Source: Butyrivibrio hungatei NK4A153 (GTDB taxonomy: Bacteria > Bacillota > Clostridia > Lachnospirales > Lachnospiraceae). Taken from it: a DNA stretch of 64,000 nt. Location: positions 1 to 64,000 of the forward strand of contig NZ_KE384195.1 in NCBI RefSeq assembly GCF_000424465.1, written 5' to 3'. Below the pieces are notes generated by a model, which had not been told where the DNA came from, searched no databases, and saw nothing but the letters and a program-made list of their open reading frames with translations. The position numbers were made by a program, and so were the translations under genes. Below are positions 1 to 64,000 of this stretch, piece by piece; the stretch's first letter is position 1, and every line of letters starts with the position of its first letter.

Positions 1-205
<205 letters not shown>

Positions 206-382
206 AATCCGGCTAAGAACTTAAGCTTGGCTTTTCGTTCTGTCCGTTAATTTACATTTTTTCTGAATTATTCTCTTGGAATCTTTCAGGGTTGCATTAC
301 TGTTTATTTGTCAAGGTACAAGGAGCCTGAAACCCGCTCCAGTACTGCGTTTGCAGTGTTGTCTGCATCAGCAACGAATATA

Positions 383-411
383 AATATATCACCCGCTATA
401 TTTAATGTCAA
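383..411 (-). promoter_or_regulatory. rRNA operon promoter
   Basis: On the minus strand TTGACA (411-406) and TATATT (388-383) are separated by exactly 17 bp, which predicts a start near 376. That leaves a leader of roughly 170 nt before the 16S gene. It is the only strong sigma-A match between degV and the 16S gene. The region upstream of the -35 is A/T-rich, as expected of an UP element. Confidence 0.8.
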
Positions 412-501
412 CACCTTTTTTCAATTTTTTTTGCGAAAAAATGACATTTTCTGCATTACGTAAACGCATCTAACATAAAAACGTCACTTCTCGTGAGTGC
501 T

Positions 502-1347
502 TCATGACTCAACAATAAACAGAACGCCCATGGTTCCTGGGCCGCAGTGGGATGAGACGACGCTTCCGGCTCGCGTCTCAATTATGTCAAGGAAAATTCC
601 TAATTTTTCCAAAAAACTTCGTACTTCCTCTACTTTATCCCTGTCACAGCCTGAATGCGTGATAAAAACTCTGTCTTTTTTCGCCTTCCTAAGCTCATCT
701 TCCATGTCTTTAACATAATTCATGATGCACTTATCTGCGCTTCCCCTATACTTCTTGTCGGGTCTCATAGTGCCACCGGACACAACGATCTTGGGATGTA
801 GTTTAAGCGTGTTTCCCAAAAGAGCGGCAATCCCCGAACACCTTCCTCCCCTGTGCAGGAAAGTAAGGGTTTCTATAACGAAGCTGGCTCTGACTCTGCC
901 CTTCACTTCTTCAATATACTCTGCAATCTCCGAGAGATTTTTTCCCATATTGGCTTGATCCACGGCTTCCATGACCAAAAGCCCGATTCCTGTAGAAAGA
1001 TTAGCCGAATCAATTATTTTCACCCTGTCTTCAATTTCAAGTTCTCGGACTGCAAGCCTGCAATTGTTGTTGCTTGCGGACATAGACGCGGATATCGTAA
1101 AGACAATATACTCATCCTCCGAATTATCGCTAAATACATTCATATAATCCGAAACCGAAGGAGCTGCGGTCTTTGGCGTCTCTCCTGTTTCATTCGACCA
1201 CTTGTATATCTCTTCGGGAGTGATATCTACTCCGTCTTTCTTTTCCTCATTACCGAGCCTTACATACAAGGGCACTATAACTATCCCATACTTATCAACG
1301 ATTTCTTTTGAAAGATCACATGTGCTGTCTGAAACTATTCTGATCAT
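502..1347 (-). CDS. DegV family fatty-acid-binding protein
   Basis: This 281-residue protein has the usual DegV length and opens with the family signature SDSTCDL (about residues 6-12), which shapes the fatty-acid carboxylate pocket. The segment FLHRGGRCSG near residue 165 is the second conserved DegV block. In Firmicutes, DegV/FakB proteins bind free fatty acids and present them to the FakA kinase for phospholipid synthesis. No fakA (Dak2 domain) gene lies nearby, so the partner must be elsewhere. A GGAGAGGG ribosome site precedes the ATG. The gene stands alone between the 1457 gene's terminator and the rRNA promoter. The fatty acid bound cannot be read from sequence. Confidence 0.9.
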   Translation of the reverse strand: MIRIVSDSTCDLSKEIVDKYGIVIVPLYVRLGNEEKKDGVDITPEEIYKWSNETGETPKTAAPSVSDYMNVFSDNSEDEYIVFTISASMSASNNNCRLAVRELEIEDRVKIIDSANLSTGIGLLVMEAVDQANMGKNLSEIAEYIEEVKGRVRASFVIETLTFLHRGGRCSGIAALLGNTLKLHPKIVVSGGTMRPDKKYRGSADKCIMNYVKDMEDELRKAKKDRVFITHSGCDRDKVEEVRSFLEKLGIFLDIIETRAGSVVSSHCGPGTMGVLFIVES

Positions 1348-1396
1348 ATCCCTCTCCTGTCGTAAGTTGTTTTATTGTTTAGTTCCTGTCGAATTC

Positions 1397-1431
1397 AAAA
1401 AGCGGCACCTTTCATTACGAAAAAGTGCCGC
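1397..1431 (-). terminator. Intrinsic terminator after the 1457-2365 lipoprotein gene
   Basis: Inverted repeat GCGGCAC/GTGCCGC (1402-1408 with 1425-1431); the minus-strand transcript continues into a run of five U. It closes the operon that contains the two-component system. Confidence 0.75.
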
Positions 1432-1456
1432 CGTAACGCGTTCATAAATATGTTGC

Positions 1457-2365
1457 TTATCTTAAATTGATTTTCTGATCCTTACCGTCCTTTGTCATAA
1501 TAAGTCCCAGAGTATCGACATTGGATGCATTTTTTTCATCGATCTGCGTAAGTATGGCAAGGCTCTCATGCGCCCTGGAATCTATCGTTCCAACGTATGA
1601 AGTAAGGTCATTTGGCAAGAATGTAACCGAAGAATAGCCTATATTCTTACCGTTTAGTATTATCTGGAATAAAAGATCCAATTTGAGCATATTTACGTCT
1701 TTTGCGGAATTAGACGCATTATAGAGGTCAAACCTCAGAACAAGTAGTTTTTTGCCCTTATCCGCGTTAATAACATAGCTCTTGGAACTCTCAGGATATG
1801 TACTCGAAACGGAATATCCCTGATAGGACAAAAAGATGTCATTCAGTATTTCCTGTGTATTATCGGCAGAAAGGGTTATCGTACCGGTTTCACCCGCGCC
1901 TGAAGAAGTGCTCTTTGAGCCTTCCTCGGATTTGTCCTTAGAAGCGTTTTCGGAACTCTCCTTTGAACTTTCTTCAGAACTTTCCGATGAACTGCTGTCT
2001 TTGCCCGCTTCATCAGTATCGCTTGCACCGGTAGAAGCTTCACTTCCGGAAGATGATACATCTGCGCTTATTTCGTCATCCTCATACTCATTCTGATAAG
2101 GACCGGGTGTTAAATGTGAACTGTTTTCCTCAGCTTTGGCAAGTTCCATAGCCTTAGCTTCCCTGCGCTTTTTCTCATAATTCACATCAACATACGTAAG
2201 CTTAGCCTGTTCGTTCCTTGAGTATTTCATTAATAGACCTACGGCATATTCAACAGTCTGGTCGTATTCTTCAGCCGTGAGCGAAGGAAACGCTTCCCCG
2301 CATCCGGTCAGAGCCATAACCATTCCTATCATAAATGCCGGCACAAAATACTTTTTCAAACGCAT
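1457..2365 (-). CDS. Putative lipoprotein with Ser/Glu-rich linker
   Basis: The function is not recognised. The start at 2365 is preferred over the in-frame ATG at 2386 because AGAGG sits 8 nt ahead of it; the encoded protein then begins MRLKKYF with a compact lipoprotein signal ending in the lipobox LTGC. After the anchor comes a region predicted helical, then a low-complexity Ser/Glu/Lys stretch (about residues 110-165), then a C-terminal domain of roughly 140 residues rich in beta-type sequence with a DUF4352-like feel (extracellular immunoglobulin-like fold). It directly follows the histidine kinase, so it may be a target or accessory of that system. This is inference from position only. 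Confidence 0.7.
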   Translation of the reverse strand: MRLKKYFVPAFMIGMVMALTGCGEAFPSLTAEEYDQTVEYAVGLLMKYSRNEQAKLTYVDVNYEKKRREAKAMELAKAEENSSHLTPGPYQNEYEDDEISADVSSSGSEASTGASDTDEAGKDSSSSESSEESSKESSENASKDKSEEGSKSTSSGAGETGTITLSADNTQEILNDIFLSYQGYSVSSTYPESSKSYVINADKGKKLLVLRFDLYNASNSAKDVNMLKLDLLFQIILNGKNIGYSSVTFLPNDLTSYVGTIDSRAHESLAILTQIDEKNASNVDTLGLIMTKDGKDQKINLR

Positions 2366-2382
2366 AAAGTCATCCTCTTTTG

Positions 2383-3942
2383 TCATTTAGTTTCAAGTTC
2401 AAAATAGAACTCAACGCCGTTCGCGTAGTTGATCACGCCGTAGTCCTGCTGCATGCTTTCCATTATTGCTTTAACAATGGAAAGGCCCACACCGCTTCCG
2501 CCGTATTCTCTTGTTCTGGCTTTATCAACCTTATAGAACTTATCCCAGATAAAATCGATATTTTCCTTCGGAATAGGTTCTCCCGTGTTAAATACGGATA
2601 CTCTGACTTTGCCGTCTTTGTGAACAAGCTTTATCTCTATTATTTTATCACCGCTAACATGATTGATCGCGTTACTGTAATAATTTTGGAGAACTTCTTC
2701 GATCTTGAACTCATCTCCCCATACAAATATCGGATGATATTCGCCAAACTTTACGGTTACGTCCTTCTGTTTAGCCAAAAGATCTGCAGATCTGATATAG
2801 TTCTTCACCATCTCAACTATATCAAAGCGCTCCATATTCGCACTGTCGTTACCAAACTCAAGCTGGTTGAGCGTAAGGAGCTTTTTTACCATAATATTCA
2901 TCTTGGATGCCTCATCCATGATAACTTCACAGTAAAAATTCCTGTTCTCCTCATCATCGTTTATGCCTTCCTTAAGACCCTCGGCATACCCTTGAATAAG
3001 TGCAATGGGAGTCTTAAGTTCATGAGATACGTTCGAAAGAAATTCCTTTCGCATCTCATCTATTTGTTCCTTCTTGGCAATATCATGCTTGAGTGCGATA
3101 TTGGCATTCTTAAGATCTTTGATAGATGTTTCAAGCGTTTCGGACAGTTCATTCATATTCTTCCCGAGAACATCTATCTCATTTTTATAATCACTGTTAT
3201 TTTCGTACTTGGCTTCAAAATTAAGCTTTTTCATCTCATCGGAAATAAGATATAGCTTCTTGATCGGAGCCGTAACTTTCTTGGATATAATAAGAACAAG
3301 CATTGAGCCGATACAAAGTGCGACAACACCGACATATGCCATGAATTTATTGGAGATTGCAACGCTGTCTTCGATACTCTCCATTTTCGAACGAATGAAA
3401 ACGACATTTAGATTTATGCCGTCGGCCCTTTTTGCCGTTCCCCAAATGTCGATATATTCGCTGTTGTTACCGTTATCTATACTCTTCTGAAGAGTGTATC
3501 CGTTTCCGTCGTAAGTCCCCTGACTCAACACAAAATGGTCTTCTTCGACCGTTTTTTTGATAGGCGCAGGTTTCATAGACTGCATCAAACAATCAACCAG
3601 GACATTGACCAGCTGGCTGTTGCTCGAAACGCTCTTGATAACCTTTGTTTCATTATCACAAACTACCATATCAATATTATATCTTTCACAAATAAGGCGC
3701 ATGTTGCGCTCAAATTCAAAAGATTCAATATTGTCATCGGCTATGGCGCTCACAACAAGCTCATAAGCTTCGATAATATTCTCTTTTTTCTTTTGCACAT
3801 AGAATCGCTCAAGAAAAATAACGTTTATGATAAACCACAATCCAAAGGTCACCAGCATCGTTAAAATGAATACTGCACTGATCTCTGCGCGCACGGAATG
3901 TGTCTTCACTTTTTTATCGATAGAAGTCTCAGTCTGTTTCAA
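2383..3942 (-). CDS. Membrane sensor histidine kinase
   Basis: A 519-residue two-pass sensor kinase. Residues 20-43 and about 201-221 are transmembrane and enclose an extracytoplasmic sensor region of about 155 residues. A HAMP-type linker follows (KKVTAPIKKL). The phosphoacceptor is H307 in SHELKTP, and the ATPase domain shows the N box (NYYSNAINH), G1 (NTGEPI) and G2 (GSGVGLSIV). It overlaps the response-regulator gene by 14 nt, which fixes the pairing. The signal is unknown. The sensor region has no recognisable PAS or Cache fold from inspection. Confidence 0.93.
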   Translation of the reverse strand: MKQTETSIDKKVKTHSVRAEISAVFILTMLVTFGLWFIINVIFLERFYVQKKKENIIEAYELVVSAIADDNIESFEFERNMRLICERYNIDMVVCDNETKVIKSVSSNSQLVNVLVDCLMQSMKPAPIKKTVEEDHFVLSQGTYDGNGYTLQKSIDNGNNSEYIDIWGTAKRADGINLNVVFIRSKMESIEDSVAISNKFMAYVGVVALCIGSMLVLIISKKVTAPIKKLYLISDEMKKLNFEAKYENNSDYKNEIDVLGKNMNELSETLETSIKDLKNANIALKHDIAKKEQIDEMRKEFLSNVSHELKTPIALIQGYAEGLKEGINDDEENRNFYCEVIMDEASKMNIMVKKLLTLNQLEFGNDSANMERFDIVEMVKNYIRSADLLAKQKDVTVKFGEYHPIFVWGDEFKIEEVLQNYYSNAINHVSGDKIIEIKLVHKDGKVRVSVFNTGEPIPKENIDFIWDKFYKVDKARTREYGGSGVGLSIVKAIMESMQQDYGVINYANGVEFYFELETK

Positions 3943-4606
3943 ACTTGTAACCCATTCCCCAAATAGTCTTTATCATATCGCCCTTATTTCCGAGCTTTCC
4001 GCGAAGTTTTTTTACATGTGTATCGATAGTACGTGCGTCACCAAAATAGTCATAGTTCCACACATTATTAAGAATCTTCTCTCTGGAAAGAGCAACGCCC
4101 TTGTTCTCGAAGAAGAATGATAAAAGTTCGAATTCCTTATAGCTAAGCTCAATATCTTTGCCGTCAACCGTAACGCTGTGAGCGACTTTGTTAATTGTAA
4201 TGCCGCCCTCTTCCATTACTTCGTTGGTTGTCACAATATTGGCTCTTCGCAAAATAGCCGAAACTCTGGCTGCAAGAATCTTGGGACTGAAAGGTTTTGA
4301 TATGTATTCATCAACACCAAGCTCAAATCCGAGAAGCTCATCGCGTTCTTCCGATTTTGCAGTAAGCATTATGATGGGCACCTTGGAATTTTTCCTGATC
4401 TCTCTGCAGACTTCCCAGCCGTCTCTGTTAGGCATCATAACATCAAGAATAATAAGAGAAATCTCTTTGTCCTCATAAAAAATATCAAGCGCCTGCTGGC
4501 CGTCACCGGCCTCAATTACGATATAGCCATCCTTTATCAAAAAGTCTTTGACAAGCTTTCTCATTCTGCTCTCGTCATCAACAACCAAAATCTTTAAATC
4601 ATCCAC
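3929..4606 (-). CDS. OmpR/PhoB-family response regulator
   Basis: A 225-residue regulator with a receiver domain (acidic pocket DD at 10-11, phosphoacceptor D55 in IILDVMMP, K at about residue 105 in SKPFSP) followed by a winged-helix DNA-binding domain (RTIDTHVKKLRGKLG recognition region). It is the cognate partner of the overlapping kinase gene. The regulon cannot be deduced. It lies downstream of the debranching enzyme and the small membrane protein, in what looks like a five-gene transcription unit ending at 1457. Confidence 0.95.
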   Translation of the reverse strand: MDDLKILVVDDESRMRKLVKDFLIKDGYIVIEAGDGQQALDIFYEDKEISLIILDVMMPNRDGWEVCREIRKNSKVPIIMLTAKSEERDELLGFELGVDEYISKPFSPKILAARVSAILRRANIVTTNEVMEEGGITINKVAHSVTVDGKDIELSYKEFELLSFFFENKGVALSREKILNNVWNYDYFGDARTIDTHVKKLRGKLGNKGDMIKTIWGMGYKFETD

Positions 4607-4624
4607 TCTGACTTTCCTCCTAAC

Positions 4625-5233
4625 CTAGTCATTGTTCGCATCATCATAATAACCCTCAGAGCTTTCAATGCCAAGTTTTTTTTCTGCTTCACGAATTACT
4701 TTTTCCCTCTGCGTAAGATCCTGCTCCCACGAAGAGTAACGGTTTGTCACATTCCTCTTGTAATTCAAAATATTATCGCTGTCACCGGTCGATGCGATAA
4801 TGAACATTGCAATTACAATTATCAGTAAAAAAATATTTAGAATATATGGGAATAATCTCTTAAATTCTGCTTTGCTGTCCCTTACATCAGGTTTGATCCT
4901 TTGCTGGATCGACAGATTTTCAAAAGCAGAATGCCTTGTAAGACTGACCGGTATCGGTATAGGAATAAGTTCTTCCTCCGAAAAGCCGCTCGCATATAGT
5001 TTTTCCCTAAGTCTTGCAAGATACTGCCATCCTATAGGGGACTTAAATATTTTATTCTCTATAGCCTTTTCGTATACAGCCTTTATATCATTGGGTCTGC
5101 TTGCCTTCACACGCTCTTCCAGAACTTTTATCTTGGACAGATCCAAAGACGCCTTCTGAGCATCAAGTTCAGACAAGAAGTCATACCCCCCCACTATAAA
5201 ATTTGCATCTGTACGCTCATCATTGATTGCCAT
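4625..5233 (-). CDS. Hypothetical single-pass membrane protein
   Basis: Not recognised. The ATG at 5233 has a GGAG six bases upstream; a TTG two codons earlier is also in frame but lies next to that site. The N-terminal 120 residues are soluble and charged, with a proline-rich turn (IPIPIPVSL) before one transmembrane helix (about residues 130-150) and a short charged tail. The gene overlaps the end of the upstream debranching-enzyme gene by 14 nt, so translation is probably coupled. Its place between a glycan enzyme and a two-component pair offers no firm function. Confidence 0.75.
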   Translation of the reverse strand: MAINDERTDANFIVGGYDFLSELDAQKASLDLSKIKVLEERVKASRPNDIKAVYEKAIENKIFKSPIGWQYLARLREKLYASGFSEEELIPIPIPVSLTRHSAFENLSIQQRIKPDVRDSKAEFKRLFPYILNIFLLIIVIAMFIIASTGDSDNILNYKRNVTNRYSSWEQDLTQREKVIREAEKKLGIESSEGYYDDANND

Positions 5234-7400
5234 ATTCAACTCCGTATGAAGCTATGAATACGCTGACACTCCTAGCTTTCAAAGTTTTATTTCTCCATGT
5301 AAGAGGCTTTGGTCTGTTAAAGTAGAACTTACCTTCCTCATCGCCTCCTGTGTCAACGCAGAGCCCCCAATACGCACCACTTGGCGGATTTGGAAGCATT
5401 ATCTGTATATCTTCCCAATAAGCATTTATCGCAAGATATACTATGTCATCACGGCCCTTCTTTTCATCAAAGCCGGCAAAACGCACGCATATAACCTTTG
5501 AGTCCTTTGTGATATTTCCGTTGTCCGGATTCTCTGTATGAACAGACACAAAGGGCAAGCCGCATTTAGCTCTCTCAAGGTCTTTTCGTATCGCCGCATG
5601 CTTTCTCCTAAACTGAACAATATTCCTGTAAAAAGAGAAAAAGGCTTTATTCTTTTCAAGAAGATTCCAGTTAAGCCATGATATTTCATTATCCTGACAA
5701 TACGCATTGTTATTGCCAAACTGCGAATTGCCAAATTCATCTCCCGCATAGATCATGGGAGTTCCTCGGCTGCACATAAGAACAGTCACAGCATTTCGCA
5801 TCATCCTGAATCGCAGGTCAAGAACGCCGGGATCATCGGTATCACCTTCATATCCGCAATTCCAGCTCCTGTTATCGTTTGCGCCGTCCGTATTGTTCCA
5901 GCCGTTATCTTCATTATGCTTGTTATTATATGCATAAAGATCGTAAAGTGTAAATCCGTCATGACAATTTATAAAGTTAACAGAGGACTCATATCCCATA
6001 TACGATCCGCCATACAAATCCATGGAGCCTGTAATTCTCTTTACAGCCTCCGGAGCAGCCCAAATATCGCCTTTAAGATACGATCTTATGTCATCTCTGT
6101 ACTTACCGTTCCACTCTGCCCAGCGCTTCCACGAAGGAAAACTACCTACCTGGTACATTCCGCCGGCATCCCACGCTTCGGCAATAAGCTTGACATTTCC
6201 CAAGATGGGATCGTAAGCAATTCTCTGAATAAGCGGCGGTCTCTCCATAGGTGCGCCGTCCTGATCTCGTCCAAGGATACTTGCAAGATCGAATCTGAAA
6301 CCGTCAACTCTGTACTCTTCCACCCAATAGCGAAGGCACGAAACAATATACTCCTGAACCATAGGATGATTACAGTTCATAGTGTTGCCGCATCCGCTAA
6401 AATTATAATACTTTCCGTCAGGTGTAAGCAGATAATAAATATTATTGTCAAAGCCTTTAAACGAGATAAAAGGCCCGTATTCATTGCCCTCCGCCGTATG
6501 GTTAAATACAACATCAAGGATAACTTCAATATGCCTCTTCTTGAGCTCTTTTATCATATATTTAAGCTCAACACCTTCCTTGTTGTGCTCGGCTTCATGC
6601 GAATAACTCGTATTGGGAGCAAAAAAAGCCGTGGTATTGTATCCCCAATAATCAAGAAGTATCCTTCCGTTTGCAACTCGCATATCACGAGTCTCATCAA
6701 ACTCAAAAATAGGCATCAGTTCAACAGCCGTGATCCCAAGTGCTTCGAGATAATCCGCTTTCTCGGTAATTCCTTCAAATGTTCCTCTACACTTTACGCC
6801 TGATGATTCATCCATCGTAAAGCCTCTTACATGCATCTCGTAGATTATCGTGTCGCACATGGGAGTTCCAAGGCTCGACACATCATCCCACGCAAAATTC
6901 TGCCTTACCACTCTCGCCCTATATGTACCTGAAGTGAGGTTTTCGCCCCATATTCTCTGTCCGGATACCGCTTTTGCAAAAGGATCGAGCAATGTATTTT
7001 CCTTGTCAAAAAGAAGCCCTTTATCAGGATCCCAAGGCCCATCCACGCTATAACAATATTCAAGGTTCTCAATGTCCAGTCCAAAAACGATCATTGAATA
7101 AACCTTTCCTATCTTGTAGCTCTCAGGGAAAGGAATCGTCACAAAAGGCTCCTTATCATTTCTGTGATACAAAAGAAGCGCAATAGATGTCGCACCGTTG
7201 GAATAAATCGTAAAATTAATCCCACCGGGAAGCATAGTTGCCCCATACAAATCAGCAATGCCGGGCCTTATTTTATAGCCGTTAACCTCATCCAAAGGAA
7301 TAAACTGACGTTCAATTTCGTTTTCCTTCAGTTCAACACCCTGCCTTTTTTCGGCATCTATTAACTTTCTGCTTTTTTTATGCCGTCTGTATTCACTCAT
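5220..7400 (-). CDS. glgX: GH13 glycogen debranching enzyme / isoamylase-type
   Basis: This 726-residue protein has an N-terminal CBM48-like domain (about residues 45-165) followed by the GH13 barrel. All four GH13 motifs are present: DVVFNHT (296-302), GFRFD with nucleophile D371, AEAWD with acid/base E408, and CHDG with transition-state stabiliser D481. The order and the length match GlgX/TreX-type enzymes, which hydrolyse alpha-1,6 branches of glycogen or limit dextrins. There is no signal peptide, so it acts on intracellular glycogen. No other glg genes lie in the window. Pullulanase-like specificity cannot be excluded. Confidence 0.9.
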   Translation of the reverse strand: MSEYRRHKKSRKLIDAEKRQGVELKENEIERQFIPLDEVNGYKIRPGIADLYGATMLPGGINFTIYSNGATSIALLLYHRNDKEPFVTIPFPESYKIGKVYSMIVFGLDIENLEYCYSVDGPWDPDKGLLFDKENTLLDPFAKAVSGQRIWGENLTSGTYRARVVRQNFAWDDVSSLGTPMCDTIIYEMHVRGFTMDESSGVKCRGTFEGITEKADYLEALGITAVELMPIFEFDETRDMRVANGRILLDYWGYNTTAFFAPNTSYSHEAEHNKEGVELKYMIKELKKRHIEVILDVVFNHTAEGNEYGPFISFKGFDNNIYYLLTPDGKYYNFSGCGNTMNCNHPMVQEYIVSCLRYWVEEYRVDGFRFDLASILGRDQDGAPMERPPLIQRIAYDPILGNVKLIAEAWDAGGMYQVGSFPSWKRWAEWNGKYRDDIRSYLKGDIWAAPEAVKRITGSMDLYGGSYMGYESSVNFINCHDGFTLYDLYAYNNKHNEDNGWNNTDGANDNRSWNCGYEGDTDDPGVLDLRFRMMRNAVTVLMCSRGTPMIYAGDEFGNSQFGNNNAYCQDNEISWLNWNLLEKNKAFFSFYRNIVQFRRKHAAIRKDLERAKCGLPFVSVHTENPDNGNITKDSKVICVRFAGFDEKKGRDDIVYLAINAYWEDIQIMLPNPPSGAYWGLCVDTGGDEEGKFYFNRPKPLTWRNKTLKARSVSVFIASYGVEYGNQ

Positions 7401-7435
7401 GCATTAATTTTACCATAATATTCATTAAATAAGCG

Positions 7436-7479
7436 TTAAAAAGAGCTATCAAACGTAAATATTTACATCTGATAGCTCT
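7436..7479 (-). terminator. Terminator of the decarboxylase cluster
   Basis: AGAGCTATCA (7442-7451) pairs with TGATAGCTCT (7470-7479), followed on the minus strand by U5. It lies immediately after the stop codon of the oadA-like gene and ahead of the debranching-enzyme gene. Confidence 0.85.
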
Positions 7480-7493
7480 AAAATTTTTAATAA

Positions 7494-8906
7494 TTAAACA
7501 GGATATGCTCCGTTCTTTGTATCAGCGGCAGCAACATCAACCGATGTCTGCTGTGCCATACGATACTTGAAGAAGTCTGTAGCAACCTGAGGGAAGAGTG
7601 CGTATGAAAGAACGTCCTCATCCTGCTGCTTCCACTGCTTAACGTCCTCTTCGAACTTCTTAAGTCCGGGCTCAAGCTTATCTGCAGGTCTGCATGTGAT
7701 AACTTCTCTGTCGCCGATGATCTTCTTCTGAACTTCGGGATTGAAAGGCTTGATTGTCTTTCCGTACTCACCAGCAAGAAGATCCTTTGTCTGGTCTGTA
7801 GCAACCTTGTATCTCTCGCCCATAAGAACGTTCATAACAGCCTGTGTTCCAACAATCTGTGAAGAAGGTGTAACAAGCGGAGGCTCACCGAAGTCCTTAC
7901 GAACCTGAGGGATTTCCTCAAGCACTGTATCGTACTTGTCGCTTGCGTTCTGCTCTTTGAGCTGGCTAACCATGTTAGAAAGCATTCCGCCGGGTACCTG
8001 ATACATAAGAGTCTTGATGTTAACACCAAGAACCTTGGCATCCATAAGTCCGCTTGCAAGGCATTCCTCTCTGTAAGGTCTGAAATGATCAGCAATCTTA
8101 GCAAGAAGCTTCTGATCGAGGCCTGTCTCAAAAGGCTGTCCCTTGAATGCTTCAACCATAACCTCAGTAGCAGGCTGTGATGTTCCGAGTGCGAAAGGAG
8201 AAATTGCGCAGTCGATGATATCAACACCGGCCTCAGCTGCCTTCATGTATGTCATGCTGGCAACACCTGAAGTGTAATGTGTATGAAGGTCGATAGGAAG
8301 CTTTGTAGCACTCTTAAGAGCTTTAACAAGCTTCTCAGCCTCATAAGGAAGAAGAAGTCCTGCCATATCCTTGATACAGATTGAATCTGCACCCATAGAC
8401 TCAATATCCTTAGCGATATTCATCCAGTACTCTTCTGTATATGCATCACCAAGTGTGTATGCAAGAGCGATCTGAGCATGTCCGCCCTCTTTCTTACATG
8501 CCTTAACTGAAGCCTCAAGGTTTCTAAGGTCGTTAAGACAGTCGAAAATTCTGATTATATCAATACCGTTTGCGATTGACTTCTGAACGAAGTAATCAAC
8601 AACGTCATCCGGATAATGCTTGTATCCGAGAATGTTCTGTCCACGAAGGAGCATCTGAAGCTTTGTATTCTTAAAGCCTGCTCTTAACTTACGAAGTCTC
8701 TCCCAGGGATCTTCCTTAAGGAATCTCATGCAAGCATCGAATGTTGCACCACCCCAGCACTCTACTGCGTTATATCCAACCTGATCCATTGTATCAATGA
8801 TAGGCAACATAACCTCTGTGGGCATTCTTGTTGCGATAAGTGACTGATGAGCATCACGCAGAACAGTCTCATTGATACGAATTGGTTTCTTTTCAATATC
8901 TGCCAT
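7494..8906 (-). CDS. oadA: Oxaloacetate decarboxylase alpha-type carboxyltransferase (no biotin domain)
   Basis: Pyruvate/oxaloacetate carboxyltransferase with an HMGL-like TIM barrel. Metal-site and catalytic signatures include RDAHQS near residue 20, CIKDMAG around 180 and DLHTHYTSG near 207. The protein ends after the barrel and PYC_OADA domain and lacks the fused biotinyl domain of classical OadA; that domain is supplied by the BCCP gene at 10118. An ATG at 8906 was chosen; an in-frame GTG at 8918 touches the AAAGG ribosome site. It sits 24 nt downstream of oadB. It probably transfers CO2 between oxaloacetate and biotin, as in the oxaloacetate decarboxylase pump or the 5S subunit of transcarboxylase. 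Confidence 0.9.
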   Translation of the reverse strand: MADIEKKPIRINETVLRDAHQSLIATRMPTEVMLPIIDTMDQVGYNAVECWGGATFDACMRFLKEDPWERLRKLRAGFKNTKLQMLLRGQNILGYKHYPDDVVDYFVQKSIANGIDIIRIFDCLNDLRNLEASVKACKKEGGHAQIALAYTLGDAYTEEYWMNIAKDIESMGADSICIKDMAGLLLPYEAEKLVKALKSATKLPIDLHTHYTSGVASMTYMKAAEAGVDIIDCAISPFALGTSQPATEVMVEAFKGQPFETGLDQKLLAKIADHFRPYREECLASGLMDAKVLGVNIKTLMYQVPGGMLSNMVSQLKEQNASDKYDTVLEEIPQVRKDFGEPPLVTPSSQIVGTQAVMNVLMGERYKVATDQTKDLLAGEYGKTIKPFNPEVQKKIIGDREVITCRPADKLEPGLKKFEEDVKQWKQQDEDVLSYALFPQVATDFFKYRMAQQTSVDVAAADTKNGAYPV

Positions 8907-8930
8907 ATCTATTTTCACCCTTTCTGTGAT

Positions 8931-10073
8931 TTATACTCCAAATACTGCCATGAATGTACCTGCAACTACCGCTGTACCGATAACACCGGCAACGTTAGGT
9001 CCCATTGCATGCATGAGCAGGAAGTTGGAAGGATCGTATTCTGCACCAACTTTCTGTGATACACGAGCTGCCATCGGAACGGCTGATACACCGGCTGATC
9101 CGATAAGCGGATTGATCTTGCCCTTCGTAATGAAGCACAACAGCTTACCAAGAAGGCAACCTGCCGCAGTTCCGATAGCGAATGCGCAAAGACCAAGAAT
9201 AACGATCTTGATTGTTGTCATATTAAGGAAAGCCTCAGCACTTGTTGTTGCACCAACAGAAGTTCCGAGAAGGATAACTACAATGTACATAAGTGCATTT
9301 GAAGCTGTCTCCTGGAGCTGACGAACAACGCCTGACTCTCTGAATATGTTTCCAAGCATCAACATTCCGATAAGAGGAGCTGTTGTGGGAAGAATCATAC
9401 TAACAACTACTGTAACTACTACAGGGAAAAGAATCTTCTCAAGCTTAGTAACTTCTCTAAGCTGCTGCATCTTGATTGTTCTTTCCTTCTGAGTTGTAAG
9501 AAGTTTCATGATAGGCGGCTGGATCATGGGAACCAGTGACATATATGAATATGCCGCAACCGCGATAGGTCCTAAAATTGCTGTCTGATGAAGCTTAGAA
9601 GCCAGGAAAATTGAAGTAGGGCCGTCTGCTCCACCGATGATTGAAATAGCTGCTGCAGCCTGATCGTTGAAACCAAGTGCAATAGCAATAAAGTAAGCTG
9701 CAAAAATACCGAACTGTGCAGCTGCACCCATAAGGAAGCTTATAGGGTTTGCAATAAGCGGTCCGAAATCCGTCATAGCACCTACACCCATGAAAATAAG
9801 AGAAGGAAGAATTGCCCACTCATCAAGGATGTAGAAGTAATGTAACAATCCACCTGCAGACTCGCCAACAGGCTCAGCCATAATAGCAGGATAGATATTT
9901 ACAAGAAGCATACCAAACGAAATCGGAACCAAAAGTAATGGCTCAAATCCCTTGGCAATTGCAAGATACAGAAAAACCAATGCTACGACAACCATGACAT
10001 AGTTGCCGACAGACATTGAAGTAAATGCAGTTTGATCCCAGAGATTAGATAATGTCTTAACTATGTAATCCAT
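8931..10073 (-). CDS. oadB: Na+-translocating decarboxylase beta subunit
   Basis: A 380-residue polytopic membrane protein of the OadB/GcdB/MmdB family, which decarboxylates carboxybiotin and exports Na+. Family hallmarks visible are the segment [12 protein letters not shown] (about residues 95-106), [13 protein letters not shown] (about 143-155) and the C-terminal [12 protein letters not shown] and [12 protein letters not shown] blocks. The conserved aspartate in GGADGPT is part of the Na+ path in this family. It is flanked by the BCCP gene upstream and the carboxyltransferase gene downstream, confirming the complex. Confidence 0.95.
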
Positions 10074-10117
10074 TTTTTATCCTCATTTCTGTATAAAATA
10101 ATACTTTCTCTGATTCA

Positions 10118-10474
10118 TCAATTAAGAGTTGCAAGAACTGTTCCTGCCTCTACAGAATCGCCTGCTGCAACATCAATACTTGCAACTGTTCCGTCTGAAG
10201 GAGCTACCATAGGGATCTCCATCTTCATAGACTCAAGAGTGATAACTGTATCGCCCTTCTTTACAGCCTGTCCAACGCTGGCATTGATCTTAAGGATCTT
10301 TCCGGCAGCACCTGCCTCAACCTTGATTGAACCAGCACCTGCGCTTGCCTTCTTAACAGGAGCTACAGGAGCCTTAGGTGCACTTGAAGCTACAGGAGCT
10401 ACTCCGCTTCCTGCGCCTTCTTCTACTGTTACATCATATACGTTTCCGTTTACGGTTATTGTATAGTTTTTCAT
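10118..10474 (-). CDS. Biotin carboxyl carrier protein of decarboxylase complex
   Basis: A 118-residue carrier. Residues 1-20 form the usual beta-rich start, residues 20-50 an Ala/Pro/Lys flexible linker, and residues 50-118 the biotinyl domain with the biotin attachment motif ESMKMEIP, acceptor K84. The start at 10474 follows AAAGGAG by 6 nt; the longer open frame up to 10504 lacks a ribosome site. The linker resembles that of GcdC/MmdC. It is expected to shuttle carboxyl groups from a carboxyltransferase to OadB. Because the cluster encodes two carboxyltransferases, this single carrier may serve both. Confidence 0.93.
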   Translation of the reverse strand: MKNYTITVNGNVYDVTVEEGAGSGVAPVASSAPKAPVAPVKKASAGAGSIKVEAGAAGKILKINASVGQAVKKGDTVITLESMKMEIPMVAPSDGTVASIDVAAGDSVEAGTVLATLN

Positions 10475-10528
10475 TGTTTCTCCTTTCATCCGACACAGAT
10501 TCAAGTCTCCGTGTACCCGATGTCATTA

Positions 10529-11380
10529 TTAGAATTTTTTCCAATTATTGTTTACTTTTCTGATCGATCTTACACGGAATCCGTCTGTGCTTCCGCTTCC
10601 CTCGTACGCAGCGATCGCAGCGGCGATAACGGCAACGAGCTCTGAATCTCCTGAGAGATCTTCCTGCTCGGCGATCTGGCTTATTGTGTTATCCATTGCC
10701 TTTGCTGCAATATCTTTGTCGCTTACTTTTTTCTTCTTCTCTCCGAAAAGAACAGGGAAAAGACAGATGATAAGCGAGATGAGAATAAGGATGGCAAAAG
10801 CCATTCCCATGCCGAGAAGTGTATTAAGACCGGCATTAGTAAGTTTCTCTCCAAGTGTCTTGTTTACCGTAACACCTGCATCACGAATACTGAAATCATT
10901 GTTGATATAGAGCTGCAAAAGCGCGGAATGTTTTGTTCCCTGAATTGTAGCATCTACAACAAGAACATCATCATCGTTGATGTAGTATTTTACATCGGTA
11001 ACTTTTATATCATCATTGAGAGTCTCAACACTGTTAAAACCAACTTCTTCAACTGCCTTGTACCAGCTTATATATCCTGACTTAATAGCATTAAAGTCAT
11101 CTTCATTGACATTTTTGATGGTAAGGTTATTCTCATCAAATTCCATTGCCAAGCCAAGATACTGCTTCTCATCGAAGTTTTCGGGTGTGATATCGTTAAG
11201 ATACCATCCCTCAAAAACTTTATCCTCGATATATGTTGCATACTGCTCCAATGAATCAGGTTTAAACAGTTCTTTTGGATATCTGTAACTGTCCAAGGAG
11301 CCTTCTGCAGCTTCACCGCAAGCACTGAGTCCAAAAAGGCAGCTGAGTATCACTCCCAAAACTAAAATTTTACGTTTCAT
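10529..11380 (-). CDS. Lipoprotein-OadG fusion, decarboxylase gamma subunit
   Basis: The first part is exported: a lipoprotein signal with lipobox LSAC (about residues 17-20 from the chosen start), then an extracellular domain of about 150 residues similar in style to DUF3887. One transmembrane helix follows (about residues 193-213). The cytoplasmic tail ends with the OadG signature ELVAVIAAAIAAYEG and FRVRSIRK. OadG normally is a small single-pass protein that assembles the pump. The start at 11380 follows GGGAG; an upstream ATG overlaps the previous stop codon but lacks a ribosome site. The added lipoprotein ectodomain is unusual for classical OadG. Confidence 0.8.
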   Translation of the reverse strand: MKRKILVLGVILSCLFGLSACGEAAEGSLDSYRYPKELFKPDSLEQYATYIEDKVFEGWYLNDITPENFDEKQYLGLAMEFDENNLTIKNVNEDDFNAIKSGYISWYKAVEEVGFNSVETLNDDIKVTDVKYYINDDDVLVVDATIQGTKHSALLQLYINNDFSIRDAGVTVNKTLGEKLTNAGLNTLLGMGMAFAILILISLIICLFPVLFGEKKKKVSDKDIAAKAMDNTISQIAEQEDLSGDSELVAVIAAAIAAYEGSGSTDGFRVRSIRKVNNNWKKF

Positions 11381-11397
11381 TTTGAGCGCTCCCTTCA

Positions 11398-12828
11398 TTA
11401 TACTGTACCGTGCTTCTTTGCAGGACGTTCATCCCTCTTGGTGAAAAGCATCTCAAAAGCACCGATCACATACTTTCTTGTATCGGCAGCTTCGATGATC
11501 TCATCAACATATCCTCTCGCAGCAGCACTCTTAACATTGTTCTGAAGCTCTGCATAATCAGCTGCAGCCTTTGCAACAGTATCTGCATCTTTTCCATCAC
11601 AAATAATCTTTGCAGCAAGTTTTGCATCCATTGATCCGATCTGTGCACCGGGCCAGCTGATAGTGATATCTGCTCCGATTGCCTTAGAATTCATGATCAC
11701 ATAAGCGCTTCCGAATGCCTTGCCTGTAATAAGGTTAACCTTAGGCACTGTAGCATTTGCAAGAGCATAAACAAGCTTTCCTGCAGCCTTTGCAACATGC
11801 TTCTCATCGCACTTGGATGAACCGAATCCTGTTGCATTTGTGATTGTAAGAACAGGAAGATCAAAAGCATCGCAGAAGTTTACGAACTCTGCAGCCTTCT
11901 CGCATGCATGAGCTGTAAGCTTATCATCGAACTTCTCAGAAGCCTTTCCGTTCTCGTCATATATAGCTGTACGGTTTCCAACAAGTCCAACAGTTGCTCC
12001 GTTGAGTCTTATGAAACCGGTAACCATCTCTTTTGCATAGTCTCTCTTTGTCTCAAAGAAAAGACCGTTGTCAGCAATCTGACCTGCAATAACAGCGGGA
12101 TCCTCGATAGCACCGTCAAGGTTCTCGCATGCTCTGTTGAGATCGTCAGAGCACTCCTTGTATGAATCTCCGTCCTCGTTGTTTGAAGGAAGAAGAGATA
12201 CAAGCTCTCTGATCTGTGCATATACAGTAGCTTCGTCGGCAACAACGTCTACATTGCCTGCCTCAGTACTCTGCCACTTTGCACTGGATGTATCACATTT
12301 CTCTTTATAGTTGCCCTCAAGAGCATTAGGTGAATTAACGAAAAGCTTAGCCTTCTCAGACTCCATGAATGTGAAGTCTGTGATTGAAGGGATAAGTGCA
12401 AGTCCACCGCCACATGATCCGAAGATTGCTGTAATCTGAGGAACAACGCCCGAAGCCTCCACCTGCTTAAGATAAATCTCTCCAAATGCGTTGAGCGCAT
12501 CTGTTGCCTCCTGAAGACGAAGTCCTGCTGAATCGATAAGTCCGATTACAGGAGAGCCTGTCTTGATAGCCAGATCGTACAGGCGAACGATCTTCTTAGC
12601 GTGCATCTCACCTATAGAACCGCCAAGCACTGATGCATCCTGACTATAAACATACACCAGATTACCGTCTATAACACCATAGCCGGTAACAACACCGTCT
12701 GAAGGTGTTTCTTCCTGTTTCAGATTGAAATCTGTGTTTCTGGCTGTCACAAGAGCACCAATTTCAACGAAACTGTTTTCGTCGAGCAAAGAGATAATTC
12801 TTTGACTCGCTTGTGAAGAACTACTCAT
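11398..12828 (-). CDS. mmdA: Acyl-CoA carboxyltransferase (MmdA/GcdA/PccB-like)
   Basis: A 476-residue member of the carboxyl_trans family, which joins N and C crotonase-like halves. Visible family blocks are SQDASVLGGSIGE (about 82-94), the oxyanion-type glycine run SCGGGLALIP (about 137-146) and, in the C-terminal half, GKAFGSAYVIMNSK. It lacks biotin-binding and biotin-carboxylase domains. Likely substrates are methylmalonyl-CoA, malonyl-CoA or a related acyl-CoA. It is the first gene of the cluster, with a TTGACT/TATATT promoter and a GGAGG ribosome site. Having this gene beside an oxaloacetate carboxyltransferase and one BCCP raises the possibility of transcarboxylation. Confidence 0.88.
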   Translation of the reverse strand: MSSSSQASQRIISLLDENSFVEIGALVTARNTDFNLKQEETPSDGVVTGYGVIDGNLVYVYSQDASVLGGSIGEMHAKKIVRLYDLAIKTGSPVIGLIDSAGLRLQEATDALNAFGEIYLKQVEASGVVPQITAIFGSCGGGLALIPSITDFTFMESEKAKLFVNSPNALEGNYKEKCDTSSAKWQSTEAGNVDVVADEATVYAQIRELVSLLPSNNEDGDSYKECSDDLNRACENLDGAIEDPAVIAGQIADNGLFFETKRDYAKEMVTGFIRLNGATVGLVGNRTAIYDENGKASEKFDDKLTAHACEKAAEFVNFCDAFDLPVLTITNATGFGSSKCDEKHVAKAAGKLVYALANATVPKVNLITGKAFGSAYVIMNSKAIGADITISWPGAQIGSMDAKLAAKIICDGKDADTVAKAAADYAELQNNVKSAAARGYVDEIIEAADTRKYVIGAFEMLFTKRDERPAKKHGTV

Positions 12829-12898
12829 TTTTCTTTAACCTCCGTAAATATATTTAAGTTATGTTAATCTTTTGGAAAAAGAACGCAACTTAAGTCAG

Positions 12899-12926
12899 AA
12901 TATAGTATAGCAAAAAAGAAAGTCAA
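12899..12926 (-). promoter_or_regulatory. Promoter of the mmdA-oadG-BCCP-oadB-oadA cluster
   Basis: TTGACT (12926-12921) and TATATT (12904-12899) with a 16-bp spacer on the minus strand, about 65 nt ahead of the mmdA start codon. Confidence 0.6.
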
Positions 12927-12961
12927 AAAAAAGGAAAAAAGCATTTTTTCTGCCTTTTTCC
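12925..12961 (-). terminator. Terminator after scpB
   Basis: An 11-bp stem (12933-12943 with 12951-12961, one G-U pair) is followed on the minus strand by eight U. The U tract runs directly into the mmdA promoter -35 element. Confidence 0.8.
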
Positions 12962-12981
12962 GAAAACATTATATTATAAAA

Positions 12982-13551
12982 TCAAATATCCAGCTTGACA
13001 TTAACTTCCTGCTCTGCCTCAGCTTTGAATTCTTCAACCTGAACAGCACCTACCGTAGGCAGCTCCTCAAGCGACTTTACGCCGAAACTTCTAAGGAATT
13101 CTTCCGTCGTTCCAAAGAGAAGCGGTCTTCCCGGAGCATCAAGTCTTCCGAGCTCCTGAATGAGCCCGAACTCAACAAGACGATTTACCGCGTGATCGCT
13201 GTTAACACCTCTTATCTTCTCCACTTCAAGCCTTGTTATGGGCTGTTTGTAAGCGACTATTGAAAGTGTCTCCATAAGAGAATCGGTAAGAACCGCCTTT
13301 CTCGGAGTCTTTGCTATTTTTACAAGGTACTCGTACATCTCTTTTTTGGTACAGAGCTGTACAGCGTTCTCAAGTTCGATAATACCGATGCCGCTGTCTT
13401 CGTTTTCATATTTGGTCTTGAGATATTCTATGCTCTCTTTGACCTCTTTTGCACTCGCTTCCATGGCCTTCGCCAAAGCACTTATCTCAACGGAATCTCC
13501 CATTGTAAAAAGGATTGCTTCTATGATCGCTGCGCCTTCTTTACTTGTCAT
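12982..13551 (-). CDS. scpB: Segregation and condensation protein B
   Basis: A 189-residue ScpB made of two winged-helix domains. The signature region METLSIVAYKQPITRLEVEKIRG (about 93-115) is typical of the family and is followed by the RPLLFGTT block. ScpB binds ScpA and the SMC ATPase to form the condensin complex that compacts and segregates the chromosome. It starts 4 nt after the scpA stop, so the two are co-translated. Confidence 0.95.
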   Translation of the reverse strand: MTSKEGAAIIEAILFTMGDSVEISALAKAMEASAKEVKESIEYLKTKYENEDSGIGIIELENAVQLCTKKEMYEYLVKIAKTPRKAVLTDSLMETLSIVAYKQPITRLEVEKIRGVNSDHAVNRLVEFGLIQELGRLDAPGRPLLFGTTEEFLRSFGVKSLEELPTVGAVQVEEFKAEAEQEVNVKLDI

Positions 13552-13555
13552 GGTA

Positions 13556-14305
13556 TCAACTTGCCTTTCTTGATTTGATAATGATATCTCCGAACGTCTC
13601 GTCCTGCTCTATCTCAATTTCTCCAAGCTTCATTTCTTCAAGCATAACCAGAAATGTCACGATTATCTCTGTCTTGCTGTGTTGCTTTTCAAGAAGCTGC
13701 CTAAAGCTGAATCTGTCATGTTCCCGTATGTATGCCTTTATATAAAGAGTCTTGGCATCCATATCGACCTCTTCTTTTTCGATATTTCCGAATCTGCTTC
13801 TGATAGGATCGACCTTATCCTCCTGTCTCTTAAGAAGCTCTTGGAAGATTGAATTAAGTTTGGAAAGTGTCGCATCCCCTATAAGATCGGAAAAATCGAT
13901 CGGAGCCTCATACTCGCTGACTTCCTTGGGTATATTCCTGCTTCTGAACCACTGCATGTCAGCTTCCTGCTGTCTGTCTTTGAGTTCGTCAGCCATAAAC
14001 TTGTACATCTTGTATTCAAGAAGTTTCTCTACAAGTTCTGCTCTCGGATCCTCTTCCTCTCCATCCTCATTGACTTCCTTGGGAAGAAGCATCTTACACT
14101 TGATATCTATGAGTGTCGCAGCCATTACAAGGAATTCGCTTGTAACTTCCATATCATCCCTCTGCATGGCATTTATATAATCCATGTACTGCTCGGTGAT
14201 CGTAACGATCGGGATATCATAGATATCTATTTTGTTTTTGTCTATAAGGTGCATGAGAAGATCGAGAGGACCTTCAAAGACCTGCAGTTTTACCTCAAGT
14301 GACAT
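13556..14305 (-). CDS. scpA: Segregation and condensation protein A
   Basis: A 249-residue kleisin. The N-terminal motif KLQVFEGPLDLLMHLIDKNK (residues 5-24) contacts the SMC neck, and the C-terminal winged helix (about 175-245) contacts the SMC head. The middle is acidic and helical, as expected where ScpB binds. The ATG lies directly after the stop codon of the phosphoesterase gene, giving a tight three-gene unit. SMC itself is not in the window. Confidence 0.95.
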   Translation of the reverse strand: MSLEVKLQVFEGPLDLLMHLIDKNKIDIYDIPIVTITEQYMDYINAMQRDDMEVTSEFLVMAATLIDIKCKMLLPKEVNEDGEEEDPRAELVEKLLEYKMYKFMADELKDRQQEADMQWFRSRNIPKEVSEYEAPIDFSDLIGDATLSKLNSIFQELLKRQEDKVDPIRSRFGNIEKEEVDMDAKTLYIKAYIREHDRFSFRQLLEKQHSKTEIIVTFLVMLEEMKLGEIEIEQDETFGDIIIKSRKAS

Positions 14306-15175
14306 TTATTTTGCCTCATGTATTTTAATAACATCCACCTCGCAGGGATTGAACATTCTGACCTGGATCGTATGTGTTCCAAGCCCCCTGCTGAGGACCA
14401 GATGTTTTTTATCAATCTCAAAATGTCCGCCGTCATATTTAGGAAAAAGAGCTATCGTAGGCGAGATAACACCTCCAAGGAGCGGCAGTCTGACTATACC
14501 TCCGTGAACATGTCCCGCCACCGTAAGATCGGCGCCCCATTTCGCATACTCTTCAAAATACTGGGGATTGTGCGCTATAAGAATCTGGAACTCTTTCTTT
14601 GAGCTGTCGCCCAAAGTTCTCTTTAAAAATCCGGGTTCCATTTTTCTTTTTAAGATCTTGCGATAATAGTTCATATTAAGGTCAAGACCCGTTATCCTGA
14701 TGTTCCCGTCCGCAATTCCCACCGACTCGTTCTCTAAAAAGGTTACTCCCGCCTTCTTAAGTCTGCTCTTATATCTGTCATAGAAATTACCGTAATCCGA
14801 GGTCCAAATCTTAAGCCTGTACTCATGATTGCCATTCGCATAATAAAACGGATACTTCTTTGCAAGGCTCTTTGCCAGTTCAAATCCCGGTTCATACTTT
14901 ATCGGCTTTTTATCCTTGCGCGCGTTAAAAAGATCTCCCGCACAGAGTATAATATCCGGCTTTACGGCATCAATCGCATCGACCAGCTTTTCATTATTTT
15001 TGCCAAACGAATATCCATGAAGATCGGAAATCAGAACAAAAGTGTGATCGCCCTTTATCTTATCCGACTCAAGGTCATAAGTCCGTACAACAAAATTATG
15101 CGTGTCATGATAAATTACAACAACGCACAATATTATAAACAAAATTATTGCTGCAGCACAATAAAAAAATGTCAT
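14306..15175 (-). CDS. Membrane-anchored metallophosphoesterase (YkuE-like)
   Basis: A 289-residue protein with an N-terminal transmembrane helix (about residues 3-22) and then a calcineurin-like phosphoesterase domain with all metal motifs: DLHG (52-55), GDLFN (about 80-84), GNHEY (about 115-119), H in IAHNP and the closing GHVHGG. The order fits the YkuE/LpxH-like group, anchored outside the membrane. Substrates of this group in Firmicutes are uncertain; UDP-diacylglucosamine-like or nucleotide substrates have been suggested for relatives. It heads the scpA-scpB unit, a common arrangement without a clear functional link. Confidence 0.88.
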   Translation of the reverse strand: MTFFYCAAAIILFIILCVVVIYHDTHNFVVRTYDLESDKIKGDHTFVLISDLHGYSFGKNNEKLVDAIDAVKPDIILCAGDLFNARKDKKPIKYEPGFELAKSLAKKYPFYYANGNHEYRLKIWTSDYGNFYDRYKSRLKKAGVTFLENESVGIADGNIRITGLDLNMNYYRKILKRKMEPGFLKRTLGDSSKKEFQILIAHNPQYFEEYAKWGADLTVAGHVHGGIVRLPLLGGVISPTIALFPKYDGGHFEIDKKHLVLSRGLGTHTIQVRMFNPCEVDVIKIHEAK

Positions 15176-15268
15176 ATATAAATACTCTCAAATCCGTTTA
15201 TTTCATTTCAAAAATCACCAAGAGATATTATAGCATAAAAAAATATCCGCGAGGTGCACATCCAAAGC

Positions 15269-15303
15269 ATAAAAAAAATCCCTGGAAACTCCAAGGATTT
15301 TTT
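15269..15303 (-). terminator. Terminator after rpsU
   Basis: ATCCTTGGA/TCCAGGGAT stem (one G-U pair, three-base loop) followed by eight U on the minus strand, 12 nt after the rpsU stop codon. Confidence 0.85.
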
Positions 15304-15314
15304 CACATTTAAAT

Positions 15315-15491
15315 TTAGTTATATTTGCGCTTTCTTGCTGCTTCAGACTTCTTCTTGCGTCTAACGCTAGGCTTTTCGTAGTGTTCTCTCTTACGAATTT
15401 CCTGCTGGATTCCAGCCTTCGCACAACTTCTCTTAAAGCGACGCAATGCGCTATCCAAAGTCTCGTTTTCTTTTACTACTACAGTTGACAT
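15315..15491 (-). CDS. rpsU: 30S ribosomal protein S21
   Basis: A 58-residue ORF starts at 15491 and ends with TAA at 15315. The product begins [20 protein letters not shown] and ends in the basic tail AARKRKYN, the classic bS21 layout of a short acidic start followed by a Lys/Arg-rich helix that binds 16S rRNA near the anti-Shine-Dalgarno region. The length matches Firmicutes S21. A GGGAGG motif lies 13 nt upstream of the ATG, somewhat far for a ribosome site. Longer frames overlapping this gene are its shadow. The gene stands alone with its own terminator. Confidence 0.96.
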
Positions 15492-15653
15492 CTTCTACTC
15501 TTACCCTCCCTTCAGTCCCTTCAAGCACATGACTGATTGGGTTATTTATTATGTTTTAAGCCCATTAAAGCTCACATAACAAAAATATTATAGCACAAAA
15601 AACTTTGTCGTCAAGCACTAATTCGTAAGTAACATATTTTTCTATCGTATTTT

Positions 15654-16418
15654 TTATTTGATTTTCTTTTGTCCCTCTTTGTAGGTATGAATAACAAACC
15701 GCTTCTTTCCTCCCGTAAAGCCGCTACAGGTTGAAAGCGTAAGGATTGACGGCCTTTTGTCAAAGGCTATTTCTTTTTCAATCCCCCATTGATCGTTTGA
15801 AAAGATATATTCCATAAAACGGTCGTATCCCTCGTCATCCGTAACTTCACTGTACGCTTCGCTCCCCGCAGTCGTTATCTCGTAGGCAAACGCTTCGTAT
15901 CTGAATATCGTATCGCCCGTATAAATATACACATACGGATTATCTTTGAGAAGATTACTGTTTTCCGGAGAATAAACTTTCTTTAAACTTCCAAACATTG
16001 AACCGTCTTTCATGTTATGACCAAATATCATATCATGCAATCCGCAAAAGTTTTCGTCACTGAGGACATCCTCAAAAAGACTTCCGGCGTAGCTTTCCTT
16101 ACCTTCAATAGTCTTATGCAGATACTCGTCTATCTCCTTTTCTTTTACAACAGGATAACTGATATCGAGGCACGGAATGTATATCCACGCTGTAATATCA
16201 GGATTCTTTTCCTTTAGTTTCTCAATATCAACCTCCATGTCGGGATAGCCGTCATCAGTTTTATCAGCCGTCTCCAAAAGAGCATATTCACTTCGTATGC
16301 TGTCATATTCATTTACTGCCAAAGTCAGTTCTTTTTTATCTTTTACAACATTAACCGCCTCAATGGCGATAACTGCCACGCACAGGATAATTGCAGCTAT
16401 TCTGATCTTGTTCTTCAT
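15654..16418 (-). CDS. srtB: Class B sortase
   Basis: A 254-residue transpeptidase with an N-terminal membrane anchor (about residues 6-24). Catalytic residues are H134 (IFGHNM), C231 (TLSTC) and R240 (KRFVIH). The class B layout is supported by the long helix-containing insertion between H and C. Sortase B cleaves NPQTN-like or related sorting signals and joins proteins to peptidoglycan or pilin subunits. No protein with an obvious sorting signal is encoded nearby. AAAGGG lies 6 nt ahead of the ATG and a TTGATA/TATAAT promoter lies upstream, so it is monocistronic. Confidence 0.92.
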   Translation of the reverse strand: MKNKIRIAAIILCVAVIAIEAVNVVKDKKELTLAVNEYDSIRSEYALLETADKTDDGYPDMEVDIEKLKEKNPDITAWIYIPCLDISYPVVKEKEIDEYLHKTIEGKESYAGSLFEDVLSDENFCGLHDMIFGHNMKDGSMFGSLKKVYSPENSNLLKDNPYVYIYTGDTIFRYEAFAYEITTAGSEAYSEVTDDEGYDRFMEYIFSNDQWGIEKEIAFDKRPSILTLSTCSGFTGGKKRFVIHTYKEGQKKIK

Positions 16419-16455
16419 ACTACGCCCTTTACGTTTTTAACCTGAATATCAATTT

Positions 16456-16484
16456 ATTATAAGTTCGGGATTAGCTTTTATCAA
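16456..16484 (-). promoter_or_regulatory. Promoter of srtB
   Basis: TTGATA (16484-16479) and TATAAT (16461-16456) with a 17-bp spacer on the minus strand; the start site is about 30 nt ahead of the srtB ATG. Confidence 0.75.
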
Positions 16485-16567
16485 CTGTCGCAAAGTCGTA
16501 GACATTCACCTTTCACAGAAAAAGAGACTACAGTTGCCCGCAGCCCCTTCTTCCGGCAGTTCAAGTA

Positions 16568-18298
16568 TTATTTGAAGTAGCTTATTGATTCTTCAAGATC
16601 CATAGCAAGGTTCTGGAGTCTCCTTGCAGATTCATCAATTATCGAGAATGTAGCGTTAAGTTCCTGCATGGATGCATTTGTCTGCTCCGAAGATGCGGCA
16701 TTCTCCTCAGAAATAGCCGAAAGATCCTGTACGATCTCGACAAGAGCAATCTTGGCATCATTCAGGTTATCGATCATCTTGGAGATGTTCTGTGTATTAT
16801 CCGTAACAACCGCAACATTCTGAGACATCTCAGTCATATCATTCTGAGTGGACGCAATGCTCTCACCCTGAAGCGCAATACTTGCATTTAAGGAATCCAT
16901 AACCTTTACGGAAGCCTGCGCATCTTCCAGAAGTTTCTCAACTATTGCTTTGATCTCATCAGCACTGCTCTTTGACTCATCGGCAAGCTGTCTAATCTCA
17001 TCGGCAACAACCGCAAATCCCTTACCTGCTTCTCCCGCTCTTGCAGCCTCGATTGAAGCATTAAGTGAAAGAAGGTTTGTCTGGGAAGCAATTTCATTGA
17101 TCGCATCTGAGAATTTGGCAATTTCGTTTGCACTGCTGTTTGTAGCGGTAATCGTCGTACCTATCTCTGTAACAGCCTCGGCAACGGCTGAATTCTGGGT
17201 TACTATTTCAACAAGAGCATCTGTAGCCTTGTCACAGCTTTGTTTCATACGGCTCGCAGCTTCATCAAGTGTAGATATATTCTCGGAAATAAGATCTATA
17301 TTTGTTCCGATGGAATCCGTACTTGCAGCGGCATTTTGAACGCTTTCGGCCTGTGATACCGCGCCTTTACTAACTTCACCTATAGCATCCGTAACCTGAG
17401 AAGATGCAGAGGTTGCCTGTGAAGCAGAATCAGCCAGTTCAAGTCCGGCTTTATTCAGATCTTTTGACATACTCTTTGTCTTAGAAATAACTTCATCAAG
17501 CTTTCTGTTAAGGAGTGATGTACTCTCGGCAATCGCACCGATCTCATTCTTGTTACCGATTATCTTTTCATCAAATTCGCCGTTAAGAGTACCGTTTGCG
17601 ACTTCATCTATGAATTTTGCGATATTCTGCATCTGTGAAGATATCCTGATTGCCATATATACTCCAAAAGCAGTAACTACCAGTATAACAAAGACCGTAG
17701 TAATTATCATAGAGGAAATAATTTTGCCGGTATGTGCCTTAACATCCGAGGTTTCTCGTCCTGAAAATGCCATCGCAGCAACGCTTCCGTCGGAATTAAA
17801 AAGTGGGCAATAATATCCGTAATAAGGCATTCCTTCAATCATAAGAGAACCCGACGAATAATCACCTTTTCCATTAATTACCGCCTGTATTACTGCATCC
17901 GAAGCTTTTGTACCGATAAGCCTTTCATTTGTTCCGCTTTTATAGATTGTTGTAAGAACACGTGTATCGCCAAAAAAGATGGTATAATCGATACCCGTCT
18001 CAGAATGGATTGTATCAAGGATTCCTCCGAGCTCACCCGAAATAGATTCACCGCCTTTAAGAAGATTGCCGTCTTCAGACAGGCTCCAGTCGCCGTTATC
18101 ATTAAGAGCTTTGGCTTCATCTGCCAGATGCTCTGTTGTAGCCTTAAGCTCCTCCAGGATAAGGTTGTTATATACCTTCTCGATATTCGCAGATGCCATA
18201 ATCGTAAGCAATACCGCAACGGCGATTATTGTTGACACGGCTATAATAATTACATTGACAAGAAGTTTTTGTTTGTGTTGAACCTTTCCAGTATCCAT
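16568..18298 (-). CDS. Methyl-accepting chemotaxis protein
   Basis: A 576-residue chemoreceptor. The ATG at 18298 follows AAGGAG; an in-frame upstream extension to 18346 has no ribosome site. It has an N-terminal transmembrane helix (about 10-33), an extracellular single-Cache-like domain (about 35-190, with the block [13 protein letters not shown]), a second transmembrane helix, HAMP, and a long coiled-coil signalling domain. The invariant hairpin tip includes [17 protein letters not shown] and [12 protein letters not shown]. The ligand is unknown. No che or flagellar gene is adjacent, so it is an orphan receptor gene. Confidence 0.94.
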
Positions 18299-18515
18299 GC
18301 AGTCTCTCCTTTCATAGACAACCCGATCCGAAAATATAATACACAAATCTATCTTTTTTAAATTGCTCTAAAAAAACATATAACTTAATTATTATCCTGC
18401 CATCACCATCAATTATAACATTCAAGAAATAATTTCAAACACAATTCCGTTAATTTTAATCCATTTTATGATTATTTAATAATTTATAAATATACAATAA
18501 AAAAAGACGCCGAAC

Positions 18516-18956
18516 TTAATCGTCATCTTTTTCATCATCAAATTCAGGATCAGTACTCCTGTTATAGTATACATTTTTCTCATTCTGAAGAGCTATGGTT
18601 CCAAGAATCGAAATCGCTATCAAAAATACCGCAACCCCTCCAATGAATCCAGCGACGGAAGACAGAGCACCTTTGTCTCTATCACGTTCAATTCCTACAG
18701 TATCGGAATTACTCATCTGGGTATTAGCCGAACTGCTAATAGCGCTCGATGCGTAACCGCTATCCCCCGAATCATTAAAAAGAGTTCGATAAATTCCTTC
18801 TGAAAAAATTTCATCCTGTGCCAATGCCGTAATACTTAATCCCTCAAACGTCATGGAAATCACAACAAATACTGCTATAACCTTCAATCCAATCAGAGAA
18901 ACGGCAAATCTGCACTTCTCTTCCCACTGCATATATATACTATCTCCTCTACTCAT
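18516..18956 (-). CDS. Hypothetical membrane protein, two transmembrane helices
   Basis: Not recognised. About 145 residues with a hydrophobic helix near the N terminus (about 20-45), a Ser/Asn/Asp-rich extracytoplasmic stretch, a second helix (about 103-123) and an Asp/Glu-rich tail ending EFDDEKDDD. The start is uncertain: ATG at 18956 has AGGA four bases upstream, while ATG at 18932 has GGAG eleven bases upstream. The predicted topology places both ends in the cytoplasm. It has its own promoter. A shadow of a real gene is unlikely because the transmembrane pattern is coherent. Confidence 0.6.
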   Translation of the reverse strand: MSRGDSIYMQWEEKCRFAVSLIGLKVIAVFVVISMTFEGLSITALAQDEIFSEGIYRTLFNDSGDSGYASSAISSSANTQMSNSDTVGIERDRDKGALSSVAGFIGGVAVFLIAISILGTIALQNEKNVYYNRSTDPEFDDEKDDD

Positions 18957-19067
18957 AACGTCCTGCAAATCCTTTAGTCAACCTATTTTTTAGCCATAAA
19001 TAACTAGTAATAAAAACGTCCCCCGTCTTTTAAAAAAATCAACTCATAAACTTTACATGACTTAATT

Positions 19068-19097
19068 TTTATATCACATTTTCTAAAGGATTGTCAA
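19068..19097 (-). promoter_or_regulatory. Promoter of the 18516-18956 membrane-protein gene
   Basis: TTGACA (19097-19092) and TATAAA (19073-19068) with an 18-bp spacer on the minus strand. The 360 bases between this gene and alaS hold only this promoter and the alaS terminator. Confidence 0.6.
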
Positions 19098-19237
19098 TAC
19101 CCGTAGAAGCTATAATATTGCTTGTTATCACTGTGTAAAGTCGTGTTTTTGGCTTAACTGCCGCATCTTAAACGTTTTCAGAAAATTACATATTCATTAA
19201 TAGAAATAGAAGTATTTTTAACTTTTATTTAATTTTC

Positions 19238-19273
19238 TAAAAAAAATACGAGGTAACCTTCAGTTACCTCGTA
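19238..19273 (-). terminator. Terminator of the glyS-alaS unit
   Basis: A perfect 11-bp stem, TACGAGGTAAC with GTTACCTCGTA (19247-19257 with 19263-19273), followed by a U tract on the minus strand. Confidence 0.92.
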
Positions 19274-19314
19274 AAAATATGTTTTAAATATTCACACTAA
19301 ACAGTAACGATTAA

Positions 19315-21972
19315 TTATTTTATCTGGCCACTTAAAATCTTTTCAGCTTCCTTTAATGCATCCGGAATTCCTACAGGATTCTTACCGCCGGCCTGAGCCA
19401 TATTGGGACGTCCACCGCCGCCACCACCTACGATAGGTGCAACAGCTTTAATAAGATTACCTGCATGAGCTCCCTTAGCCATTGCGTCATCGGTAGCCAT
19501 TGCAACAAGATTTACCTTGCCGTCATTCTCAGACACAAGGAGAATCACACCTCCGCCAATCTTGGTCTTCATCTGATCGCCAAGGTCACGAAGCCCGTTC
19601 ATATCAACGTTCTTCACTGATACTGCAAGAAAATTAACGCCGTTAATCTGCTTAACTTTATCTGTTACATCTCCGAGAGCTGCCTGAGCTTCTTTGCTCT
19701 TCAATGATTCATTTTCACTTCTGAGAGCCTTAAGTTCATCCTGAAGCTTTTTAATATGTGCCGAAACACCCTCTGAATTCGTTTTAAGAAGTTTTGCAAC
19801 TTCATTAAGGGTATTTTCTGTATTTATATAATATTCTCTTGCATTTGAACCTGTAAGAGCTTCTATACGTCTTACACCTGCAGCAACACCGCTCTCTGAT
19901 ACGATCTTGAAAAGGCCGATTTTTCCGGTATTTGATACATGAGTACCACCGCAAAGCTCAACAGAGAAATCGCCCATTTCAACGACACGAACGACATCAC
20001 CGTACTTCTCTCCAAACAATGCCATAGCGCCTGTCTTCTTGGCATCTTCCATAGACATTTCCTTGGTTGATACAGGAAGTGCCTCTGCAATCTTGGCATT
20101 AACAAGATCTTCAACCTTCTTGATCTCTTCGGCAGTCATAGCCTGATGATGACTGAAGTCAAATCTTGTCTTGTCAGGATCCTGATATGAACCGGCCTGC
20201 TCAACATGGTCTCCCAAAACAACTCTGAGAGCTTTCTGAAGAAGGTGTGTTGCAGAATGGTTTCTGCAAGTCTTAGCTCTGTTCTCGGCATCTACCAAAA
20301 GAGTAACCTTATCACCCTTCTTGATGCTTCCGGATACAACCTTACCTACATGGGCAATTCTTCCGCCGGCAACATGAATAGTCTCGGTAACTTCAATCTT
20401 AGTGCCCTTAGAGCCCTCGATAACACCGATATCGCCAACCTGTCCACCCATTGTACCGTAGAAAGGAGTCTTATCTGTAATAACAGTTACGTTGGCACCT
20501 TCCTTCGCACTGTCAACAAGCTTTGTCTCATCGGCAATAGCAACAATCTTGCCCTTTGCCTCAATATCTGTATATCCAACAAATTCAGACTGTACAGATG
20601 CATCAAGCGCATCAAATACACCCTCGTTGGTTGAAAGGTTAGCTGAGAAATTCTGATTGTCTCTGGCTTTCTGCTTCTGCTCTTCCATTGCAGATGCAAA
20701 TCCCTTCTCATCAACAAGGAGTCCCTCTTCTCCTGCAAGCTCTACAGTAAGCTCTACAGGGAATCCGTAAGTATCATAAAGGAAGAATGCATTTCTTCCG
20801 TCAATCTCTTTCTTGCCTTCGCTCTTAGTCTTCTCAAGAATCTTGTTAAACTCTTTAAGACCGTTCTCAAGAGTGCTCTCAAAACGAGCAATCTCTCTTG
20901 AAAGTTCAGTAAGAACGAACTCACGATTCTTTACAAGATTCGGATAACTCTCATTGTATACCTTGTCGATATAGATTGAAGCCATCTCGATGATCTTATC
21001 CTTACCGAGATTGAGTGCTCTTGCGTGTCTTACGGCACGGCGAATAAGTCTTCTGAGAATATATCCCGCACCTGTATTTGAAGGAAGAAGCTTAGCTTCA
21101 TCTCCGATAAGCATAACAGATGTACGAATGTGATCTGCGAGAATTCTCATAGACTTTGTAGTCTTCTCATCCGCATTATACTTAACACCCGCATTCTTCT
21201 CGATATAACTGATAACAGGTGTAAATACGTCAACCTGATATACATCCTTGGAACCGTTAAGGAATGCAAGGATTCTCTCAAGTCCCCAGCCAGTATCAAC
21301 ATTCTTCTGCTTAAGAGGTGTAAGCGATCCGTCCTTATGCTTCTCATACTGCATAAATACGTCGTTACCAAGCTCTGTATATTTACCGCAGTCGCATCCG
21401 GGTCCGCAATTCGGTCCGCAATCCGGCTTATCGGCAATATAGAACATCTCACTGTCGGGACCGCAAGGACCGTATTCAAGTCCCCACCAGTTGTCCTCAG
21501 CGGGAAGATAATAAATGTTTTCCTTCTTAAAACCTGAAGCTATACGATACTTAGCACCCTCTTCATCTCTGGGAGCATTCTCATCGCCCGCAAAAACTGT
21601 TGCGGCAAGGTGATCGGCATCAAAACCAAAGACCTCCGTAAGAAGCTCATAGCTCCACTTACAACGATCTTCTTTGAAGTAATCCCCGAGACTCCAGCTT
21701 CCCATCATCTCAAAGAAAGTAACGTGGCTCTTGTCACCTACAGAATCAATATCATTAGTTCTTACGCATCCCTGAACATTGCAAAGTCTTTTTCCAAGCG
21801 GATGCTTCTTACCGAGAAGGTAAGGCATAAGAGGCTGCATTCCGGCAACATTGAACATAACACCGGTAGAACCGTCGGATACAAGAGAAACCGCACCGAC
21901 ATCAACATGTCCTCTGTCTATATAAAACTGCTTCCATGTCTTGCGCAGCTCGTTAGCTGTAAATTGTCTCAT
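19315..21972 (-). CDS. alaS: Alanine--tRNA ligase
   Basis: An 885-residue class II synthetase of normal length. The aminoacylation domain fills the first 440 residues. The editing domain carries the zinc motifs HSATH (around 570) and CGGTH (around 670), which clear mischarged Ser- and Gly-tRNA(Ala). The C-terminal C-Ala domain includes a glycine run (GGGGGGRPNMAQAGG). AAGGAG precedes the ATG, and the gene begins 11 nt after the glycyl-tRNA synthetase stop. No T-box leader is seen directly upstream because the two genes share one transcript. Confidence 0.98.
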   Translation of the reverse strand: MRQFTANELRKTWKQFYIDRGHVDVGAVSLVSDGSTGVMFNVAGMQPLMPYLLGKKHPLGKRLCNVQGCVRTNDIDSVGDKSHVTFFEMMGSWSLGDYFKEDRCKWSYELLTEVFGFDADHLAATVFAGDENAPRDEEGAKYRIASGFKKENIYYLPAEDNWWGLEYGPCGPDSEMFYIADKPDCGPNCGPGCDCGKYTELGNDVFMQYEKHKDGSLTPLKQKNVDTGWGLERILAFLNGSKDVYQVDVFTPVISYIEKNAGVKYNADEKTTKSMRILADHIRTSVMLIGDEAKLLPSNTGAGYILRRLIRRAVRHARALNLGKDKIIEMASIYIDKVYNESYPNLVKNREFVLTELSREIARFESTLENGLKEFNKILEKTKSEGKKEIDGRNAFFLYDTYGFPVELTVELAGEEGLLVDEKGFASAMEEQKQKARDNQNFSANLSTNEGVFDALDASVQSEFVGYTDIEAKGKIVAIADETKLVDSAKEGANVTVITDKTPFYGTMGGQVGDIGVIEGSKGTKIEVTETIHVAGGRIAHVGKVVSGSIKKGDKVTLLVDAENRAKTCRNHSATHLLQKALRVVLGDHVEQAGSYQDPDKTRFDFSHHQAMTAEEIKKVEDLVNAKIAEALPVSTKEMSMEDAKKTGAMALFGEKYGDVVRVVEMGDFSVELCGGTHVSNTGKIGLFKIVSESGVAAGVRRIEALTGSNAREYYINTENTLNEVAKLLKTNSEGVSAHIKKLQDELKALRSENESLKSKEAQAALGDVTDKVKQINGVNFLAVSVKNVDMNGLRDLGDQMKTKIGGGVILLVSENDGKVNLVAMATDDAMAKGAHAGNLIKAVAPIVGGGGGGRPNMAQAGGKNPVGIPDALKEAEKILSGQIK

Positions 21973-21983
21973 CTAATCACTCC

Positions 21984-23381
21984 TTAAAATGTAAACTTGT
22001 CAGCAAAATAAGTCTCCAGCTCATCAATAGCAACACGTTCCTGCTCCATGCTGTCTCTGAATCTTACGGTAACCTTACCGTCTGTCTCAGAATCGAAGTC
22101 ATATGTGATGCAGAAAGGAGTTCCGATCTCATCCTGTCTGCGATATCTCTTACCAATGTTTCCACGGTCGTCGAATTCGCAATTATATTTCTTTGAAAGC
22201 TGAGCATAGATCTTCTCAGCGCCTTCATTAAGTTTCTTTGAAAGAGGAAGCACACCGATCTTAACAGGTGCAAGAGCGGGATGGAAATGAAGAACTGTTC
22301 TTACATCACCTTCTCCAATCTCCTCTTCATCATATGCTCCGCAAAGCATAGCAAGGAACAATCTCTCAACACCAAGTGAAGGCTCGATAACGAAAGGAAG
22401 ATACTTAATTCTCTTCTCATCATCAAAATATGTCATATCCTCACCGGATACAGTCTGATGCTGTGTAAGATCGTAGTCTGTTCTGTCTGCGATTCCCCAA
22501 AGCTCGCCCCATCCGAACGGGAAGAGGAACTCGATATCAGTTGTTGCCTTTGAATAGAATGAAAGCTCTTCAGGATCGTGATCCCTTACTCTCATCTCTT
22601 CTTCCTTCATGCCAAGGCTCTTAAGGAAATCAATACAGAACTGTTTCCAATATGCAAACCAGTCAAGATCTGTATCAGGCTCACAGAAGAACTCCATCTC
22701 CATCTGTTCGAATTCTCTTACACGGAAAATGAAGTTACCGGGTGTGATCTCATTTCTGAATGACTTACCAACCTGGCAGATACCAAAGGGAATCTTCTTA
22801 CGTGATGTTCTCTGAACATTTTTGAAGTTAACAAAAATACCCTGTGCAGTCTCCGGACGAAGGTATACCGTATTCTTGGCATCCTCGGTTACGCCCTGGA
22901 AAGTCTTGAACATAAGGTTAAACTGTCTGATATCTGTAAAATTATGCTTACCACAGGAAGGACAAGGAATATTGTTCTCTTCAATATAAGCCTTCATCTG
23001 CTCCTGTGACCAACCGTCAACGCTTGACTCAAGTGTAATGCCGTTCTCTGCAGCATAGTCTTCAATGATCTTATCTGCTCTGAAACGCTCATGACACTCC
23101 TTACAATCCATAAGAGGATCGGAGAAGCTTCCAATGTGTCCTGAAGCAACCCATGTCTGGGGATTCATAAGAATGGCACAGTCAACGCCTACGTTGGTAG
23201 GGCTCTCTTGAACAAACTTCTGCCACCAAGCTTTCTTAATGTTGTTCTTAAGCTCAACACCTAAAATTCCGTAATCCCATGTGTTTGCAAGTCCGCCGTA
23301 AATCTCACTGCCCGGATGTACAAAGCCTCTTCCCTTTGCAAGAGCTATAATTTTTTCCATTGTCTTTGCACTATTTTCCAT
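21984..23381 (-). CDS. glyS: Glycine--tRNA ligase (dimeric alpha2 type)
   Basis: A 465-residue single-chain GlyRS of the eukaryote-like alpha2 kind. The start at 23381 has GGAG seven bases upstream; the reading frame stays open further back but without a ribosome site. Visible motifs are [14 protein letters not shown] (early), motif 2 ([24 protein letters not shown]) and motif 3 (EPSLGVERL). A CPSC element near residue 140 resembles a zinc knuckle remnant. It charges tRNA(Gly) in the cytoplasm. It follows a lipoprotein gene and precedes alaS. Confidence 0.97.
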
Positions 23382-23410
23382 TGTCTGTCTCCATTCCTGC
23401 GAATATTTTT

Positions 23411-24031
23411 TTATTTTGAAAGAAGTATCTCTACGAGCTGTGTACTGCAACCCGACAGATCCGCTTCCTTTTTGCTGTTAAACCTTGCACCTACAGACAT
23501 GTAATCAATCTTATAAGGCGCAATAAATGTAGTCTTGTCCTCTGTAATGATAACATGCTTATTCTTATATTTCTTTAAGATATCCTTGTCCGGTGCCTTT
23601 CTTTCACTGTCTACAAGCTTGTCTGTAAGCGTGTATCCTGCTTTCTCTGCTTCTTTAACGGTTCCGTAAAAAAGAACTTTACCATTAAACTTTTTATAAT
23701 CGTCCGGGCTGTCATATGTCATAACAACCTTAATCTTTGATGTCTCTTCGTCTTTCTCAACTGATTCAACAGTAATTCTCTCACCAAGGCACTCTTCGTT
23801 ATATGCTTCAACCCTTGCAGAATTACCAATCTCAAACTCTTCCTGACTGTAATTCTCTCCGGCAAAATCATCATAGATTACACTTGTGATGTTCCCTTTG
23901 CTGTCAATCTTAATTGACGTAATGTCCTTTTTCTCTTCTCCGCATCCTGCGAGCACAACGAAAATAGTTGCAGTCATGAAAACAACGGCTATCTTCTTCA
24001 TTTTATTAAGTCGAAATGTATTAACCTGCAT
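23411..24031 (-). CDS. Putative lipoprotein
   Basis: Not recognised at family level. The N terminus is a lipoprotein signal with lipobox LAGC, followed by about 170 residues of alternating charged/beta-like sequence; the mature part has a DUF-type extracellular look. The ATG at 24031 is 14 nt from an AGGAGG, so the spacing is poor; a second ATG ten codons later (MKKIAVVF) gives a tidier signal peptide but lacks a ribosome site. It is the first gene of the unit leading to glyS and alaS, a grouping without evident function. Confidence 0.7.
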
Positions 24032-24090
24032 AGTTGTGCTGATGCCCTCCTTTTCTATAAATTAAACTGTTTTTCTAGCAAACAAATGAT

Positions 24091-24119
24091 ATTATATCCA
24101 AATAGTATTTTTTTTTCAA
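24091..24119 (-). promoter_or_regulatory. Promoter of lipoprotein-glyS-alaS unit
   Basis: TTGAAA (24119-24114) and TATAAT (24096-24091) with a 17-bp spacer on the minus strand; it abuts the recO stop codon. Confidence 0.75.
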
Positions 24120-24121
24120 TA

Positions 24122-24781
24122 CTAACGCACATTATACAGACTCTCAAGCATTTCAAGGCTTTTGAGAGGTTTGTCAATAAACCTTTTCCTGTAATCTGCG
24201 GTAATCTCCTCAAGTTCCGAAAGCACTTCTTCAGAAACATCAAATGAGTACAGTTTCTTAAGCGGACTTGTCGCTATGTAATTAACCGTATACACTGTGG
24301 AGTCCAGAAATCTCCTGTCTGTAGGAATTCCGGGATACTCTCCTTCTATGCAAAGAGCCTTTATTTCATAGATGCATCTGACAAGACTGTTCCTGATCTT
24401 TTCATTCAAAAGAGCTCTGAGTGAAATATACAAAAGATTCAAAAGCTCTTTATCCTCATTGTTTTCTCTTGTATAAAAAGAAGCTATCTCAAGAAAAAAG
24501 GTGCCATAGCAGGCACCTTCCAGATCTTGTCTAAAACCTTCAAAGTAATTTTCTATGTCCGCTTCGACGATCGTGTAGGAATTCCTTCCGGCAAACAGTT
24601 TAAACGTTCCGAAGCAAAAAGGCTCAACGCTTCCTGCCAGCTTACTTCCGGGCTTTCTTGCATTTCTGGCAAAAGCAGTTATCTTGCCTCTGTCAGCCGT
24701 AAACACAGTTGCCACCCAGTCATAATCTCCGACGGGAGAATGCTTTATGACCATGCCTTTTACATTTACCAATTCTTCCAT
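24122..24781 (-). CDS. recO: DNA repair protein RecO
   Basis: A 219-residue RecO with an N-terminal OB fold (VKGMVIKHSPVGDYDWVATV pattern, residues 7-26) and a C-terminal helical domain. RecO loads RecA at gaps together with RecR/RecF. The Cys4 zinc finger present in many RecO proteins is not obvious here. It lies 18 nt after era, the conserved era-recO order of Firmicutes. Confidence 0.93.
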   Translation of the reverse strand: MEELVNVKGMVIKHSPVGDYDWVATVFTADRGKITAFARNARKPGSKLAGSVEPFCFGTFKLFAGRNSYTIVEADIENYFEGFRQDLEGACYGTFFLEIASFYTRENNEDKELLNLLYISLRALLNEKIRNSLVRCIYEIKALCIEGEYPGIPTDRRFLDSTVYTVNYIATSPLKKLYSFDVSEEVLSELEEITADYRKRFIDKPLKSLEMLESLYNVR

Positions 24782-24799
24782 ATGACGGTTACCATTTTC

Positions 24800-25711
24800 T
24801 CAGTTAATGCCTTTGACATCATATCCAAAACTCTTAAGCTGAGTCTTGTCATCTCTCCAGTCTTTTCTGACTTTGACCCACAACTGAAGATTTACTTTGA
24901 TCCCAACAAGTTCCTCAATATCTCTTCTGGCGGTCGATCCGATCTTCTTAAGCATCGCTCCGCCTTTTCCGATAACTATTCCCTTGTGTGAATCTCTCTC
25001 ACAGATGATCGTAGCCTCAATATCCATGAGTTCTTTGTCTTCACGTTCCCTCATTCGCTCAACCGTAACGGCGATTCCGTGAGGTACCTCATCTTTCATA
25101 AGCCTGAGCGCCTTCTCTCTGATGATTTCAGCAACAATCTGTCTTTCAGGCTGATCCGTAAGAGTATCCTCATCGTAAAAAGGTGGTCCCACGGGAAGAA
25201 ACTCTTTTATCGCATTCATAACCTCATCGACATTTATTCTGCGAAGTGCCGCGGTATGAACAATCTTGGCAAAATCCATCTGACTCTTATACGCGTCTTC
25301 AAATTTTGAAAGGCTGTCTTTTTCCACCGTATCTATCTTATTTATAACGAGTATGACCGGTTTCCTGCACTTCTTAAGTTCCTCGATAATGCCCTTCTCA
25401 CCGGCACCGATAAAGGTACTCGGCTCAACAAGCCACAAGACCACATCAACTTCTTCAAGAGTGCTCTTTGCAACCTTTGTCATATATTCACCAAGTTTAT
25501 TCTTGGTCTCATGAATACCCGGTGTATCCAGAAAGATCATCTGACACTGTTCATCCGTAAAAACAGTCATTATCTTGTTTCTGGTAGTCTGGGGCTTACA
25601 TGAAGTTATTGCGATCTTCTGCCCGATCATCTGGTTCATGAGCGTCGATTTTCCGACATTCGGACGTCCGATAAGCGCTATGTACCCGGTTTTAAAATTA
25701 TTCTCCATCAT
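24800..25711 (-). CDS. era: GTPase Era
   Basis: A 303-residue Era. G1 GRPNVGKST (about 16-24), G3 DTPG and G4 NKID are all present; the C-terminal KH domain contains VIGKGGAMLKKIG. Era binds the 3' end of 16S rRNA during 30S assembly. Two successive ATG codons are possible (25711 or 25708); the second has better spacing to AAGG. The coding region overlaps the upstream lipoprotein gene by 14 nt, implying coupled translation. Confidence 0.97.
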   Translation of the reverse strand: MMENNFKTGYIALIGRPNVGKSTLMNQMIGQKIAITSCKPQTTRNKIMTVFTDEQCQMIFLDTPGIHETKNKLGEYMTKVAKSTLEEVDVVLWLVEPSTFIGAGEKGIIEELKKCRKPVILVINKIDTVEKDSLSKFEDAYKSQMDFAKIVHTAALRRINVDEVMNAIKEFLPVGPPFYDEDTLTDQPERQIVAEIIREKALRLMKDEVPHGIAVTVERMREREDKELMDIEATIICERDSHKGIVIGKGGAMLKKIGSTARRDIEELVGIKVNLQLWVKVRKDWRDDKTQLKSFGYDVKGIN

Positions 25712-26741
25712 TACCTTCTGTTTTCTTCTCAGTAGTTACTACTGTTTTTACCTGCTTCTTTTCTCTGTATTTCTTGACACATATCCAGATCACAGCAACG
25801 AATATCGCAAGGAAAAGCAGCTGCGGAATGTGTATCACAAACCAGATAATGAATTCCTTTATGCCATGTCCCACAGATTTAAAGCTTTCAACGAATCCTT
25901 CGCCCATTCTTGCAAATGCACCTTTTTCTTCAACAGGCGTATACTTTGCAACTTCTTCAAGACTGAGATTCACCGTGCTGTAATCGACCTGATTGTCAAA
26001 AGTACGAAGCTGGGATTCCATGTTCTCAAGCTGATATCTTACCTGCGAAAGTCTGTCCTGAACAGCGATGATATCTTCCACCGACTGAGCGGATTCAAGT
26101 ATCTTAAGTAGACTTTCTTCCTCGGTCAAAAGAGCTTTCTTCTTGCTCTCAAGATCGACGTACTGAAGTGTTACATCTTCAACGTTTGTCGACTTGCTTG
26201 TGATATTATACGCATCACCCAGACTGTCCACAAAACTTCCAAGCTTATCCGCGGGAACTCTTATAACAAAATTGGCGTTTCTTTTCGAATCATTGTAGTT
26301 CTTGTCGTATGAGCTTCCGTTGTAGATGTCACTTGACTCGATATATCCACCAAGCTCACCCACTTTCGCTTCTACCGCCTTGAGCGCCTCGTCAAAATTA
26401 TCAGTTTCGGCACCGATATTCATCGTTGTGATAAGTTTCCTCGATGTATCGACCGCAGCCTCGGGATTTTCCTGCGCTGCTTCACCGCTTGCCTCCGCGC
26501 TTTCCTCTACTTCGAAAGGCGCCGCATCGGCATTTTCATCAACAGCTGCATCTTTTGTAAAAAACTCAGTACTGCCGGAAGCTTTTGGGCTTACCGGACC
26601 GGGCGCATGCAACTTTGATGAGCCCGATGAACTTTCCGAAGAACTTCCGCATCCCACAGATGTCAAAACCAATAAAGTCACACATGCGAAAATAACAAAT
26701 ACTTTCTTTCCAATAAATCTTTTTCTCATATTTTTACCCAT
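25698..26741 (-). CDS. DUF4349 domain lipoprotein, membrane-anchored at both ends
   Basis: A 347-residue envelope protein. It starts with a signal sequence ending in the lipobox-like TSVGC, then a Ser/Pro/Ala-rich linker, then a domain typical of DUF4349: a beta-alpha section (TTMNIGAETDNFDEAL onward), a long coiled coil (about 215-260, with NMESQLRTFDNQVDYSTV) and one C-terminal transmembrane helix (about 300-322), ending in a basic tail. DUF4349 proteins are widespread in Firmicutes and of unknown function. It sits between the M16C peptidase and era. No good ribosome site is seen, and the start may be the ATG four codons later. Confidence 0.85.
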   Translation of the reverse strand: MGKNMRKRFIGKKVFVIFACVTLLVLTSVGCGSSSESSSGSSKLHAPGPVSPKASGSTEFFTKDAAVDENADAAPFEVEESAEASGEAAQENPEAAVDTSRKLITTMNIGAETDNFDEALKAVEAKVGELGGYIESSDIYNGSSYDKNYNDSKRNANFVIRVPADKLGSFVDSLGDAYNITSKSTNVEDVTLQYVDLESKKKALLTEEESLLKILESAQSVEDIIAVQDRLSQVRYQLENMESQLRTFDNQVDYSTVNLSLEEVAKYTPVEEKGAFARMGEGFVESFKSVGHGIKEFIIWFVIHIPQLLFLAIFVAVIWICVKKYREKKQVKTVVTTEKKTEGNDGE

Positions 26742-26759
26742 GTGTGCATAAGCACAAAA

Positions 26760-29693
26760 TCACTTATTTACAAGCTGCTCAATATTATCAAACAGATCCT
26801 TTTCCGAATCGATCTTATCCGAACTTCCTATTACGCATAGGCACTTATCTTCCATAAATGCATCAACATACTTGCTAAGTCCCCTTATCGTCTCCTTTGT
26901 CGTTCCAAGAAGCTCATCTCTGTTGCGCTGGATATTCTCCATCTTAGCATTGCAAAGATATGCTGAAAGTCCGTAAGTTCCCTTTGCTGCCGGAGTCTTA
27001 GGCGTATCGAGATCAGAAATGGCTCCGATAATGTATTTAAGGATAACCTTCTCATCCTCATCGAAGTTTTTCAGATATTCTGATGCCTTCTCAAAAACAT
27101 CGATACTGTTCTTAAGATTCGGATCTCTGTATGTTACAAACGCAGAATCACCGTTCTTTGCATAGCTGCTCATACATCCGTACGCTCCGCCGATCACTCT
27201 TATATTCTTCCAAAGATAATCATATCCCATCATAACCTTGAGAACACGAAGTGCCCCGTTGTACTTAAGCCCCTTGGATGCAAAATTTCCGGCACGGCAC
27301 ACGTACTGAACCTGTCCGGCCGTCTTGAACGCCTCATTTCTTTTGCATGTCTCAATCTCGAACTTAACCTTTTCATAGTCATCTGTGAAAAGAGAATCGG
27401 CAAACAGCTTACTTTCTTCGGCAATTCCCGCATACTCTTTATCCGTGCAGGTTACGTCAACCAAAAGATTTTCTGCCCTGAATATAGCTTTGCAAAGCTC
27501 TTTAAGCTTATCGGATATCTCTTTTGCCCCTTCCGGAGTTTCAATCTCTGAAAGAAGTCCCTCAAGATGCCTTAAATATCCGATTCCGCCGGTTCTGTCA
27601 GAAACAGCCGCAGCAGGCGAAACATAAGACATAGCTCTTACAGCACTTGTCTGATGTCCGGCAGCTGCAAGATCCGACTGAAGTCTTGCGTACTGCTCGT
27701 CAAAAATCTCCTTAAGTCTCTTAACATCACCAAGCATAGTCTTAGTAAGAATCTCTTTTACAAGCTCAAATGCGTAATGCAGATTCTCATGTAAAACCTT
27801 TACGCTTATTTCAAGAGTTGTCTTAAATTCAGAAACGTCGTCCGCATCCGTATATGTGCTGATAGATCCTGTGATACCGCCCGTTTTGATATTGATCTCA
27901 TTAAAAAGATCACCGTAACTGTAATTCTCGGTATCCATCATTCCAATTACTTTTTTAAGCACGGAAACATATGGAATAAGCTTCGCATCTAGATTTTTTA
28001 AGTCAAAAACAAAGGTCAGATAAACAATTCCGTTAGTAAAGATATTATGGAAAAGGATATCGACTCCGTTATCTTCTTTTTTCTCATAAATAAATTTATC
28101 AGATTCTTTCTTAAGATCTTTAAGCTCAAGAACCGGTATCTTTTCAAGATCTTCGGGTGAGTCCGGAGCATCCTGATACTCCTTAAGATCTGCCGTATAC
28201 TTCACGATCTCAGAGATCTCATCCTTTGAAAGAGAAGCCTTGTAATCGGCAAGCTTCTTTTTAAGCTCCTCATCCTTTTTATCCGTAAGCCCCGGAACGG
28301 GCTCAAGCATAAGAATAGTCCTGTGAGGATTATCCAAAAGATATTTCTCGATAAGTTCCTCGAAGTATCTTCCCTGAACTTCCTTCTTAAGCTCAGCAAA
28401 TGTGGCATTTGCTTCAACATTTATCCAAGGTCTGTTGTCATCATAGAGCCAGCTGTCAAAAACCTGAAGTCCGTATAACAATCCCTTAGGATATCTTCCG
28501 AAATCAGCCTCTCTGTACTTGAACTCATCATAATTAAGTCCTGCCAAAAGAGCCTTCTTATCAATTCCGTTTGTCGCCTGCTCTTTAAGCACAGATCTGA
28601 TAATCTCTACAAATTCGTCCTTCTGAGATGCATCGGCATTCTTTGCGATAATGGAAAAAACAGGCTGCTGTATTCCATTGTCGTATTCGCTGTAAACGTC
28701 CTGTCCGATTCCTTTTTCTATAAGAGCCTTCTTGATCGGAGCCCCGGGTGCGGAACAAAGCGCATAATCCAAAATATCAAAAGCAATATAAAGCTTTTTA
28801 TCAAGAGTAGAGCCCACACTGCAATTGTATGAGAGATAAGTGTTCTTATCGATTTTCTCTTCGGAAAGGATCGAATAAGGCTTAACTATCTCCTTAGGCT
28901 CTTTAAACGCTTCCTGTCTTTCTATCTTAGAGTCAACATCAAGACTATCAAATCTTGAAAGATAATTCTTATCGATATAATCAAGTTTCTCCGCTACATC
29001 CATATTTCCGTACAGGTAAATATAGCTGTTTGAGGGATGATAATATTTTCTGTGAAAATCAAGATAATCTTCATAAGTAAGAGACGGGATGTCATCCGGG
29101 TCACCACCCGACTCCATTCCGTATGTAATGTCGGGATAAAGAGAATTCTGTATTTCTCTTGAAAGCACATCATCCGCAGATGAAAATGCTCCCTTCATCT
29201 CATTGTAAACGACTCCGTTTATTGTAAGCTCGGAGTCGTCATTTTCCATTTCATAATGCCAGCCTTCCTGGCTGAATATTTTATCTGTCTTGTAGATATT
29301 GGGATAAAAAACCGCATCCAGATATACATCCATCAGATTCTGGAAATCAGCATCATTGCAGCTTGCAACCGGATAAACGGTCTTATCCGGGAATGTCATT
29401 GCGTTTAAAAAAGTATTAAGTGACCCTTTGGCAAGTTCCAAAAACGGGTCTTTTATAGGGTATTTCTCAGATCCACAAAGCACCGTGTGCTCAATGATAT
29501 GAGCAACACCGGTGGAGTCCTTGGGCGGAGTTCTAAAGCCTATGGCAAATACCTTATTCTCTTCATCATTTGAAAGAATGGCAACTCTCGCCCCGGTCTT
29601 CTTGTGTCTCATTAAATAACTATCTGAGTTAAGATCGTCAATATGTCTCTTTTCGACGATCTCATATGCGGATAAATTTTCTATGTTCATCAA
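26760..29693 (-). CDS. M16C (presequence-protease-like) zinc metallopeptidase
   Basis: A 977-residue M16C protein of the length typical for PreP/Cym1 relatives, made of four homologous domains joined by a hinge. The inverted zinc motif HIIEH is at 65-69, with the distal glutamate expected some 75-80 residues later in the NEMKGAFS region. M16C enzymes form a closed chamber that degrades peptides up to about 65 residues. No signal peptide is seen, so it is cytoplasmic. It follows the giant repeat protein by 10 nt. Substrates in bacteria are not established. Confidence 0.93.
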   Translation of the reverse strand: MMNIENLSAYEIVEKRHIDDLNSDSYLMRHKKTGARVAILSNDEENKVFAIGFRTPPKDSTGVAHIIEHTVLCGSEKYPIKDPFLELAKGSLNTFLNAMTFPDKTVYPVASCNDADFQNLMDVYLDAVFYPNIYKTDKIFSQEGWHYEMENDDSELTINGVVYNEMKGAFSSADDVLSREIQNSLYPDITYGMESGGDPDDIPSLTYEDYLDFHRKYYHPSNSYIYLYGNMDVAEKLDYIDKNYLSRFDSLDVDSKIERQEAFKEPKEIVKPYSILSEEKIDKNTYLSYNCSVGSTLDKKLYIAFDILDYALCSAPGAPIKKALIEKGIGQDVYSEYDNGIQQPVFSIIAKNADASQKDEFVEIIRSVLKEQATNGIDKKALLAGLNYDEFKYREADFGRYPKGLLYGLQVFDSWLYDDNRPWINVEANATFAELKKEVQGRYFEELIEKYLLDNPHRTILMLEPVPGLTDKKDEELKKKLADYKASLSKDEISEIVKYTADLKEYQDAPDSPEDLEKIPVLELKDLKKESDKFIYEKKEDNGVDILFHNIFTNGIVYLTFVFDLKNLDAKLIPYVSVLKKVIGMMDTENYSYGDLFNEINIKTGGITGSISTYTDADDVSEFKTTLEISVKVLHENLHYAFELVKEILTKTMLGDVKRLKEIFDEQYARLQSDLAAAGHQTSAVRAMSYVSPAAAVSDRTGGIGYLRHLEGLLSEIETPEGAKEISDKLKELCKAIFRAENLLVDVTCTDKEYAGIAEESKLFADSLFTDDYEKVKFEIETCKRNEAFKTAGQVQYVCRAGNFASKGLKYNGALRVLKVMMGYDYLWKNIRVIGGAYGCMSSYAKNGDSAFVTYRDPNLKNSIDVFEKASEYLKNFDEDEKVILKYIIGAISDLDTPKTPAAKGTYGLSAYLCNAKMENIQRNRDELLGTTKETIRGLSKYVDAFMEDKCLCVIGSSDKIDSEKDLFDNIEQLVNK

Positions 29694-29703
29694 TCAGCCT
29701 TCC

Positions 29704-32700
29704 TTAAATGTCAAAATCGTCTCCGGAACTGAAGTCAAAGTCGAAATCAGTCTTTGAGCCGGCAGCACTTACTTTAACAGTCTCTTTATTATTTCTGTTT
29801 ATCGAGATTGTGCCGTTATATTCAGGCATCTTCATTCTGGGCTCGGCACTTCTGCCATCGGAAGCATCTGCCTCAGTTTCTTTCGGAAGAACCATTCCCT
29901 CGGGAACAAAGCGGATATTCTTCTTTTCTTCGCGTGCGCGAATTCTCCTTATGCGCTCTTGCTCACGACGGGCTCTTGCTTCCTCTTCTTCCTGCTCCTG
30001 ACGTTTTCTTTCCTCAGCAAAGAACTTTTCTTCCTCTTCGATGATCTTTCTTTCGCGTTCTTCCTGCTCACGACGTTCTCTCTCGAGTTCCTCTTCCTCA
30101 CTGAGTTCTTCTTCACGTTCAGCCTGTTCGCGCTGCTGTCTCTCGCGTTCCTCACGTTCAGCCTGTTCGCGCTGCTGTCTTTCGCGTTCTTCACGCTCTG
30201 CCTGCTCGCGCTGCTGTCTCTCACGTTCTTCACGCTCTGCCTGCTCACGCTGCTGTCTTTCGCGCTCTTCACGCTCTGCCTGCTCGCGCTGCTGTCTCTC
30301 GCGTTCCTCACGCTCTGCCTGCTCGCGCTGCTGTCTCTCACGTTCTTCACGCTCTGCCTGCTCGCGCTGCTGTCTTTCGCGTTCTTCACGCTCTGCCTGC
30401 TCGCGCTGCTGTCTCTCGCGTTCTTCACGCTCTGCCTGCTCGCGCTGCTGTCTCTCGCGTTCTTCACGCTCTGCCTGTTCACGGCGCTGTCTCTCAAGCT
30501 CAAGTCGCTCGCGTTCTTCCTGCTCACGTGCAAGTCTTTCACGTTCCTCACGTTCTGCCTGCTCACGACGCATTCTTTCGCGTTCTTCACGTTCACGCAT
30601 CATTCTTTCACGCTCTTCGCGTTCACGCATGATTCTCTCGTGTTCCTCGCGCTCTGCCTGTTCGCGAAGCTGTCTTTCACGTTCTTCACGAAGTGCCTGT
30701 TCACGCTGCTGTCTCTCACGTTCTGCCTGCTCGCGAAGTGCCTGCTCACGCTCTTCTTTCTCGATCAGCCTTGCGCGTTCTTCCTGTTCGCGAAGAATCT
30801 GAGCGCGCTGCAATCTGATACGATCCTGCTGTTCACGCTGAATTCTGGCAAGTTCTTCCTGCTCTTCTCTTGCACGCATTGCTCTTGCCTGTTCTTCAAG
30901 TTCACGCTGACGTATCTCTTGTTCCTGCTGTTCACGCGGTTTCTTTCTGCGCTCTTCTATTTCACGGAATTTATTTTCACGATCTTCAGGTACACTAAGC
31001 TCAACTTCAGGTTCCATGGTTGCTTCAAAAAGAAGTCGCTCGCGTTCTGCCTGCTCACGAAGCATTCTTGCACGCTGCAATCTGATACGTGCTTCCTGTT
31101 CACGCTGAACTCTTGCCTGTTCTTCCTGATTCTCCTGTTCACGCTGACGCCTTATGCTCTCTTCCTGCTCACGCATAACTCTCTCGAGAGCTTCCTGTTC
31201 ACGTTGTAATCTTTCTCTTTCTTTTCGATCACGTAATATCTTTTCACGTGTTCCCTGTTCAAGTGCCAATCTTTCCTGTTCCTCCTGCGCTTCTTGCTCT
31301 CGCTGAATACGAGCAAGCGCTGCACGTTCGTGGAGCATTCTGGCTCTTGCCTCCTGCTCACGAAGGATCCTTTCACGTACTGCTTGTTCACGCGCAAGTC
31401 TTTCCTGTTCTTCGCGCTCTGCCTGTTCACGCTGAAGCTTTTCCTGCTCCATACGCTCTTCCTGCTCACGCTGCTGTCTTTCCTGTTCCTCGCGTTCTGC
31501 CTGCTCACGCTGTAATCTTTCCTGTTCTTCCCGTTCAGCCTGCTCGCGACGCTGTCTTTCGAGTTCTTCCTGCTCACGAAGAATTCTCTCACGTTCTTCT
31601 TCCTGCTCACGTCTGATTCTGTCTTGCTCTTCCTGTTCGCGGCGCTTTCTGACAAGTTCCTCCTGTTCACGGAGAATTCTTTCACGCTCTTCGCGCTCTT
31701 CCTGCTCACGCTGAAGTCTTTCCTGCTCTTCGCGCTCTTCCTGCTCACGCTGAAGTCTTTCCTGCTCTTCACGTTCTGCCTGCTCGCGCTCAAGTCTCTC
31801 CTGCTCTTCGCGTTCTGCCTGCTCGCGCTCGAGTCTTTCCTGCTCTTCGCGTTCTGCCTGCTCACGCTCAAGTCTTTCCTGTTCCTCGCGTTCTGCCTGC
31901 TCGCGCTCGAGTCTTTCCTGCTCTTCGCGTTCTGCATCTTCACGCTCAGCCTGTTCAAGATCTTCCTGCTCGGGTTCTTCATCTTCGGCAGCATCCATGT
32001 CTCGTCTGAATTTACCCTGCTTTGCTCTCTCACGAAGGATCTTTGCACGTTCTTCTATGTCACGACGCTCCAATTCACGAGCTTCTTCTTCCTGAAGTTC
32101 TTCCTGTTCACGACGTTCTTTGTCATCTTCCTGCTCGAGAAGCTCCTTTGCGCGTTCTTCAACGGCTTCATTTTCAGCAAGTTCTCTTTCACGAACTTTT
32201 TCCACATCAATCTGCTGTGTGCGCTGATCGTCCTCGCGCTCTGCCTGCTCACGCTCTCTTTCGCGCTCTTCACGTTCTTCCTGTAAGCGCATTCCTCTTT
32301 CTCTGGCAAGCTGCTCACGGCGCTCACGACGTTCTCTTGCGCGTTCTTCTCTTTCACGGCGCTTTTTCTCACGAAGCTCTTTTTCATAAGCTCCGCCTCT
32401 GTCCATGATTTCTCCCTCGCCCATAAGTTCGCCGGTCATAAATCCTTCTCTTCGGTCGGTAGCACGACGATTGCGGGCAGCAAGAGAATTGTCACCATGA
32501 TTTCCAAAGCCGCTCATCTCGGAAGCCTTCTTATATGCATAGTTGTTCTCGGGATTTGATTCTTCCTCTTCTTCCTCTTCCTCGATGATATCGGTCTCCT
32601 TTTTGGGACCCTGAGAAACAAGCATGGCTACACACGCAAGAATAAAGCCATAGTAAACGGTTACTACATACTGAGAGATCATCCTGGTCTCACCAAGACT

Positions 32701-33837
32701 TGGCTGCATCACAAAGAGAAAGATCATTCCAAAAAGCCATGGGATTATATTGTCTGCGTCTTTACTTCTTAAGTATCCGGCAAAAACAGCTGACATTATA
32801 ACAACCGTGATCAGGTACGCAAGCTTATTTTCCGAATATATGAAGAAAGGTTTAATAGCTCCCACTTCATGGAAATAATATGACATCCATTTAGAAAATA
32901 CAACACCTACATGTCCGATACCGGCTTCCTGTATCATCATGATAAGGAAGGTGAACAGCGTTCCGCCAAGTACGACCAGCAGACTCTTTCCGCCATTCGC
33001 AAGACTTCCTTCCGCCATGAACAATACCGAGATAAGTAACGGGAAGACCGCAACAAAAGTTCCGGCATCGACATAACCCATAAATCCAACCGTTACTCCC
33101 GCCAGGAAGAACAGTATCATAAACGCCGGTCCCTTACATTCCACGGTATATATCTGCTTCAGATAACGAATTACAACATAAATCTCGATACCGAACATAA
33201 CATAAAAGATTCTGTCCGTGTTGAGCTCTTTATCTGCAAATGTCTTAAGAAATGCGGGCATAAAAGATACATAACCAATGTAAACAATAGATGCTATCGG
33301 CCCTAAAAGAAGTTTTACCGCAGAACCTGTGAACATTATGAAAACACACGCAAGAAACGCTTCATAAACATACACGGTCTCTGACATATTTCCGGTAAAT
33401 ATCATAAAGAATCCAAGAAGTTTGGAATAAGTAATGGACAAAAGATCCTGTTCGTACGAAACGCTGTCGGATCCAACTATCGCATTGTCAAGTAAAGACG
33501 TATTTCCCGTAAAGATCGGTTCACCCACCGCAATAGTCCTGTATCTGTAAACAAATGCAGCAATAATGAGGCAGGCAACGGCAACTTTATAAAAAATCTC
33601 AAACCCTTTTTTGTGAGTATATCTGTACAATTTGACGCTGTCGAACACCTTACCGGCCAGTAACGCGACCGCATTAGTCCAGATAATTCCCAATGTGGAA
33701 AAGATTAATGTGAATCCAAGTCTGTTTGAGGCAGGAAAAAGCCCTAAAAAATAGCCTGAACAACCAACCATCACCGCATTAAAGAGTATGAATAAAAGCC
33801 ATATGCACAATGTCGGTATTTTTCGTCTCAGTTTCAT
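29704..33837 (-). CDS. Giant membrane protein with E/R/Q-repeat helical tail
   Basis: A 1377-residue protein of unknown function. Residues 1-410 are a polytopic membrane domain (about ten hydrophobic helices); its loops and spacing recall GT-C glycosyltransferases, but no catalytic motif can be assigned. A Glu-rich hinge (EEEEEEEE near 417) and a disordered stretch follow. From about 483 to 1295 the sequence is almost only Glu, Arg, Gln, Ala and Leu in units such as EREEQERLQREQA, including nine near-perfect 13-residue copies (about 1120-1239). The last 80 residues are ordinary and end FDFDFSSGDDFDI. All other long frames in this stretch are shadows of the repeats. It precedes the M16C peptidase by 10 nt. 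Confidence 0.85.
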   Translation of the reverse strand: MKLRRKIPTLCIWLLFILFNAVMVGCSGYFLGLFPASNRLGFTLIFSTLGIIWTNAVALLAGKVFDSVKLYRYTHKKGFEIFYKVAVACLIIAAFVYRYRTIAVGEPIFTGNTSLLDNAIVGSDSVSYEQDLLSITYSKLLGFFMIFTGNMSETVYVYEAFLACVFIMFTGSAVKLLLGPIASIVYIGYVSFMPAFLKTFADKELNTDRIFYVMFGIEIYVVIRYLKQIYTVECKGPAFMILFFLAGVTVGFMGYVDAGTFVAVFPLLISVLFMAEGSLANGGKSLLVVLGGTLFTFLIMMIQEAGIGHVGVVFSKWMSYYFHEVGAIKPFFIYSENKLAYLITVVIMSAVFAGYLRSKDADNIIPWLFGMIFLFVMQPSLGETRMISQYVVTVYYGFILACVAMLVSQGPKKETDIIEEEEEEEESNPENNYAYKKASEMSGFGNHGDNSLAARNRRATDRREGFMTGELMGEGEIMDRGGAYEKELREKKRREREERARERRERREQLARERGMRLQEEREEREREREQAEREDDQRTQQIDVEKVRERELAENEAVEERAKELLEQEDDKERREQEELQEEEARELERRDIEERAKILRERAKQGKFRRDMDAAEDEEPEQEDLEQAEREDAEREEQERLEREQAEREEQERLEREQAEREEQERLEREQAEREEQERLEREQAEREEQERLQREQEEREEQERLQREQEEREERERILREQEELVRKRREQEEQDRIRREQEEERERILREQEELERQRREQAEREEQERLQREQAEREEQERQQREQEERMEQEKLQREQAEREEQERLAREQAVRERILREQEARARMLHERAALARIQREQEAQEEQERLALEQGTREKILRDRKERERLQREQEALERVMREQEESIRRQREQENQEEQARVQREQEARIRLQRARMLREQAERERLLFEATMEPEVELSVPEDRENKFREIEERRKKPREQQEQEIRQRELEEQARAMRAREEQEELARIQREQQDRIRLQRAQILREQEERARLIEKEEREQALREQAERERQQREQALREERERQLREQAEREEHERIMREREERERMMREREERERMRREQAEREERERLAREQEERERLELERQRREQAEREERERQQREQAEREERERQQREQAEREERERQQREQAEREERERQQREQAEREERERQQREQAEREERERQQREQAEREERERQQREQAEREERERQQREQAEREERERQQREQAEREEELSEEEELERERREQEERERKIIEEEEKFFAEERKRQEQEEEEARARREQERIRRIRAREEKKNIRFVPEGMVLPKETEADASDGRSAEPRMKMPEYNGTISINRNNKETVKVSAAGSKTDFDFDFSSGDDFDI
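30122..30480 (-). repeat. Nine tandem 39-bp repeats within the giant tail gene
   Basis: The unit encodes EREERERQQREQA. Nine copies are counted by the recurring GCTGCTGTCT core spaced exactly 39 bp apart (about 30131 to 30443). Copies differ by only a few third-position changes. A second block with the related unit EREQAEREEQERL lies around 31720-31940. Confidence 0.92.
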
Positions 33838-33879
33838 TCTTTAGGACTCCCCTCATTTTATTCCCATCATAATCTTTAA

Positions 33880-34617
33880 TTATTCTTCAGGCTCTTCCCA
33901 GTTGTGATATACAGCCTGAACGTCGTCATCTTCATCAAGAAGATCGAGTATTCTCTGAAGATACTTAACAGTATCGGGGTCTGTAACAGATACATAATTT
34001 TGAGGAATCATTGTTACTTCCGCTGATGCTGTCTCGATGTTTTCTTTGCTGAGAGCTTCTACAACAGCCTGGAAATTCTCAGGAGTTGTAAGTATCTCAT
34101 AGCTGTCTTCCTCTTCGTTGAAATCATCTGCTCCCGCATCAAGAACAAGCATCATGAGATCGTCTGAAGACATCTTGCATTCTTCCTTGTCGATAAGAAT
34201 CTGTCCCTTATTATCGAACATATAAGATACACATCCGGGAGTGCCGACATTTCCGTTTCCCTTTGTAAATGCACTCTTTACGTTAGCTGCAGTTCTGTTC
34301 TGGTTGTCTGTGAGTGCCTCAACAATGATGGCTGTTCCGCCGGGGCCGTATCCTTCGTATGTGATGCTCTTGTAGTCAACTCCACCTTCTGCGCCCGAAG
34401 CTTTCTTGATACCTCTTTCGATAGTATCGTTAGGCATGTTGTTTGCTTTTGCCTTTGCAATGACCGTTGCAAGCTTGAAGTTGTTTGACGGATCCGGACC
34501 TCCCTCCTTAACGGCAACCGCTATTTCTCTACCGATAATAGTAAAAATTTTACCCTTTGCCGCATCATTCTTTTCTTTCTTGTGCTTGATGTTAGCAAAT
34601 TTTGAATGTCCTGACAT
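33880..34617 (-). CDS. YebC/PmpR family regulator or translation factor
   Basis: A 245-residue YebC/TACO1 protein. It opens with the invariant MSGHSKFANIKHKK and has the central block YEGYGPGGTAIIVEALTDN. YebC proteins are DNA-binding regulators in some bacteria and relieve ribosome stalling at proline stretches in others; which applies here is unknown. It sits 42 nt from the start of the giant-protein gene and 30 nt from the CorC-like gene. Confidence 0.95.
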   Translation of the reverse strand: MSGHSKFANIKHKKEKNDAAKGKIFTIIGREIAVAVKEGGPDPSNNFKLATVIAKAKANNMPNDTIERGIKKASGAEGGVDYKSITYEGYGPGGTAIIVEALTDNQNRTAANVKSAFTKGNGNVGTPGCVSYMFDNKGQILIDKEECKMSSDDLMMLVLDAGADDFNEEEDSYEILTTPENFQAVVEALSKENIETASAEVTMIPQNYVSVTDPDTVKYLQRILDLLDEDDDVQAVYHNWEEPEE

Positions 34618-34647
34618 ATAAAATTCCTTTCATTACTCATATATAAA

Positions 34648-36009
34648 CTATTTTGCTAATTCCGAATCTTTCACGCTTTCTGCTTCCTCTTCTTTTGGAA
34701 GTTTCTTCATAAGTACGCTCTGTACCATATGATTTCCAACGGAAAGAATCGTGAAACTATAGCCATCCACTTCGACGCTGAATTCGTCGTCTTCCTCCGG
34801 TATTCTGTCGAGCTTTGATATCAGAAATCCGTTCAAAGTTTCAAACTCCGACTCACCGAAAGACATCTCAAATTTCTTTTCAAGTGCCTCAATAGGCGCT
34901 GTGCCCTCTACAATAAACTCATCCCTGTTCTTGGTAGGTTTAATGAAATTCTCATCTTCGTCATATTCATCCATGATATTTCCGACGATCTCTTCAAGAA
35001 TGTCCTCCATGGAAACAAGTCCCGCAGTCTGACCATACTCATCGATGACCACAACCATCTGCGTTTTGGACGATTGCATATTATGGAAAAGAGAATCAAT
35101 ATTCCGGGTCTCCGGAACAAACTTGGGCTGGCGAAGAAGTCCTTTTATCTTCCTGATCGGAAGATCCTTTTCTTTTTCCTCGGACAACTTCTTCATTGCA
35201 TCACGTATATGCATGATGCCGATTATATGATCGATATCGTCAAGGTAAACCGGGAATCTGGAATTGTTGGTATCCATCATGAATCCAACAGCTTCTTTAA
35301 GGGTCATATTTGCATCAATGGCAACCATGGCGTTCCTGTTGGTCATAATATCCTGAGCTTCTTTGTCGGAAAACTCAAAAATATTGGATATCATATCGGC
35401 CTCTGTTTCCTGAAGAACGCCCTGTTCCTGGCCTTCCGAAACCATCGAGATGATTCCTTCCGTGGTTACATCGGTGAGATTCTCATCTCCCCTTACACCA
35501 AAAAGATACAAGACCGTTCCGGAGATTGCTCTGATAACCACAACAAAAGGAGTCACCAGAAATCTCATAAACGCCACCGGATAATAGCATGCCACCGCCC
35601 ATTTTTCGGGACATCTGACAGCAAGGCGCTCAGGTATCCTTACGCCAAAGCTCATTGTAAGAAGCAATATAACCGCACCGGTCAAACAATATGTAAAACG
35701 GGTCGCAATAAAGGATTCACTAAGATCCAAAACATATGCGATATACCGTCCGATATCTCTTGTAACAAATCCTCCAAGAACCATGTTCACTGCTGCCGCA
35801 AAAACATTCATGGCTCTTATATGTTTCTCGGGGCTCTTCATGATATTAAGAAGTCCCGAAGCAACTTTATCTTTGTTCTCCCGACTTTTCTTTTCAACAT
35901 CCTCTTCTTTGACGCGGGTTATCGCTGCATCAAATCCGAAAACGAAGATATCTGCTATAAGAACAGCCGCGAGTAAAAGAAAACTGGCAGAAGGCAAGCC
36001 TTCGTCCAT
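34648..36009 (-). CDS. CNNM/CorC-type membrane protein with CBS pair
   Basis: A 453-residue protein in the hemolysin C/MpfA layout: a DUF21 (CNNM) membrane domain with four helices (about 1-190), two CBS domains (about 210-335, with the block SRFPVYLDDIDHIIG) and a C-terminal CorC_HlyC domain (about 350-435, starting DEFIVEG). Family members export Mg2+ or other divalent cations and are gated by nucleotides through the CBS pair. GGAGGG lies before the ATG. The C-terminal Glu/Lys-rich tail is not conserved. Confidence 0.93.
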   Translation of the reverse strand: MDEGLPSASFLLLAAVLIADIFVFGFDAAITRVKEEDVEKKSRENKDKVASGLLNIMKSPEKHIRAMNVFAAAVNMVLGGFVTRDIGRYIAYVLDLSESFIATRFTYCLTGAVILLLTMSFGVRIPERLAVRCPEKWAVACYYPVAFMRFLVTPFVVVIRAISGTVLYLFGVRGDENLTDVTTEGIISMVSEGQEQGVLQETEADMISNIFEFSDKEAQDIMTNRNAMVAIDANMTLKEAVGFMMDTNNSRFPVYLDDIDHIIGIMHIRDAMKKLSEEKEKDLPIRKIKGLLRQPKFVPETRNIDSLFHNMQSSKTQMVVVIDEYGQTAGLVSMEDILEEIVGNIMDEYDEDENFIKPTKNRDEFIVEGTAPIEALEKKFEMSFGESEFETLNGFLISKLDRIPEEDDEFSVEVDGYSFTILSVGNHMVQSVLMKKLPKEEEAESVKDSELAK

Positions 36010-36110
36010 AATCAGCCCTCCTGATACGCGATTGATTAAAATAAACCTAAAACCTCAAATTAAAATATACCACATTTTAGCATAATGTACTATATATAAT
36101 TCCGACAATA

Positions 36111-37280
36111 TTAGCTAAAATGCTTCTTTACCTTATCATACTGTACATTTATCTCCTGTAATGCTCCGTTATCGCCATCCATGTTGTCGGGATGGTAGAG
36201 TTTTACAAGACTTTTATACTTTCGCTCTGCGCTTTCCCTGCTCTTACAGCCGGCAAAGAAATCAAATGTCTGTGAACCCGCCGCAGCTACCTCAGGTTCT
36301 CTTTCATAGCCGTAAGTTTCATCTTCCTCCTCTTCTTCATAGTATTCGTCTTCATAATAGTCTTCTTCAGGGTACTCTTCTTCATAATACTCATTCCCCG
36401 AATAATCATCCGCATAATCTGCATCGCCGTATGCATCACCATATGGCTCATCATAGCGCGAATCTTCGTATCCGGCGTCATCGTATCGCGAATCGTCATA
36501 CCTCTCATCATATCCGCGGTCATAACGTGCTCTCTCATCGTAATACTCATGTCTTCTTCGGCGGATTATGCAGTCATCGTCAGGATAGCGGTCGGAGCTG
36601 TCATCATAAAAGCTCCTGCCTTCCTGCTCTCTTCTGCTATTCGCATTTTCAGCGGCTTCGGCATTTCTTTCTTTTTTCCACTGCGCATACTCTCTGGTAA
36701 AATGTCTTTTACCCGCATCGGGAAACAATCTGTAATACCGGTTCTGCATCACGCTCATAAAGCCTTTTCCCAATACCGCAAATCCCACGTAGAAAGCCAT
36801 GTCGGCCGCGACGGCAAAAAGCAGGATCTTTCCGTAAGAAAAAAGCACGGTTATCCCAAGAATAACGCCCACAACGGGAGCAAGCAGAACAAAGCTTAAA
36901 ACAAGCAAAATGACAAACGAAAATGTTCCCTTATATTTGCCTATTTCACCCTTCCACCAGGTCACAAGTTCATTGTAAAAATATCCGACTTCAGAATTTC
37001 CGATCTTCAAAAAATCCTGTGCAGTCTGTTCAAGTCTCTCATTTGATAAAGCATCCGTGGAAATCTTATCGGGGCCGGCACTCCCCGAAAGTAAAAGAAA
37101 TGTATTAAGACAATATAGTCCGCAGAACACAACAGCAGTCACAGGTAACACGCAATACAGGTATTTAAGTAAGCCAAAAAACAGCTTAAGAAACCATGTA
37201 AGCATGGATAAAAAAGCCTTAAGCGCGGTTATGGCAAGACCCAATATCGCATTGGCTGCTGTAGTCAGAATAGATATCAT
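36111..37280 (-). CDS. Membrane J-domain protein with C-terminal J domain
   Basis: A 389-residue protein. Several hydrophobic helices occupy about 1-65 and 118-175. A long Asp/Tyr/Glu-rich segment (about 235-330) follows, and the last 50 residues form a short J domain with the HPD signature in KLYHPDNMDGD. The HPD motif stimulates DnaK ATPase. A C-terminal J domain behind a membrane anchor means a tethered recruiter of DnaK to the inner face of the membrane, in the manner of DjlA-like proteins but with a different layout. No dnaK is nearby. Gene neighbours (CorC-like, alr) are unrelated. Confidence 0.8.
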   Translation of the reverse strand: MISILTTAANAILGLAITALKAFLSMLTWFLKLFFGLLKYLYCVLPVTAVVFCGLYCLNTFLLLSGSAGPDKISTDALSNERLEQTAQDFLKIGNSEVGYFYNELVTWWKGEIGKYKGTFSFVILLVLSFVLLAPVVGVILGITVLFSYGKILLFAVAADMAFYVGFAVLGKGFMSVMQNRYYRLFPDAGKRHFTREYAQWKKERNAEAAENANSRREQEGRSFYDDSSDRYPDDDCIIRRRRHEYYDERARYDRGYDERYDDSRYDDAGYEDSRYDEPYGDAYGDADYADDYSGNEYYEEEYPEEDYYEDEYYEEEEEDETYGYEREPEVAAAGSQTFDFFAGCKSRESAERKYKSLVKLYHPDNMDGDNGALQEINVQYDKVKKHFS

Positions 37281-37362
37281 AAAATAAACTCCCTTGCAAA
37301 ACTTCTATGAAAATTTTATACGAAATACGTACCCATGTCGAGTGTCCGCCTTTTTGATTAAA

Positions 37363-37392
37363 GAAAAAAGAGAGCCGTAAAAAAGGCTCTCT
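37363..37392 (-). terminator. Terminator after alr
   Basis: AGAGAGCC (37369-37376) pairs with GGCTCTCT (37385-37392), followed by U6 on the minus strand. Confidence 0.85.
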
Positions 37393-37419
37393 AAACAAAA
37401 AATATTTTTTTATTCATGC

Positions 37420-38583
37420 TTAAATATATACTCTGGGAACTCTGTGGTTAATATCGCAGGTAAGTTCATAATTAAAGCGTCCGCTTAAGTTTCCAAGCAT
37501 CTCAGCCGAGATCTCTTCACCGGAAACAGGATCTTTTCCGAGAAGAACAACTTCGTCTCCCTCTTTTGCATCAGTAATATCCGTTACATCGACCATGAAC
37601 TGATCCATGCATACTCTTCCGAGAATATTTGCGCGATGCCCTTTTATAAGAACATAGCCCTTATTTGAAAGGCTTCTTGGATATCCGTCTCCGTATCCGA
37701 CAGGTATTGTGGCAATACGCGTCGCGCTGTCGGTAACAAAGGTTCCGCCGTAGCTTACCGGTGTTCCCTCAGGAACATCCTTTATCATTACTATATGGCT
37801 TACAAGCTCCATAGCCGGCTTAAGATCAATAATATCCTTCGCAACTTCATCCGAAGGCCACATTCCGTAGATTGTAACGCCCGCTCTTACCATATCCATG
37901 GAAGATTCGGGAACCGCAATGATGCTTGCGGAATTTGCGCAGTGATGGATCGGTATCTTTTTACCTGCGGCAGCCTCTGCACTCTTTACAAACTCAGCAA
38001 AGATCTGTTCTCTTTCTTTTACATTGGAAAGATCCTTCTCATCGGCTCTCGCAAAATGGGTAAATATACCTTCAACCTCAATACCGCTTACTTCAAATGC
38101 TTTTTTGACAAACTCTTCTCCGCTCTTGTCATGACGGATTCCTATCCTTGACATTCCGGTATCAACAGCGATGTGTATCGGAGCAGAATTCTTAATCACG
38201 CCCGACTTCATAAGTCTTTCTGCGCAATCTCCCAGCTCTTTTAACATATCTTCCCTAAATACCGCGGGCCTTATTCCCAAAGAAAGCATTTTCTCATATG
38301 CATAAGGGAATGTGTAACCAAGCACCAGTATCGGCTTTTTGATTCCGTTCTCTCTGAGGTCAAACGCCTCCTCTGCCGTCGCAGTCGCATATCCCCAGAT
38401 ATAATCTTTATTTTCCAAAAAATTGGCAATTCTCAAAGCGCCGTGTCCGTACGCATCCGTCTTGATGACAGCCATGATCCTGACTCCGTCCGGGATATTA
38501 TTCTTCATCGCTTCAAGATTATATTCTATTGCACCAAGGTCTACTCTTGCGCAGACCCTTGAATTCTCATCATACATTTCCAT
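37420..38583 (-). CDS. alr: Alanine racemase
   Basis: A 387-residue fold III PLP enzyme that makes D-alanine for peptidoglycan. The PLP lysine is K41 in AVIKTDAYGHG; the opposing catalytic tyrosine lies in the VSYGGTF block of the C-terminal beta domain. The gene is 11 nt after the NAD(P)HX repair gene, a frequent bacterial pairing (nnr-alr), which supports both annotations. It ends at a strong terminator. Confidence 0.96.
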   Translation of the reverse strand: MEMYDENSRVCARVDLGAIEYNLEAMKNNIPDGVRIMAVIKTDAYGHGALRIANFLENKDYIWGYATATAEEAFDLRENGIKKPILVLGYTFPYAYEKMLSLGIRPAVFREDMLKELGDCAERLMKSGVIKNSAPIHIAVDTGMSRIGIRHDKSGEEFVKKAFEVSGIEVEGIFTHFARADEKDLSNVKEREQIFAEFVKSAEAAAGKKIPIHHCANSASIIAVPESSMDMVRAGVTIYGMWPSDEVAKDIIDLKPAMELVSHIVMIKDVPEGTPVSYGGTFVTDSATRIATIPVGYGDGYPRSLSNKGYVLIKGHRANILGRVCMDQFMVDVTDITDAKEGDEVVLLGKDPVSGEEISAEMLGNLSGRFNYELTCDINHRVPRVYI

Positions 38584-38594
38584 TCCATCCGTTT

Positions 38595-40151
38595 TTAATT
38601 CAAAATATTCTCAAGTTCATCCACTATGTCGGAAGCAACCATCGAAAGCTTTCCGTGACGAGCAGCCGCCAGATCGCCCGCAGCCCCGTGCAGATACGCT
38701 CCTATGCAGGCGCATTCAAAAGAACTAAGTTCCGTTCCCACAAGAGCTCCAAGCACGCCCGAAAGCACATCTCCGCTTCCCGCGGTTGCCATGCCGTCAT
38801 TTCCGCTTATATTAATATAAATCTTTTTTTCGTTACTGTCACTAACAACGCTTCGCGCATCCTTACAAATGACCGTACAATGAAGTTCTTTGGCAAGTTC
38901 TTTTGGATAAAAGAGAATATTCCTCTTACACTCCTTAATATCCCTTCCAAAAAGTCTTGCAAATTCAGCAAGATGAGGCGTAAGGATAAGCTTTTTGCCG
39001 TTTCTTCCAAAGTTGCCCGCAAGACGCCTAAGTTCCTTATCGGTTGAAATAAGATTAAGTCCGTCCGCATCAACAACAAGGTTCTTGTCATATCTTGAAA
39101 GAACGATTTTAAGGATCTCAGCCCCCCTACCGGTCATCCCGATTCCCGGGCCCACAACCGCTGCCGTCGACCAGTTCATCGCATCTTCAAGCTTCTCCGA
39201 AACAGGTTCATAGTCCTCATATGTATCAATAAGGACTTCCGGAATAACAGTCTTTATGACTTCCGCATTTTCAGAAGCCGTAAACACCTTTACCATCCCT
39301 GCTCCGGCTTTGAGACACGCTCCCGCGCTAAGCGCACATGCTCCGCTTATTTCCTTCGAGCCGGCAATTATAAGGATTTTTCCGTTTGTTCCCTTATTTG
39401 AATACTTTTTTCTCTCGGGCAAAAGAGCTGTAACTTTCTCGTCATAAAAGAAATATTCCGGAGTGTTTCCGCAAAAGCTTTCTTTTGTAATTCCGGCATC
39501 GCAGACAACAAGCTTGCCAGTATATTCGCATCCCGGATACAGAATATGTCCCAGTTTTACGCAGTTAAACGTAACAGTTTCATCAGCTTTTACACAAAGA
39601 GAACAGATCCTTCCGTCATCAGCATTTATCCCCGAAGGAATGTCGACAGACACAACAAAAAGATCGTCTCTTCTGTCTTTTTTGCAATCATTGATATAGT
39701 CGATAACCTCGGCATAACTTCCCGTAATATTTCTGGAAATCCCTATACCAAACAATGCATCTACTATAATATCCCATTCAGCAGGGCTTTTGTTGTCTCT
39801 TATATTGGAAAAAGTGTCAGCATTGATTCCGTAATTTGCCGCGATCTTAAGTTGCTTCAGGCACAGGTCGCTGCACTTAGTCATATCACCGACTACCACA
39901 AGCTTGACTCTTATGCCCCTTTGTTTTAAAAGCCTCGCGGTACAAATGCCGTCTCCGCCGTTATTTCCGACTCCGGCAAAAACAAGCGCTGTGTACTTTC
40001 TGTCTGCGTTTTTGGAAGAAATATGTTTTTCAATCTCATCAGCAACGCAGAGAGACGCTCTTTCCATCAAAATCTCAGTGCTCACTCCGAAGACCTCCGA
40101 AGTATTTCTGTCATATCTTTTCATCTCATCGCTTGTCACCGCATACTTCAT
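38595..40151 (-). CDS. nnr: Bifunctional NAD(P)H-hydrate epimerase / ADP-dependent dehydratase
   Basis: A 518-residue fusion that repairs hydrated NAD(P)H. The N-terminal epimerase (about 1-215) has GNNGGDGICTARLL and the cation-site aspartate in DALFGIG. The C-terminal ADP-dependent dehydratase, of the ribokinase-like fold (about 235-515), has GPGIGM, LTPHLAEFARL and the catalytic-site block TAGSGDVLSGVLG. It stands 51 nt downstream of the 40203 gene, beyond that gene's terminator, and just before alr. Confidence 0.95.
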   Translation of the reverse strand: MKYAVTSDEMKRYDRNTSEVFGVSTEILMERASLCVADEIEKHISSKNADRKYTALVFAGVGNNGGDGICTARLLKQRGIRVKLVVVGDMTKCSDLCLKQLKIAANYGINADTFSNIRDNKSPAEWDIIVDALFGIGISRNITGSYAEVIDYINDCKKDRRDDLFVVSVDIPSGINADDGRICSLCVKADETVTFNCVKLGHILYPGCEYTGKLVVCDAGITKESFCGNTPEYFFYDEKVTALLPERKKYSNKGTNGKILIIAGSKEISGACALSAGACLKAGAGMVKVFTASENAEVIKTVIPEVLIDTYEDYEPVSEKLEDAMNWSTAAVVGPGIGMTGRGAEILKIVLSRYDKNLVVDADGLNLISTDKELRRLAGNFGRNGKKLILTPHLAEFARLFGRDIKECKRNILFYPKELAKELHCTVICKDARSVVSDSNEKKIYINISGNDGMATAGSGDVLSGVLGALVGTELSSFECACIGAYLHGAAGDLAAARHGKLSMVASDIVDELENILN

Positions 40152-40168
40152 AGCTTATCTCCCCTTTG

Positions 40169-40191
40169 AAAAAAGCTGCCATCAGGCAGCT
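40169..40191 (-). terminator. Terminator after the rex-40203 unit
   Basis: AGCTGCC with GGCAGCT (40174-40180 and 40185-40191), four-base loop, then U6 on the minus strand. Confidence 0.85.
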
Positions 40192-40202
40192 TTTTAAATC
40201 AA

Positions 40203-40865
40203 TTATGATGTGTAATCCTTGTCATTGCCTGCAAGAGGCCTGCGGATAGGATGTCTTCTGTCCGGATCGTATTTCATATCGAATATTTCAATAACTTCCG
40301 GCCCAAAGATCTGATGCATATAGGAATAAAGATTATAATTTTCCATCTCCGCCTGTTGCATGAGAACTATATTCTTCTTAAGTTGCACTCTGAAATCCGA
40401 AACCCATTTATCAAGTTCCGTGATGTACTCGGTATTATCATGAAGTCTCTCATAGCAAACCTTCATCGTTTCGATCATCAGCTCGTAATCGGCTTCATAT
40501 ATCTTTTTCGAAAGATCCCTGAGTTCATCATCGTAGGATTCGATTCTTTCGTTGCAGTCATTGATAAGTCTTGTTCTGTCTTCAATTTTTTTCTCGATAG
40601 CAGATGAATCACCCGCTTTATTGGCTTCGTCCCTAAGGGGCACAATCTCACCAAGAAGCTTTTTCTTAACCTTCTTAAGGTCCTTGGTCTCACTGCGCAA
40701 CTTCCCGTCACGCTCGACAAGTGCATTCAATTCATCCGCAAGATTCGAGATCTCCGGTGTCATTTCCGTCTGCGTAAAAAGCTGGTGCCATTTGTTATCC
40801 AGCGTCAAAATGGGAATATTCTTTCCCTGTAACGCAGACATATAAGCTTCTTTGTCTTTTGCCAT
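40203..40865 (-). CDS. Hypothetical coiled-coil protein downstream of rex
   Basis: Not recognised. A 220-residue soluble protein. A short globular start (PILTLDNKWHQLF) is followed by a long heptad-like coiled coil (about 40-125), then a less regular helical half, ending with a basic His/Arg tail (DPDRRHPIRRPL). The coiled coil plus lack of membrane or signal sequence suggests a scaffold or a partner-binding protein. It begins 18 nt after the rex stop codon and ends at a terminator, so it shares the Rex promoter and is likely NADH/NAD+-responsive. Direct function is unknown. Confidence 0.8.
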   Translation of the reverse strand: MAKDKEAYMSALQGKNIPILTLDNKWHQLFTQTEMTPEISNLADELNALVERDGKLRSETKDLKKVKKKLLGEIVPLRDEANKAGDSSAIEKKIEDRTRLINDCNERIESYDDELRDLSKKIYEADYELMIETMKVCYERLHDNTEYITELDKWVSDFRVQLKKNIVLMQQAEMENYNLYSYMHQIFGPEVIEIFDMKYDPDRRHPIRRPLAGNDKDYTS

Positions 40866-40883
40866 TAGTTTTTCTCACCTGAG

Positions 40884-41522
40884 TTAAACATTTTTTCCTG
40901 ACCTGTTTATATTATACGATAATTTCATCAAACTGTCAGATAAATGTACATTTTCTACCACAATATAGTCAGGCACCTCGAGATCGACGTGTGCAAAGTT
41001 CCAGATGGCTTTAATTCCACACTTGCATAGTCTGTGAGCCATCGGAACTGCCTGATCCTTCGGAATGGTCAAAACAGCTATCTCTATTTTATTGTTTTTT
41101 ACAAAATCTTCTACTTCATCGATTGGACGAACTTCCACATCTCTTATCTTTGATCCGAAAAGATCGGGGTTACAATCAAATGCTCCTTTGAAAACAAATC
41201 CTCTTCTTGTAAAATTCGTGTAACCCGCGATTGCTTTGCCGAGATGTCCGGCTCCGATAATAACAAGGCTGTGTTCCTTGTCTATTCCCAAAATCTTACT
41301 GATCTCGTCATAGAGATAACCTACGTTATAACCATATCCCTGCTGACCAAAACCACCAAAATTATTAAAATCCTGCCTTATCTGAGAAGCAGTGACTTTC
41401 ATGATGTCGCTAAGCTCTTGAGAAGATATTCTCTCAACACCTTTCTCCTTGAGATCTCCCAAATATCTGAAATAACGCGGAAGTCTGGAAATGACCGCCT
41501 GAGAAATTTCCTTATCTGCCAT
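40884..41522 (-). CDS. rex: Redox-sensing transcriptional repressor Rex
   Basis: A 212-residue Rex: an N-terminal winged helix (about 1-80, with ISSQELSDIMKVTASQIRQD) and a Rossmann domain with GAGHLG near 90-95. Rex binds NADH and leaves DNA when NADH/NAD+ rises, thereby controlling fermentation genes. A TTGACA/TATAAT promoter and a Rex-like operator at the predicted start site lie directly upstream, which suggests autoregulation. Confidence 0.97.
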   Translation of the reverse strand: MADKEISQAVISRLPRYFRYLGDLKEKGVERISSQELSDIMKVTASQIRQDFNNFGGFGQQGYGYNVGYLYDEISKILGIDKEHSLVIIGAGHLGKAIAGYTNFTRRGFVFKGAFDCNPDLFGSKIRDVEVRPIDEVEDFVKNNKIEIAVLTIPKDQAVPMAHRLCKCGIKAIWNFAHVDLEVPDYIVVENVHLSDSLMKLSYNINRSGKNV

Positions 41523-41595
41523 ATTCTGCTCCTTTATTATGTATTATTTTTAACTGAAATAATTCTTAGAATTCTCTTTTAAACAATAGTATAGA

Positions 41596-41613
41596 TTGTT
41601 AAGGATTATACAA
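41596..41613. promoter_or_regulatory. Candidate Rex operator
   Basis: TTGTTAAGGATTATACAA matches the inverted-repeat Rex consensus TTGTTAA-N4-TTAACAA in 12 of 14 half-site positions. It lies where transcription of rex should begin, so bound Rex would block initiation. Confidence 0.6.
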
Positions 41614-41617
41614 AATA

Positions 41618-41646
41618 ATTATATCTGTGCGTTAAATCTATGTCAA
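41618..41646 (-). promoter_or_regulatory. Promoter of rex
   Basis: Fully consensus TTGACA (41646-41641) and TATAAT (41623-41618) with a 17-bp spacer on the minus strand. Confidence 0.85.
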
Positions 41647-41693
41647 TCGGATAAAGCCACATATTCCGCAAAAACAGCTGATTTACCGCGCCA

Positions 41694-41722
41694 TTTACTT
41701 TAATAGTGAAATCATATATTAT
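41694..41722 (+). promoter_or_regulatory. Promoter of hslO
   Basis: TTTACT (41694-41699) and TATTAT (41717-41722) with a 17-bp spacer, about 45 nt ahead of the hslO ATG. Confidence 0.5.
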
Positions 41723-41770
41723 TCAATACGAATTACATCTATTGATAATAAAGAAAGTTGAGGATAAATC

Positions 41771-42658
41771 ATGTCATATAAAGATTATATGGTACGCGCA
41801 ACCGCAGCAGATGCGCAGATAAGAGCTTTCGCTGCAACAACAAGAGATCTTGCCGAATACGGAAGAAAAGCACACAACCTCTCTCCCATTGCCGCAGCGG
41901 CACTCGGACGTCTTATGACAGGCACTGTAATGATGGGAACAATGATGGATAACGATCAGGACCTCATAACCGTAAAGATGGACGGTGACGGTCCTTTAAA
42001 AGGAGTTCTTGCTACAGCCGACAGGTTTGGTAATGTTAAGGGCTATGTTACAAATCCTTATGTTGTCATGGAACCAAATGCGGCCGGACATTTAAATGTA
42101 GGAGGCGGAATCGGCGAAGGTACTCTCACCGTTATCAGGGATATGGGGTTAAAAGAGCCCTATGTCGGCCAGGTTCCTCTGTATACCGGAGAAGTTGCCG
42201 AAGATCTCACATACTATTTTACCAAGTCTGAACAGACTCCTTCTTCAGTCGGACTCGGCGTTCTTGTTGAAAGAGAGAATCTTTCCGTTATCGCCGCAGG
42301 CGGATTTATCATCCAGCTTCTGCCCTTCGCTTCCGAAGAAGTAATATCAAAGCTCGAGGAAAATCTTACAAAATTCTCTTCGGTTACTGATATTCTCAAG
42401 GCCGGAAAGGCTCCTGAAGATTTACTTAACATAATTCTCGAAGGCTTCGATATAGAGATCACAGATAAAATTGATTTAAATTTTTTCTGCAATTGCGACA
42501 AAGACAGGGTTGAAAGAGCCCTTATGTTAATTGGCCGAAAAGAGCTTCAGGAGCTGATTGACGATGGAAAACCTATAGAATTATGTTGTCATTTTTGTAA
42601 CAAAAAATATATCTTTAAAACGTCTGAACTCCTTGAAATTCAAAGAAATTTGAAATAA
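41771..42658 (+). CDS. hslO: Redox-regulated holdase chaperone Hsp33
   Basis: A 295-residue Hsp33. The C-terminal zinc site is present as CNC (about residues 238-240) and CHFC (about 271-274); oxidation of these four cysteines releases zinc and activates the holdase. The N-terminal domain contains GRLMTGTVMMGTMM. It acts in the cytoplasm under oxidative stress. It is the first plus-strand gene after rex and is divergently oriented to it. Confidence 0.97.
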   Translation: MSYKDYMVRATAADAQIRAFAATTRDLAEYGRKAHNLSPIAAAALGRLMTGTVMMGTMMDNDQDLITVKMDGDGPLKGVLATADRFGNVKGYVTNPYVVMEPNAAGHLNVGGGIGEGTLTVIRDMGLKEPYVGQVPLYTGEVAEDLTYYFTKSEQTPSSVGLGVLVERENLSVIAAGGFIIQLLPFASEEVISKLEENLTKFSSVTDILKAGKAPEDLLNIILEGFDIEITDKIDLNFFCNCDKDRVERALMLIGRKELQELIDDGKPIELCCHFCNKKYIFKTSELLEIQRNLK

Positions 42659-42682
42659 CACCTTTTATAAAAACAGATTATG

Positions 42683-42722
42683 CGTTATACTATTACTTAG
42701 ATGTTAGTAACATTTTACTAAC
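42683..42722 (+). promoter_or_regulatory. Promoter block and 5' stem-loop of the 42758 gene
   Basis: The block CGTTATACTATTA (42683-42695, -10 TATACT at 42686-42691) is repeated at 44505-44517 ahead of the paralogue. No good -35 hexamer is visible. A hairpin GTTAGTAA/TTACTAAC (42703-42710 with 42715-42722) starts a few bases after the expected transcript start. Confidence 0.5.
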
Positions 42723-42757
42723 AAAGTTACAGGGGTTTTAACAAAGGAGGTAATAGT

Positions 42758-44377
42758 ATGACAAGACACACTGTAAAAAAATCGCGTGCCATCAGGACCG
42801 TCATGTCCTTAACTCTGGCATCGACTATCTTTCTGACTTCCGGTATAGGTGCAGCCGTTGCACATGCCGGAGGAAAAGAAGGTGTACATATAAATAACAC
42901 TTCTGGTGTAGCCAGTATCAATGATTTCAAAAAGCTTGTAGAAGAAGGAAAGGATATGTCCGATAAAACAGTTATCCTTTCAACCAATGATGCACAATGT
43001 AATTTCGATAAATATCCTTATGTTGCATCTCTTAAGAACTTTTTTGAAGATAGCTTGAAGTCTGATGTTGTTCTTATCGACACAGGTGATTTCTGTGAAG
43101 GTAAAGATATGGAAAAATTTTGGAGTGCCAACGGTGGTGCTCAGTGCATGAACACTTACGATAACGATTATGCCGCTTTCCTTGCAATGAATGAAGCCGG
43201 CTATGATTTTGCTAATTTCGGAAATTACGGATTCAACTACGGATCCGATATAAATACAAACAATTATTTTGATTCAGGTTGCAGCATTGTTAATTTCGAC
43301 TGTGCCGACAAGGCAATGAATGCTGCTTGCAAAGGCAAAGGAAAGGATTTCTCACAGTCATCCGATTGCTTCTCAAGCATTATGAAGCAAAACAACCTTT
43401 GTGACAACAGCTTCATGTATGACTGTGCTAATTCAGACATGAAGATCGGCTTCTTCGGATTGCCCGAATATGAAGCTTTAGGAAACTATGACTTATCCAA
43501 GAATTCTGAATGGTATACTTGCGCCGAACAGCAGGCTCAGAGTCTTAAGGAAGATGGTGCCGACCTTGTTATCTGCATGTCCCAGCTTGGCTTGGGTGAT
43601 GCTCTTAAGGGTGGCAGCGGAATCTTTAATCTGCTTGGCAATTTGTTTGGCCTTGGCGGAAAGAGTGCCTCAAAGGGTGCATCCAAGGGCGGATCAGGCA
43701 TGGATTTCATCGATCTTCTTCTCGACGGTTGCTCTCTCTTCGCTGAAGGCGAAAGCGCTCTGCCCCTTAAGTTAGCTGATATGCTTCTTCGTAATATCGG
43801 TGTAACAATTCTTGATAACAACAGCAAGTCTATCGAAGATAATTTCCTCTTCTCTCTCGATGACATCATCAAGAACCTTGGTGGTGATTCAAACATCTCC
43901 AAGTTCGTAAGTGATATGATCGGTGGATTTGGTTTCAACCTCTTCGGCGATGCTGATTGCGACTTCGATTGCGATTGGGATTGGGATTACAACAGCTGCA
44001 CAGGAAAGACCAACGGCAAGTCAACACCTCAGCCCAAGCCTTCACCACAGCCTAGATGCGGTGACACACCTCAGCCTCAGCCCAAACCTTCACCACAGCC
44101 AAAGCCCACTCCACAACCTAAGGGTGGCACATCCACTCCAAAACCGGACGGAGCCGCTGCACCTAAGGGTGAAACAGTTCCCGCTAAACCGGACGGAGCT
44201 GCTGCACCTAAGGGTGAGACTGTTCCGGCTAAACCTGACGGAGCTGCCGCTCCTAAGGCTGAAACCGTTCCCGCTAAGCCCGACGGAGCACCTGCCCCTC
44301 AGTATCAGCAGAACAGCAAGTCATTATTTGACGAATTATTCCCTGAAGAAGAGGATGATGATTTCTTCTGGTTCTAA
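42758..44377 (+). CDS. Exported UshA-like metallophosphatase pseudoenzyme, Cys-rich, Pro-rich tail
   Basis: A 539-residue secreted protein: signal peptide to about residue 37 (AVAHA), then a domain clearly aligned with the next two genes but with all metal ligands replaced. NDVHG is NDAQC, GNHEF is GNYGF, SHLG is SQLG and DGHSH is DGCSL; only the aspartate of DTGDF remains. The mature domain has 16 cysteines and a stretch of D/C/W residues (DADCDFDCDWDWDYNSC). A Pro/Gln/Lys linker, 15-residue repeats and the acidic end EEEDDDFFWF follow. An AAAGGAGG site and its own promoter argue for a working gene. It cannot be a phosphatase by the known mechanism. It probably binds a ligand or partner. Confidence 0.85.
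   Translation: MTRHTVKKSRAIRTVMSLTLASTIFLTSGIGAAVAHAGGKEGVHINNTSGVASINDFKKLVEEGKDMSDKTVILSTNDAQCNFDKYPYVASLKNFFEDSLKSDVVLIDTGDFCEGKDMEKFWSANGGAQCMNTYDNDYAAFLAMNEAGYDFANFGNYGFNYGSDINTNNYFDSGCSIVNFDCADKAMNAACKGKGKDFSQSSDCFSSIMKQNNLCDNSFMYDCANSDMKIGFFGLPEYEALGNYDLSKNSEWYTCAEQQAQSLKEDGADLVICMSQLGLGDALKGGSGIFNLLGNLFGLGGKSASKGASKGGSGMDFIDLLLDGCSLFAEGESALPLKLADMLLRNIGVTILDNNSKSIEDNFLFSLDDIIKNLGGDSNISKFVSDMIGGFGFNLFGDADCDFDCDWDWDYNSCTGKTNGKSTPQPKPSPQPRCGDTPQPQPKPSPQPKPTPQPKGGTSTPKPDGAAAPKGETVPAKPDGAAAPKGETVPAKPDGAAAPKAETVPAKPDGAPAPQYQQNSKSLFDELFPEEEDDDFFWF
44141..44302 (+). repeat. Tandem 45-bp repeats in Pro-rich tail
   Basis: Three full 45-bp units (44141, 44186, 44231) and a partial fourth encode KPDGAAAPKGETVPA with few changes. 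They form a wall-spanning or linker-type region. Confidence 0.9.
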
Positions 44378-44407
44378 TTTTCGAATGAAAAAGTTTTAAT
44401 ATATATC

Positions 44408-44448
44408 GAACCACTTCTTTGATCATATATCAGGGAAGTGGTTCTTTT
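44408..44448 (+). terminator. Terminator after the pseudoenzyme gene
   Basis: GAACCACTTC with GAAGTGGTTC (44408-44417 and 44435-44444), then T4. It separates the first gene from the following two. Confidence 0.8.
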
Positions 44449-44504
44449 ATTAATATATTAAAATATGAGTTAAAAATTTAGGGGTTTAATTAATTTTCTT
44501 TTTA

Positions 44505-44541
44505 CGTTATACTATTATTTAAGCATTGGGGCCCAAGATGC
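44505..44541 (+). promoter_or_regulatory. Promoter block and 5' stem-loop of the 44589 gene
   Basis: The block CGTTATACTATTA recurs here (44505-44517, -10 TATACT at 44508-44513). A hairpin follows at the expected 5' end of the mRNA (AAGCAT-TGGG/CCCA-ATGCTT type, 44521-44541). The ribosome site AAAGGAGGTAGTAGT is almost identical to that of the 42758 gene. Confidence 0.5.
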
Positions 44542-44588
44542 TTACTACGTGACACAACAGAGATTTTAACATCAAAGGAGGTAGTAGT

Positions 44589-45860
44589 ATGAAAAGACAC
44601 AATGTAAACAAAGCACCTGCCATTCGGGCTGTAATGTCTATGATAATGGCAACAGCAATCTTTCTTTCTTCAAATTTCGGTGCGTCTGTTGCACACGCCG
44701 AAACAAAAACCGTCTCATACGAACACAATGAGTCTGTTGACGGAAAAATATCTGATTTCAAAAAAATGGTAGCGGAAGGCAAAGACCTGTCCGACAAGCT
44801 GGTAATTATTTCCACAAACGATGTACACGGTGCTATACAGAAATATCCATATGTAGCATCACTAAAAAACTTTTTCAAAAATGAACTCAATGCTGATGTT
44901 CTCCTTGTCGACTCCGGAGATTTCAGCCAGGACAAAAATCCTGAACACAATAATGAGGACGCCGACAGTGCCAACTGCATGGAACCTTCAGAAGGTTTGG
45001 CCGGTGTTGAAGCCATGAACGCTGCCGGATATGATATCGCGACTTTAGGCAATCATGAATTTGAAAGTTTCGTTAAGCTTGATAAAAATCTATCGAAAGC
45101 AAAATTCAAAGTTATTTGTTCAAATCTAGTTACAAAAGATGCTCGTACAGAACTGGAAACCGCCGAAAAAAACAATAAAAATGACAACAATGCATTGATG
45201 AACGCATTTAACAGTCTTACCGAAAAAGATTATTTTTGCGCCCCAAGTTATACATATAATAGTTCCAAAACAGGCATAAAGGTTGGTTTCTTCGGCCTCC
45301 TTACAGGAGAAGCTAACATAAATAATATTTCAGCCAAAAAGTTAAAAGACTCGCTGGCATTATCTTGCGCAAAATATCAGATAAACTCTCTTGGAGATAA
45401 TGGTGCGGATATCATCATCTGTCTTTCACACTTAGGCCTTGAAGATGACCGTGGTGACCACCAAAACAGAAGTATCGATATATACAACGCAGTGAAAAAC
45501 GATCCCACATACAAGGCTAATTACCCTCTGGATCTGGTTCTTGACGGTCACTCTCACACTCTTATAAGCTCAGGCGGAAACGGTGAACCTATCATGTCAG
45601 GCAAATATATGCTTCAGTACGCAGGCATCACTATCATCGGAAAAGACACAGACGGTAAAGCTAAAATTGAAAAATCTGTCCTTGTATCACTCGATGACAT
45701 GAAAGAGAATCTCGGTCCCGATGAAGAAGCAAATGCAACCATTACAAGTATTATAAATTCATATAACCCGAGCTTCTTTGGCGGCACACCCGAAAAAACA
45801 AGCAAAGAAAAGAAATCCAATCGCTCACACTCAGACAGCAAAAGGAGGAAATCGGCATGA
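44589..45860 (+). CDS. Exported 5'-nucleotidase-family metallophosphatase
   Basis: A 423-residue secreted protein. The signal peptide ends near residue 37 (SVAHA). The catalytic domain keeps every UshA-type motif: NDVHG, SGDFS, GNHEF, SHLGLED and DGHSH, so metal binding is expected to be intact. There is no C-terminal 5_nucleotid_C domain, which binds the nucleoside in UshA, and no LPXTG. The C-terminal end is basic (RSHSDSKRRKSA). Likely it acts on a phosphate ester outside the cell; the substrate cannot be inferred. Its stop codon overlaps the next start (ATGA). Confidence 0.88.
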   Translation: MKRHNVNKAPAIRAVMSMIMATAIFLSSNFGASVAHAETKTVSYEHNESVDGKISDFKKMVAEGKDLSDKLVIISTNDVHGAIQKYPYVASLKNFFKNELNADVLLVDSGDFSQDKNPEHNNEDADSANCMEPSEGLAGVEAMNAAGYDIATLGNHEFESFVKLDKNLSKAKFKVICSNLVTKDARTELETAEKNNKNDNNALMNAFNSLTEKDYFCAPSYTYNSSKTGIKVGFFGLLTGEANINNISAKKLKDSLALSCAKYQINSLGDNGADIIICLSHLGLEDDRGDHQNRSIDIYNAVKNDPTYKANYPLDLVLDGHSHTLISSGGNGEPIMSGKYMLQYAGITIIGKDTDGKAKIEKSVLVSLDDMKENLGPDEEANATITSIINSYNPSFFGGTPEKTSKEKKSNRSHSDSKRRKSA

Positions 45861-46942
45861 ACATTATAAAAAACAAAGCAACTAAAGCCCTTCTATCAGT
45901 TTCAATGGCCACTACCCTTTTCTTTACAGCAAATGTCAGTGGCTCAATTGCAAATGCCCAAGTTGGTGATATTAACTATCCCATTCCGACCCCAAACTTC
46001 AAAGAATACAGTCATTTTGATGAACTGGCAGCAAATAATAAGAATAAAAGTTCTTCCCTCAAAGGCAAGACAATAATCCTGACAACAAACGATGTACACG
46101 GTGCGATTGAAGGTTATCCATATCTTGCAGGTTTAAAGAAGACTTTAAAAGACAAGTATCAGGCTAATGTCCTTGTCATTGACGCAGGTGATTTTAGCAA
46201 CGACAAAAAGAAACCAATTTATACAACCCCCGATAATTGTAATGCAATCGATCTGATGAACAAAGTAGGTTATGATGTTGCAACCCTTGGTAATCATGAA
46301 TTTTATAAAGCGCAATACCTTAAAGGCAACATCGAAAGAGCAACATTTAAAGTGATAAACGCAAATGTCACGCAGGAAAACACTTTTGATTTTATTAAAA
46401 ACCACAAGATCACCTTAAACGAAGATGATCCCAAAAACAAAATAACAATAGGCTTTTTTGGAGTTGCTACCCCTGATGTAACTACTTTTGACCCCAAAGT
46501 CTCTGTTGCTGTCGGCGATAAACTGCTCAACATTTCCAGAGATCAGGTTACAGAATTAAAAAATAGCGGATCTGATATTGTTATTTGCCTGGCTCATTTA
46601 GGTCTTGAAGATGCATTTGAAAAAGATCAATGCCGAAGTGTTGACGTTTATAACGCCTTGACCAAAGGAAACGCGGAACAAAATATAGCTCCGGTACCAC
46701 TTGACCTTATTGTAGACGGTCACTCACACAGCACTATTACTCCTCCTCAAAAAGGTGAACCTGAAAGAGAAAAAATATTATCAACAGGTACCGAATTTGA
46801 AAATATTGGAGTTATAGTCATCGATAATAACGATAAAGCAATTGAAGAGACATTCCTTCTCAAAACAAAGAATTTACCAAAAAATCTTCGCGATTCAGAC
46901 GTTCAGAAAGATGTAGACAAAATAATATCTCAAACCAAATAA
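45857..46942 (+). CDS. Exported 5'-nucleotidase-family metallophosphatase, second active copy
   Basis: A 361-residue paralogue of the preceding protein. The signal peptide ends around residue 34 (SIANA), and NDVHG, AGDFS, GNHEF, AHLGLED and DGHSHS are all intact. It also lacks the C-terminal nucleotide-binding domain and ends shortly after the catalytic domain. The four-base ATGA overlap and an AGGAGG upstream indicate translational coupling with the 44589 gene. The two may act together or have different substrates. It ends at a strong bidirectional terminator. Confidence 0.88.
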   Translation: MNIIKNKATKALLSVSMATTLFFTANVSGSIANAQVGDINYPIPTPNFKEYSHFDELAANNKNKSSSLKGKTIILTTNDVHGAIEGYPYLAGLKKTLKDKYQANVLVIDAGDFSNDKKKPIYTTPDNCNAIDLMNKVGYDVATLGNHEFYKAQYLKGNIERATFKVINANVTQENTFDFIKNHKITLNEDDPKNKITIGFFGVATPDVTTFDPKVSVAVGDKLLNISRDQVTELKNSGSDIVICLAHLGLEDAFEKDQCRSVDVYNALTKGNAEQNIAPVPLDLIVDGHSHSTITPPQKGEPEREKILSTGTEFENIGVIVIDNNDKAIEETFLLKTKNLPKNLRDSDVQKDVDKIISQTK

Positions 46943-46970
46943 AGTAATATATTTTTCCCACCGTATAAGT

Positions 46971-47015
46971 AAAAGCGCCACTTTTTTGAGTATCAATCAA
47001 AAAAGTGGCACTTTA
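46971..47015. terminator. Bidirectional terminator between convergent units
   Basis: A 15-bp stem (46975-46989 with 46997-47011) rich in A/T at the loop side ends both the plus-strand phosphatase unit and the minus-strand polyamine unit. Confidence 0.85.
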
Positions 47016-47033
47016 TATTATTACAATTTCTCT

Positions 47034-47933
47034 TTACCTAACAATATCTCCATAGCATTCAGGCCTTCTGTCTCTGAAAAGTCCCCATGAAGATCTCATC
47101 TTTCTATTCTCTTCAAAGTTATATTCTGCATATATAATCTCTTCCTTATCTCTGCTTGCCTCTGAGATCACATCTCCAGTCTCATCGGTAAGGAAGCTGC
47201 TTCCGTAGAAGCACAGGCTTGAACTCTGATTGCCGTTTTCTTCGCATGGTGTAACTTCTTCCGTTCCTATCCTGTTTGCAGCAGCAACAGGAATAACATT
47301 TGCAGCGGAATGTCCCTGCATGGTTCTCATCCAGTGTCCCGAGCTGTCAACATCAAGTATAGGTTCAGATCCTATTGCTGTCGGATACAGGATAATATCG
47401 GCGCCGTTTATCGCAAGGCACCTTGCAGTCTCAGGAAACCACTGGTCCCAGCATATTCCGACACCGATATTTCCGACAGAAGTCTTAAACACCTTAAATC
47501 CGGTATTTCCGGGTGTAAAATAGAACTTCTCCTGATAGTAATGATCGTCGGGAATATGAGTTTTCCTGTAAATATCAACTATCTCACCGTCAGAATCTAT
47601 CATGACAACAGAGTTATAGAATACATTCTCATCTTTTTCAAAAATACTTATTGGCATTACCACATTGTTCTTTTTACAGAAATCCTTGAAATAAACTACC
47701 GCAGGATTTGTAAGTGCAGGCTCTGCAAGCTCATAATAATCGTATCTTCTCTCCTGGCAAAAATACTTTCTTTCAAAAAGTTCAGAAAGAAGAATGAGCT
47801 TTGCACCGTTCTGTGCCGCTTCCAAAGCAAGTTTTCCCGCTTTTTCTATATTGCGCTTTACCTGCTCCTCATCGGATGCCGCGCTCTCTCCGCATGCAAA
47901 CTGGATACATGCAACTTTGACAGTATCTGACAT
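47034..47933 (-). CDS. aguB: N-carbamoylputrescine amidase
   Basis: A 299-residue nitrilase-superfamily amidase. The catalytic triad is E51 (LLSELFE), K124 (RKTHIP) and C161 (GICWDQWFPE). The QEKFYFTPGNTGF and DQWFPE context is diagnostic for AguB. It hydrolyses N-carbamoylputrescine to putrescine, CO2 and ammonia. It is the last gene of the polyamine cluster and lies 35 nt after aguA. GGAGG precedes the ATG. Confidence 0.96.
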   Translation of the reverse strand: MSDTVKVACIQFACGESAASDEEQVKRNIEKAGKLALEAAQNGAKLILLSELFERKYFCQERRYDYYELAEPALTNPAVVYFKDFCKKNNVVMPISIFEKDENVFYNSVVMIDSDGEIVDIYRKTHIPDDHYYQEKFYFTPGNTGFKVFKTSVGNIGVGICWDQWFPETARCLAINGADIILYPTAIGSEPILDVDSSGHWMRTMQGHSAANVIPVAAANRIGTEEVTPCEENGNQSSSLCFYGSSFLTDETGDVISEASRDKEEIIYAEYNFEENRKMRSSWGLFRDRRPECYGDIVR

Positions 47934-47968
47934 TTTAATGTCCTCCGTATTATAGACAAGTTTTTTAT

Positions 47969-49129
47969 TTATTCCGGTATCTGCTGTGTTATGCAGTGAA
48001 TATTTCCGCCGCCAAGCAGAATGTCTGTAGCAGGGATGCCTACAACTTCTCTGTCCGGATGAATCTCTTTTAATATATCAAGAGCTCTCTTATCGCTCTC
48101 CTTATTCGCTCCGCCAAACTGAGGAACAAGAAGTGCTCCGTTAATATAATAATAATTCACGTAACTTGCGGCAAGTCTCTCTCCTACGCTTCTTTCATCT
48201 TCGCCGTCCTCAAACACATAATTGGCGAGATTATCTTCATTTATAAGAACGGGAACATCGGGAATCGGAAGCTTGCGAATCTTTATTTTCCTGCCCTTCG
48301 CATCTGTCTTACTCATAAGATAATCATATGATGCCTTCGAAAGCTCGTATTGAGGGTCATTCTTATTATCGGTCCACGCAAGAACAACTTCTCCGGGTTT
48401 TGTGAACGCGCACACATTATCTACATGCTCGTTCGTCTCATCATTGTAGATTCCTCTGGGAAGCCATAAAACTTTCTCAGCTCCGAGATATGTCTTTAGC
48501 TTTTCTTCTATCTGTTCTTTTGAAAGAGAAGGATTTCTTCCCTTGCTTAAAAGGCAGCTCTCAGTAACCATCAATGTTCCGTCGCCGTCCGTATGAACAG
48601 AGCCTCCTTCAAGGATAAATGGCTCCGCATCGTAATATTCATATCCGCAAAAATCGCAGAATTTTTCGGGAACCGCATTATCCTTATCCCAGCTTGCATA
48701 AAGTCCGTCAAATTCGCCGCCCCATGCGTTAAAGCCAAAATTCACGCCTCTTTTCGATCCGTCTTTTCCCGAAACAAATATTGGTGCAACGTCTCTTGCC
48801 CACGAATCGTCGGTATCGATCTTTATAAGATTCATCGCATGATCAAGTCTTCCTCCGCAGTCTGTGCAGATTTTTCTCGCTATCAGATCGGTGAACTCTT
48901 TTGCCTCCGCGTAATATAGAGGATTGCTCGGAACAAGAAGATATAAGTCTTCTCTTTTTAATATCTCATAAAAGATCATTCCAAAAGAAGCAAGCGCTCC
49001 GCTTCTGTCTTTTCCCCAGCTTCCCGGTCTTGTGGGATATATCATTATTGTGCCTTCATGCCGGTCAAACTCCGCCTGCATACGAAAGCCGTCATTTATG
49101 GGCAATGCGCCCTTTCTCGTTATCTTCAA
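47969..49129 (-). CDS. aguA: Agmatine deiminase
   Basis: A 386-residue guanidine-modifying enzyme. The catalytic cysteine is C379 in the terminal block GGGNIHCITQQ; the ILEGGSVHTDGDGT segment supplies the substrate carboxylates and histidine. It converts agmatine to N-carbamoylputrescine. It is placed between nspC and aguB. Confidence 0.97.
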   Translation of the reverse strand: MKITRKGALPINDGFRMQAEFDRHEGTIMIYPTRPGSWGKDRSGALASFGMIFYEILKREDLYLLVPSNPLYYAEAKEFTDLIARKICTDCGGRLDHAMNLIKIDTDDSWARDVAPIFVSGKDGSKRGVNFGFNAWGGEFDGLYASWDKDNAVPEKFCDFCGYEYYDAEPFILEGGSVHTDGDGTLMVTESCLLSKGRNPSLSKEQIEEKLKTYLGAEKVLWLPRGIYNDETNEHVDNVCAFTKPGEVVLAWTDNKNDPQYELSKASYDYLMSKTDAKGRKIKIRKLPIPDVPVLINEDNLANYVFEDGEDERSVGERLAASYVNYYYINGALLVPQFGGANKESDKRALDILKEIHPDREVVGIPATDILLGGGNIHCITQQIPE

Positions 49130-49142
49130 CCTAACTCCTTAC

Positions 49143-50306
49143 TCATAATCTTGATTTAAAATCGTCATATGAAAACTTCTTAAGTACTTCAACACTTCCG
49201 TCTTTATGCATAATATCGATATCGGGAAGCGGCATACCGTTAAATGTATTGTTCTTTACCATGCTGTAGATTGCCATGTCTTCAAAAGTGAGCCTGTCAC
49301 CGATCTTAATTTCCCGTTCAAAGCTGTAATCGCCTATAACGTCACCCGCAAGGCATGTTCTCGATGACAATCTGTAGGTATACTCTTTTTCATCGCAAAG
49401 GCCCGAATCCTTAAGAGGCGGCCTGTAGGGCATTTCAAGCACATCGGGCATGTGACACGCAGCCGATGTATCAAGAATAAGAACAGGATAATCCTCCGTC
49501 TCAACAATATCCATCACCGTGGTAACAAGATATCCCGCATCAAGTGCTACCGCTTCACCCGGCTCAAGATATACATCAATATCATACTTCTCTTTAATAT
49601 ATCTGATAAGATTCTTAAGCCCCTCTCTGTCATAATCAGGCTTTGTAATATGATGTCCGCCGCCGAGGTTTATCCATTTTATCTGTGAAAAGAATTCTCC
49701 AAAGTCATTTTCAACTTCGTTAAAAGTCGCCTCAAGTGGCTCAAATCCCTGTTCACACAGAGTATGGAAATGAAGTCCCTCCACTCCTTTGGGAAGCGGA
49801 TCCGGAAGATTTTCTCTCCTTATTCCAAGACGCGATCCGGGTGCACAAGGATCGTATATCTCATGTCCTTCCTGCGTGCTAAATTCAGGATTGATCCTTA
49901 GTCCAACAGAAAGTTTTTTCTCTGAGACTGCTTTCTCCCATACGTTTCTGTGGTGTTCAAGCTGTGCTATAGAGTTAAAAACTATATGATCTGCAACTTC
50001 ACACACAAGAGGAAATTCCTCATCCTTAAATGCCGGCTCAAATACGTGATTCTCGAGCTTTTTCTTTCCCTCGAAGGGCTTTATCATTTCTTCGTAAGCA
50101 AGCTTCGCCTCGTAAAGTCCCGAAGCCGTAGCTCCCTGAAGGTATTCTCCTATAAGAGGATACGTACTGTACGCAGAAAAAGCCTTCTGTGCAAGAAGAA
50201 TCTTTGCCCCCGTGCCTTTGGCAATATCCGATAAAATTATCAGGTTATTTAAAAGTTTCTGCTCATCTATAACATAAGCAGGCGTTGTTATTTCGGTTAT
50301 GTTCAT
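49143..50306 (-). CDS. nspC: Carboxynorspermidine/carboxyspermidine decarboxylase
   Basis: A 387-residue alanine-racemase-fold (fold III) decarboxylase. The PLP lysine is K41 (LAQKAFS). The GGGHHITKPDYD glycine loop and the EPGEAVALDAGYLV block are family-typical. It decarboxylates carboxyspermidine (or carboxynorspermidine) in the route that does not need S-adenosylmethionine. It is separated from the dehydrogenase gene by a hairpin terminator, although their pathways adjoin. Confidence 0.95.
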   Translation of the reverse strand: MNITEITTPAYVIDEQKLLNNLIILSDIAKGTGAKILLAQKAFSAYSTYPLIGEYLQGATASGLYEAKLAYEEMIKPFEGKKKLENHVFEPAFKDEEFPLVCEVADHIVFNSIAQLEHHRNVWEKAVSEKKLSVGLRINPEFSTQEGHEIYDPCAPGSRLGIRRENLPDPLPKGVEGLHFHTLCEQGFEPLEATFNEVENDFGEFFSQIKWINLGGGHHITKPDYDREGLKNLIRYIKEKYDIDVYLEPGEAVALDAGYLVTTVMDIVETEDYPVLILDTSAACHMPDVLEMPYRPPLKDSGLCDEKEYTYRLSSRTCLAGDVIGDYSFEREIKIGDRLTFEDMAIYSMVKNNTFNGMPLPDIDIMHKDGSVEVLKKFSYDDFKSRL

Positions 50307-50349
50307 TAAAACTCTCCTAAATCCTATTTACTGCTCAATTTCCTACAAC

Positions 50350-50396
50350 AAAAAAACAAACAAAGCTCCACTTCTAAAATAAAAAGTGAAGCTTTG
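50350..50396 (-). terminator. Internal hairpin between CANSDH and nspC
   Basis: CAAAGCTTCACTT with AAGTGGAGCTTTG on the minus strand (50396-50384 with 50373-50361, one mismatch/wobble), followed by a U-rich tract (TTTGTTTGTTTTTTTG). It probably lowers, but need not abolish, transcription of nspC-aguA-aguB. Confidence 0.65.
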
Positions 50397-50423
50397 CCTA
50401 TATTATAATCGCTTAAAACAATC

Positions 50424-51686
50424 TCAATCAACCAAAATCGGATTCTCGTCAACCACCCAAGGAAGTCCGTATTCATTAAGCATCTCCATATATGGATCGG
50501 GATCGAACTCATCTGTTGTATATACGCCCGGCTTTTTCCACTGACCGTTTACGACAAGGGCTGTTCCGATCATTGCAGGCACACCTGTTGTGTAGCTGAT
50601 AGCCTGGCTTCCGAGTTCTTTGTAGCACTCCTGATGATCGCATACATTGTAGATATATACAGTCTTTTCTTTTCCATCTTTGATTCCGCGGAAAATACAT
50701 CCGATATTTGTCTTTCCTACAGTTCTGGGACCAAGGCTTGCGGGATCCGGAAGAAGTGCCTTAAGGAACTGGATAGGCACAATATCTCTTCCCTCAAACT
50801 TGATAGGAGTCGTTGAAAGCATTCCGACATCTTCAAGGCAACGCATATGGTCAAGATAACTCTGTCCAAATGTCATAAAGAAGCGGATTCTCTTAACTTC
50901 AGGGAAGTTCTTTCCGAGAGCTTCGATCTCTTCATGGTGAAGAAGATACATATCTTTCTGTCCAACTTCAGGGAACTCATATACTCTCTTGATCTCCATA
51001 GGCTTTGTCTCAACCCAGTGGCCATCCTCCCAGTAGCTTCCGTTTGCGCTTACTTCACGGAGATTGATCTCAGGATTAAAGTTTGTTGCAAAAGCATAAC
51101 CATGGTCTCCGCCGTTGCAATCAAGGATATCGATATAATGAATCTCGTCAAAATAATGCTTTTTTGCATATGCGGTAAATACGCTTGTTACGCCGGGATC
51201 AAATCCTGTTCCGAGAAGGCCTGTTATTCCTGCCTCCTTGAACTTATCCATATATGCCCACTGCCAGCTGTAATCAAAGTATGCTGTAAAGCCCTTCTCC
51301 TTGCAACGCTTCTCATAAATCTCACGCCACTTCGGATCGTCTGTATCTTCAGGCTCATAGTTTGCTGTATCGATATAGTCAACCTTGCACTCAAGGCATG
51401 CGTCCATGATCACGAGATCCTGATAAGGAAGAGCAACGTTAAGAACAGCGTCAGGCTGATACTCCTTAATAAGTGCGATAAGCTCGTTTACATCATCTGC
51501 ATTTACAGACTTTGTAGTAATCTTGACACTGCTACCGCTCTTTTCTATCTTTTCCTTTAATGCATCACACTTAGAAACTGTGCGGCTCGCAATACAAAGC
51601 TCGGTAAATGTCTTGCTGTTCTGACAGCATTTCTGTATCGCAACCTGTGCGACACCACCGCAACCTATAACAAGTAATCTGCTCAT
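50424..51686 (-). CDS. Carboxynorspermidine/carboxyspermidine dehydrogenase
   Basis: A 420-residue saccharopine-dehydrogenase-family enzyme with a Rossmann start (VIGCGGVAQVAIQKC, residues 6-20). It makes carboxyspermidine from putrescine and aspartate semialdehyde using NADPH. Neighbours nspC, speA and agu genes identify it as CANSDH rather than lysine-degradation Lys9. ATG overlaps the speE stop by 4 nt. Confidence 0.93.
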   Translation of the reverse strand: MSRLLVIGCGGVAQVAIQKCCQNSKTFTELCIASRTVSKCDALKEKIEKSGSSVKITTKSVNADDVNELIALIKEYQPDAVLNVALPYQDLVIMDACLECKVDYIDTANYEPEDTDDPKWREIYEKRCKEKGFTAYFDYSWQWAYMDKFKEAGITGLLGTGFDPGVTSVFTAYAKKHYFDEIHYIDILDCNGGDHGYAFATNFNPEINLREVSANGSYWEDGHWVETKPMEIKRVYEFPEVGQKDMYLLHHEEIEALGKNFPEVKRIRFFMTFGQSYLDHMRCLEDVGMLSTTPIKFEGRDIVPIQFLKALLPDPASLGPRTVGKTNIGCIFRGIKDGKEKTVYIYNVCDHQECYKELGSQAISYTTGVPAMIGTALVVNGQWKKPGVYTTDEFDPDPYMEMLNEYGLPWVVDENPILVD

Positions 51687-52555
51687 CTTGACATATCCTC
51701 CTCTTCCTGAAGCAAATCTTCTACATACTTTGGGAGCATAAACGCTCCTTTATGTAAATGTGTAGTGTAATACCACGTCTTTATTCCTCTTTCATCCCAT
51801 CTGTCGGGATTAAAATCCTTGAGCGGATGGTACTTCTTGCTGGCGAAGCCAAAAAGCCAGTATCCGGCGGGACATGTGGGAATATGCGCCTGATAAACCC
51901 TGTTTACCGGGAACACTCTGTACGCCTTCCTGTGCATTGCCCTGCAACTCTCTTCGTCCTCATCATAGAACGGGCTTCCATGCTGATATACCATTATTCC
52001 ATCGTCATGAAGCGCTTTATAGCAGCTTCCGTAGAACTCTTTGGTAAAAAGACCCGCTTCATGTCCCAAAGGTTCTGTCGCGTCATTTATTATAAGATCG
52101 TACATATCATCACATTTGCGGAGGTACTTAAGACCGTCCTGATAATAGATATGTACTCTGTCATCCTCAAGACCTACCGCATTGTCGGGGAAATACTGCT
52201 TGCAGACATCCACAAACATATTGTCCGGCTCAACTACGTCGATTACCTTGATCTCCTCATAATGAGTAAGCTCTCTGGCAACACCGCCGTCACCGCCACC
52301 GAGAACGAGAACTCTCTGAACCTTGGGATGAACAGCCATAGGAACATGTACGATCATCTCATCATAAGTAAACTCGTCCTTCTCGGAAAAGATAATATTA
52401 CCGTCCGAAGTAAGGAATTTGCCAAACTCAGGCGAATCAAAAACATCTATTCTCTGAAATTCGCTGCTGCCGGAAAAAAGCTGCTTGCTGATCCTGATAC
52501 TGATCTTAACATTTCCGGTATGCATATCACTGAACCAATAATCCATCTCTGCCAT
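51683..52555 (-). CDS. speE: Spermidine synthase-like aminopropyltransferase
   Basis: A 290-residue aminopropyltransferase with a SAM-type Rossmann fold: VLVLGGGDGGVARELTHY (about 82-99) binds decarboxylated SAM, and the catalytic aspartate falls in LIINDATEPLG. SpeE joins an aminopropyl group from decarboxylated SAM to putrescine. No speD is present in this window, which makes its role beside the carboxyspermidine route notable. It starts 14 nt after speA stops. Confidence 0.9.
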   Translation of the reverse strand: MAEMDYWFSDMHTGNVKISIRISKQLFSGSSEFQRIDVFDSPEFGKFLTSDGNIIFSEKDEFTYDEMIVHVPMAVHPKVQRVLVLGGGDGGVARELTHYEEIKVIDVVEPDNMFVDVCKQYFPDNAVGLEDDRVHIYYQDGLKYLRKCDDMYDLIINDATEPLGHEAGLFTKEFYGSCYKALHDDGIMVYQHGSPFYDEDEESCRAMHRKAYRVFPVNRVYQAHIPTCPAGYWLFGFASKKYHPLKDFNPDRWDERGIKTWYYTTHLHKGAFMLPKYVEDLLQEEEDMSR

Positions 52556-52569
52556 TATCGATCTCCTAT

Positions 52570-54018
52570 TTATTTTAATACAAAAAGCTCCGAAATATCT
52601 TCGCTCTCAGGTCCCTGCATCGCACATCCCTTCTCCATAGCCGTCTTAATATACGAAAGGATATCCCCTGTTATTACTTCTCCGGGAGAAAGAATCGGTA
52701 TTCCCGGAGGATAACACATTACAGATTCGGCGCTTATCCTTCCTACACACTCTTCGATAGGAAGCTGCTCTTTTTCCGCATAAAAAGCTTCCTGAGGCGT
52801 AGCCTTGACGATAGGTGTAACATACTCTGCCGAGAAAAAGCTCTGCTCAGGCTTAGAATAAAGTCTTCTGATATCCGCAAGCGCTCCCGCAAGTCTCTCT
52901 ATATCCTGAAGTCTGTCTCCTATAGAAATATATGCCATGACATTCGACAAGTCTCCAAACTCCATCTGAATGTCATATTCATCTCTGAGAAGATCGTATA
53001 CCTCTATTCCCGTAAGACCGATGCTTCTCGTATTTACAACAAGCTTGGTCTCATCAAAGTCAAAGATACTTCCTCCGTTTATAAGCTCATTGCCATAAGC
53101 GTAATATCCGCCTATATCATTTATCTCTTCTCTGGCGTACTGCGCCATCTTAGTTACTTTTTCAAAACTGTCATGTCCGTTGAGAGCAAGATTTCTTCTG
53201 GAAATATCAAGACTTCCCAAAAGAAGATAACTTGCACTTGTAGTCTGGGTCAGATTTACAATACGGCTGATATAGCCGATATTCGCATCCGATCCGCAAA
53301 GAAGAATCGAACTCTGCGTAAGACTTCCACCGGACTTATGCATACTGATAGCTGCCATATCAGCACCGGCAGCCATAGCATTTAAAGGAAGCCCGGGTCC
53401 AAAATACAAATGAGTTCCATGTGCCTCATCAACCAGAGCTTTCATTCCGTTTTCATGTGCAAGATCGACAATTGCTTTAAGATCTGAACAAATTCCGTAA
53501 TACGAAGGATTGTTTATCAGAATAGCCTTGGCATCGGGATTTTCCTTCACTGCCTTCTTTACATCTGCAATCTCCATACCAAGCGGAATTCCAAGCTTGG
53601 TATCAACCTTCGGATCAATATATACAGGTACAGCCCCACATAAGATAAGTGCATTTATCGCACTCTTATGCACATTTCTGGGCATGATGATCTTTTCACC
53701 TTTTTTTACATGAGAAAGAACCATCGCCTGAACAGCACTCGTCGTGCCATTTACCATCATAAATGCATGCGCGGCGCCAAATGCATCCGCCATAAGCTCC
53801 TCAGCTTCCTTGATAACAGAAACCGGATGACAGAGATTATCCAGAGGTTTCATGGAATTAACATCTATCCCAACACATCTGTCACCCAAAAAACGTACCA
53901 GTTCAGAGTTCCCTCGTCCCCTCTTATGCCCAGGTACATCAAAAGGTACAACCCTTTGCTTGCGAAATTTTTCAAGAGCGTCATAAACAGGCGCTTTCTT
54001 TTGTCTACTAAGGTCCAA
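52570..54018 (-). CDS. speA: Fold I arginine (Orn/Lys/Arg) decarboxylase
   Basis: A 482-residue PLP enzyme of the Orn/Lys/Arg decarboxylase family without the large N-terminal wing domain, as in B. subtilis SpeA/YaaO. The PLP lysine is K228 (SMHKSGGSLTQS), preceded by DEAHGTHLYF. The start codon is TTG, with AGGAGG eight bases upstream. Given agmatine-using aguA/aguB downstream, arginine is the likely substrate, making agmatine. It heads the cluster behind a long leader. Confidence 0.9.
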   Translation of the reverse strand: MDLSRQKKAPVYDALEKFRKQRVVPFDVPGHKRGRGNSELVRFLGDRCVGIDVNSMKPLDNLCHPVSVIKEAEELMADAFGAAHAFMMVNGTTSAVQAMVLSHVKKGEKIIMPRNVHKSAINALILCGAVPVYIDPKVDTKLGIPLGMEIADVKKAVKENPDAKAILINNPSYYGICSDLKAIVDLAHENGMKALVDEAHGTHLYFGPGLPLNAMAAGADMAAISMHKSGGSLTQSSILLCGSDANIGYISRIVNLTQTTSASYLLLGSLDISRRNLALNGHDSFEKVTKMAQYAREEINDIGGYYAYGNELINGGSIFDFDETKLVVNTRSIGLTGIEVYDLLRDEYDIQMEFGDLSNVMAYISIGDRLQDIERLAGALADIRRLYSKPEQSFFSAEYVTPIVKATPQEAFYAEKEQLPIEECVGRISAESVMCYPPGIPILSPGEVITGDILSYIKTAMEKGCAMQGPESEDISELFVLK

Positions 54019-54067
54019 CTGCCGTTCCTCCTACCATCGAGAAATGGTGTTGCACAAGTTCTCTATC

Positions 54068-54104
54068 AAAAAAGAGCGGTGCGTACAGTGTAAAGCGTAC
54101 GCAC
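54068..54104 (-). promoter_or_regulatory. Leader hairpin with U tract upstream of speA (candidate attenuator)
   Basis: On the minus strand GTGCGTAC (54104-54097) and GTACGCAC (54086-54079) form a perfect 8-bp stem, followed five bases later by U6 (54073-54068). It lies inside the speA leader, about 50 nt before the start codon. Confidence 0.55.
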
Positions 54105-54204
54105 TACTCCCCAATCAATTCTAATTGTGCAGCAAAATTATGATACTATATATCTTCCCATTATGAAAGTAAAATTTCGCAGGAAATAAAGTATTTAAGC
54201 TACT

Positions 54205-54232
54205 ATTCTATTATTCTGTATATCTGTGTCAA
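54205..54232 (-). promoter_or_regulatory. Promoter of the speA-speE cluster
   Basis: TTGACA (54232-54227) and TAGAAT (54210-54205) with a 16-bp spacer on the minus strand. It overlaps the stop codon of the upstream gene and gives a leader of about 180 nt. Confidence 0.65.
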
Positions 54233-55158
54233 AATGCAAAATTAAATGTGTAATTGAGCCCCGCATTGTAAATCTTATCATTGCTCTGTGTAATCTCTAA
54301 TGTCGCATCTTTCCAGCCGTTCAGCTTAATGATTCCTTTAATATTGTTTCTGTTTCCGGTAAACTCAAGCTCTCCGTTACCTTTATCTTTAAAGGTTCCT
54401 TCCAAAAGAGCCATCTGATGAATTGAAATTACAGCCTCATTAGTGTTATCAGCACCTTTTCGTGTTATAAGTATACTGCTGAGAGTATCTGAATCCTGAG
54501 TATCGACAAAAATTCCGTATGCCGATCTGTCAGGGATTTTAAACTTCTCTTCTCTTGACTGGGCAATTTCATATGCAAGAGCCACGCATCTGTTATGAGT
54601 GGTATCCTCCATGAATTTGCTTGCAAGTTTAGGATCTACGGCTTCGCCATTTTTGCTGTCGCCGATACTTTTCTTCATTACATCTTCTTTAACTGCATTC
54701 CAGTTTTTCTGGTCTTCAAGAAGTTTTTCTCTCTTAGCGACATCCGATATGCCGGCAACTCTTGTACAAAGTGTATTTAACTCGCAATCCCATACAGTAC
54801 GAACAAGTCCTGCAGCAACATCCTTCTCTTCTTCTGTAACAGCCATTGAAGAAAATTCTGAGTACTTTTTAGCGATCTTCTCTACTCTGTCAATCTCATT
54901 CTGCATTGATGTCGCATCAGCTATAGCATCCTTAATCTCTTCTTTGATTTCAAAAGAGTGATCCTTGAAAAAATCAAACTTTGATGGATCTTCTGAATCC
55001 GCACTTCCTGCAATCTGTATTGCATTCGCATTTACATTTGCAGTGACCATTTTAACATTGGCCGGGTCAACCCCAACTACGGTATCTGCTGCGGCGCATC
55101 CCCATACGGCAACTGATAGCGTTGAGATCAGTAACATTGAATTAATTGACATTTTCAT
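54229..55158 (-). CDS. Exported protein with LprI/DUF1311-like region
   Basis: A 309-residue secreted protein. A hydrophobic signal sequence ends at a lipobox-like VWGC, though tryptophan at -2 is unusual. The middle region (about residues 115-205), with WDCELNTLC and EDQKNWNAVKEDVM, resembles the LprI N-terminal-like DUF1311 pattern (paired cysteines, Q..W signature). The C-terminal 100 residues are beta-rich and may be a separate domain. LprI-type proteins of other bacteria inhibit lysozyme; that function is not demonstrated here. GCGGAGG precedes the ATG. It stands alone. Confidence 0.65.
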   Translation of the reverse strand: MKMSINSMLLISTLSVAVWGCAAADTVVGVDPANVKMVTANVNANAIQIAGSADSEDPSKFDFFKDHSFEIKEEIKDAIADATSMQNEIDRVEKIAKKYSEFSSMAVTEEEKDVAAGLVRTVWDCELNTLCTRVAGISDVAKREKLLEDQKNWNAVKEDVMKKSIGDSKNGEAVDPKLASKFMEDTTHNRCVALAYEIAQSREEKFKIPDRSAYGIFVDTQDSDTLSSILITRKGADNTNEAVISIHQMALLEGTFKDKGNGELEFTGNRNNIKGIIKLNGWKDATLEITQSNDKIYNAGLNYTFNFAF

Positions 55159-55446
55159 ACTTGGCTAATTCCTCCGCTTAACGTAAAACATAATATTAAG
55201 TGTCATCATTTGCTGCTTAGTATCGCACACAATCTGATACATAAGTCATATTATAGCATATAATGCGACCTAAATTGTGAAGATTGTGAAAAGTCGTTTA
55301 ATCAATAATAAACTTACTCATTACCGAATAATTAACTAAAAAGCACTACATCCAGCAAGGATTTTATGATTAATTTAGTCTAAAGTCAAGAGAAAAAATA
55401 AACCATTTCAATCCCCGTGGTGTAGCGCTTCACAAGTTTTTCTTAT

Positions 55447-56043
55447 TTAAGAAAAATGTCTTATTCTAAGTTCAATTCCGGTTTTTTCAGATAATTCCTT
55501 ACATTTCTCGATATCCTGTTCAGGAAGGACATCAACAATCGACCATTTGACATCTTTTATCTGTTCTTTGCATTTCACTGCAAAATCAACCATCTTATCA
55601 AAACCGTTTTCATATTTGGGTCTCGACACTTCCTGATACTTTGCCGCATCAGGTGCATTAAGGCTGACAGAAACGCTGTCGATCACCTTTGAAAGCTCAG
55701 GTACAATATTTCTGCCGTTTTCCTCATTGCCAAGCCCATTGGTATTAAGACGTGTCTTTAATCCGAATTCTTTTTTCACAAGCCCTGCCGCCTCAATAAG
55801 CGTATCCAGTGCACAGGTTGGTTCGCCGTATCCGCAGAACACAAGCTCATCATATCCGGAAAAATCATAATTACGTATCGCATCTAATACTTCTTCTTTG
55901 GTTGGATTTTTCTCATGCCATAGATTATCGGCACTTCCAAGTCCATTCTTTAGTGATCTGATGCAAAAAGTGCAACTGCAATTACATTTATTGGTAATAT
56001 TCGCATAAACCGAGTTTTTGTATGTATATAAGATATCTGCCAT
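55447..56043 (-). CDS. Radical SAM protein, TatD-linked type
   Basis: A 198-residue short radical SAM protein with the canonical CX3CX2C iron-sulfur motif C19NCSC-TFC (residues 19-26 region, NKCNCSCTFCIR). GYGEPT and LNTNGLG are typical elements of activating enzymes and of the TatD-associated radical SAM group (TIGR04038-like). It lacks a C-terminal SPASM or twitch domain. The substrate is unknown. It follows the ECF S component by 11 nt, so the two are probably co-expressed. Confidence in the subgroup is moderate. Confidence 0.85.
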   Translation of the reverse strand: MADILYTYKNSVYANITNKCNCSCTFCIRSLKNGLGSADNLWHEKNPTKEEVLDAIRNYDFSGYDELVFCGYGEPTCALDTLIEAAGLVKKEFGLKTRLNTNGLGNEENGRNIVPELSKVIDSVSVSLNAPDAAKYQEVSRPKYENGFDKMVDFAVKCKEQIKDVKWSIVDVLPEQDIEKCKELSEKTGIELRIRHFS

Positions 56044-56054
56044 TTCCCTGCTCC

Positions 56055-56582
56055 TTATGATGTAAATTTTAATATATTTCTCTTTATTCCCGCGCTCTGG
56101 AACGCTGCCGCTCCTATGTAGAAAAAGATCGCGCTTCCGCCGGACTGTACAAGGCTGCCCGACAAAGCAGACAATAGTGCAACTTCGCTTCCAAACAGAA
56201 TCTTTTCCGCAATATAATATCCGGTCGCCGAGATAAAGAATGAAATTATTGGAGCTATAATATTTCTTTTCGTAAGAAGCGCATCGCTTTTACTTGTAAA
56301 AGGTAATACGATAAGCATCTTTATTATCACCGTGGCAACAGCCCACATAGGTGCTGTCAAAAGATCGGCGATTCCTCCCCCGAGTGCACCTACAATCATT
56401 GCATATGGCGCAGGCAAAAGTACCGCAGAAAGATATATGACCGAATCACCAAAGTGCACATATCCTCCGTTCACACCAACAGGTATATGAAAAATATATG
56501 CCGTAAATATGACGGTTAACGCAGTCATTGCTCCGGCGAGGGTCATAAGTCGTATTTTTGTATTTGCTTTTTTCTCTGTCAT
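56055..56582 (-). CDS. ECF transporter S component
   Basis: A 175-residue membrane protein with about six hydrophobic helices. The early block YVHFGDSVIYLSAVLLP followed by GALGGGIADLL is the usual ECF S-component pattern for substrate binding and contact with EcfT. No ECF ATPase or EcfT genes are nearby, so a shared energising module elsewhere is likely. The ligand cannot be read. Its partner is the adjacent radical SAM gene. Confidence 0.8.
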   Translation of the reverse strand: MTEKKANTKIRLMTLAGAMTALTVIFTAYIFHIPVGVNGGYVHFGDSVIYLSAVLLPAPYAMIVGALGGGIADLLTAPMWAVATVIIKMLIVLPFTSKSDALLTKRNIIAPIISFFISATGYYIAEKILFGSEVALLSALSGSLVQSGGSAIFFYIGAAAFQSAGIKRNILKFTS

Positions 56583-56696
56583 GGAAACGTCCCTCCCATA
56601 TCAAATATTTATATGAAACTTTACAGCAAATCTGATTATATAGAAATAGTCAGATTATGTTTTTTTGATATGACCAGATGGATTCCGACGATTTGA

Positions 56697-57941
56697 TCAA
56701 CTTGCCATTCGAGACTCGTCATAACAATCGACAATCTCTTTTTTATCGGCTTTTACCGCAGCAATCGCCGCAACCACAGCAAATGCTGCCATAATTATTG
56801 AAAATGTCCACGCATATTTAAGTCCGCAATTATCAAACAGATATCCGCTATAATACTTAACAATACCGGTTATAAACGCTGAAACAAAGTCTGTAATACC
56901 ATACAATCTTCCTCTCAGATCGGCAGATACTTTTCCTGCCAGATACGCGCCTACAGCCGTGGCCGTCAGGATTTCTCCCAATGTAAAGAGAATTATTGAT
57001 ATATAATATCCCCCGATCAGACCAAATGACAGAAGGAACGAAGCAAAGCTGAGCACCTGAAATACTGTTCCTATCATATATTTTTTTGCAAGAGATACTT
57101 TTTCCAGCAGCATGGTCATGAATGGAGTAAAAAGAACTACTATTATGCAGTTCAAACTTGCAACCGAACCATATATCGCCGCACCGGTTTCCGGATAAGC
57201 TTTGGAAATATCAAGTGGCATTAGATATCCAAACTGAGAATATGCCCCTTCTTGAAAACACATGGCTATAATAAAGAAAATAAGCGCAGTGCTGCTTTTA
57301 ATGGCACTCCATATAGTCTCATTGCCCGCTTTCTTTACCATAGCGTTCGATTTGGCTTCTCTGCCGGCAAAACCTTTATCTTTCACAAAAAGCCCAATCA
57401 GAACGGTAGAAATTGATATTGCAAGTCCATTTATGATAAAGCACAATTGCAAATGGTTGTTAAACAAAAATCCTGCGATAGTCGGTGCAAGTATCAGTCC
57501 GATATTTTTTCCGAGGTACAGCAGCGAAAAGGCTTTTTCTCTTTTATCCTTGGGTGTTATATCAGCAACAAGCGCACTATAAGCAGGATGCTCAAGTGTC
57601 TGGAAAAAGGATCCCGCCATTATTACACATATCGCAAAGAGGGAAAGCGGTAAAAAACCACTTGTGATATAAAGGATAATAGATATAATATCGCAAAATA
57701 TTATTAGTTTTTTCTTGTTAAATTTGTCTGCAAGATGTCCGCCCCATATATTTGCCGGAAGAAAGAACAATCCGCTGATTATTGAAAACATCGCAGTATC
57801 AGTGGCATTCATTCCAAGCTTCTTGTTTAGGATCATAGTAAGAATCGGCCAGATCATCGCGCCAAGATTCGTTGCTATCCTTCCTATAAACAAAATGTAA
57901 TTTTCTCTTTTAAGTCCCTTGTATTGTGTAAATAATCCCAT
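56697..57941 (-). CDS. Major facilitator superfamily transporter
   Basis: A 414-residue MFS protein with twelve predicted helices. The ATG at 57941 has AAGGA eight bases upstream; the frame extends further to 57965 without support. The loop 2-3 motif appears as GGHLADKFNKKK, the typical MFS A-motif, and a central loop is present after helix 6. The drug/H+ antiporter-like family is most likely. The transported compound is unknown. It is 114 nt upstream of the ECF gene and may or may not be co-transcribed. Confidence 0.9.
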   Translation of the reverse strand: MGLFTQYKGLKRENYILFIGRIATNLGAMIWPILTMILNKKLGMNATDTAMFSIISGLFFLPANIWGGHLADKFNKKKLIIFCDIISIILYITSGFLPLSLFAICVIMAGSFFQTLEHPAYSALVADITPKDKREKAFSLLYLGKNIGLILAPTIAGFLFNNHLQLCFIINGLAISISTVLIGLFVKDKGFAGREAKSNAMVKKAGNETIWSAIKSSTALIFFIIAMCFQEGAYSQFGYLMPLDISKAYPETGAAIYGSVASLNCIIVVLFTPFMTMLLEKVSLAKKYMIGTVFQVLSFASFLLSFGLIGGYYISIILFTLGEILTATAVGAYLAGKVSADLRGRLYGITDFVSAFITGIVKYYSGYLFDNCGLKYAWTFSIIMAAFAVVAAIAAVKADKKEIVDCYDESRMAS

Positions 57942-58026
57942 GATGTCAATCCTTCCTCGAAGCAACTCTACGTATTAAGTCAAGAAGATAGCATTTTTAC
58001 AATAAACAGTCAAGTTCCTGTCAAAC

Positions 58027-58062
58027 TAAAAAGAGACCCCGACAATGTTCGCCAAGGTCTCT
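58027..58062 (-). terminator. Terminator after the acidic repeat-protein gene
   Basis: AGAGACC (58032-58038) pairs with GGTCTCT (58056-58062), followed by U5 on the minus strand. Confidence 0.75.
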
Positions 58063-58091
58063 GATAATATCATGTGTGATTTCTTGATTTC

Positions 58092-59477
58092 TTATACAAG
58101 TGTACTGCCTTTATGTCTCTTAATCTCAAACTGACCGCCTGATGTGATTGTTTCTTCTACATATGCGGTAAGGATATCTCCGTAGCCACGCTGATCTTCC
58201 TTGCTAAATCCGGGTTCAAGTGATTGGAATTCCCCATCAGCATAGGTGATCGCCAGCGCATTGTTCTCACTTGTCTTAAGAATAAAGATAGTCTCTGCAC
58301 CGTTTTTAACGGCAGTATATTCATAGCCGTTGCTTTCAAGGAAGCTCTCAATCTGGTTTGCATCTCCCGATACGGCATCTGCCATAGTCATATCAGAAGC
58401 AGAAGTTGCTGCTTCCTCTACAACTGCCTCTGTAAGAGCATCCACCTCCGCATTCAAAACTTCGTCCAAATTATTCATCTCGTCAGCTGACATGTCTCCT
58501 CCAATATCTTCAGTAATAGTTTGATCACTCTCCGGCTCCTTCATTGCGTCCATAAGAGCATCCATTTCAGCGGGATCGGGCAAACCACTCTCGACATTCG
58601 CCGCCTCTTTGGCAACAACTTCTCCAAGAAACGCATCTTCAGCAGCAGGTGCTTCAGGTATAGCTTCTTCTATATCAGGAATTTCCTGAGTTTCTAATTT
58701 ATCTTCTATAACAGGCTCATCCAAGATTACCTCCGAAAACTCAGGCATAGGTTCCGTTGCTTCCGTAATAGGAATCTCAGCCGACATATTCTCTGTAATC
58801 TCAGTTATGGGTGCCTCTGTAATACCGGTATCTGCAGTCTCGGTAATCGGCACTTCTGCAGCGTTATCAACTTCAGGTATCTCTGCCGCCAAAGCCTCTA
58901 AATTATCCATAATCGCCGCCTCTTCCTCTGAAAGGTTCACCTCTTCAGACTCTGCGTTACCGGAAGCATCTGCCTGCGCCATCGAAGCAAGCATCGCATC
59001 AACATCAGTTGCTGTCTCGGCTTCCGCCATTGCAGCAAGCATTGCATCGACATCAACAGCCGGTTCTGCTTCCTTAACCTCATCTACAGCTTCATCTGTA
59101 ACTTCCTCAGCAGTTTCCTCTGTATCCAACAACTCTTCTATCGGTTCAATATCAATAGATTCTCCTTCTCCCAACGTCTCAACAGGTTTTTCCTCCGCCT
59201 GCACATCTGCAGCAATACCCTCGAGTCCCTCAGCAATCGCTGCATCAGTATCAAGAATATCCTGAGAACCGGGCGCAGCATCCGCTATCGCATTAAGTAC
59301 ATCAATTGGAGCATCATCAATTGCAGCGGCATTCCCCACATCCGTTGCAGTTCCCACATCTTCGCGCAAAAATCCTGCCGATGACTCTTCTGCCTTCATG
59401 GCAGCCAAGAGATCGTCAATATTTGCATTAGATAAATCCTGTTCGCTCAGAATATCCTGAGTGTCCATACCTTCCAT
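58092..59477 (-). CDS. Acidic protein with repeated FliM-like IDxLL motifs
   Basis: A 461-residue, strongly acidic protein. The N terminus has LSNANIDDLLAAM (15-27), resembling the LSQxEIDALL CheY-binding peptide of FliM/FliY. Related motifs DVDAMLAAM, DVDAMLASM and AEMDALMDAM recur later. The middle is disordered, rich in Glu, Ala, Pro, Ile and Thr. The last 95 residues look globular (SNGYEYTAVKNGAETIFILK). No membrane helix or signal is seen. GGAG lies seven bases before the ATG. Function is unknown; a cytoplasmic hub for response regulators is one hypothesis. It has its own terminator. Confidence 0.8.
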   Translation of the reverse strand: MEGMDTQDILSEQDLSNANIDDLLAAMKAEESSAGFLREDVGTATDVGNAAAIDDAPIDVLNAIADAAPGSQDILDTDAAIAEGLEGIAADVQAEEKPVETLGEGESIDIEPIEELLDTEETAEEVTDEAVDEVKEAEPAVDVDAMLAAMAEAETATDVDAMLASMAQADASGNAESEEVNLSEEEAAIMDNLEALAAEIPEVDNAAEVPITETADTGITEAPITEITENMSAEIPITEATEPMPEFSEVILDEPVIEDKLETQEIPDIEEAIPEAPAAEDAFLGEVVAKEAANVESGLPDPAEMDALMDAMKEPESDQTITEDIGGDMSADEMNNLDEVLNAEVDALTEAVVEEAATSASDMTMADAVSGDANQIESFLESNGYEYTAVKNGAETIFILKTSENNALAITYADGEFQSLEPGFSKEDQRGYGDILTAYVEETITSGGQFEIKRHKGSTLV

Positions 59478-59570
59478 ATACTGTCTCCTTTCAAAGCTAT
59501 CCTCTTATACAGATATTTCTTGCTGTCATTTAATAACAGCATATCATTCTTTCGGTATGTTTTTATTATC

Positions 59571-59587
59571 TTATAGTTTAACTATAA
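59571..59587. promoter_or_regulatory. Perfect 8-1-8 palindrome upstream of the acidic-protein gene
   Basis: TTATAGTT-T-AACTATAA, about 95 bp before the start codon. It could be an operator for a dimeric regulator; no regulator is known. The rest of the 59478-59703 spacer is A/T-rich; a further hairpin (TGCTGT/ACAGCA type) lies near 59521-59541. Confidence 0.4.
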
Positions 59588-59703
59588 TTAACAGTAAATT
59601 TTTTATAAATTCAGAATATTCCTTTTTTTAAACAAGATTTTATAATTATTCGAAAATTATATCTTGCCCCTAATCATCATAAGTATATATATATTCAAGT
59701 GCT

Positions 59704-59826
59704 TTGAATCAAACATATATAGTCCTATCTCCAATATCTTTCGATCTTGTAGTAGCTTCGATCCCCGACTTTCCCAAAGACGAGATTCAAAAAATCTTTG
59801 ATAGCATCACAAAAAATAATAATTAA
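59704..59826 (+). other. Short open frame without a good start (possible gene remnant)
   Basis: A 40-codon frame, open from a TTG, encodes a protein-like sequence ending VASIPDFPKDEIQKIFDSIT. No ATG/GTG start and no ribosome site are visible. It may be the C-terminal relic of a gene or chance. Confidence 0.25.
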
Positions 59827-59837
59827 AGTAAACTGTA

Positions 59838-59873
59838 AACAAAACGGAGACAGCTCATCTGAGTTATCTCCGT
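59838..59873 (-). terminator. Terminator of the radical SAM-yhhQ operon
   Basis: ACGGAGA/TCTCCGT (59844-59850 with 59867-59873), followed by U4GU3 on the minus strand, 25 nt after the radical SAM stop codon. Confidence 0.75.
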
Positions 59874-59897
59874 TTGTTGATAGAGCAGCTCTATCAT

Positions 59898-60647
59898 CTA
59901 TATATCATGCCCCACTTTGTGCTCGTTCCCTTCATCCCATTCATCGTAGATATCAATTGCAGGATTCATTTTAAGTTCTTTGTAGAAATCGCTGTTATAG
60001 AATCTTTCTATCGCGTCAACATCACGCTCAGGCCCGTTCTTTACCGTTGTATATATACTTAGATTAACTCGGTCAAAATACTCCAGTCCTATCTCAATAT
60101 CTTTTTTGAGCTGTTCGATAGTCTGACCTTCCATCCCGAACATTATATTGATCCATTGAAAATGCTCTGCTATCTGCTCAGGTGTAACGCCCGGAAGTCC
60201 TTTATGCAGAATATCTTCTCTGATATGCTCATCGAAGGTTTCAACGCCGCAGCGAAAAACCGTATTAATACCATACTGCTTAAAAAACTCGGTGAAAAAG
60301 CGATTTGCATCTCTATAAATATAATGTCCTTCAAGGATAACTGTCTTAATTCCCTTATCCCTGCAAGTTTCCCTGATGTAGTTGATCGTAGTAAACGGAA
60401 GCTCTGTATATGACGCCGAACATGTAACTTCAAGGACCGATGCCCCCACTTCCGCTCCTTTTACCTGAGCGAGTACTTTTTTATTTACCGAATCACATGC
60501 AAGGACTGACGAAGATTTATCATCCTGATAATCGCAAAAAGTACATTTTCCCCAGGAACAACCAAGAGAGACCAACAGCACATTTTCTCTTTTCATAGAG
60601 GTCGTATTCTCATCAACAAGCTGATAGCGCACAAGATCGTAGATCAT
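59898..60647 (-). CDS. Radical SAM enzyme of queuosine salvage type (QueL-like)
   Basis: A 249-residue radical SAM protein. The cluster cysteines read GCSWGKCTFC, which is CX4CX2C, one residue longer than the canonical CX3CX2C. No other cofactor domain is seen. The ATG overlaps the yhhQ stop (ATGA), and the pair lies under a preQ1-I-like leader. In Clostridia a radical SAM queuine lyase, QueL, has been reported to recover preQ1 from queuine. The location next to a Q-precursor transporter makes QueL the best guess; direct homology was not computed. Confidence 0.7.
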   Translation of the reverse strand: MIYDLVRYQLVDENTTSMKRENVLLVSLGCSWGKCTFCDYQDDKSSSVLACDSVNKKVLAQVKGAEVGASVLEVTCSASYTELPFTTINYIRETCRDKGIKTVILEGHYIYRDANRFFTEFFKQYGINTVFRCGVETFDEHIREDILHKGLPGVTPEQIAEHFQWINIMFGMEGQTIEQLKKDIEIGLEYFDRVNLSIYTTVKNGPERDVDAIERFYNSDFYKELKMNPAIDIYDEWDEGNEHKVGHDI

Positions 60648-61363
60648 GCCATTGCCTCCTGCTCGTCGTCATCATCTTTTTCCAAAAGAATCCCGCTTTT
60701 GCGGTTAAGATATCCCGCAAGGTACAAAAACGGCGTATCGCAGGCCGCAATAAGCATCTCTATAACAGATCCCGCAAGAGCAACTTCGAGACAATATAAA
60801 AGCGGAAATGTTCCGATAAATGCAAGTATTGAAAATCCGAAGTTCTCAGCACAGTTGCAAAGGATGGTAGATATGTTATTTCTGAACCACATATATTTTC
60901 CACCTGTCTTCTGCTTAATCTTCTGATAAAGAATAACGTCCACCCAGTTTGATAACACAAACATTACTCCGGACGCTGTCGTAATTCTCACAGACATAGC
61001 AAAAATGCTTTTCATGGCACCATCTACCGTATCATATGAATTCGGAACAAAAAGCTGTGTGAATATCGCAAAGATAATATAGGCAATGAGCGCTGCCGCC
61101 GCAATCTTCACAGCATTCTTGCTTGCTTTGTCACTGTACTTCTCATTGAGAATATCTGTCGTAAGGTATGTCGAAGCAAACATGACATTTCCAAGAGCCG
61201 TTGAGATACCGCCGATATCAACCTGCTTGGAAACCTGAATATTTGCAAAAACAACTGCAAGTGCCATCCATGTATAGAGCCCCCACTTTCCAAAAAGCTT
61301 GTCCATTACAAGGACTCCCGAAAAACATACGATAAGTTCCAATATGCCCAGTAATAAATTCAT
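60644..61363 (-). CDS. yhhQ: Queuosine precursor transporter, VUT/YhhQ family
   Basis: A 239-residue membrane protein with about six helices. The family blocks are TDILNEKYSDKASKNAV (about 69-85) and the WFRNNIST element (about 158-165). YhhQ carries preQ0/preQ1 or queuine into the cell. The C-terminal end DDDDEQEAMA is hydrophilic. It is the first gene of an operon with a consensus promoter, a preQ1-I-like aptamer and a terminator. Confidence 0.92.
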   Translation of the reverse strand: MNLLLGILELIVCFSGVLVMDKLFGKWGLYTWMALAVVFANIQVSKQVDIGGISTALGNVMFASTYLTTDILNEKYSDKASKNAVKIAAAALIAYIIFAIFTQLFVPNSYDTVDGAMKSIFAMSVRITTASGVMFVLSNWVDVILYQKIKQKTGGKYMWFRNNISTILCNCAENFGFSILAFIGTFPLLYCLEVALAGSVIEMLIAACDTPFLYLAGYLNRKSGILLEKDDDDEQEAMA

Positions 61364-61424
61364 TTTCTATGACCTTTCTTTAATAATAAAAGTTTGTATC
61401 AAATAATTGCGCAGGGAAAATCAG

Positions 61425-61464
61425 AAACAAAAACAGAAAAAGCTCTGCGAATGTACGCAGAGCT
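61425..61464 (-). terminator. Leader terminator of yhhQ (riboswitch expression platform)
   Basis: AGCTCTGCG with CGCAGAGCT (61464-61456 with 61449-61441), followed by a U-rich tract on the minus strand. It lies between the promoter and the yhhQ start codon, as expected of an attenuator. Confidence 0.85.
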
Positions 61465-61502
61465 ATCAGAATGCATGATAATACATGTTATTTCCAATCA
61501 GC

Positions 61503-61544
61503 CCTGGTTTTGTTTAACGACAGGATGGTGCAAACGAACTGTCG
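61503..61544 (-). promoter_or_regulatory. Candidate preQ1-I riboswitch aptamer
   Basis: The minus strand carries a CGACAG/CTGTCG stem (61544-61539 with 61523-61518). Its loop begins TTCGTTTGCACC, and an A-rich tail GTTAAACAAAACCAGG follows the stem. The published Tte preQ1 riboswitch tail is GUUAACAAAACAAGG and the B. subtilis loop has GUUC-N-CACC; both similarities are from memory. A GUUU/AAAC pairing between loop and tail could form the pseudoknot. The stem is followed by an intrinsic terminator and the downstream gene is a Q-precursor transporter. Confidence 0.68.
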
Positions 61545-61569
61545 GGTCATTACTGATATGACCTTGGGT

Positions 61570-61598
61570 ATAGTACTACGAGTTTTGGGCGGTGTCAA
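61570..61598 (-). promoter_or_regulatory. Promoter of yhhQ-radical SAM operon
   Basis: TTGACA (61598-61593) and TACTAT (61575-61570), 17-bp spacer, minus strand; the start is expected near 61562, directly before the first leader hairpin. Confidence 0.75.
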
Positions 61599-61631
61599 GA
61601 CGTATTTTATTTCGTATATTATTTTTCTTAA

Positions 61632-61646
61632 TGATAATCATTGACA
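61632..61646. promoter_or_regulatory. Fur-like box overlapping the amidase promoter
   Basis: TGATAATCATTGACA matches the Fur 7-1-7 pattern TGATAAT-N-ATTATCA in 12 of 14 positions and overlaps the -35 hexamer of the amidase promoter. Confidence 0.45.
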
Positions 61647-61669
61647 CTATTTCTAAAACATGGTATAAG
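61641..61669 (+). promoter_or_regulatory. Promoter of the amidase gene
   Basis: TTGACA (61641-61646) and TATAAG (61664-61669), 17-bp spacer, with an extended -10 TGG immediately upstream. The start site lies about 85 nt ahead of the start codon. Confidence 0.75.
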
Positions 61670-61760
61670 TGTACTAGGAGTGTTAATACACTATTACTAA
61701 ACAATAACCCCCCTTTAACATATTTATTCAATCTATTACAGCAAAAGAAAGTATAAAGAT

Positions 61761-62711
61761 ATGAACAGACACATGGCAGCACAACCGGCACAATTCATGC
61801 CGAACAATCGCATAATAAATTTTAACGAAAGTAAAAATATAAGGCAACGGAACCAAACAAAAAAAACTGCTCCAAAAAGGAAAAACAAACTCAAAAAAAA
61901 TGTAATTTTTCTTTTTATAGAATTAATCATACTGATATCACTCGGAGCACAAGCATTCCTGATTTTATCCAAAAAAAGTAACGTTGAGATTGCTGCAGAG
62001 ACAAAAATTCCATCTTGGATAGATGTTCAACTTATAGATCAAGGCAACCCATCAAGAAGTGGTGTGATTCTTGAAGGTATAAATGACATTGTAATCCATT
62101 ATGTCGGTAACCCAAGGACTACCGCACAGCAGAACAGAGATTTCTACAACCAGCAGGATTCAGATGTATGCTCACATTTTGTTGTAGGAATGGATGGCGA
62201 GATAATAATGTGCGTTCCTCTCACTGAAAAGTCCGCTTCAAGTAATGACAGAAACAAAGACACCATTTCTATTGAGGTATGCCACCCGGATGTCACAGGC
62301 GAATTTACAGATGAGTCTTACCAGTCTCTGATAAAGCTCGTAAACTGGCTCAGAGCAACATTTAATCTCAGTACGGACCATGTTATAAGGCATTACGAAG
62401 TTACCGGAAAAGAGTGTCCGATGTATTATGTAAAAAATCCGGAAAAGTGGGATCAGTTTAAGGCAGATCTAAAGGCTGCCGAAGAGGGAAAAGAAGTTAC
62501 AAGTACATATCCCAAGCATGCATCTGAAGACGACATAAATTATGGTCTGGATGATAGTGATGATACTGAAGATGATACAGAAGATTATTCTGCGGAAAAT
62601 AGTGAGGATGTAGATTATAGTGAATCTAATGATTATTATGCAGATAATGCGGAATATATAGAGTATTCGTATGAGACACCGGTTGAGGAGTATGAAGAGA
62701 TTTATTATTAA
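61761..62711 (+). CDS. Membrane-anchored N-acetylmuramoyl-L-alanine amidase
   Basis: A 316-residue type II membrane protein: a basic cytoplasmic tail (1-46), one helix (about 47-69), then an amidase_2/PGRP-type domain. Zinc ligands are H in IVIHYVGNP, H in IRHYEVTGKECP and the following cysteine. The domain hydrolyses the bond between muramic acid and the stem peptide. The C-terminal 75 residues are acidic and Tyr/Asp/Ser-rich. The ribosome site is weak. It likely trims the wall during growth. Confidence 0.9.
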   Translation: MNRHMAAQPAQFMPNNRIINFNESKNIRQRNQTKKTAPKRKNKLKKNVIFLFIELIILISLGAQAFLILSKKSNVEIAAETKIPSWIDVQLIDQGNPSRSGVILEGINDIVIHYVGNPRTTAQQNRDFYNQQDSDVCSHFVVGMDGEIIMCVPLTEKSASSNDRNKDTISIEVCHPDVTGEFTDESYQSLIKLVNWLRATFNLSTDHVIRHYEVTGKECPMYYVKNPEKWDQFKADLKAAEEGKEVTSTYPKHASEDDINYGLDDSDDTEDDTEDYSAENSEDVDYSESNDYYADNAEYIEYSYETPVEEYEEIYY

Positions 62712-62773
62712 AAGAGAGTGAGTTGGGGAATTGCGAGCGGTTATGCGATGATGGCATAGTGCGAGCGCCCATA

Positions 62774-62840
62774 CAAGAGAAAAGCACCACATCGTACATT
62801 GCTTATAAATAATCAGTACGATGTGGTGCTTTTTCTCTTG
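62774..62840. terminator. Long hairpin terminator after the amidase gene
   Basis: An approximately 23-bp stem (62774-62797 with 62816-62840), ending in TTTTTCTCTT on the plus strand. It can work in both directions. Confidence 0.8.
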
Positions 62841-62862
62841 TCGTCCGTTGTCGCAAAGCTCT

Positions 62863-62994
62863 GCCAAGCGCATAATCAATCACGCTCCTTCGGAGCTTTT
62901 CAAAATAAAAAAGAGAACTGCCCTTTCAAGCAAGCTTGAGGGCAGTTCTCTTTTTTATTTTGACCACTACGTGGCGATTGATTATGTGCTTGGC
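62863..62994. repeat. Nested inverted repeat containing the groEL terminator
   Basis: Outer arms GCCAAGC(G/A)CATAATCAATC (62863-62881 and its complement 62976-62994; 18 of 19 positions) enclose an inner stem (62901-62923 with 62939-62962) ending in a U6-type tract. The inner stem is the likely terminator of groEL. Confidence 0.75.
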
Positions 62995-63013
62995 GAGTTT
63001 TGCTCGTTATCGC

Positions 63014-64000
63014 TTACATCATCCCCATACCGGGTCCCCCAGCGGGCATTGCGGGAGCGGGTTCTTTGATTGTTGCAACGGCTGCTTCTGTTGTAAGGAA
63101 GCTTGATGCAACGGATGTAGCGTTCTGGATAGCGCTTCTTGTAACCTTGGCAGGATCGATGATTCCGTCCTTAACCATGTCTACGTACTCTTCTGAGTAT
63201 GCATTGAAGCCTACGCCGACTTTGCTCTCTTTAACCTTGTTAACTATAACAGATCCGTCAAGACCTGCGTTGTTAGCGATGTGGAAAAGAGGAGCCTCAA
63301 GTGCCTTAAGAACCACGTTAGCACCTGTCTTCTCATCTCCCTCAAGGCTTGCTGCAAGCTTCTCAACTTCCTTAGATGCGTGGATATAAGCCGATCCACC
63401 ACCGAAGATGATACCTTCTTCTACAGCAGCTCTTGTAGCGTTGAGAGCGTCTTCCATTCTGTACTTAGCTTCTTTCATTTCAGTCTCTGTTGCAGCACCT
63501 ACTCTGATAACGGCTACACCGCCTGCAAGCTTAGCAAGTCTCTCCTGAAGCTTTTCTTTATCGAAATCTGATGTTGTATCTTCAATCTGCTTCTTGATCT
63601 GAGCAACTCTTGCTGCGATCTCATCTTTCTCTCCAAGACCGTCAACGATTGTTGTCTTCTCTTTTTCTACCTTGATGCTCTTAGCTCTTCCGAGGTCATC
63701 AAGTGTTGTATCCTTAAGCTCAAGGCCAAGGTCTGAAGAAATAACCTTACCACCTGTAAGGATTGCGATATCCTCAAGCATAGCCTTTCTTCTGTCGCCG
63801 TATCCGGGAGCCTTAACAGCTACTACATTGAATGTTCCGCGAAGCTTGTTAACGATAAGTGTTGTAAGAGCCTCACCGTCTACATCCTCAGCGATGATAA
63901 GGAGCTTAGATCCAGTCTTAACGATCTGCTCAAGAAGAGGAAGGATATCCTGGATGTTAGAGATCTTCTTGTCTGTAATAAGAACATAAGGATCTTCAAG
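63014..64000 (-). CDS. groL: 60 kDa chaperonin GroEL (partial, C-terminal part)
   Basis: The last 328 codons of GroEL, open to the right edge; the N-terminal ~210 residues lie outside. The gene ends at a TAA (63016-63014) with the Gly/Met tail AGGPGMGMM. Visible conserved blocks are [39 protein letters not shown] and the GGGSAYIHA region. GroEL forms the heptameric folding chamber with GroES, whose gene is presumably further upstream. No other reading is plausible. Confidence 0.98.

Follow-up and report, generated by a model that had tools for sequence, protein, structure and literature searches.

An exported metallophosphoesterase-fold pseudoenzyme, apparently maintained beside two intact paralogues in Butyrivibrio hungatei NK4A153

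Introduction

Enzymes of the CpdB-UshA family carry a metal site whose ligand set is D, H, D, N, H, H and H, together with a catalytic histidine. The closest described system to the locus reported here is E. coli CpdB, a 2',3'-cyclic nucleotide 2'-phosphodiesterase/3'-nucleotidase; its N domain and YfkN (PDB 3gve) have the catalytic-domain fold of the three genes described below (ORF1, ORF2 and ORF3) and the site motifs of ORF2 and ORF3. The truncated CpdB N domain retains 2',3'-cNMP and bis-4-NPP activity, according to PMC7922932. Compared with CpdB, ORF1-ORF3 are natural genes without the C-terminal domain, and ORF1 in addition lacks any site histidine and carries a repeat tail. They differ from the UshA 5'-nucleotidase (PDB 1ush) in that PF02872 is present in none of the three and that ORF1 has no metal-site histidines. 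A further comparison is offered by VPS29, a eukaryotic and cytosolic protein. In retromer, its phosphoesterase-type fold is called inactive and serves as a protein-interaction scaffold (PMC7539009), and the likeness of ORF1 to it is by analogy only. Among the open-licence papers listed on pseudoenzymes, nucleotidases, metallophosphoesterases, inactive phosphoesterases, UshA, Butyrivibrio and B. hungatei, we found none that describes the ORF1 protein, and a term search of PMC6344614 gave neither a nucleotidase nor a phosphoesterase.

Results

We analyzed a stretch of 64,000 nucleotides (the window), in which the three genes occupy the positions given in the first-pass annotation:

42758..44377, + strand: ORF1, 539 aa, exported metallophosphoesterase-fold pseudoenzyme
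44589..45860, + strand: ORF2 (act1), 423 aa, exported N-domain-only metallophosphoesterase with the nine site residues intact
45857..46942, + strand: ORF3 (act2), 361 aa, second N-domain-only metallophosphoesterase, overlapping ORF2 by 4 bases

That these neighbours are related was borne out by alignment and by a search of the genome with ORF1, which returned ORF2 at 1.4e-62 and ORF3 at 7.7e-25, identifying ORF1 as their paralogue. PF00149 was matched by ORF2 (1.2e-7) and ORF3 (1.3e-10), and the Pfam search gave no match in ORF1, PF00149 included. Against models of 2',3'-cyclic-nucleotide phosphodiesterase/3'-nucleotidase, the best score of ORF1 was 9.9e-10 (37 bits, relative to a curated cut-off of 486); ORF2 and ORF3 also scored under the curated cut-offs of their models. 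The ORF1 family profile matched 5eqv, 3gve and 3jyf, and ORF1 has the N-terminal metallophosphoesterase fold of the 5'-nucleotidase / CpdB-UshA family. The phage protein family phrog_19584 (unknown function) matched ORF1 weakly (2.7e-6) and ORF2 and ORF3 more strongly. A further candidate relative in the genome, C1:111257 (E 5e-4), was rejected as a low-complexity likeness to a metallo-beta-lactamase-fold/CinA protein.

The C-terminal substrate-binding domain PF02872 gave no match in ORF1, ORF2 or ORF3 at E up to 1, and it was found (1.7e-35) in a relative that occupies the same gap of genome G023. The description of the neighbours as UshA-fold phosphatases thus went too far given that this domain is missing from all three. 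Because it is absent, ORF2 and ORF3 resemble the isolated CpdB N domain, which is mainly a phosphodiesterase.

The features of ORF1 that bear on its site and its tail are as follows:

42758..42868, + strand: N-terminal signal peptide, residues 1-37, assigned by inspection only
42986..43000, + strand: degenerate motif I, NDAQC; retains D78, with Q80 for His and C81 for Gly
43085..43096, + strand: motif II, GDFC; D111 kept, C113
43220..43234, + strand: degenerate motif III, GNYGF; N156 kept, His replaced by Y157 and Glu by G158
43580..43591, + strand: degenerate motif IV, SQLG; His replaced by Q276
43724..43738, + strand: degenerate motif V, DGCSL; His replaced by C325, second His in a two-residue gap
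43763..43852, + strand: residues 336-365, the densest invariant block (28/30 in six orthologues)
43949..43999, + strand: Asp/Cys/Trp-rich stretch DADCDFDCDWDWDYNSC, residues 398-414
44141..44289, + strand: 45-bp repeat, 3.3 copies, encoding a Pro/Lys/Gly/Ala tail

The alignment placed NDAQC, GNYGF, SQLG and DGCS-- of ORF1 opposite NDVHG, GNHEF, SHLG/AHLG and DGHSH of ORF2 and ORF3, and KYPYVASLKNFF was common to ORF1 and ORF2, as had been read from the sequence earlier. The intact motifs had been credited to both neighbours; ORF2 has all of them, and ORF3 has AHLG in place of SHLG. Across the nine site columns, ORF1 reads DQDNYGQC- versus DHDNHEHHH in ORF2 and ORF3. The reported loss of the five site histidines and of the GNHE glutamate was therefore correct for these residues, but the fifth histidine falls in the gap and was not substituted, and the non-histidine ligands D78, D111 and N156 are retained in 7/7 pseudoenzyme rows and in the metagenomic relative P0008. 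ORF1 thus has neither the dinuclear metal site nor the catalytic histidine that ORF2 and ORF3 possess, and it is a homologue of enzymes with its catalytic residues lost. Mature ORF1 has 0-1 histidine across six copies; we do not count this scarcity as a separate finding, because act1 has just 1-4 histidines beyond the site five (6-9 in total). The predicted structure of the pseudoenzyme was of middling quality (pLDDT 68, pTM 0.77) and had few close homologues behind it, so that the loop disorder in this model may reflect the alignment; confidence is also low in stretches away from the site, and it is not low in motif I.

We aligned 60 non-pseudoenzyme rows, a part of the relatives (120 listed of 3231 matches, with P0019-P0059 aligned from the new P0019-P0128), and 58 of them had all nine site residues, the others being one fragment and one E to D change. 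P0008 has the first histidine and the glutamate and has lost the other four histidines. It appears to be a site caught halfway through its loss, as read from a single sequence on a long branch of the tree. The tree gave the pseudoenzymes one origin.

ORF1 was found in 6 of the 79 genomes of the genus (Butyrivibrio, by the named relatives). The sole orthologue with a source name is annotated as 'hypothetical protein'. All six copies are open frames in separate assemblies and none has an intact site; the survey of these genomes thus gave neither site-intact nor frame-shifted copies. The dN/dS of ORF1 was 0.07-0.13 versus 0.19-0.34 for the intact neighbour, the ratios being rough for the several pairs with dS >1. 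Since 6/6 copies are open, none is site-intact and dN/dS is this low, the comparison supports ORF1 as a maintained gene under strong purifying selection that is not decaying, so that it is also a pseudoenzyme in the sense of one kept by selection, as had been proposed. The loss of all five site histidines is what a decaying pseudogene or a sequencing artefact would have in its favour. Such an explanation is hardly credible: it is hard to hold when all six assemblies would have to be wrong, the leader and the terminator-like hairpin are conserved as well, and we ruled it out on the six open copies and the low dN/dS.

The flanking signals are listed below.

42686..42691, + strand: TATACT box (candidate -10) of ORF1
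42702..42723, + strand: candidate 5' hairpin of the ORF1 leader, weak (leader z-score -1.15)
42726..42755, + strand: ORF1 leader with ribosome site
44408..44444, + strand: terminator-like hairpin past ORF1, 16 pairs
44508..44588, + strand: ORF2 leader with its TATACT box, related to the ORF1 counterpart
46977..47009, + strand: terminator-like hairpin past ORF3

A generic promoter scan was not above chance (20 observed vs 14 +/- 4 expected), nor were the terminator-like hairpins in the region (6 vs 4.9 +/- 2.4 expected). Because these counts are at chance level, the case for a promoter and a terminator rests on conservation: the TATACT box is kept upstream of 6/6 pseudoenzyme and 5/5 act1 copies, and a similar hairpin follows ORF1 in 5/5 syntenic genomes. 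Of the signals claimed for ORF1, a ribosome site, a conserved box and a terminator-like hairpin were found. The exact ORF1 leader pattern occurs only upstream of pseudoenzyme genes, in 5 of the 79 genus genomes, G032 having a variant. Five folded leaders had z-scores of -1.33 to 0.35, so that their hairpins are not above chance, and Rfam gave no match for the leader as a known RNA in 42600-44700 at E up to 1.

Pseudoenzyme subunits often tune or anchor partner enzymes, and a role of ORF1 as partner, decoy or regulator of its neighbours had been suggested. ORF1 would then assemble with ORF2, ORF3 or both into a hetero-oligomer, in which it tunes or anchors them. The order hslO-ORF1-ORF2(-ORF3)-aguB in 5 genomes is consistent with this, as are the TATACT and ribosome-site arrangement, found at two places in the genome (ORF1 and ORF2 only), the common ancestry of ORF1 and the active genes in the tree, and the fact that ORF1 is present wherever, among the 79 genomes, act1 has a close relative (>580 bits; 5 genomes). 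However, ORF1 is followed by its own terminator-like hairpin in 5/5 cases, act2 is absent from G072, and in G025 (an 84%-complete MAG) ORF1 lies at a different locus with no active relative detected, although hslO gave no match in that MAG either. In addition, exchange between species has affected the two adjacent active genes while ORF1 changes slowly, which leaves a conserved ORF1 beside very different active proteins. Between G000 and G034, dS was 0.004 for act1 and 0.009 for act2, versus 0.49-0.85 for four flanking genes; in G032, the four flanking proteins were 98-99% identical, versus 62% for act1 and 44% for act2. A dedicated partnership is possible but on balance unlikely, and it is less supported than a binding or structural protein.

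The invariant residues of the ORF1 orthologues are not centred on the old site. The block 336-365, where they are densest, was selected after the profile was seen, and the corresponding act1 block has 12/34 invariant. Cysteine is abundant in the pseudoenzymes, with 15-17 in each of six mature proteins versus 3-5 in act1; C81, C175 and C405 are cysteine in 7/7 pseudoenzyme rows and in 0/61 other rows, C81 occurring only in pseudoenzymes among the rows compared. Together with the retained D78, D111 and N156, these residues would fit a conversion of the emptied site into another metal or redox site with a function of its own, made up of the oxygen ligands D78, Q80, D111, N156 and Q276 and the thiols C81, C113 and C325, which we consider very unlikely. 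Against such chemistry, G025 has K80 and V325 in place of Q80 and C325, several further cysteine positions shift among orthologues, and conservation at the old site is not exceptional. Two intact-site rows (N_G023c and P0033) have C113 as well, so that its gain is not confined to the loss of the site; this speaks against a joint gain of C81 and C113 and makes the cysteine-site readings less likely.

Discussion

ORF1 is probably an exported protein that selection maintains for a non-catalytic role in binding or structure, a putative function assigned from sequence comparison. The comparison shows a single origin by duplication within a lineage of N-domain-only cyclic-nucleotide-phosphodiesterase-like genes, an apparently stepwise loss of the site histidines, and strong purifying selection ever since. 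Hydrolysis of phosphate esters by ORF1 would have ended, and its fold would now be a binding or structural module at the cell surface, with the working face shifted from the old metal site to around residues 336-365. The Pro-rich tail, which bears Cys, Asp and Trp, may extend through or along the wall. More tentatively, C81 and C113 might form a pair in the emptied site, stabilising loops that were formerly held by metal. In a fuller version, which is distinctly unlikely, a cysteine site replaced the metal site: during the stepwise loss of the histidines, of which P0008 would be the half-way state, C81 arose opposite C113 next to the retained D78, D111 and N156, and a phosphodiesterase became an exported protein that binds or responds to redox state, with a new conserved face at 336-365 and a private leader controlling it.

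ORF1 and its relatives bring together in one set an exported bacterial pseudoenzyme, adjacent intact paralogues, several orthologues and a putative half-way intermediate. Annotation overlooks such genes, as ORF1 has no Pfam match and its named orthologue is a 'hypothetical protein'. The set permits asking in what order catalytic residues are lost, what substitutes for the metals, and why the dead copy is held more tightly by selection than the intact one.

Site residues lost and retained in ORF1

The interval from hslO to aguB contains three paralogous genes for exported proteins:

42758-44377, plus strand: ORF1, putative pseudoenzyme, 539 aa
44589-45860, plus strand: ORF2 (act1), intact metallophosphoesterase, 423 aa
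45857-46942, plus strand: ORF3 (act2), intact metallophosphoesterase, 361 aa

The neighbors hslO, aguB, aguA and rex were named from NCBIfam, aguB with a score (407.9 bits) slightly below the cut-off of 410.25. Pfam identified the PF00149 metallophosphoesterase domain in ORF2 and ORF3, gave no match for ORF1 and detected the C-terminal domain PF02872 in none of the three. Cyclic-nucleotide phosphodiesterase models matched ORF1 weakly, under their cut-offs, and a search of its own genome returned ORF2 at 1.4e-62.

The first-pass annotation had claimed that ORF1 lost every catalytic histidine and the glutamate of GNHE, and the alignment bore this out. The nine metal-site and catalytic columns read DHDNHEHHH in ORF2 and ORF3 versus DQDNYGQC- in ORF1, with all five histidines and the glutamate missing and D78, D111 and N156 retained. 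The same loss was found in six genomic copies (G000, G034, G032, G087, G072 and G025, the last an 84%-complete MAG in which K and V occupy two of the nine columns) and in the database protein P0005. The metagenomic protein P0008 read DHDNYEQY-; histidines 2 to 5 were gone while histidine 1 and the glutamate were kept. The remaining 60 alignment rows, only part of the relatives found, comprised 58 intact sequences, one fragment and one with an E to D change. C81, C175 and C405 were Cys in 7/7 pseudoenzyme rows and in no other alignment row, C223 and C401 were common to these rows and P0008, and C113 was not exclusive to them, since N_G023c and P0033, whose sites are intact, also have it. P0008 carried Gly and Ser, not Cys, at positions 81 and 113. 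Its residues from about 388 to 452 form a tail of repeated DF-GWFSQGF-like units bearing Cys and aromatic residues, from which the Pro-rich tail of ORF1 differs.

Distribution and origin

The window was assigned to Butyrivibrio from its named relatives, and ORF1 was present in 6 of the 79 genus genomes. A scan of an 84,980-species collection, reaching only sequences with one of two peptide patterns, returned five named Butyrivibrio loci and one distant Mogibacterium relative; across both searches, the named ORF1 carriers were all Butyrivibrio. In a 67-row tree built with the nine site columns excluded, one clade (100/100) united the seven pseudoenzyme rows. P0008 joined next (100/99), followed by the active act1 of G072 together with P0007 (99/90). 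The tree program warned of long branches, P0008 included, and of odd letter make-up in four pseudoenzyme rows (P0005 and the G072, G032 and G000 copies). A single loss would be the simplest reading of this tree.

Constraint on ORF1

By Nei-Gojobori counting, dN/dS was 0.074-0.130 for ORF1 (14/15 pairs, the remaining pair having no finite dS), 0.192-0.339 for act1 (9/10 pairs; G000-G034 excluded, dS 0.004) and 0.009-0.090 for the flanking hslO, aguB, aguA and rex, with dS above 1 in several pairs. These ranges place constraint on ORF1 above that on act1 and mostly below that on the flanking genes. Codon bootstraps gave a higher value for act1 than for ORF1 in 95.7-100% of finite resamples for nine informative pairs and in 193/320 for the tenth. 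Invariant act1 residues (n=5) were concentrated near the catalytic motifs (0.75 vs 0.32 elsewhere, p 7e-10), while the six ORF1 orthologues had no such concentration (0.64 vs 0.52, p 0.11). The densest stretch of ORF1 was residues 336-365, 28/30 invariant compared to 12/34 in the corresponding act1 block; its p of 3e-6 is indicative only, since the block was picked after the profile was viewed.

Exchange at the locus

The order hslO-ORF1-ORF2-ORF3-aguB was found in G000, G034, G032 and G087; the G072 locus had no ORF3. Between the window and G034, DNA was 99-100% identical per 200-base bin across ORF2-ORF3, the near-identical stretches being 43801-44200 and 44601-47000, with flanks at 81-96%. 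For the active pair dS was 0.004-0.009, versus 0.49-0.85 for four flanking genes. For G032 and G000, on the other hand, most flanking bins were 94-100% identical (two just past ORF3 were 82 and 90%) and protein identity was 62% for ORF2 and 44% for ORF3. Since the identity of ORF2-ORF3 is discordant with the flanks in both comparisons, we infer that the active pair has been exchanged between species, and that recent recombination with G034 swapped it together with ORF1 part 43801-44200. Most of ORF1, unlike the active pair, appears not to have been exchanged, and we consider it unlikely that ORF1 is a dedicated partner or regulator of ORF2/ORF3.

The hslO-aguB gap of G023 and G035 held intact relatives and no ORF1. 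The intact copies there adjoin a series of Asn-rich repeat proteins that look exported and start like MRRKEFISKKLAV (L027:4811-13455 and L028:6731-13290); Pfam gave no match in the two that were scanned. In G023 the gap also encodes a full-length phosphoesterase that combines PF00149 and PF02872 with a LysM domain at the C terminus (L027:2448-4508), and so the locus may formerly have been home to a wall-bound two-domain enzyme.

Expression signals

Both ORF1 and ORF2 have a TATACT box and a GGAGG ribosome site upstream, the only two sites of the combined pattern genome-wide. The ORF1 leader pattern (42726-42755) was exact in 5/79 genus genomes, each time upstream of ORF1 and at no other place across the 79; G025 was among these despite its ORF1 being at another locus, and G032 had a variant. 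The leader is a possible private cis-regulatory element. A terminator-like hairpin of 16 pairs follows ORF1, with a similar hairpin in 5/5 syntenic genomes. With its own leader signals and downstream hairpin, ORF1 looks like a separate transcription unit, and ORF2 and ORF3, which overlap by 4 bases, look like an operon. In a generic scan of the region, promoter and terminator counts were not above chance. In G025 the leader of the relocated ORF1 has remained identical to that in the window, even though synonymous divergence between the two genes is saturated.

Predicted function

For CpdB lacking its C domain, PMC7922932 reports that hydrolysis of 2',3'-cyclic mononucleotides and bis-4-NPP was retained, with kcat 1.4-3-fold lower and KM 10-20-fold higher, and that most 3'-AMP and dinucleotide activity was lost. 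Like this form of CpdB, ORF2 and ORF3 lack PF02872, and by analogy both are probably exported phosphodiesterases. ORF1 probably lacks phosphodiesterase chemistry because no site histidine remains. Literature matches listed for pseudoenzyme, nucleotidase and Butyrivibrio topics included no description of the ORF1 protein. An inactive phosphoesterase fold serving as a scaffold is already known from VPS29 (PMC7539009), and ORF1 would resemble it in having a phosphoesterase-type fold without activity. The best-supported reading of these sequences is that ORF1 would be exported and have a binding or structural role, not a catalytic one.
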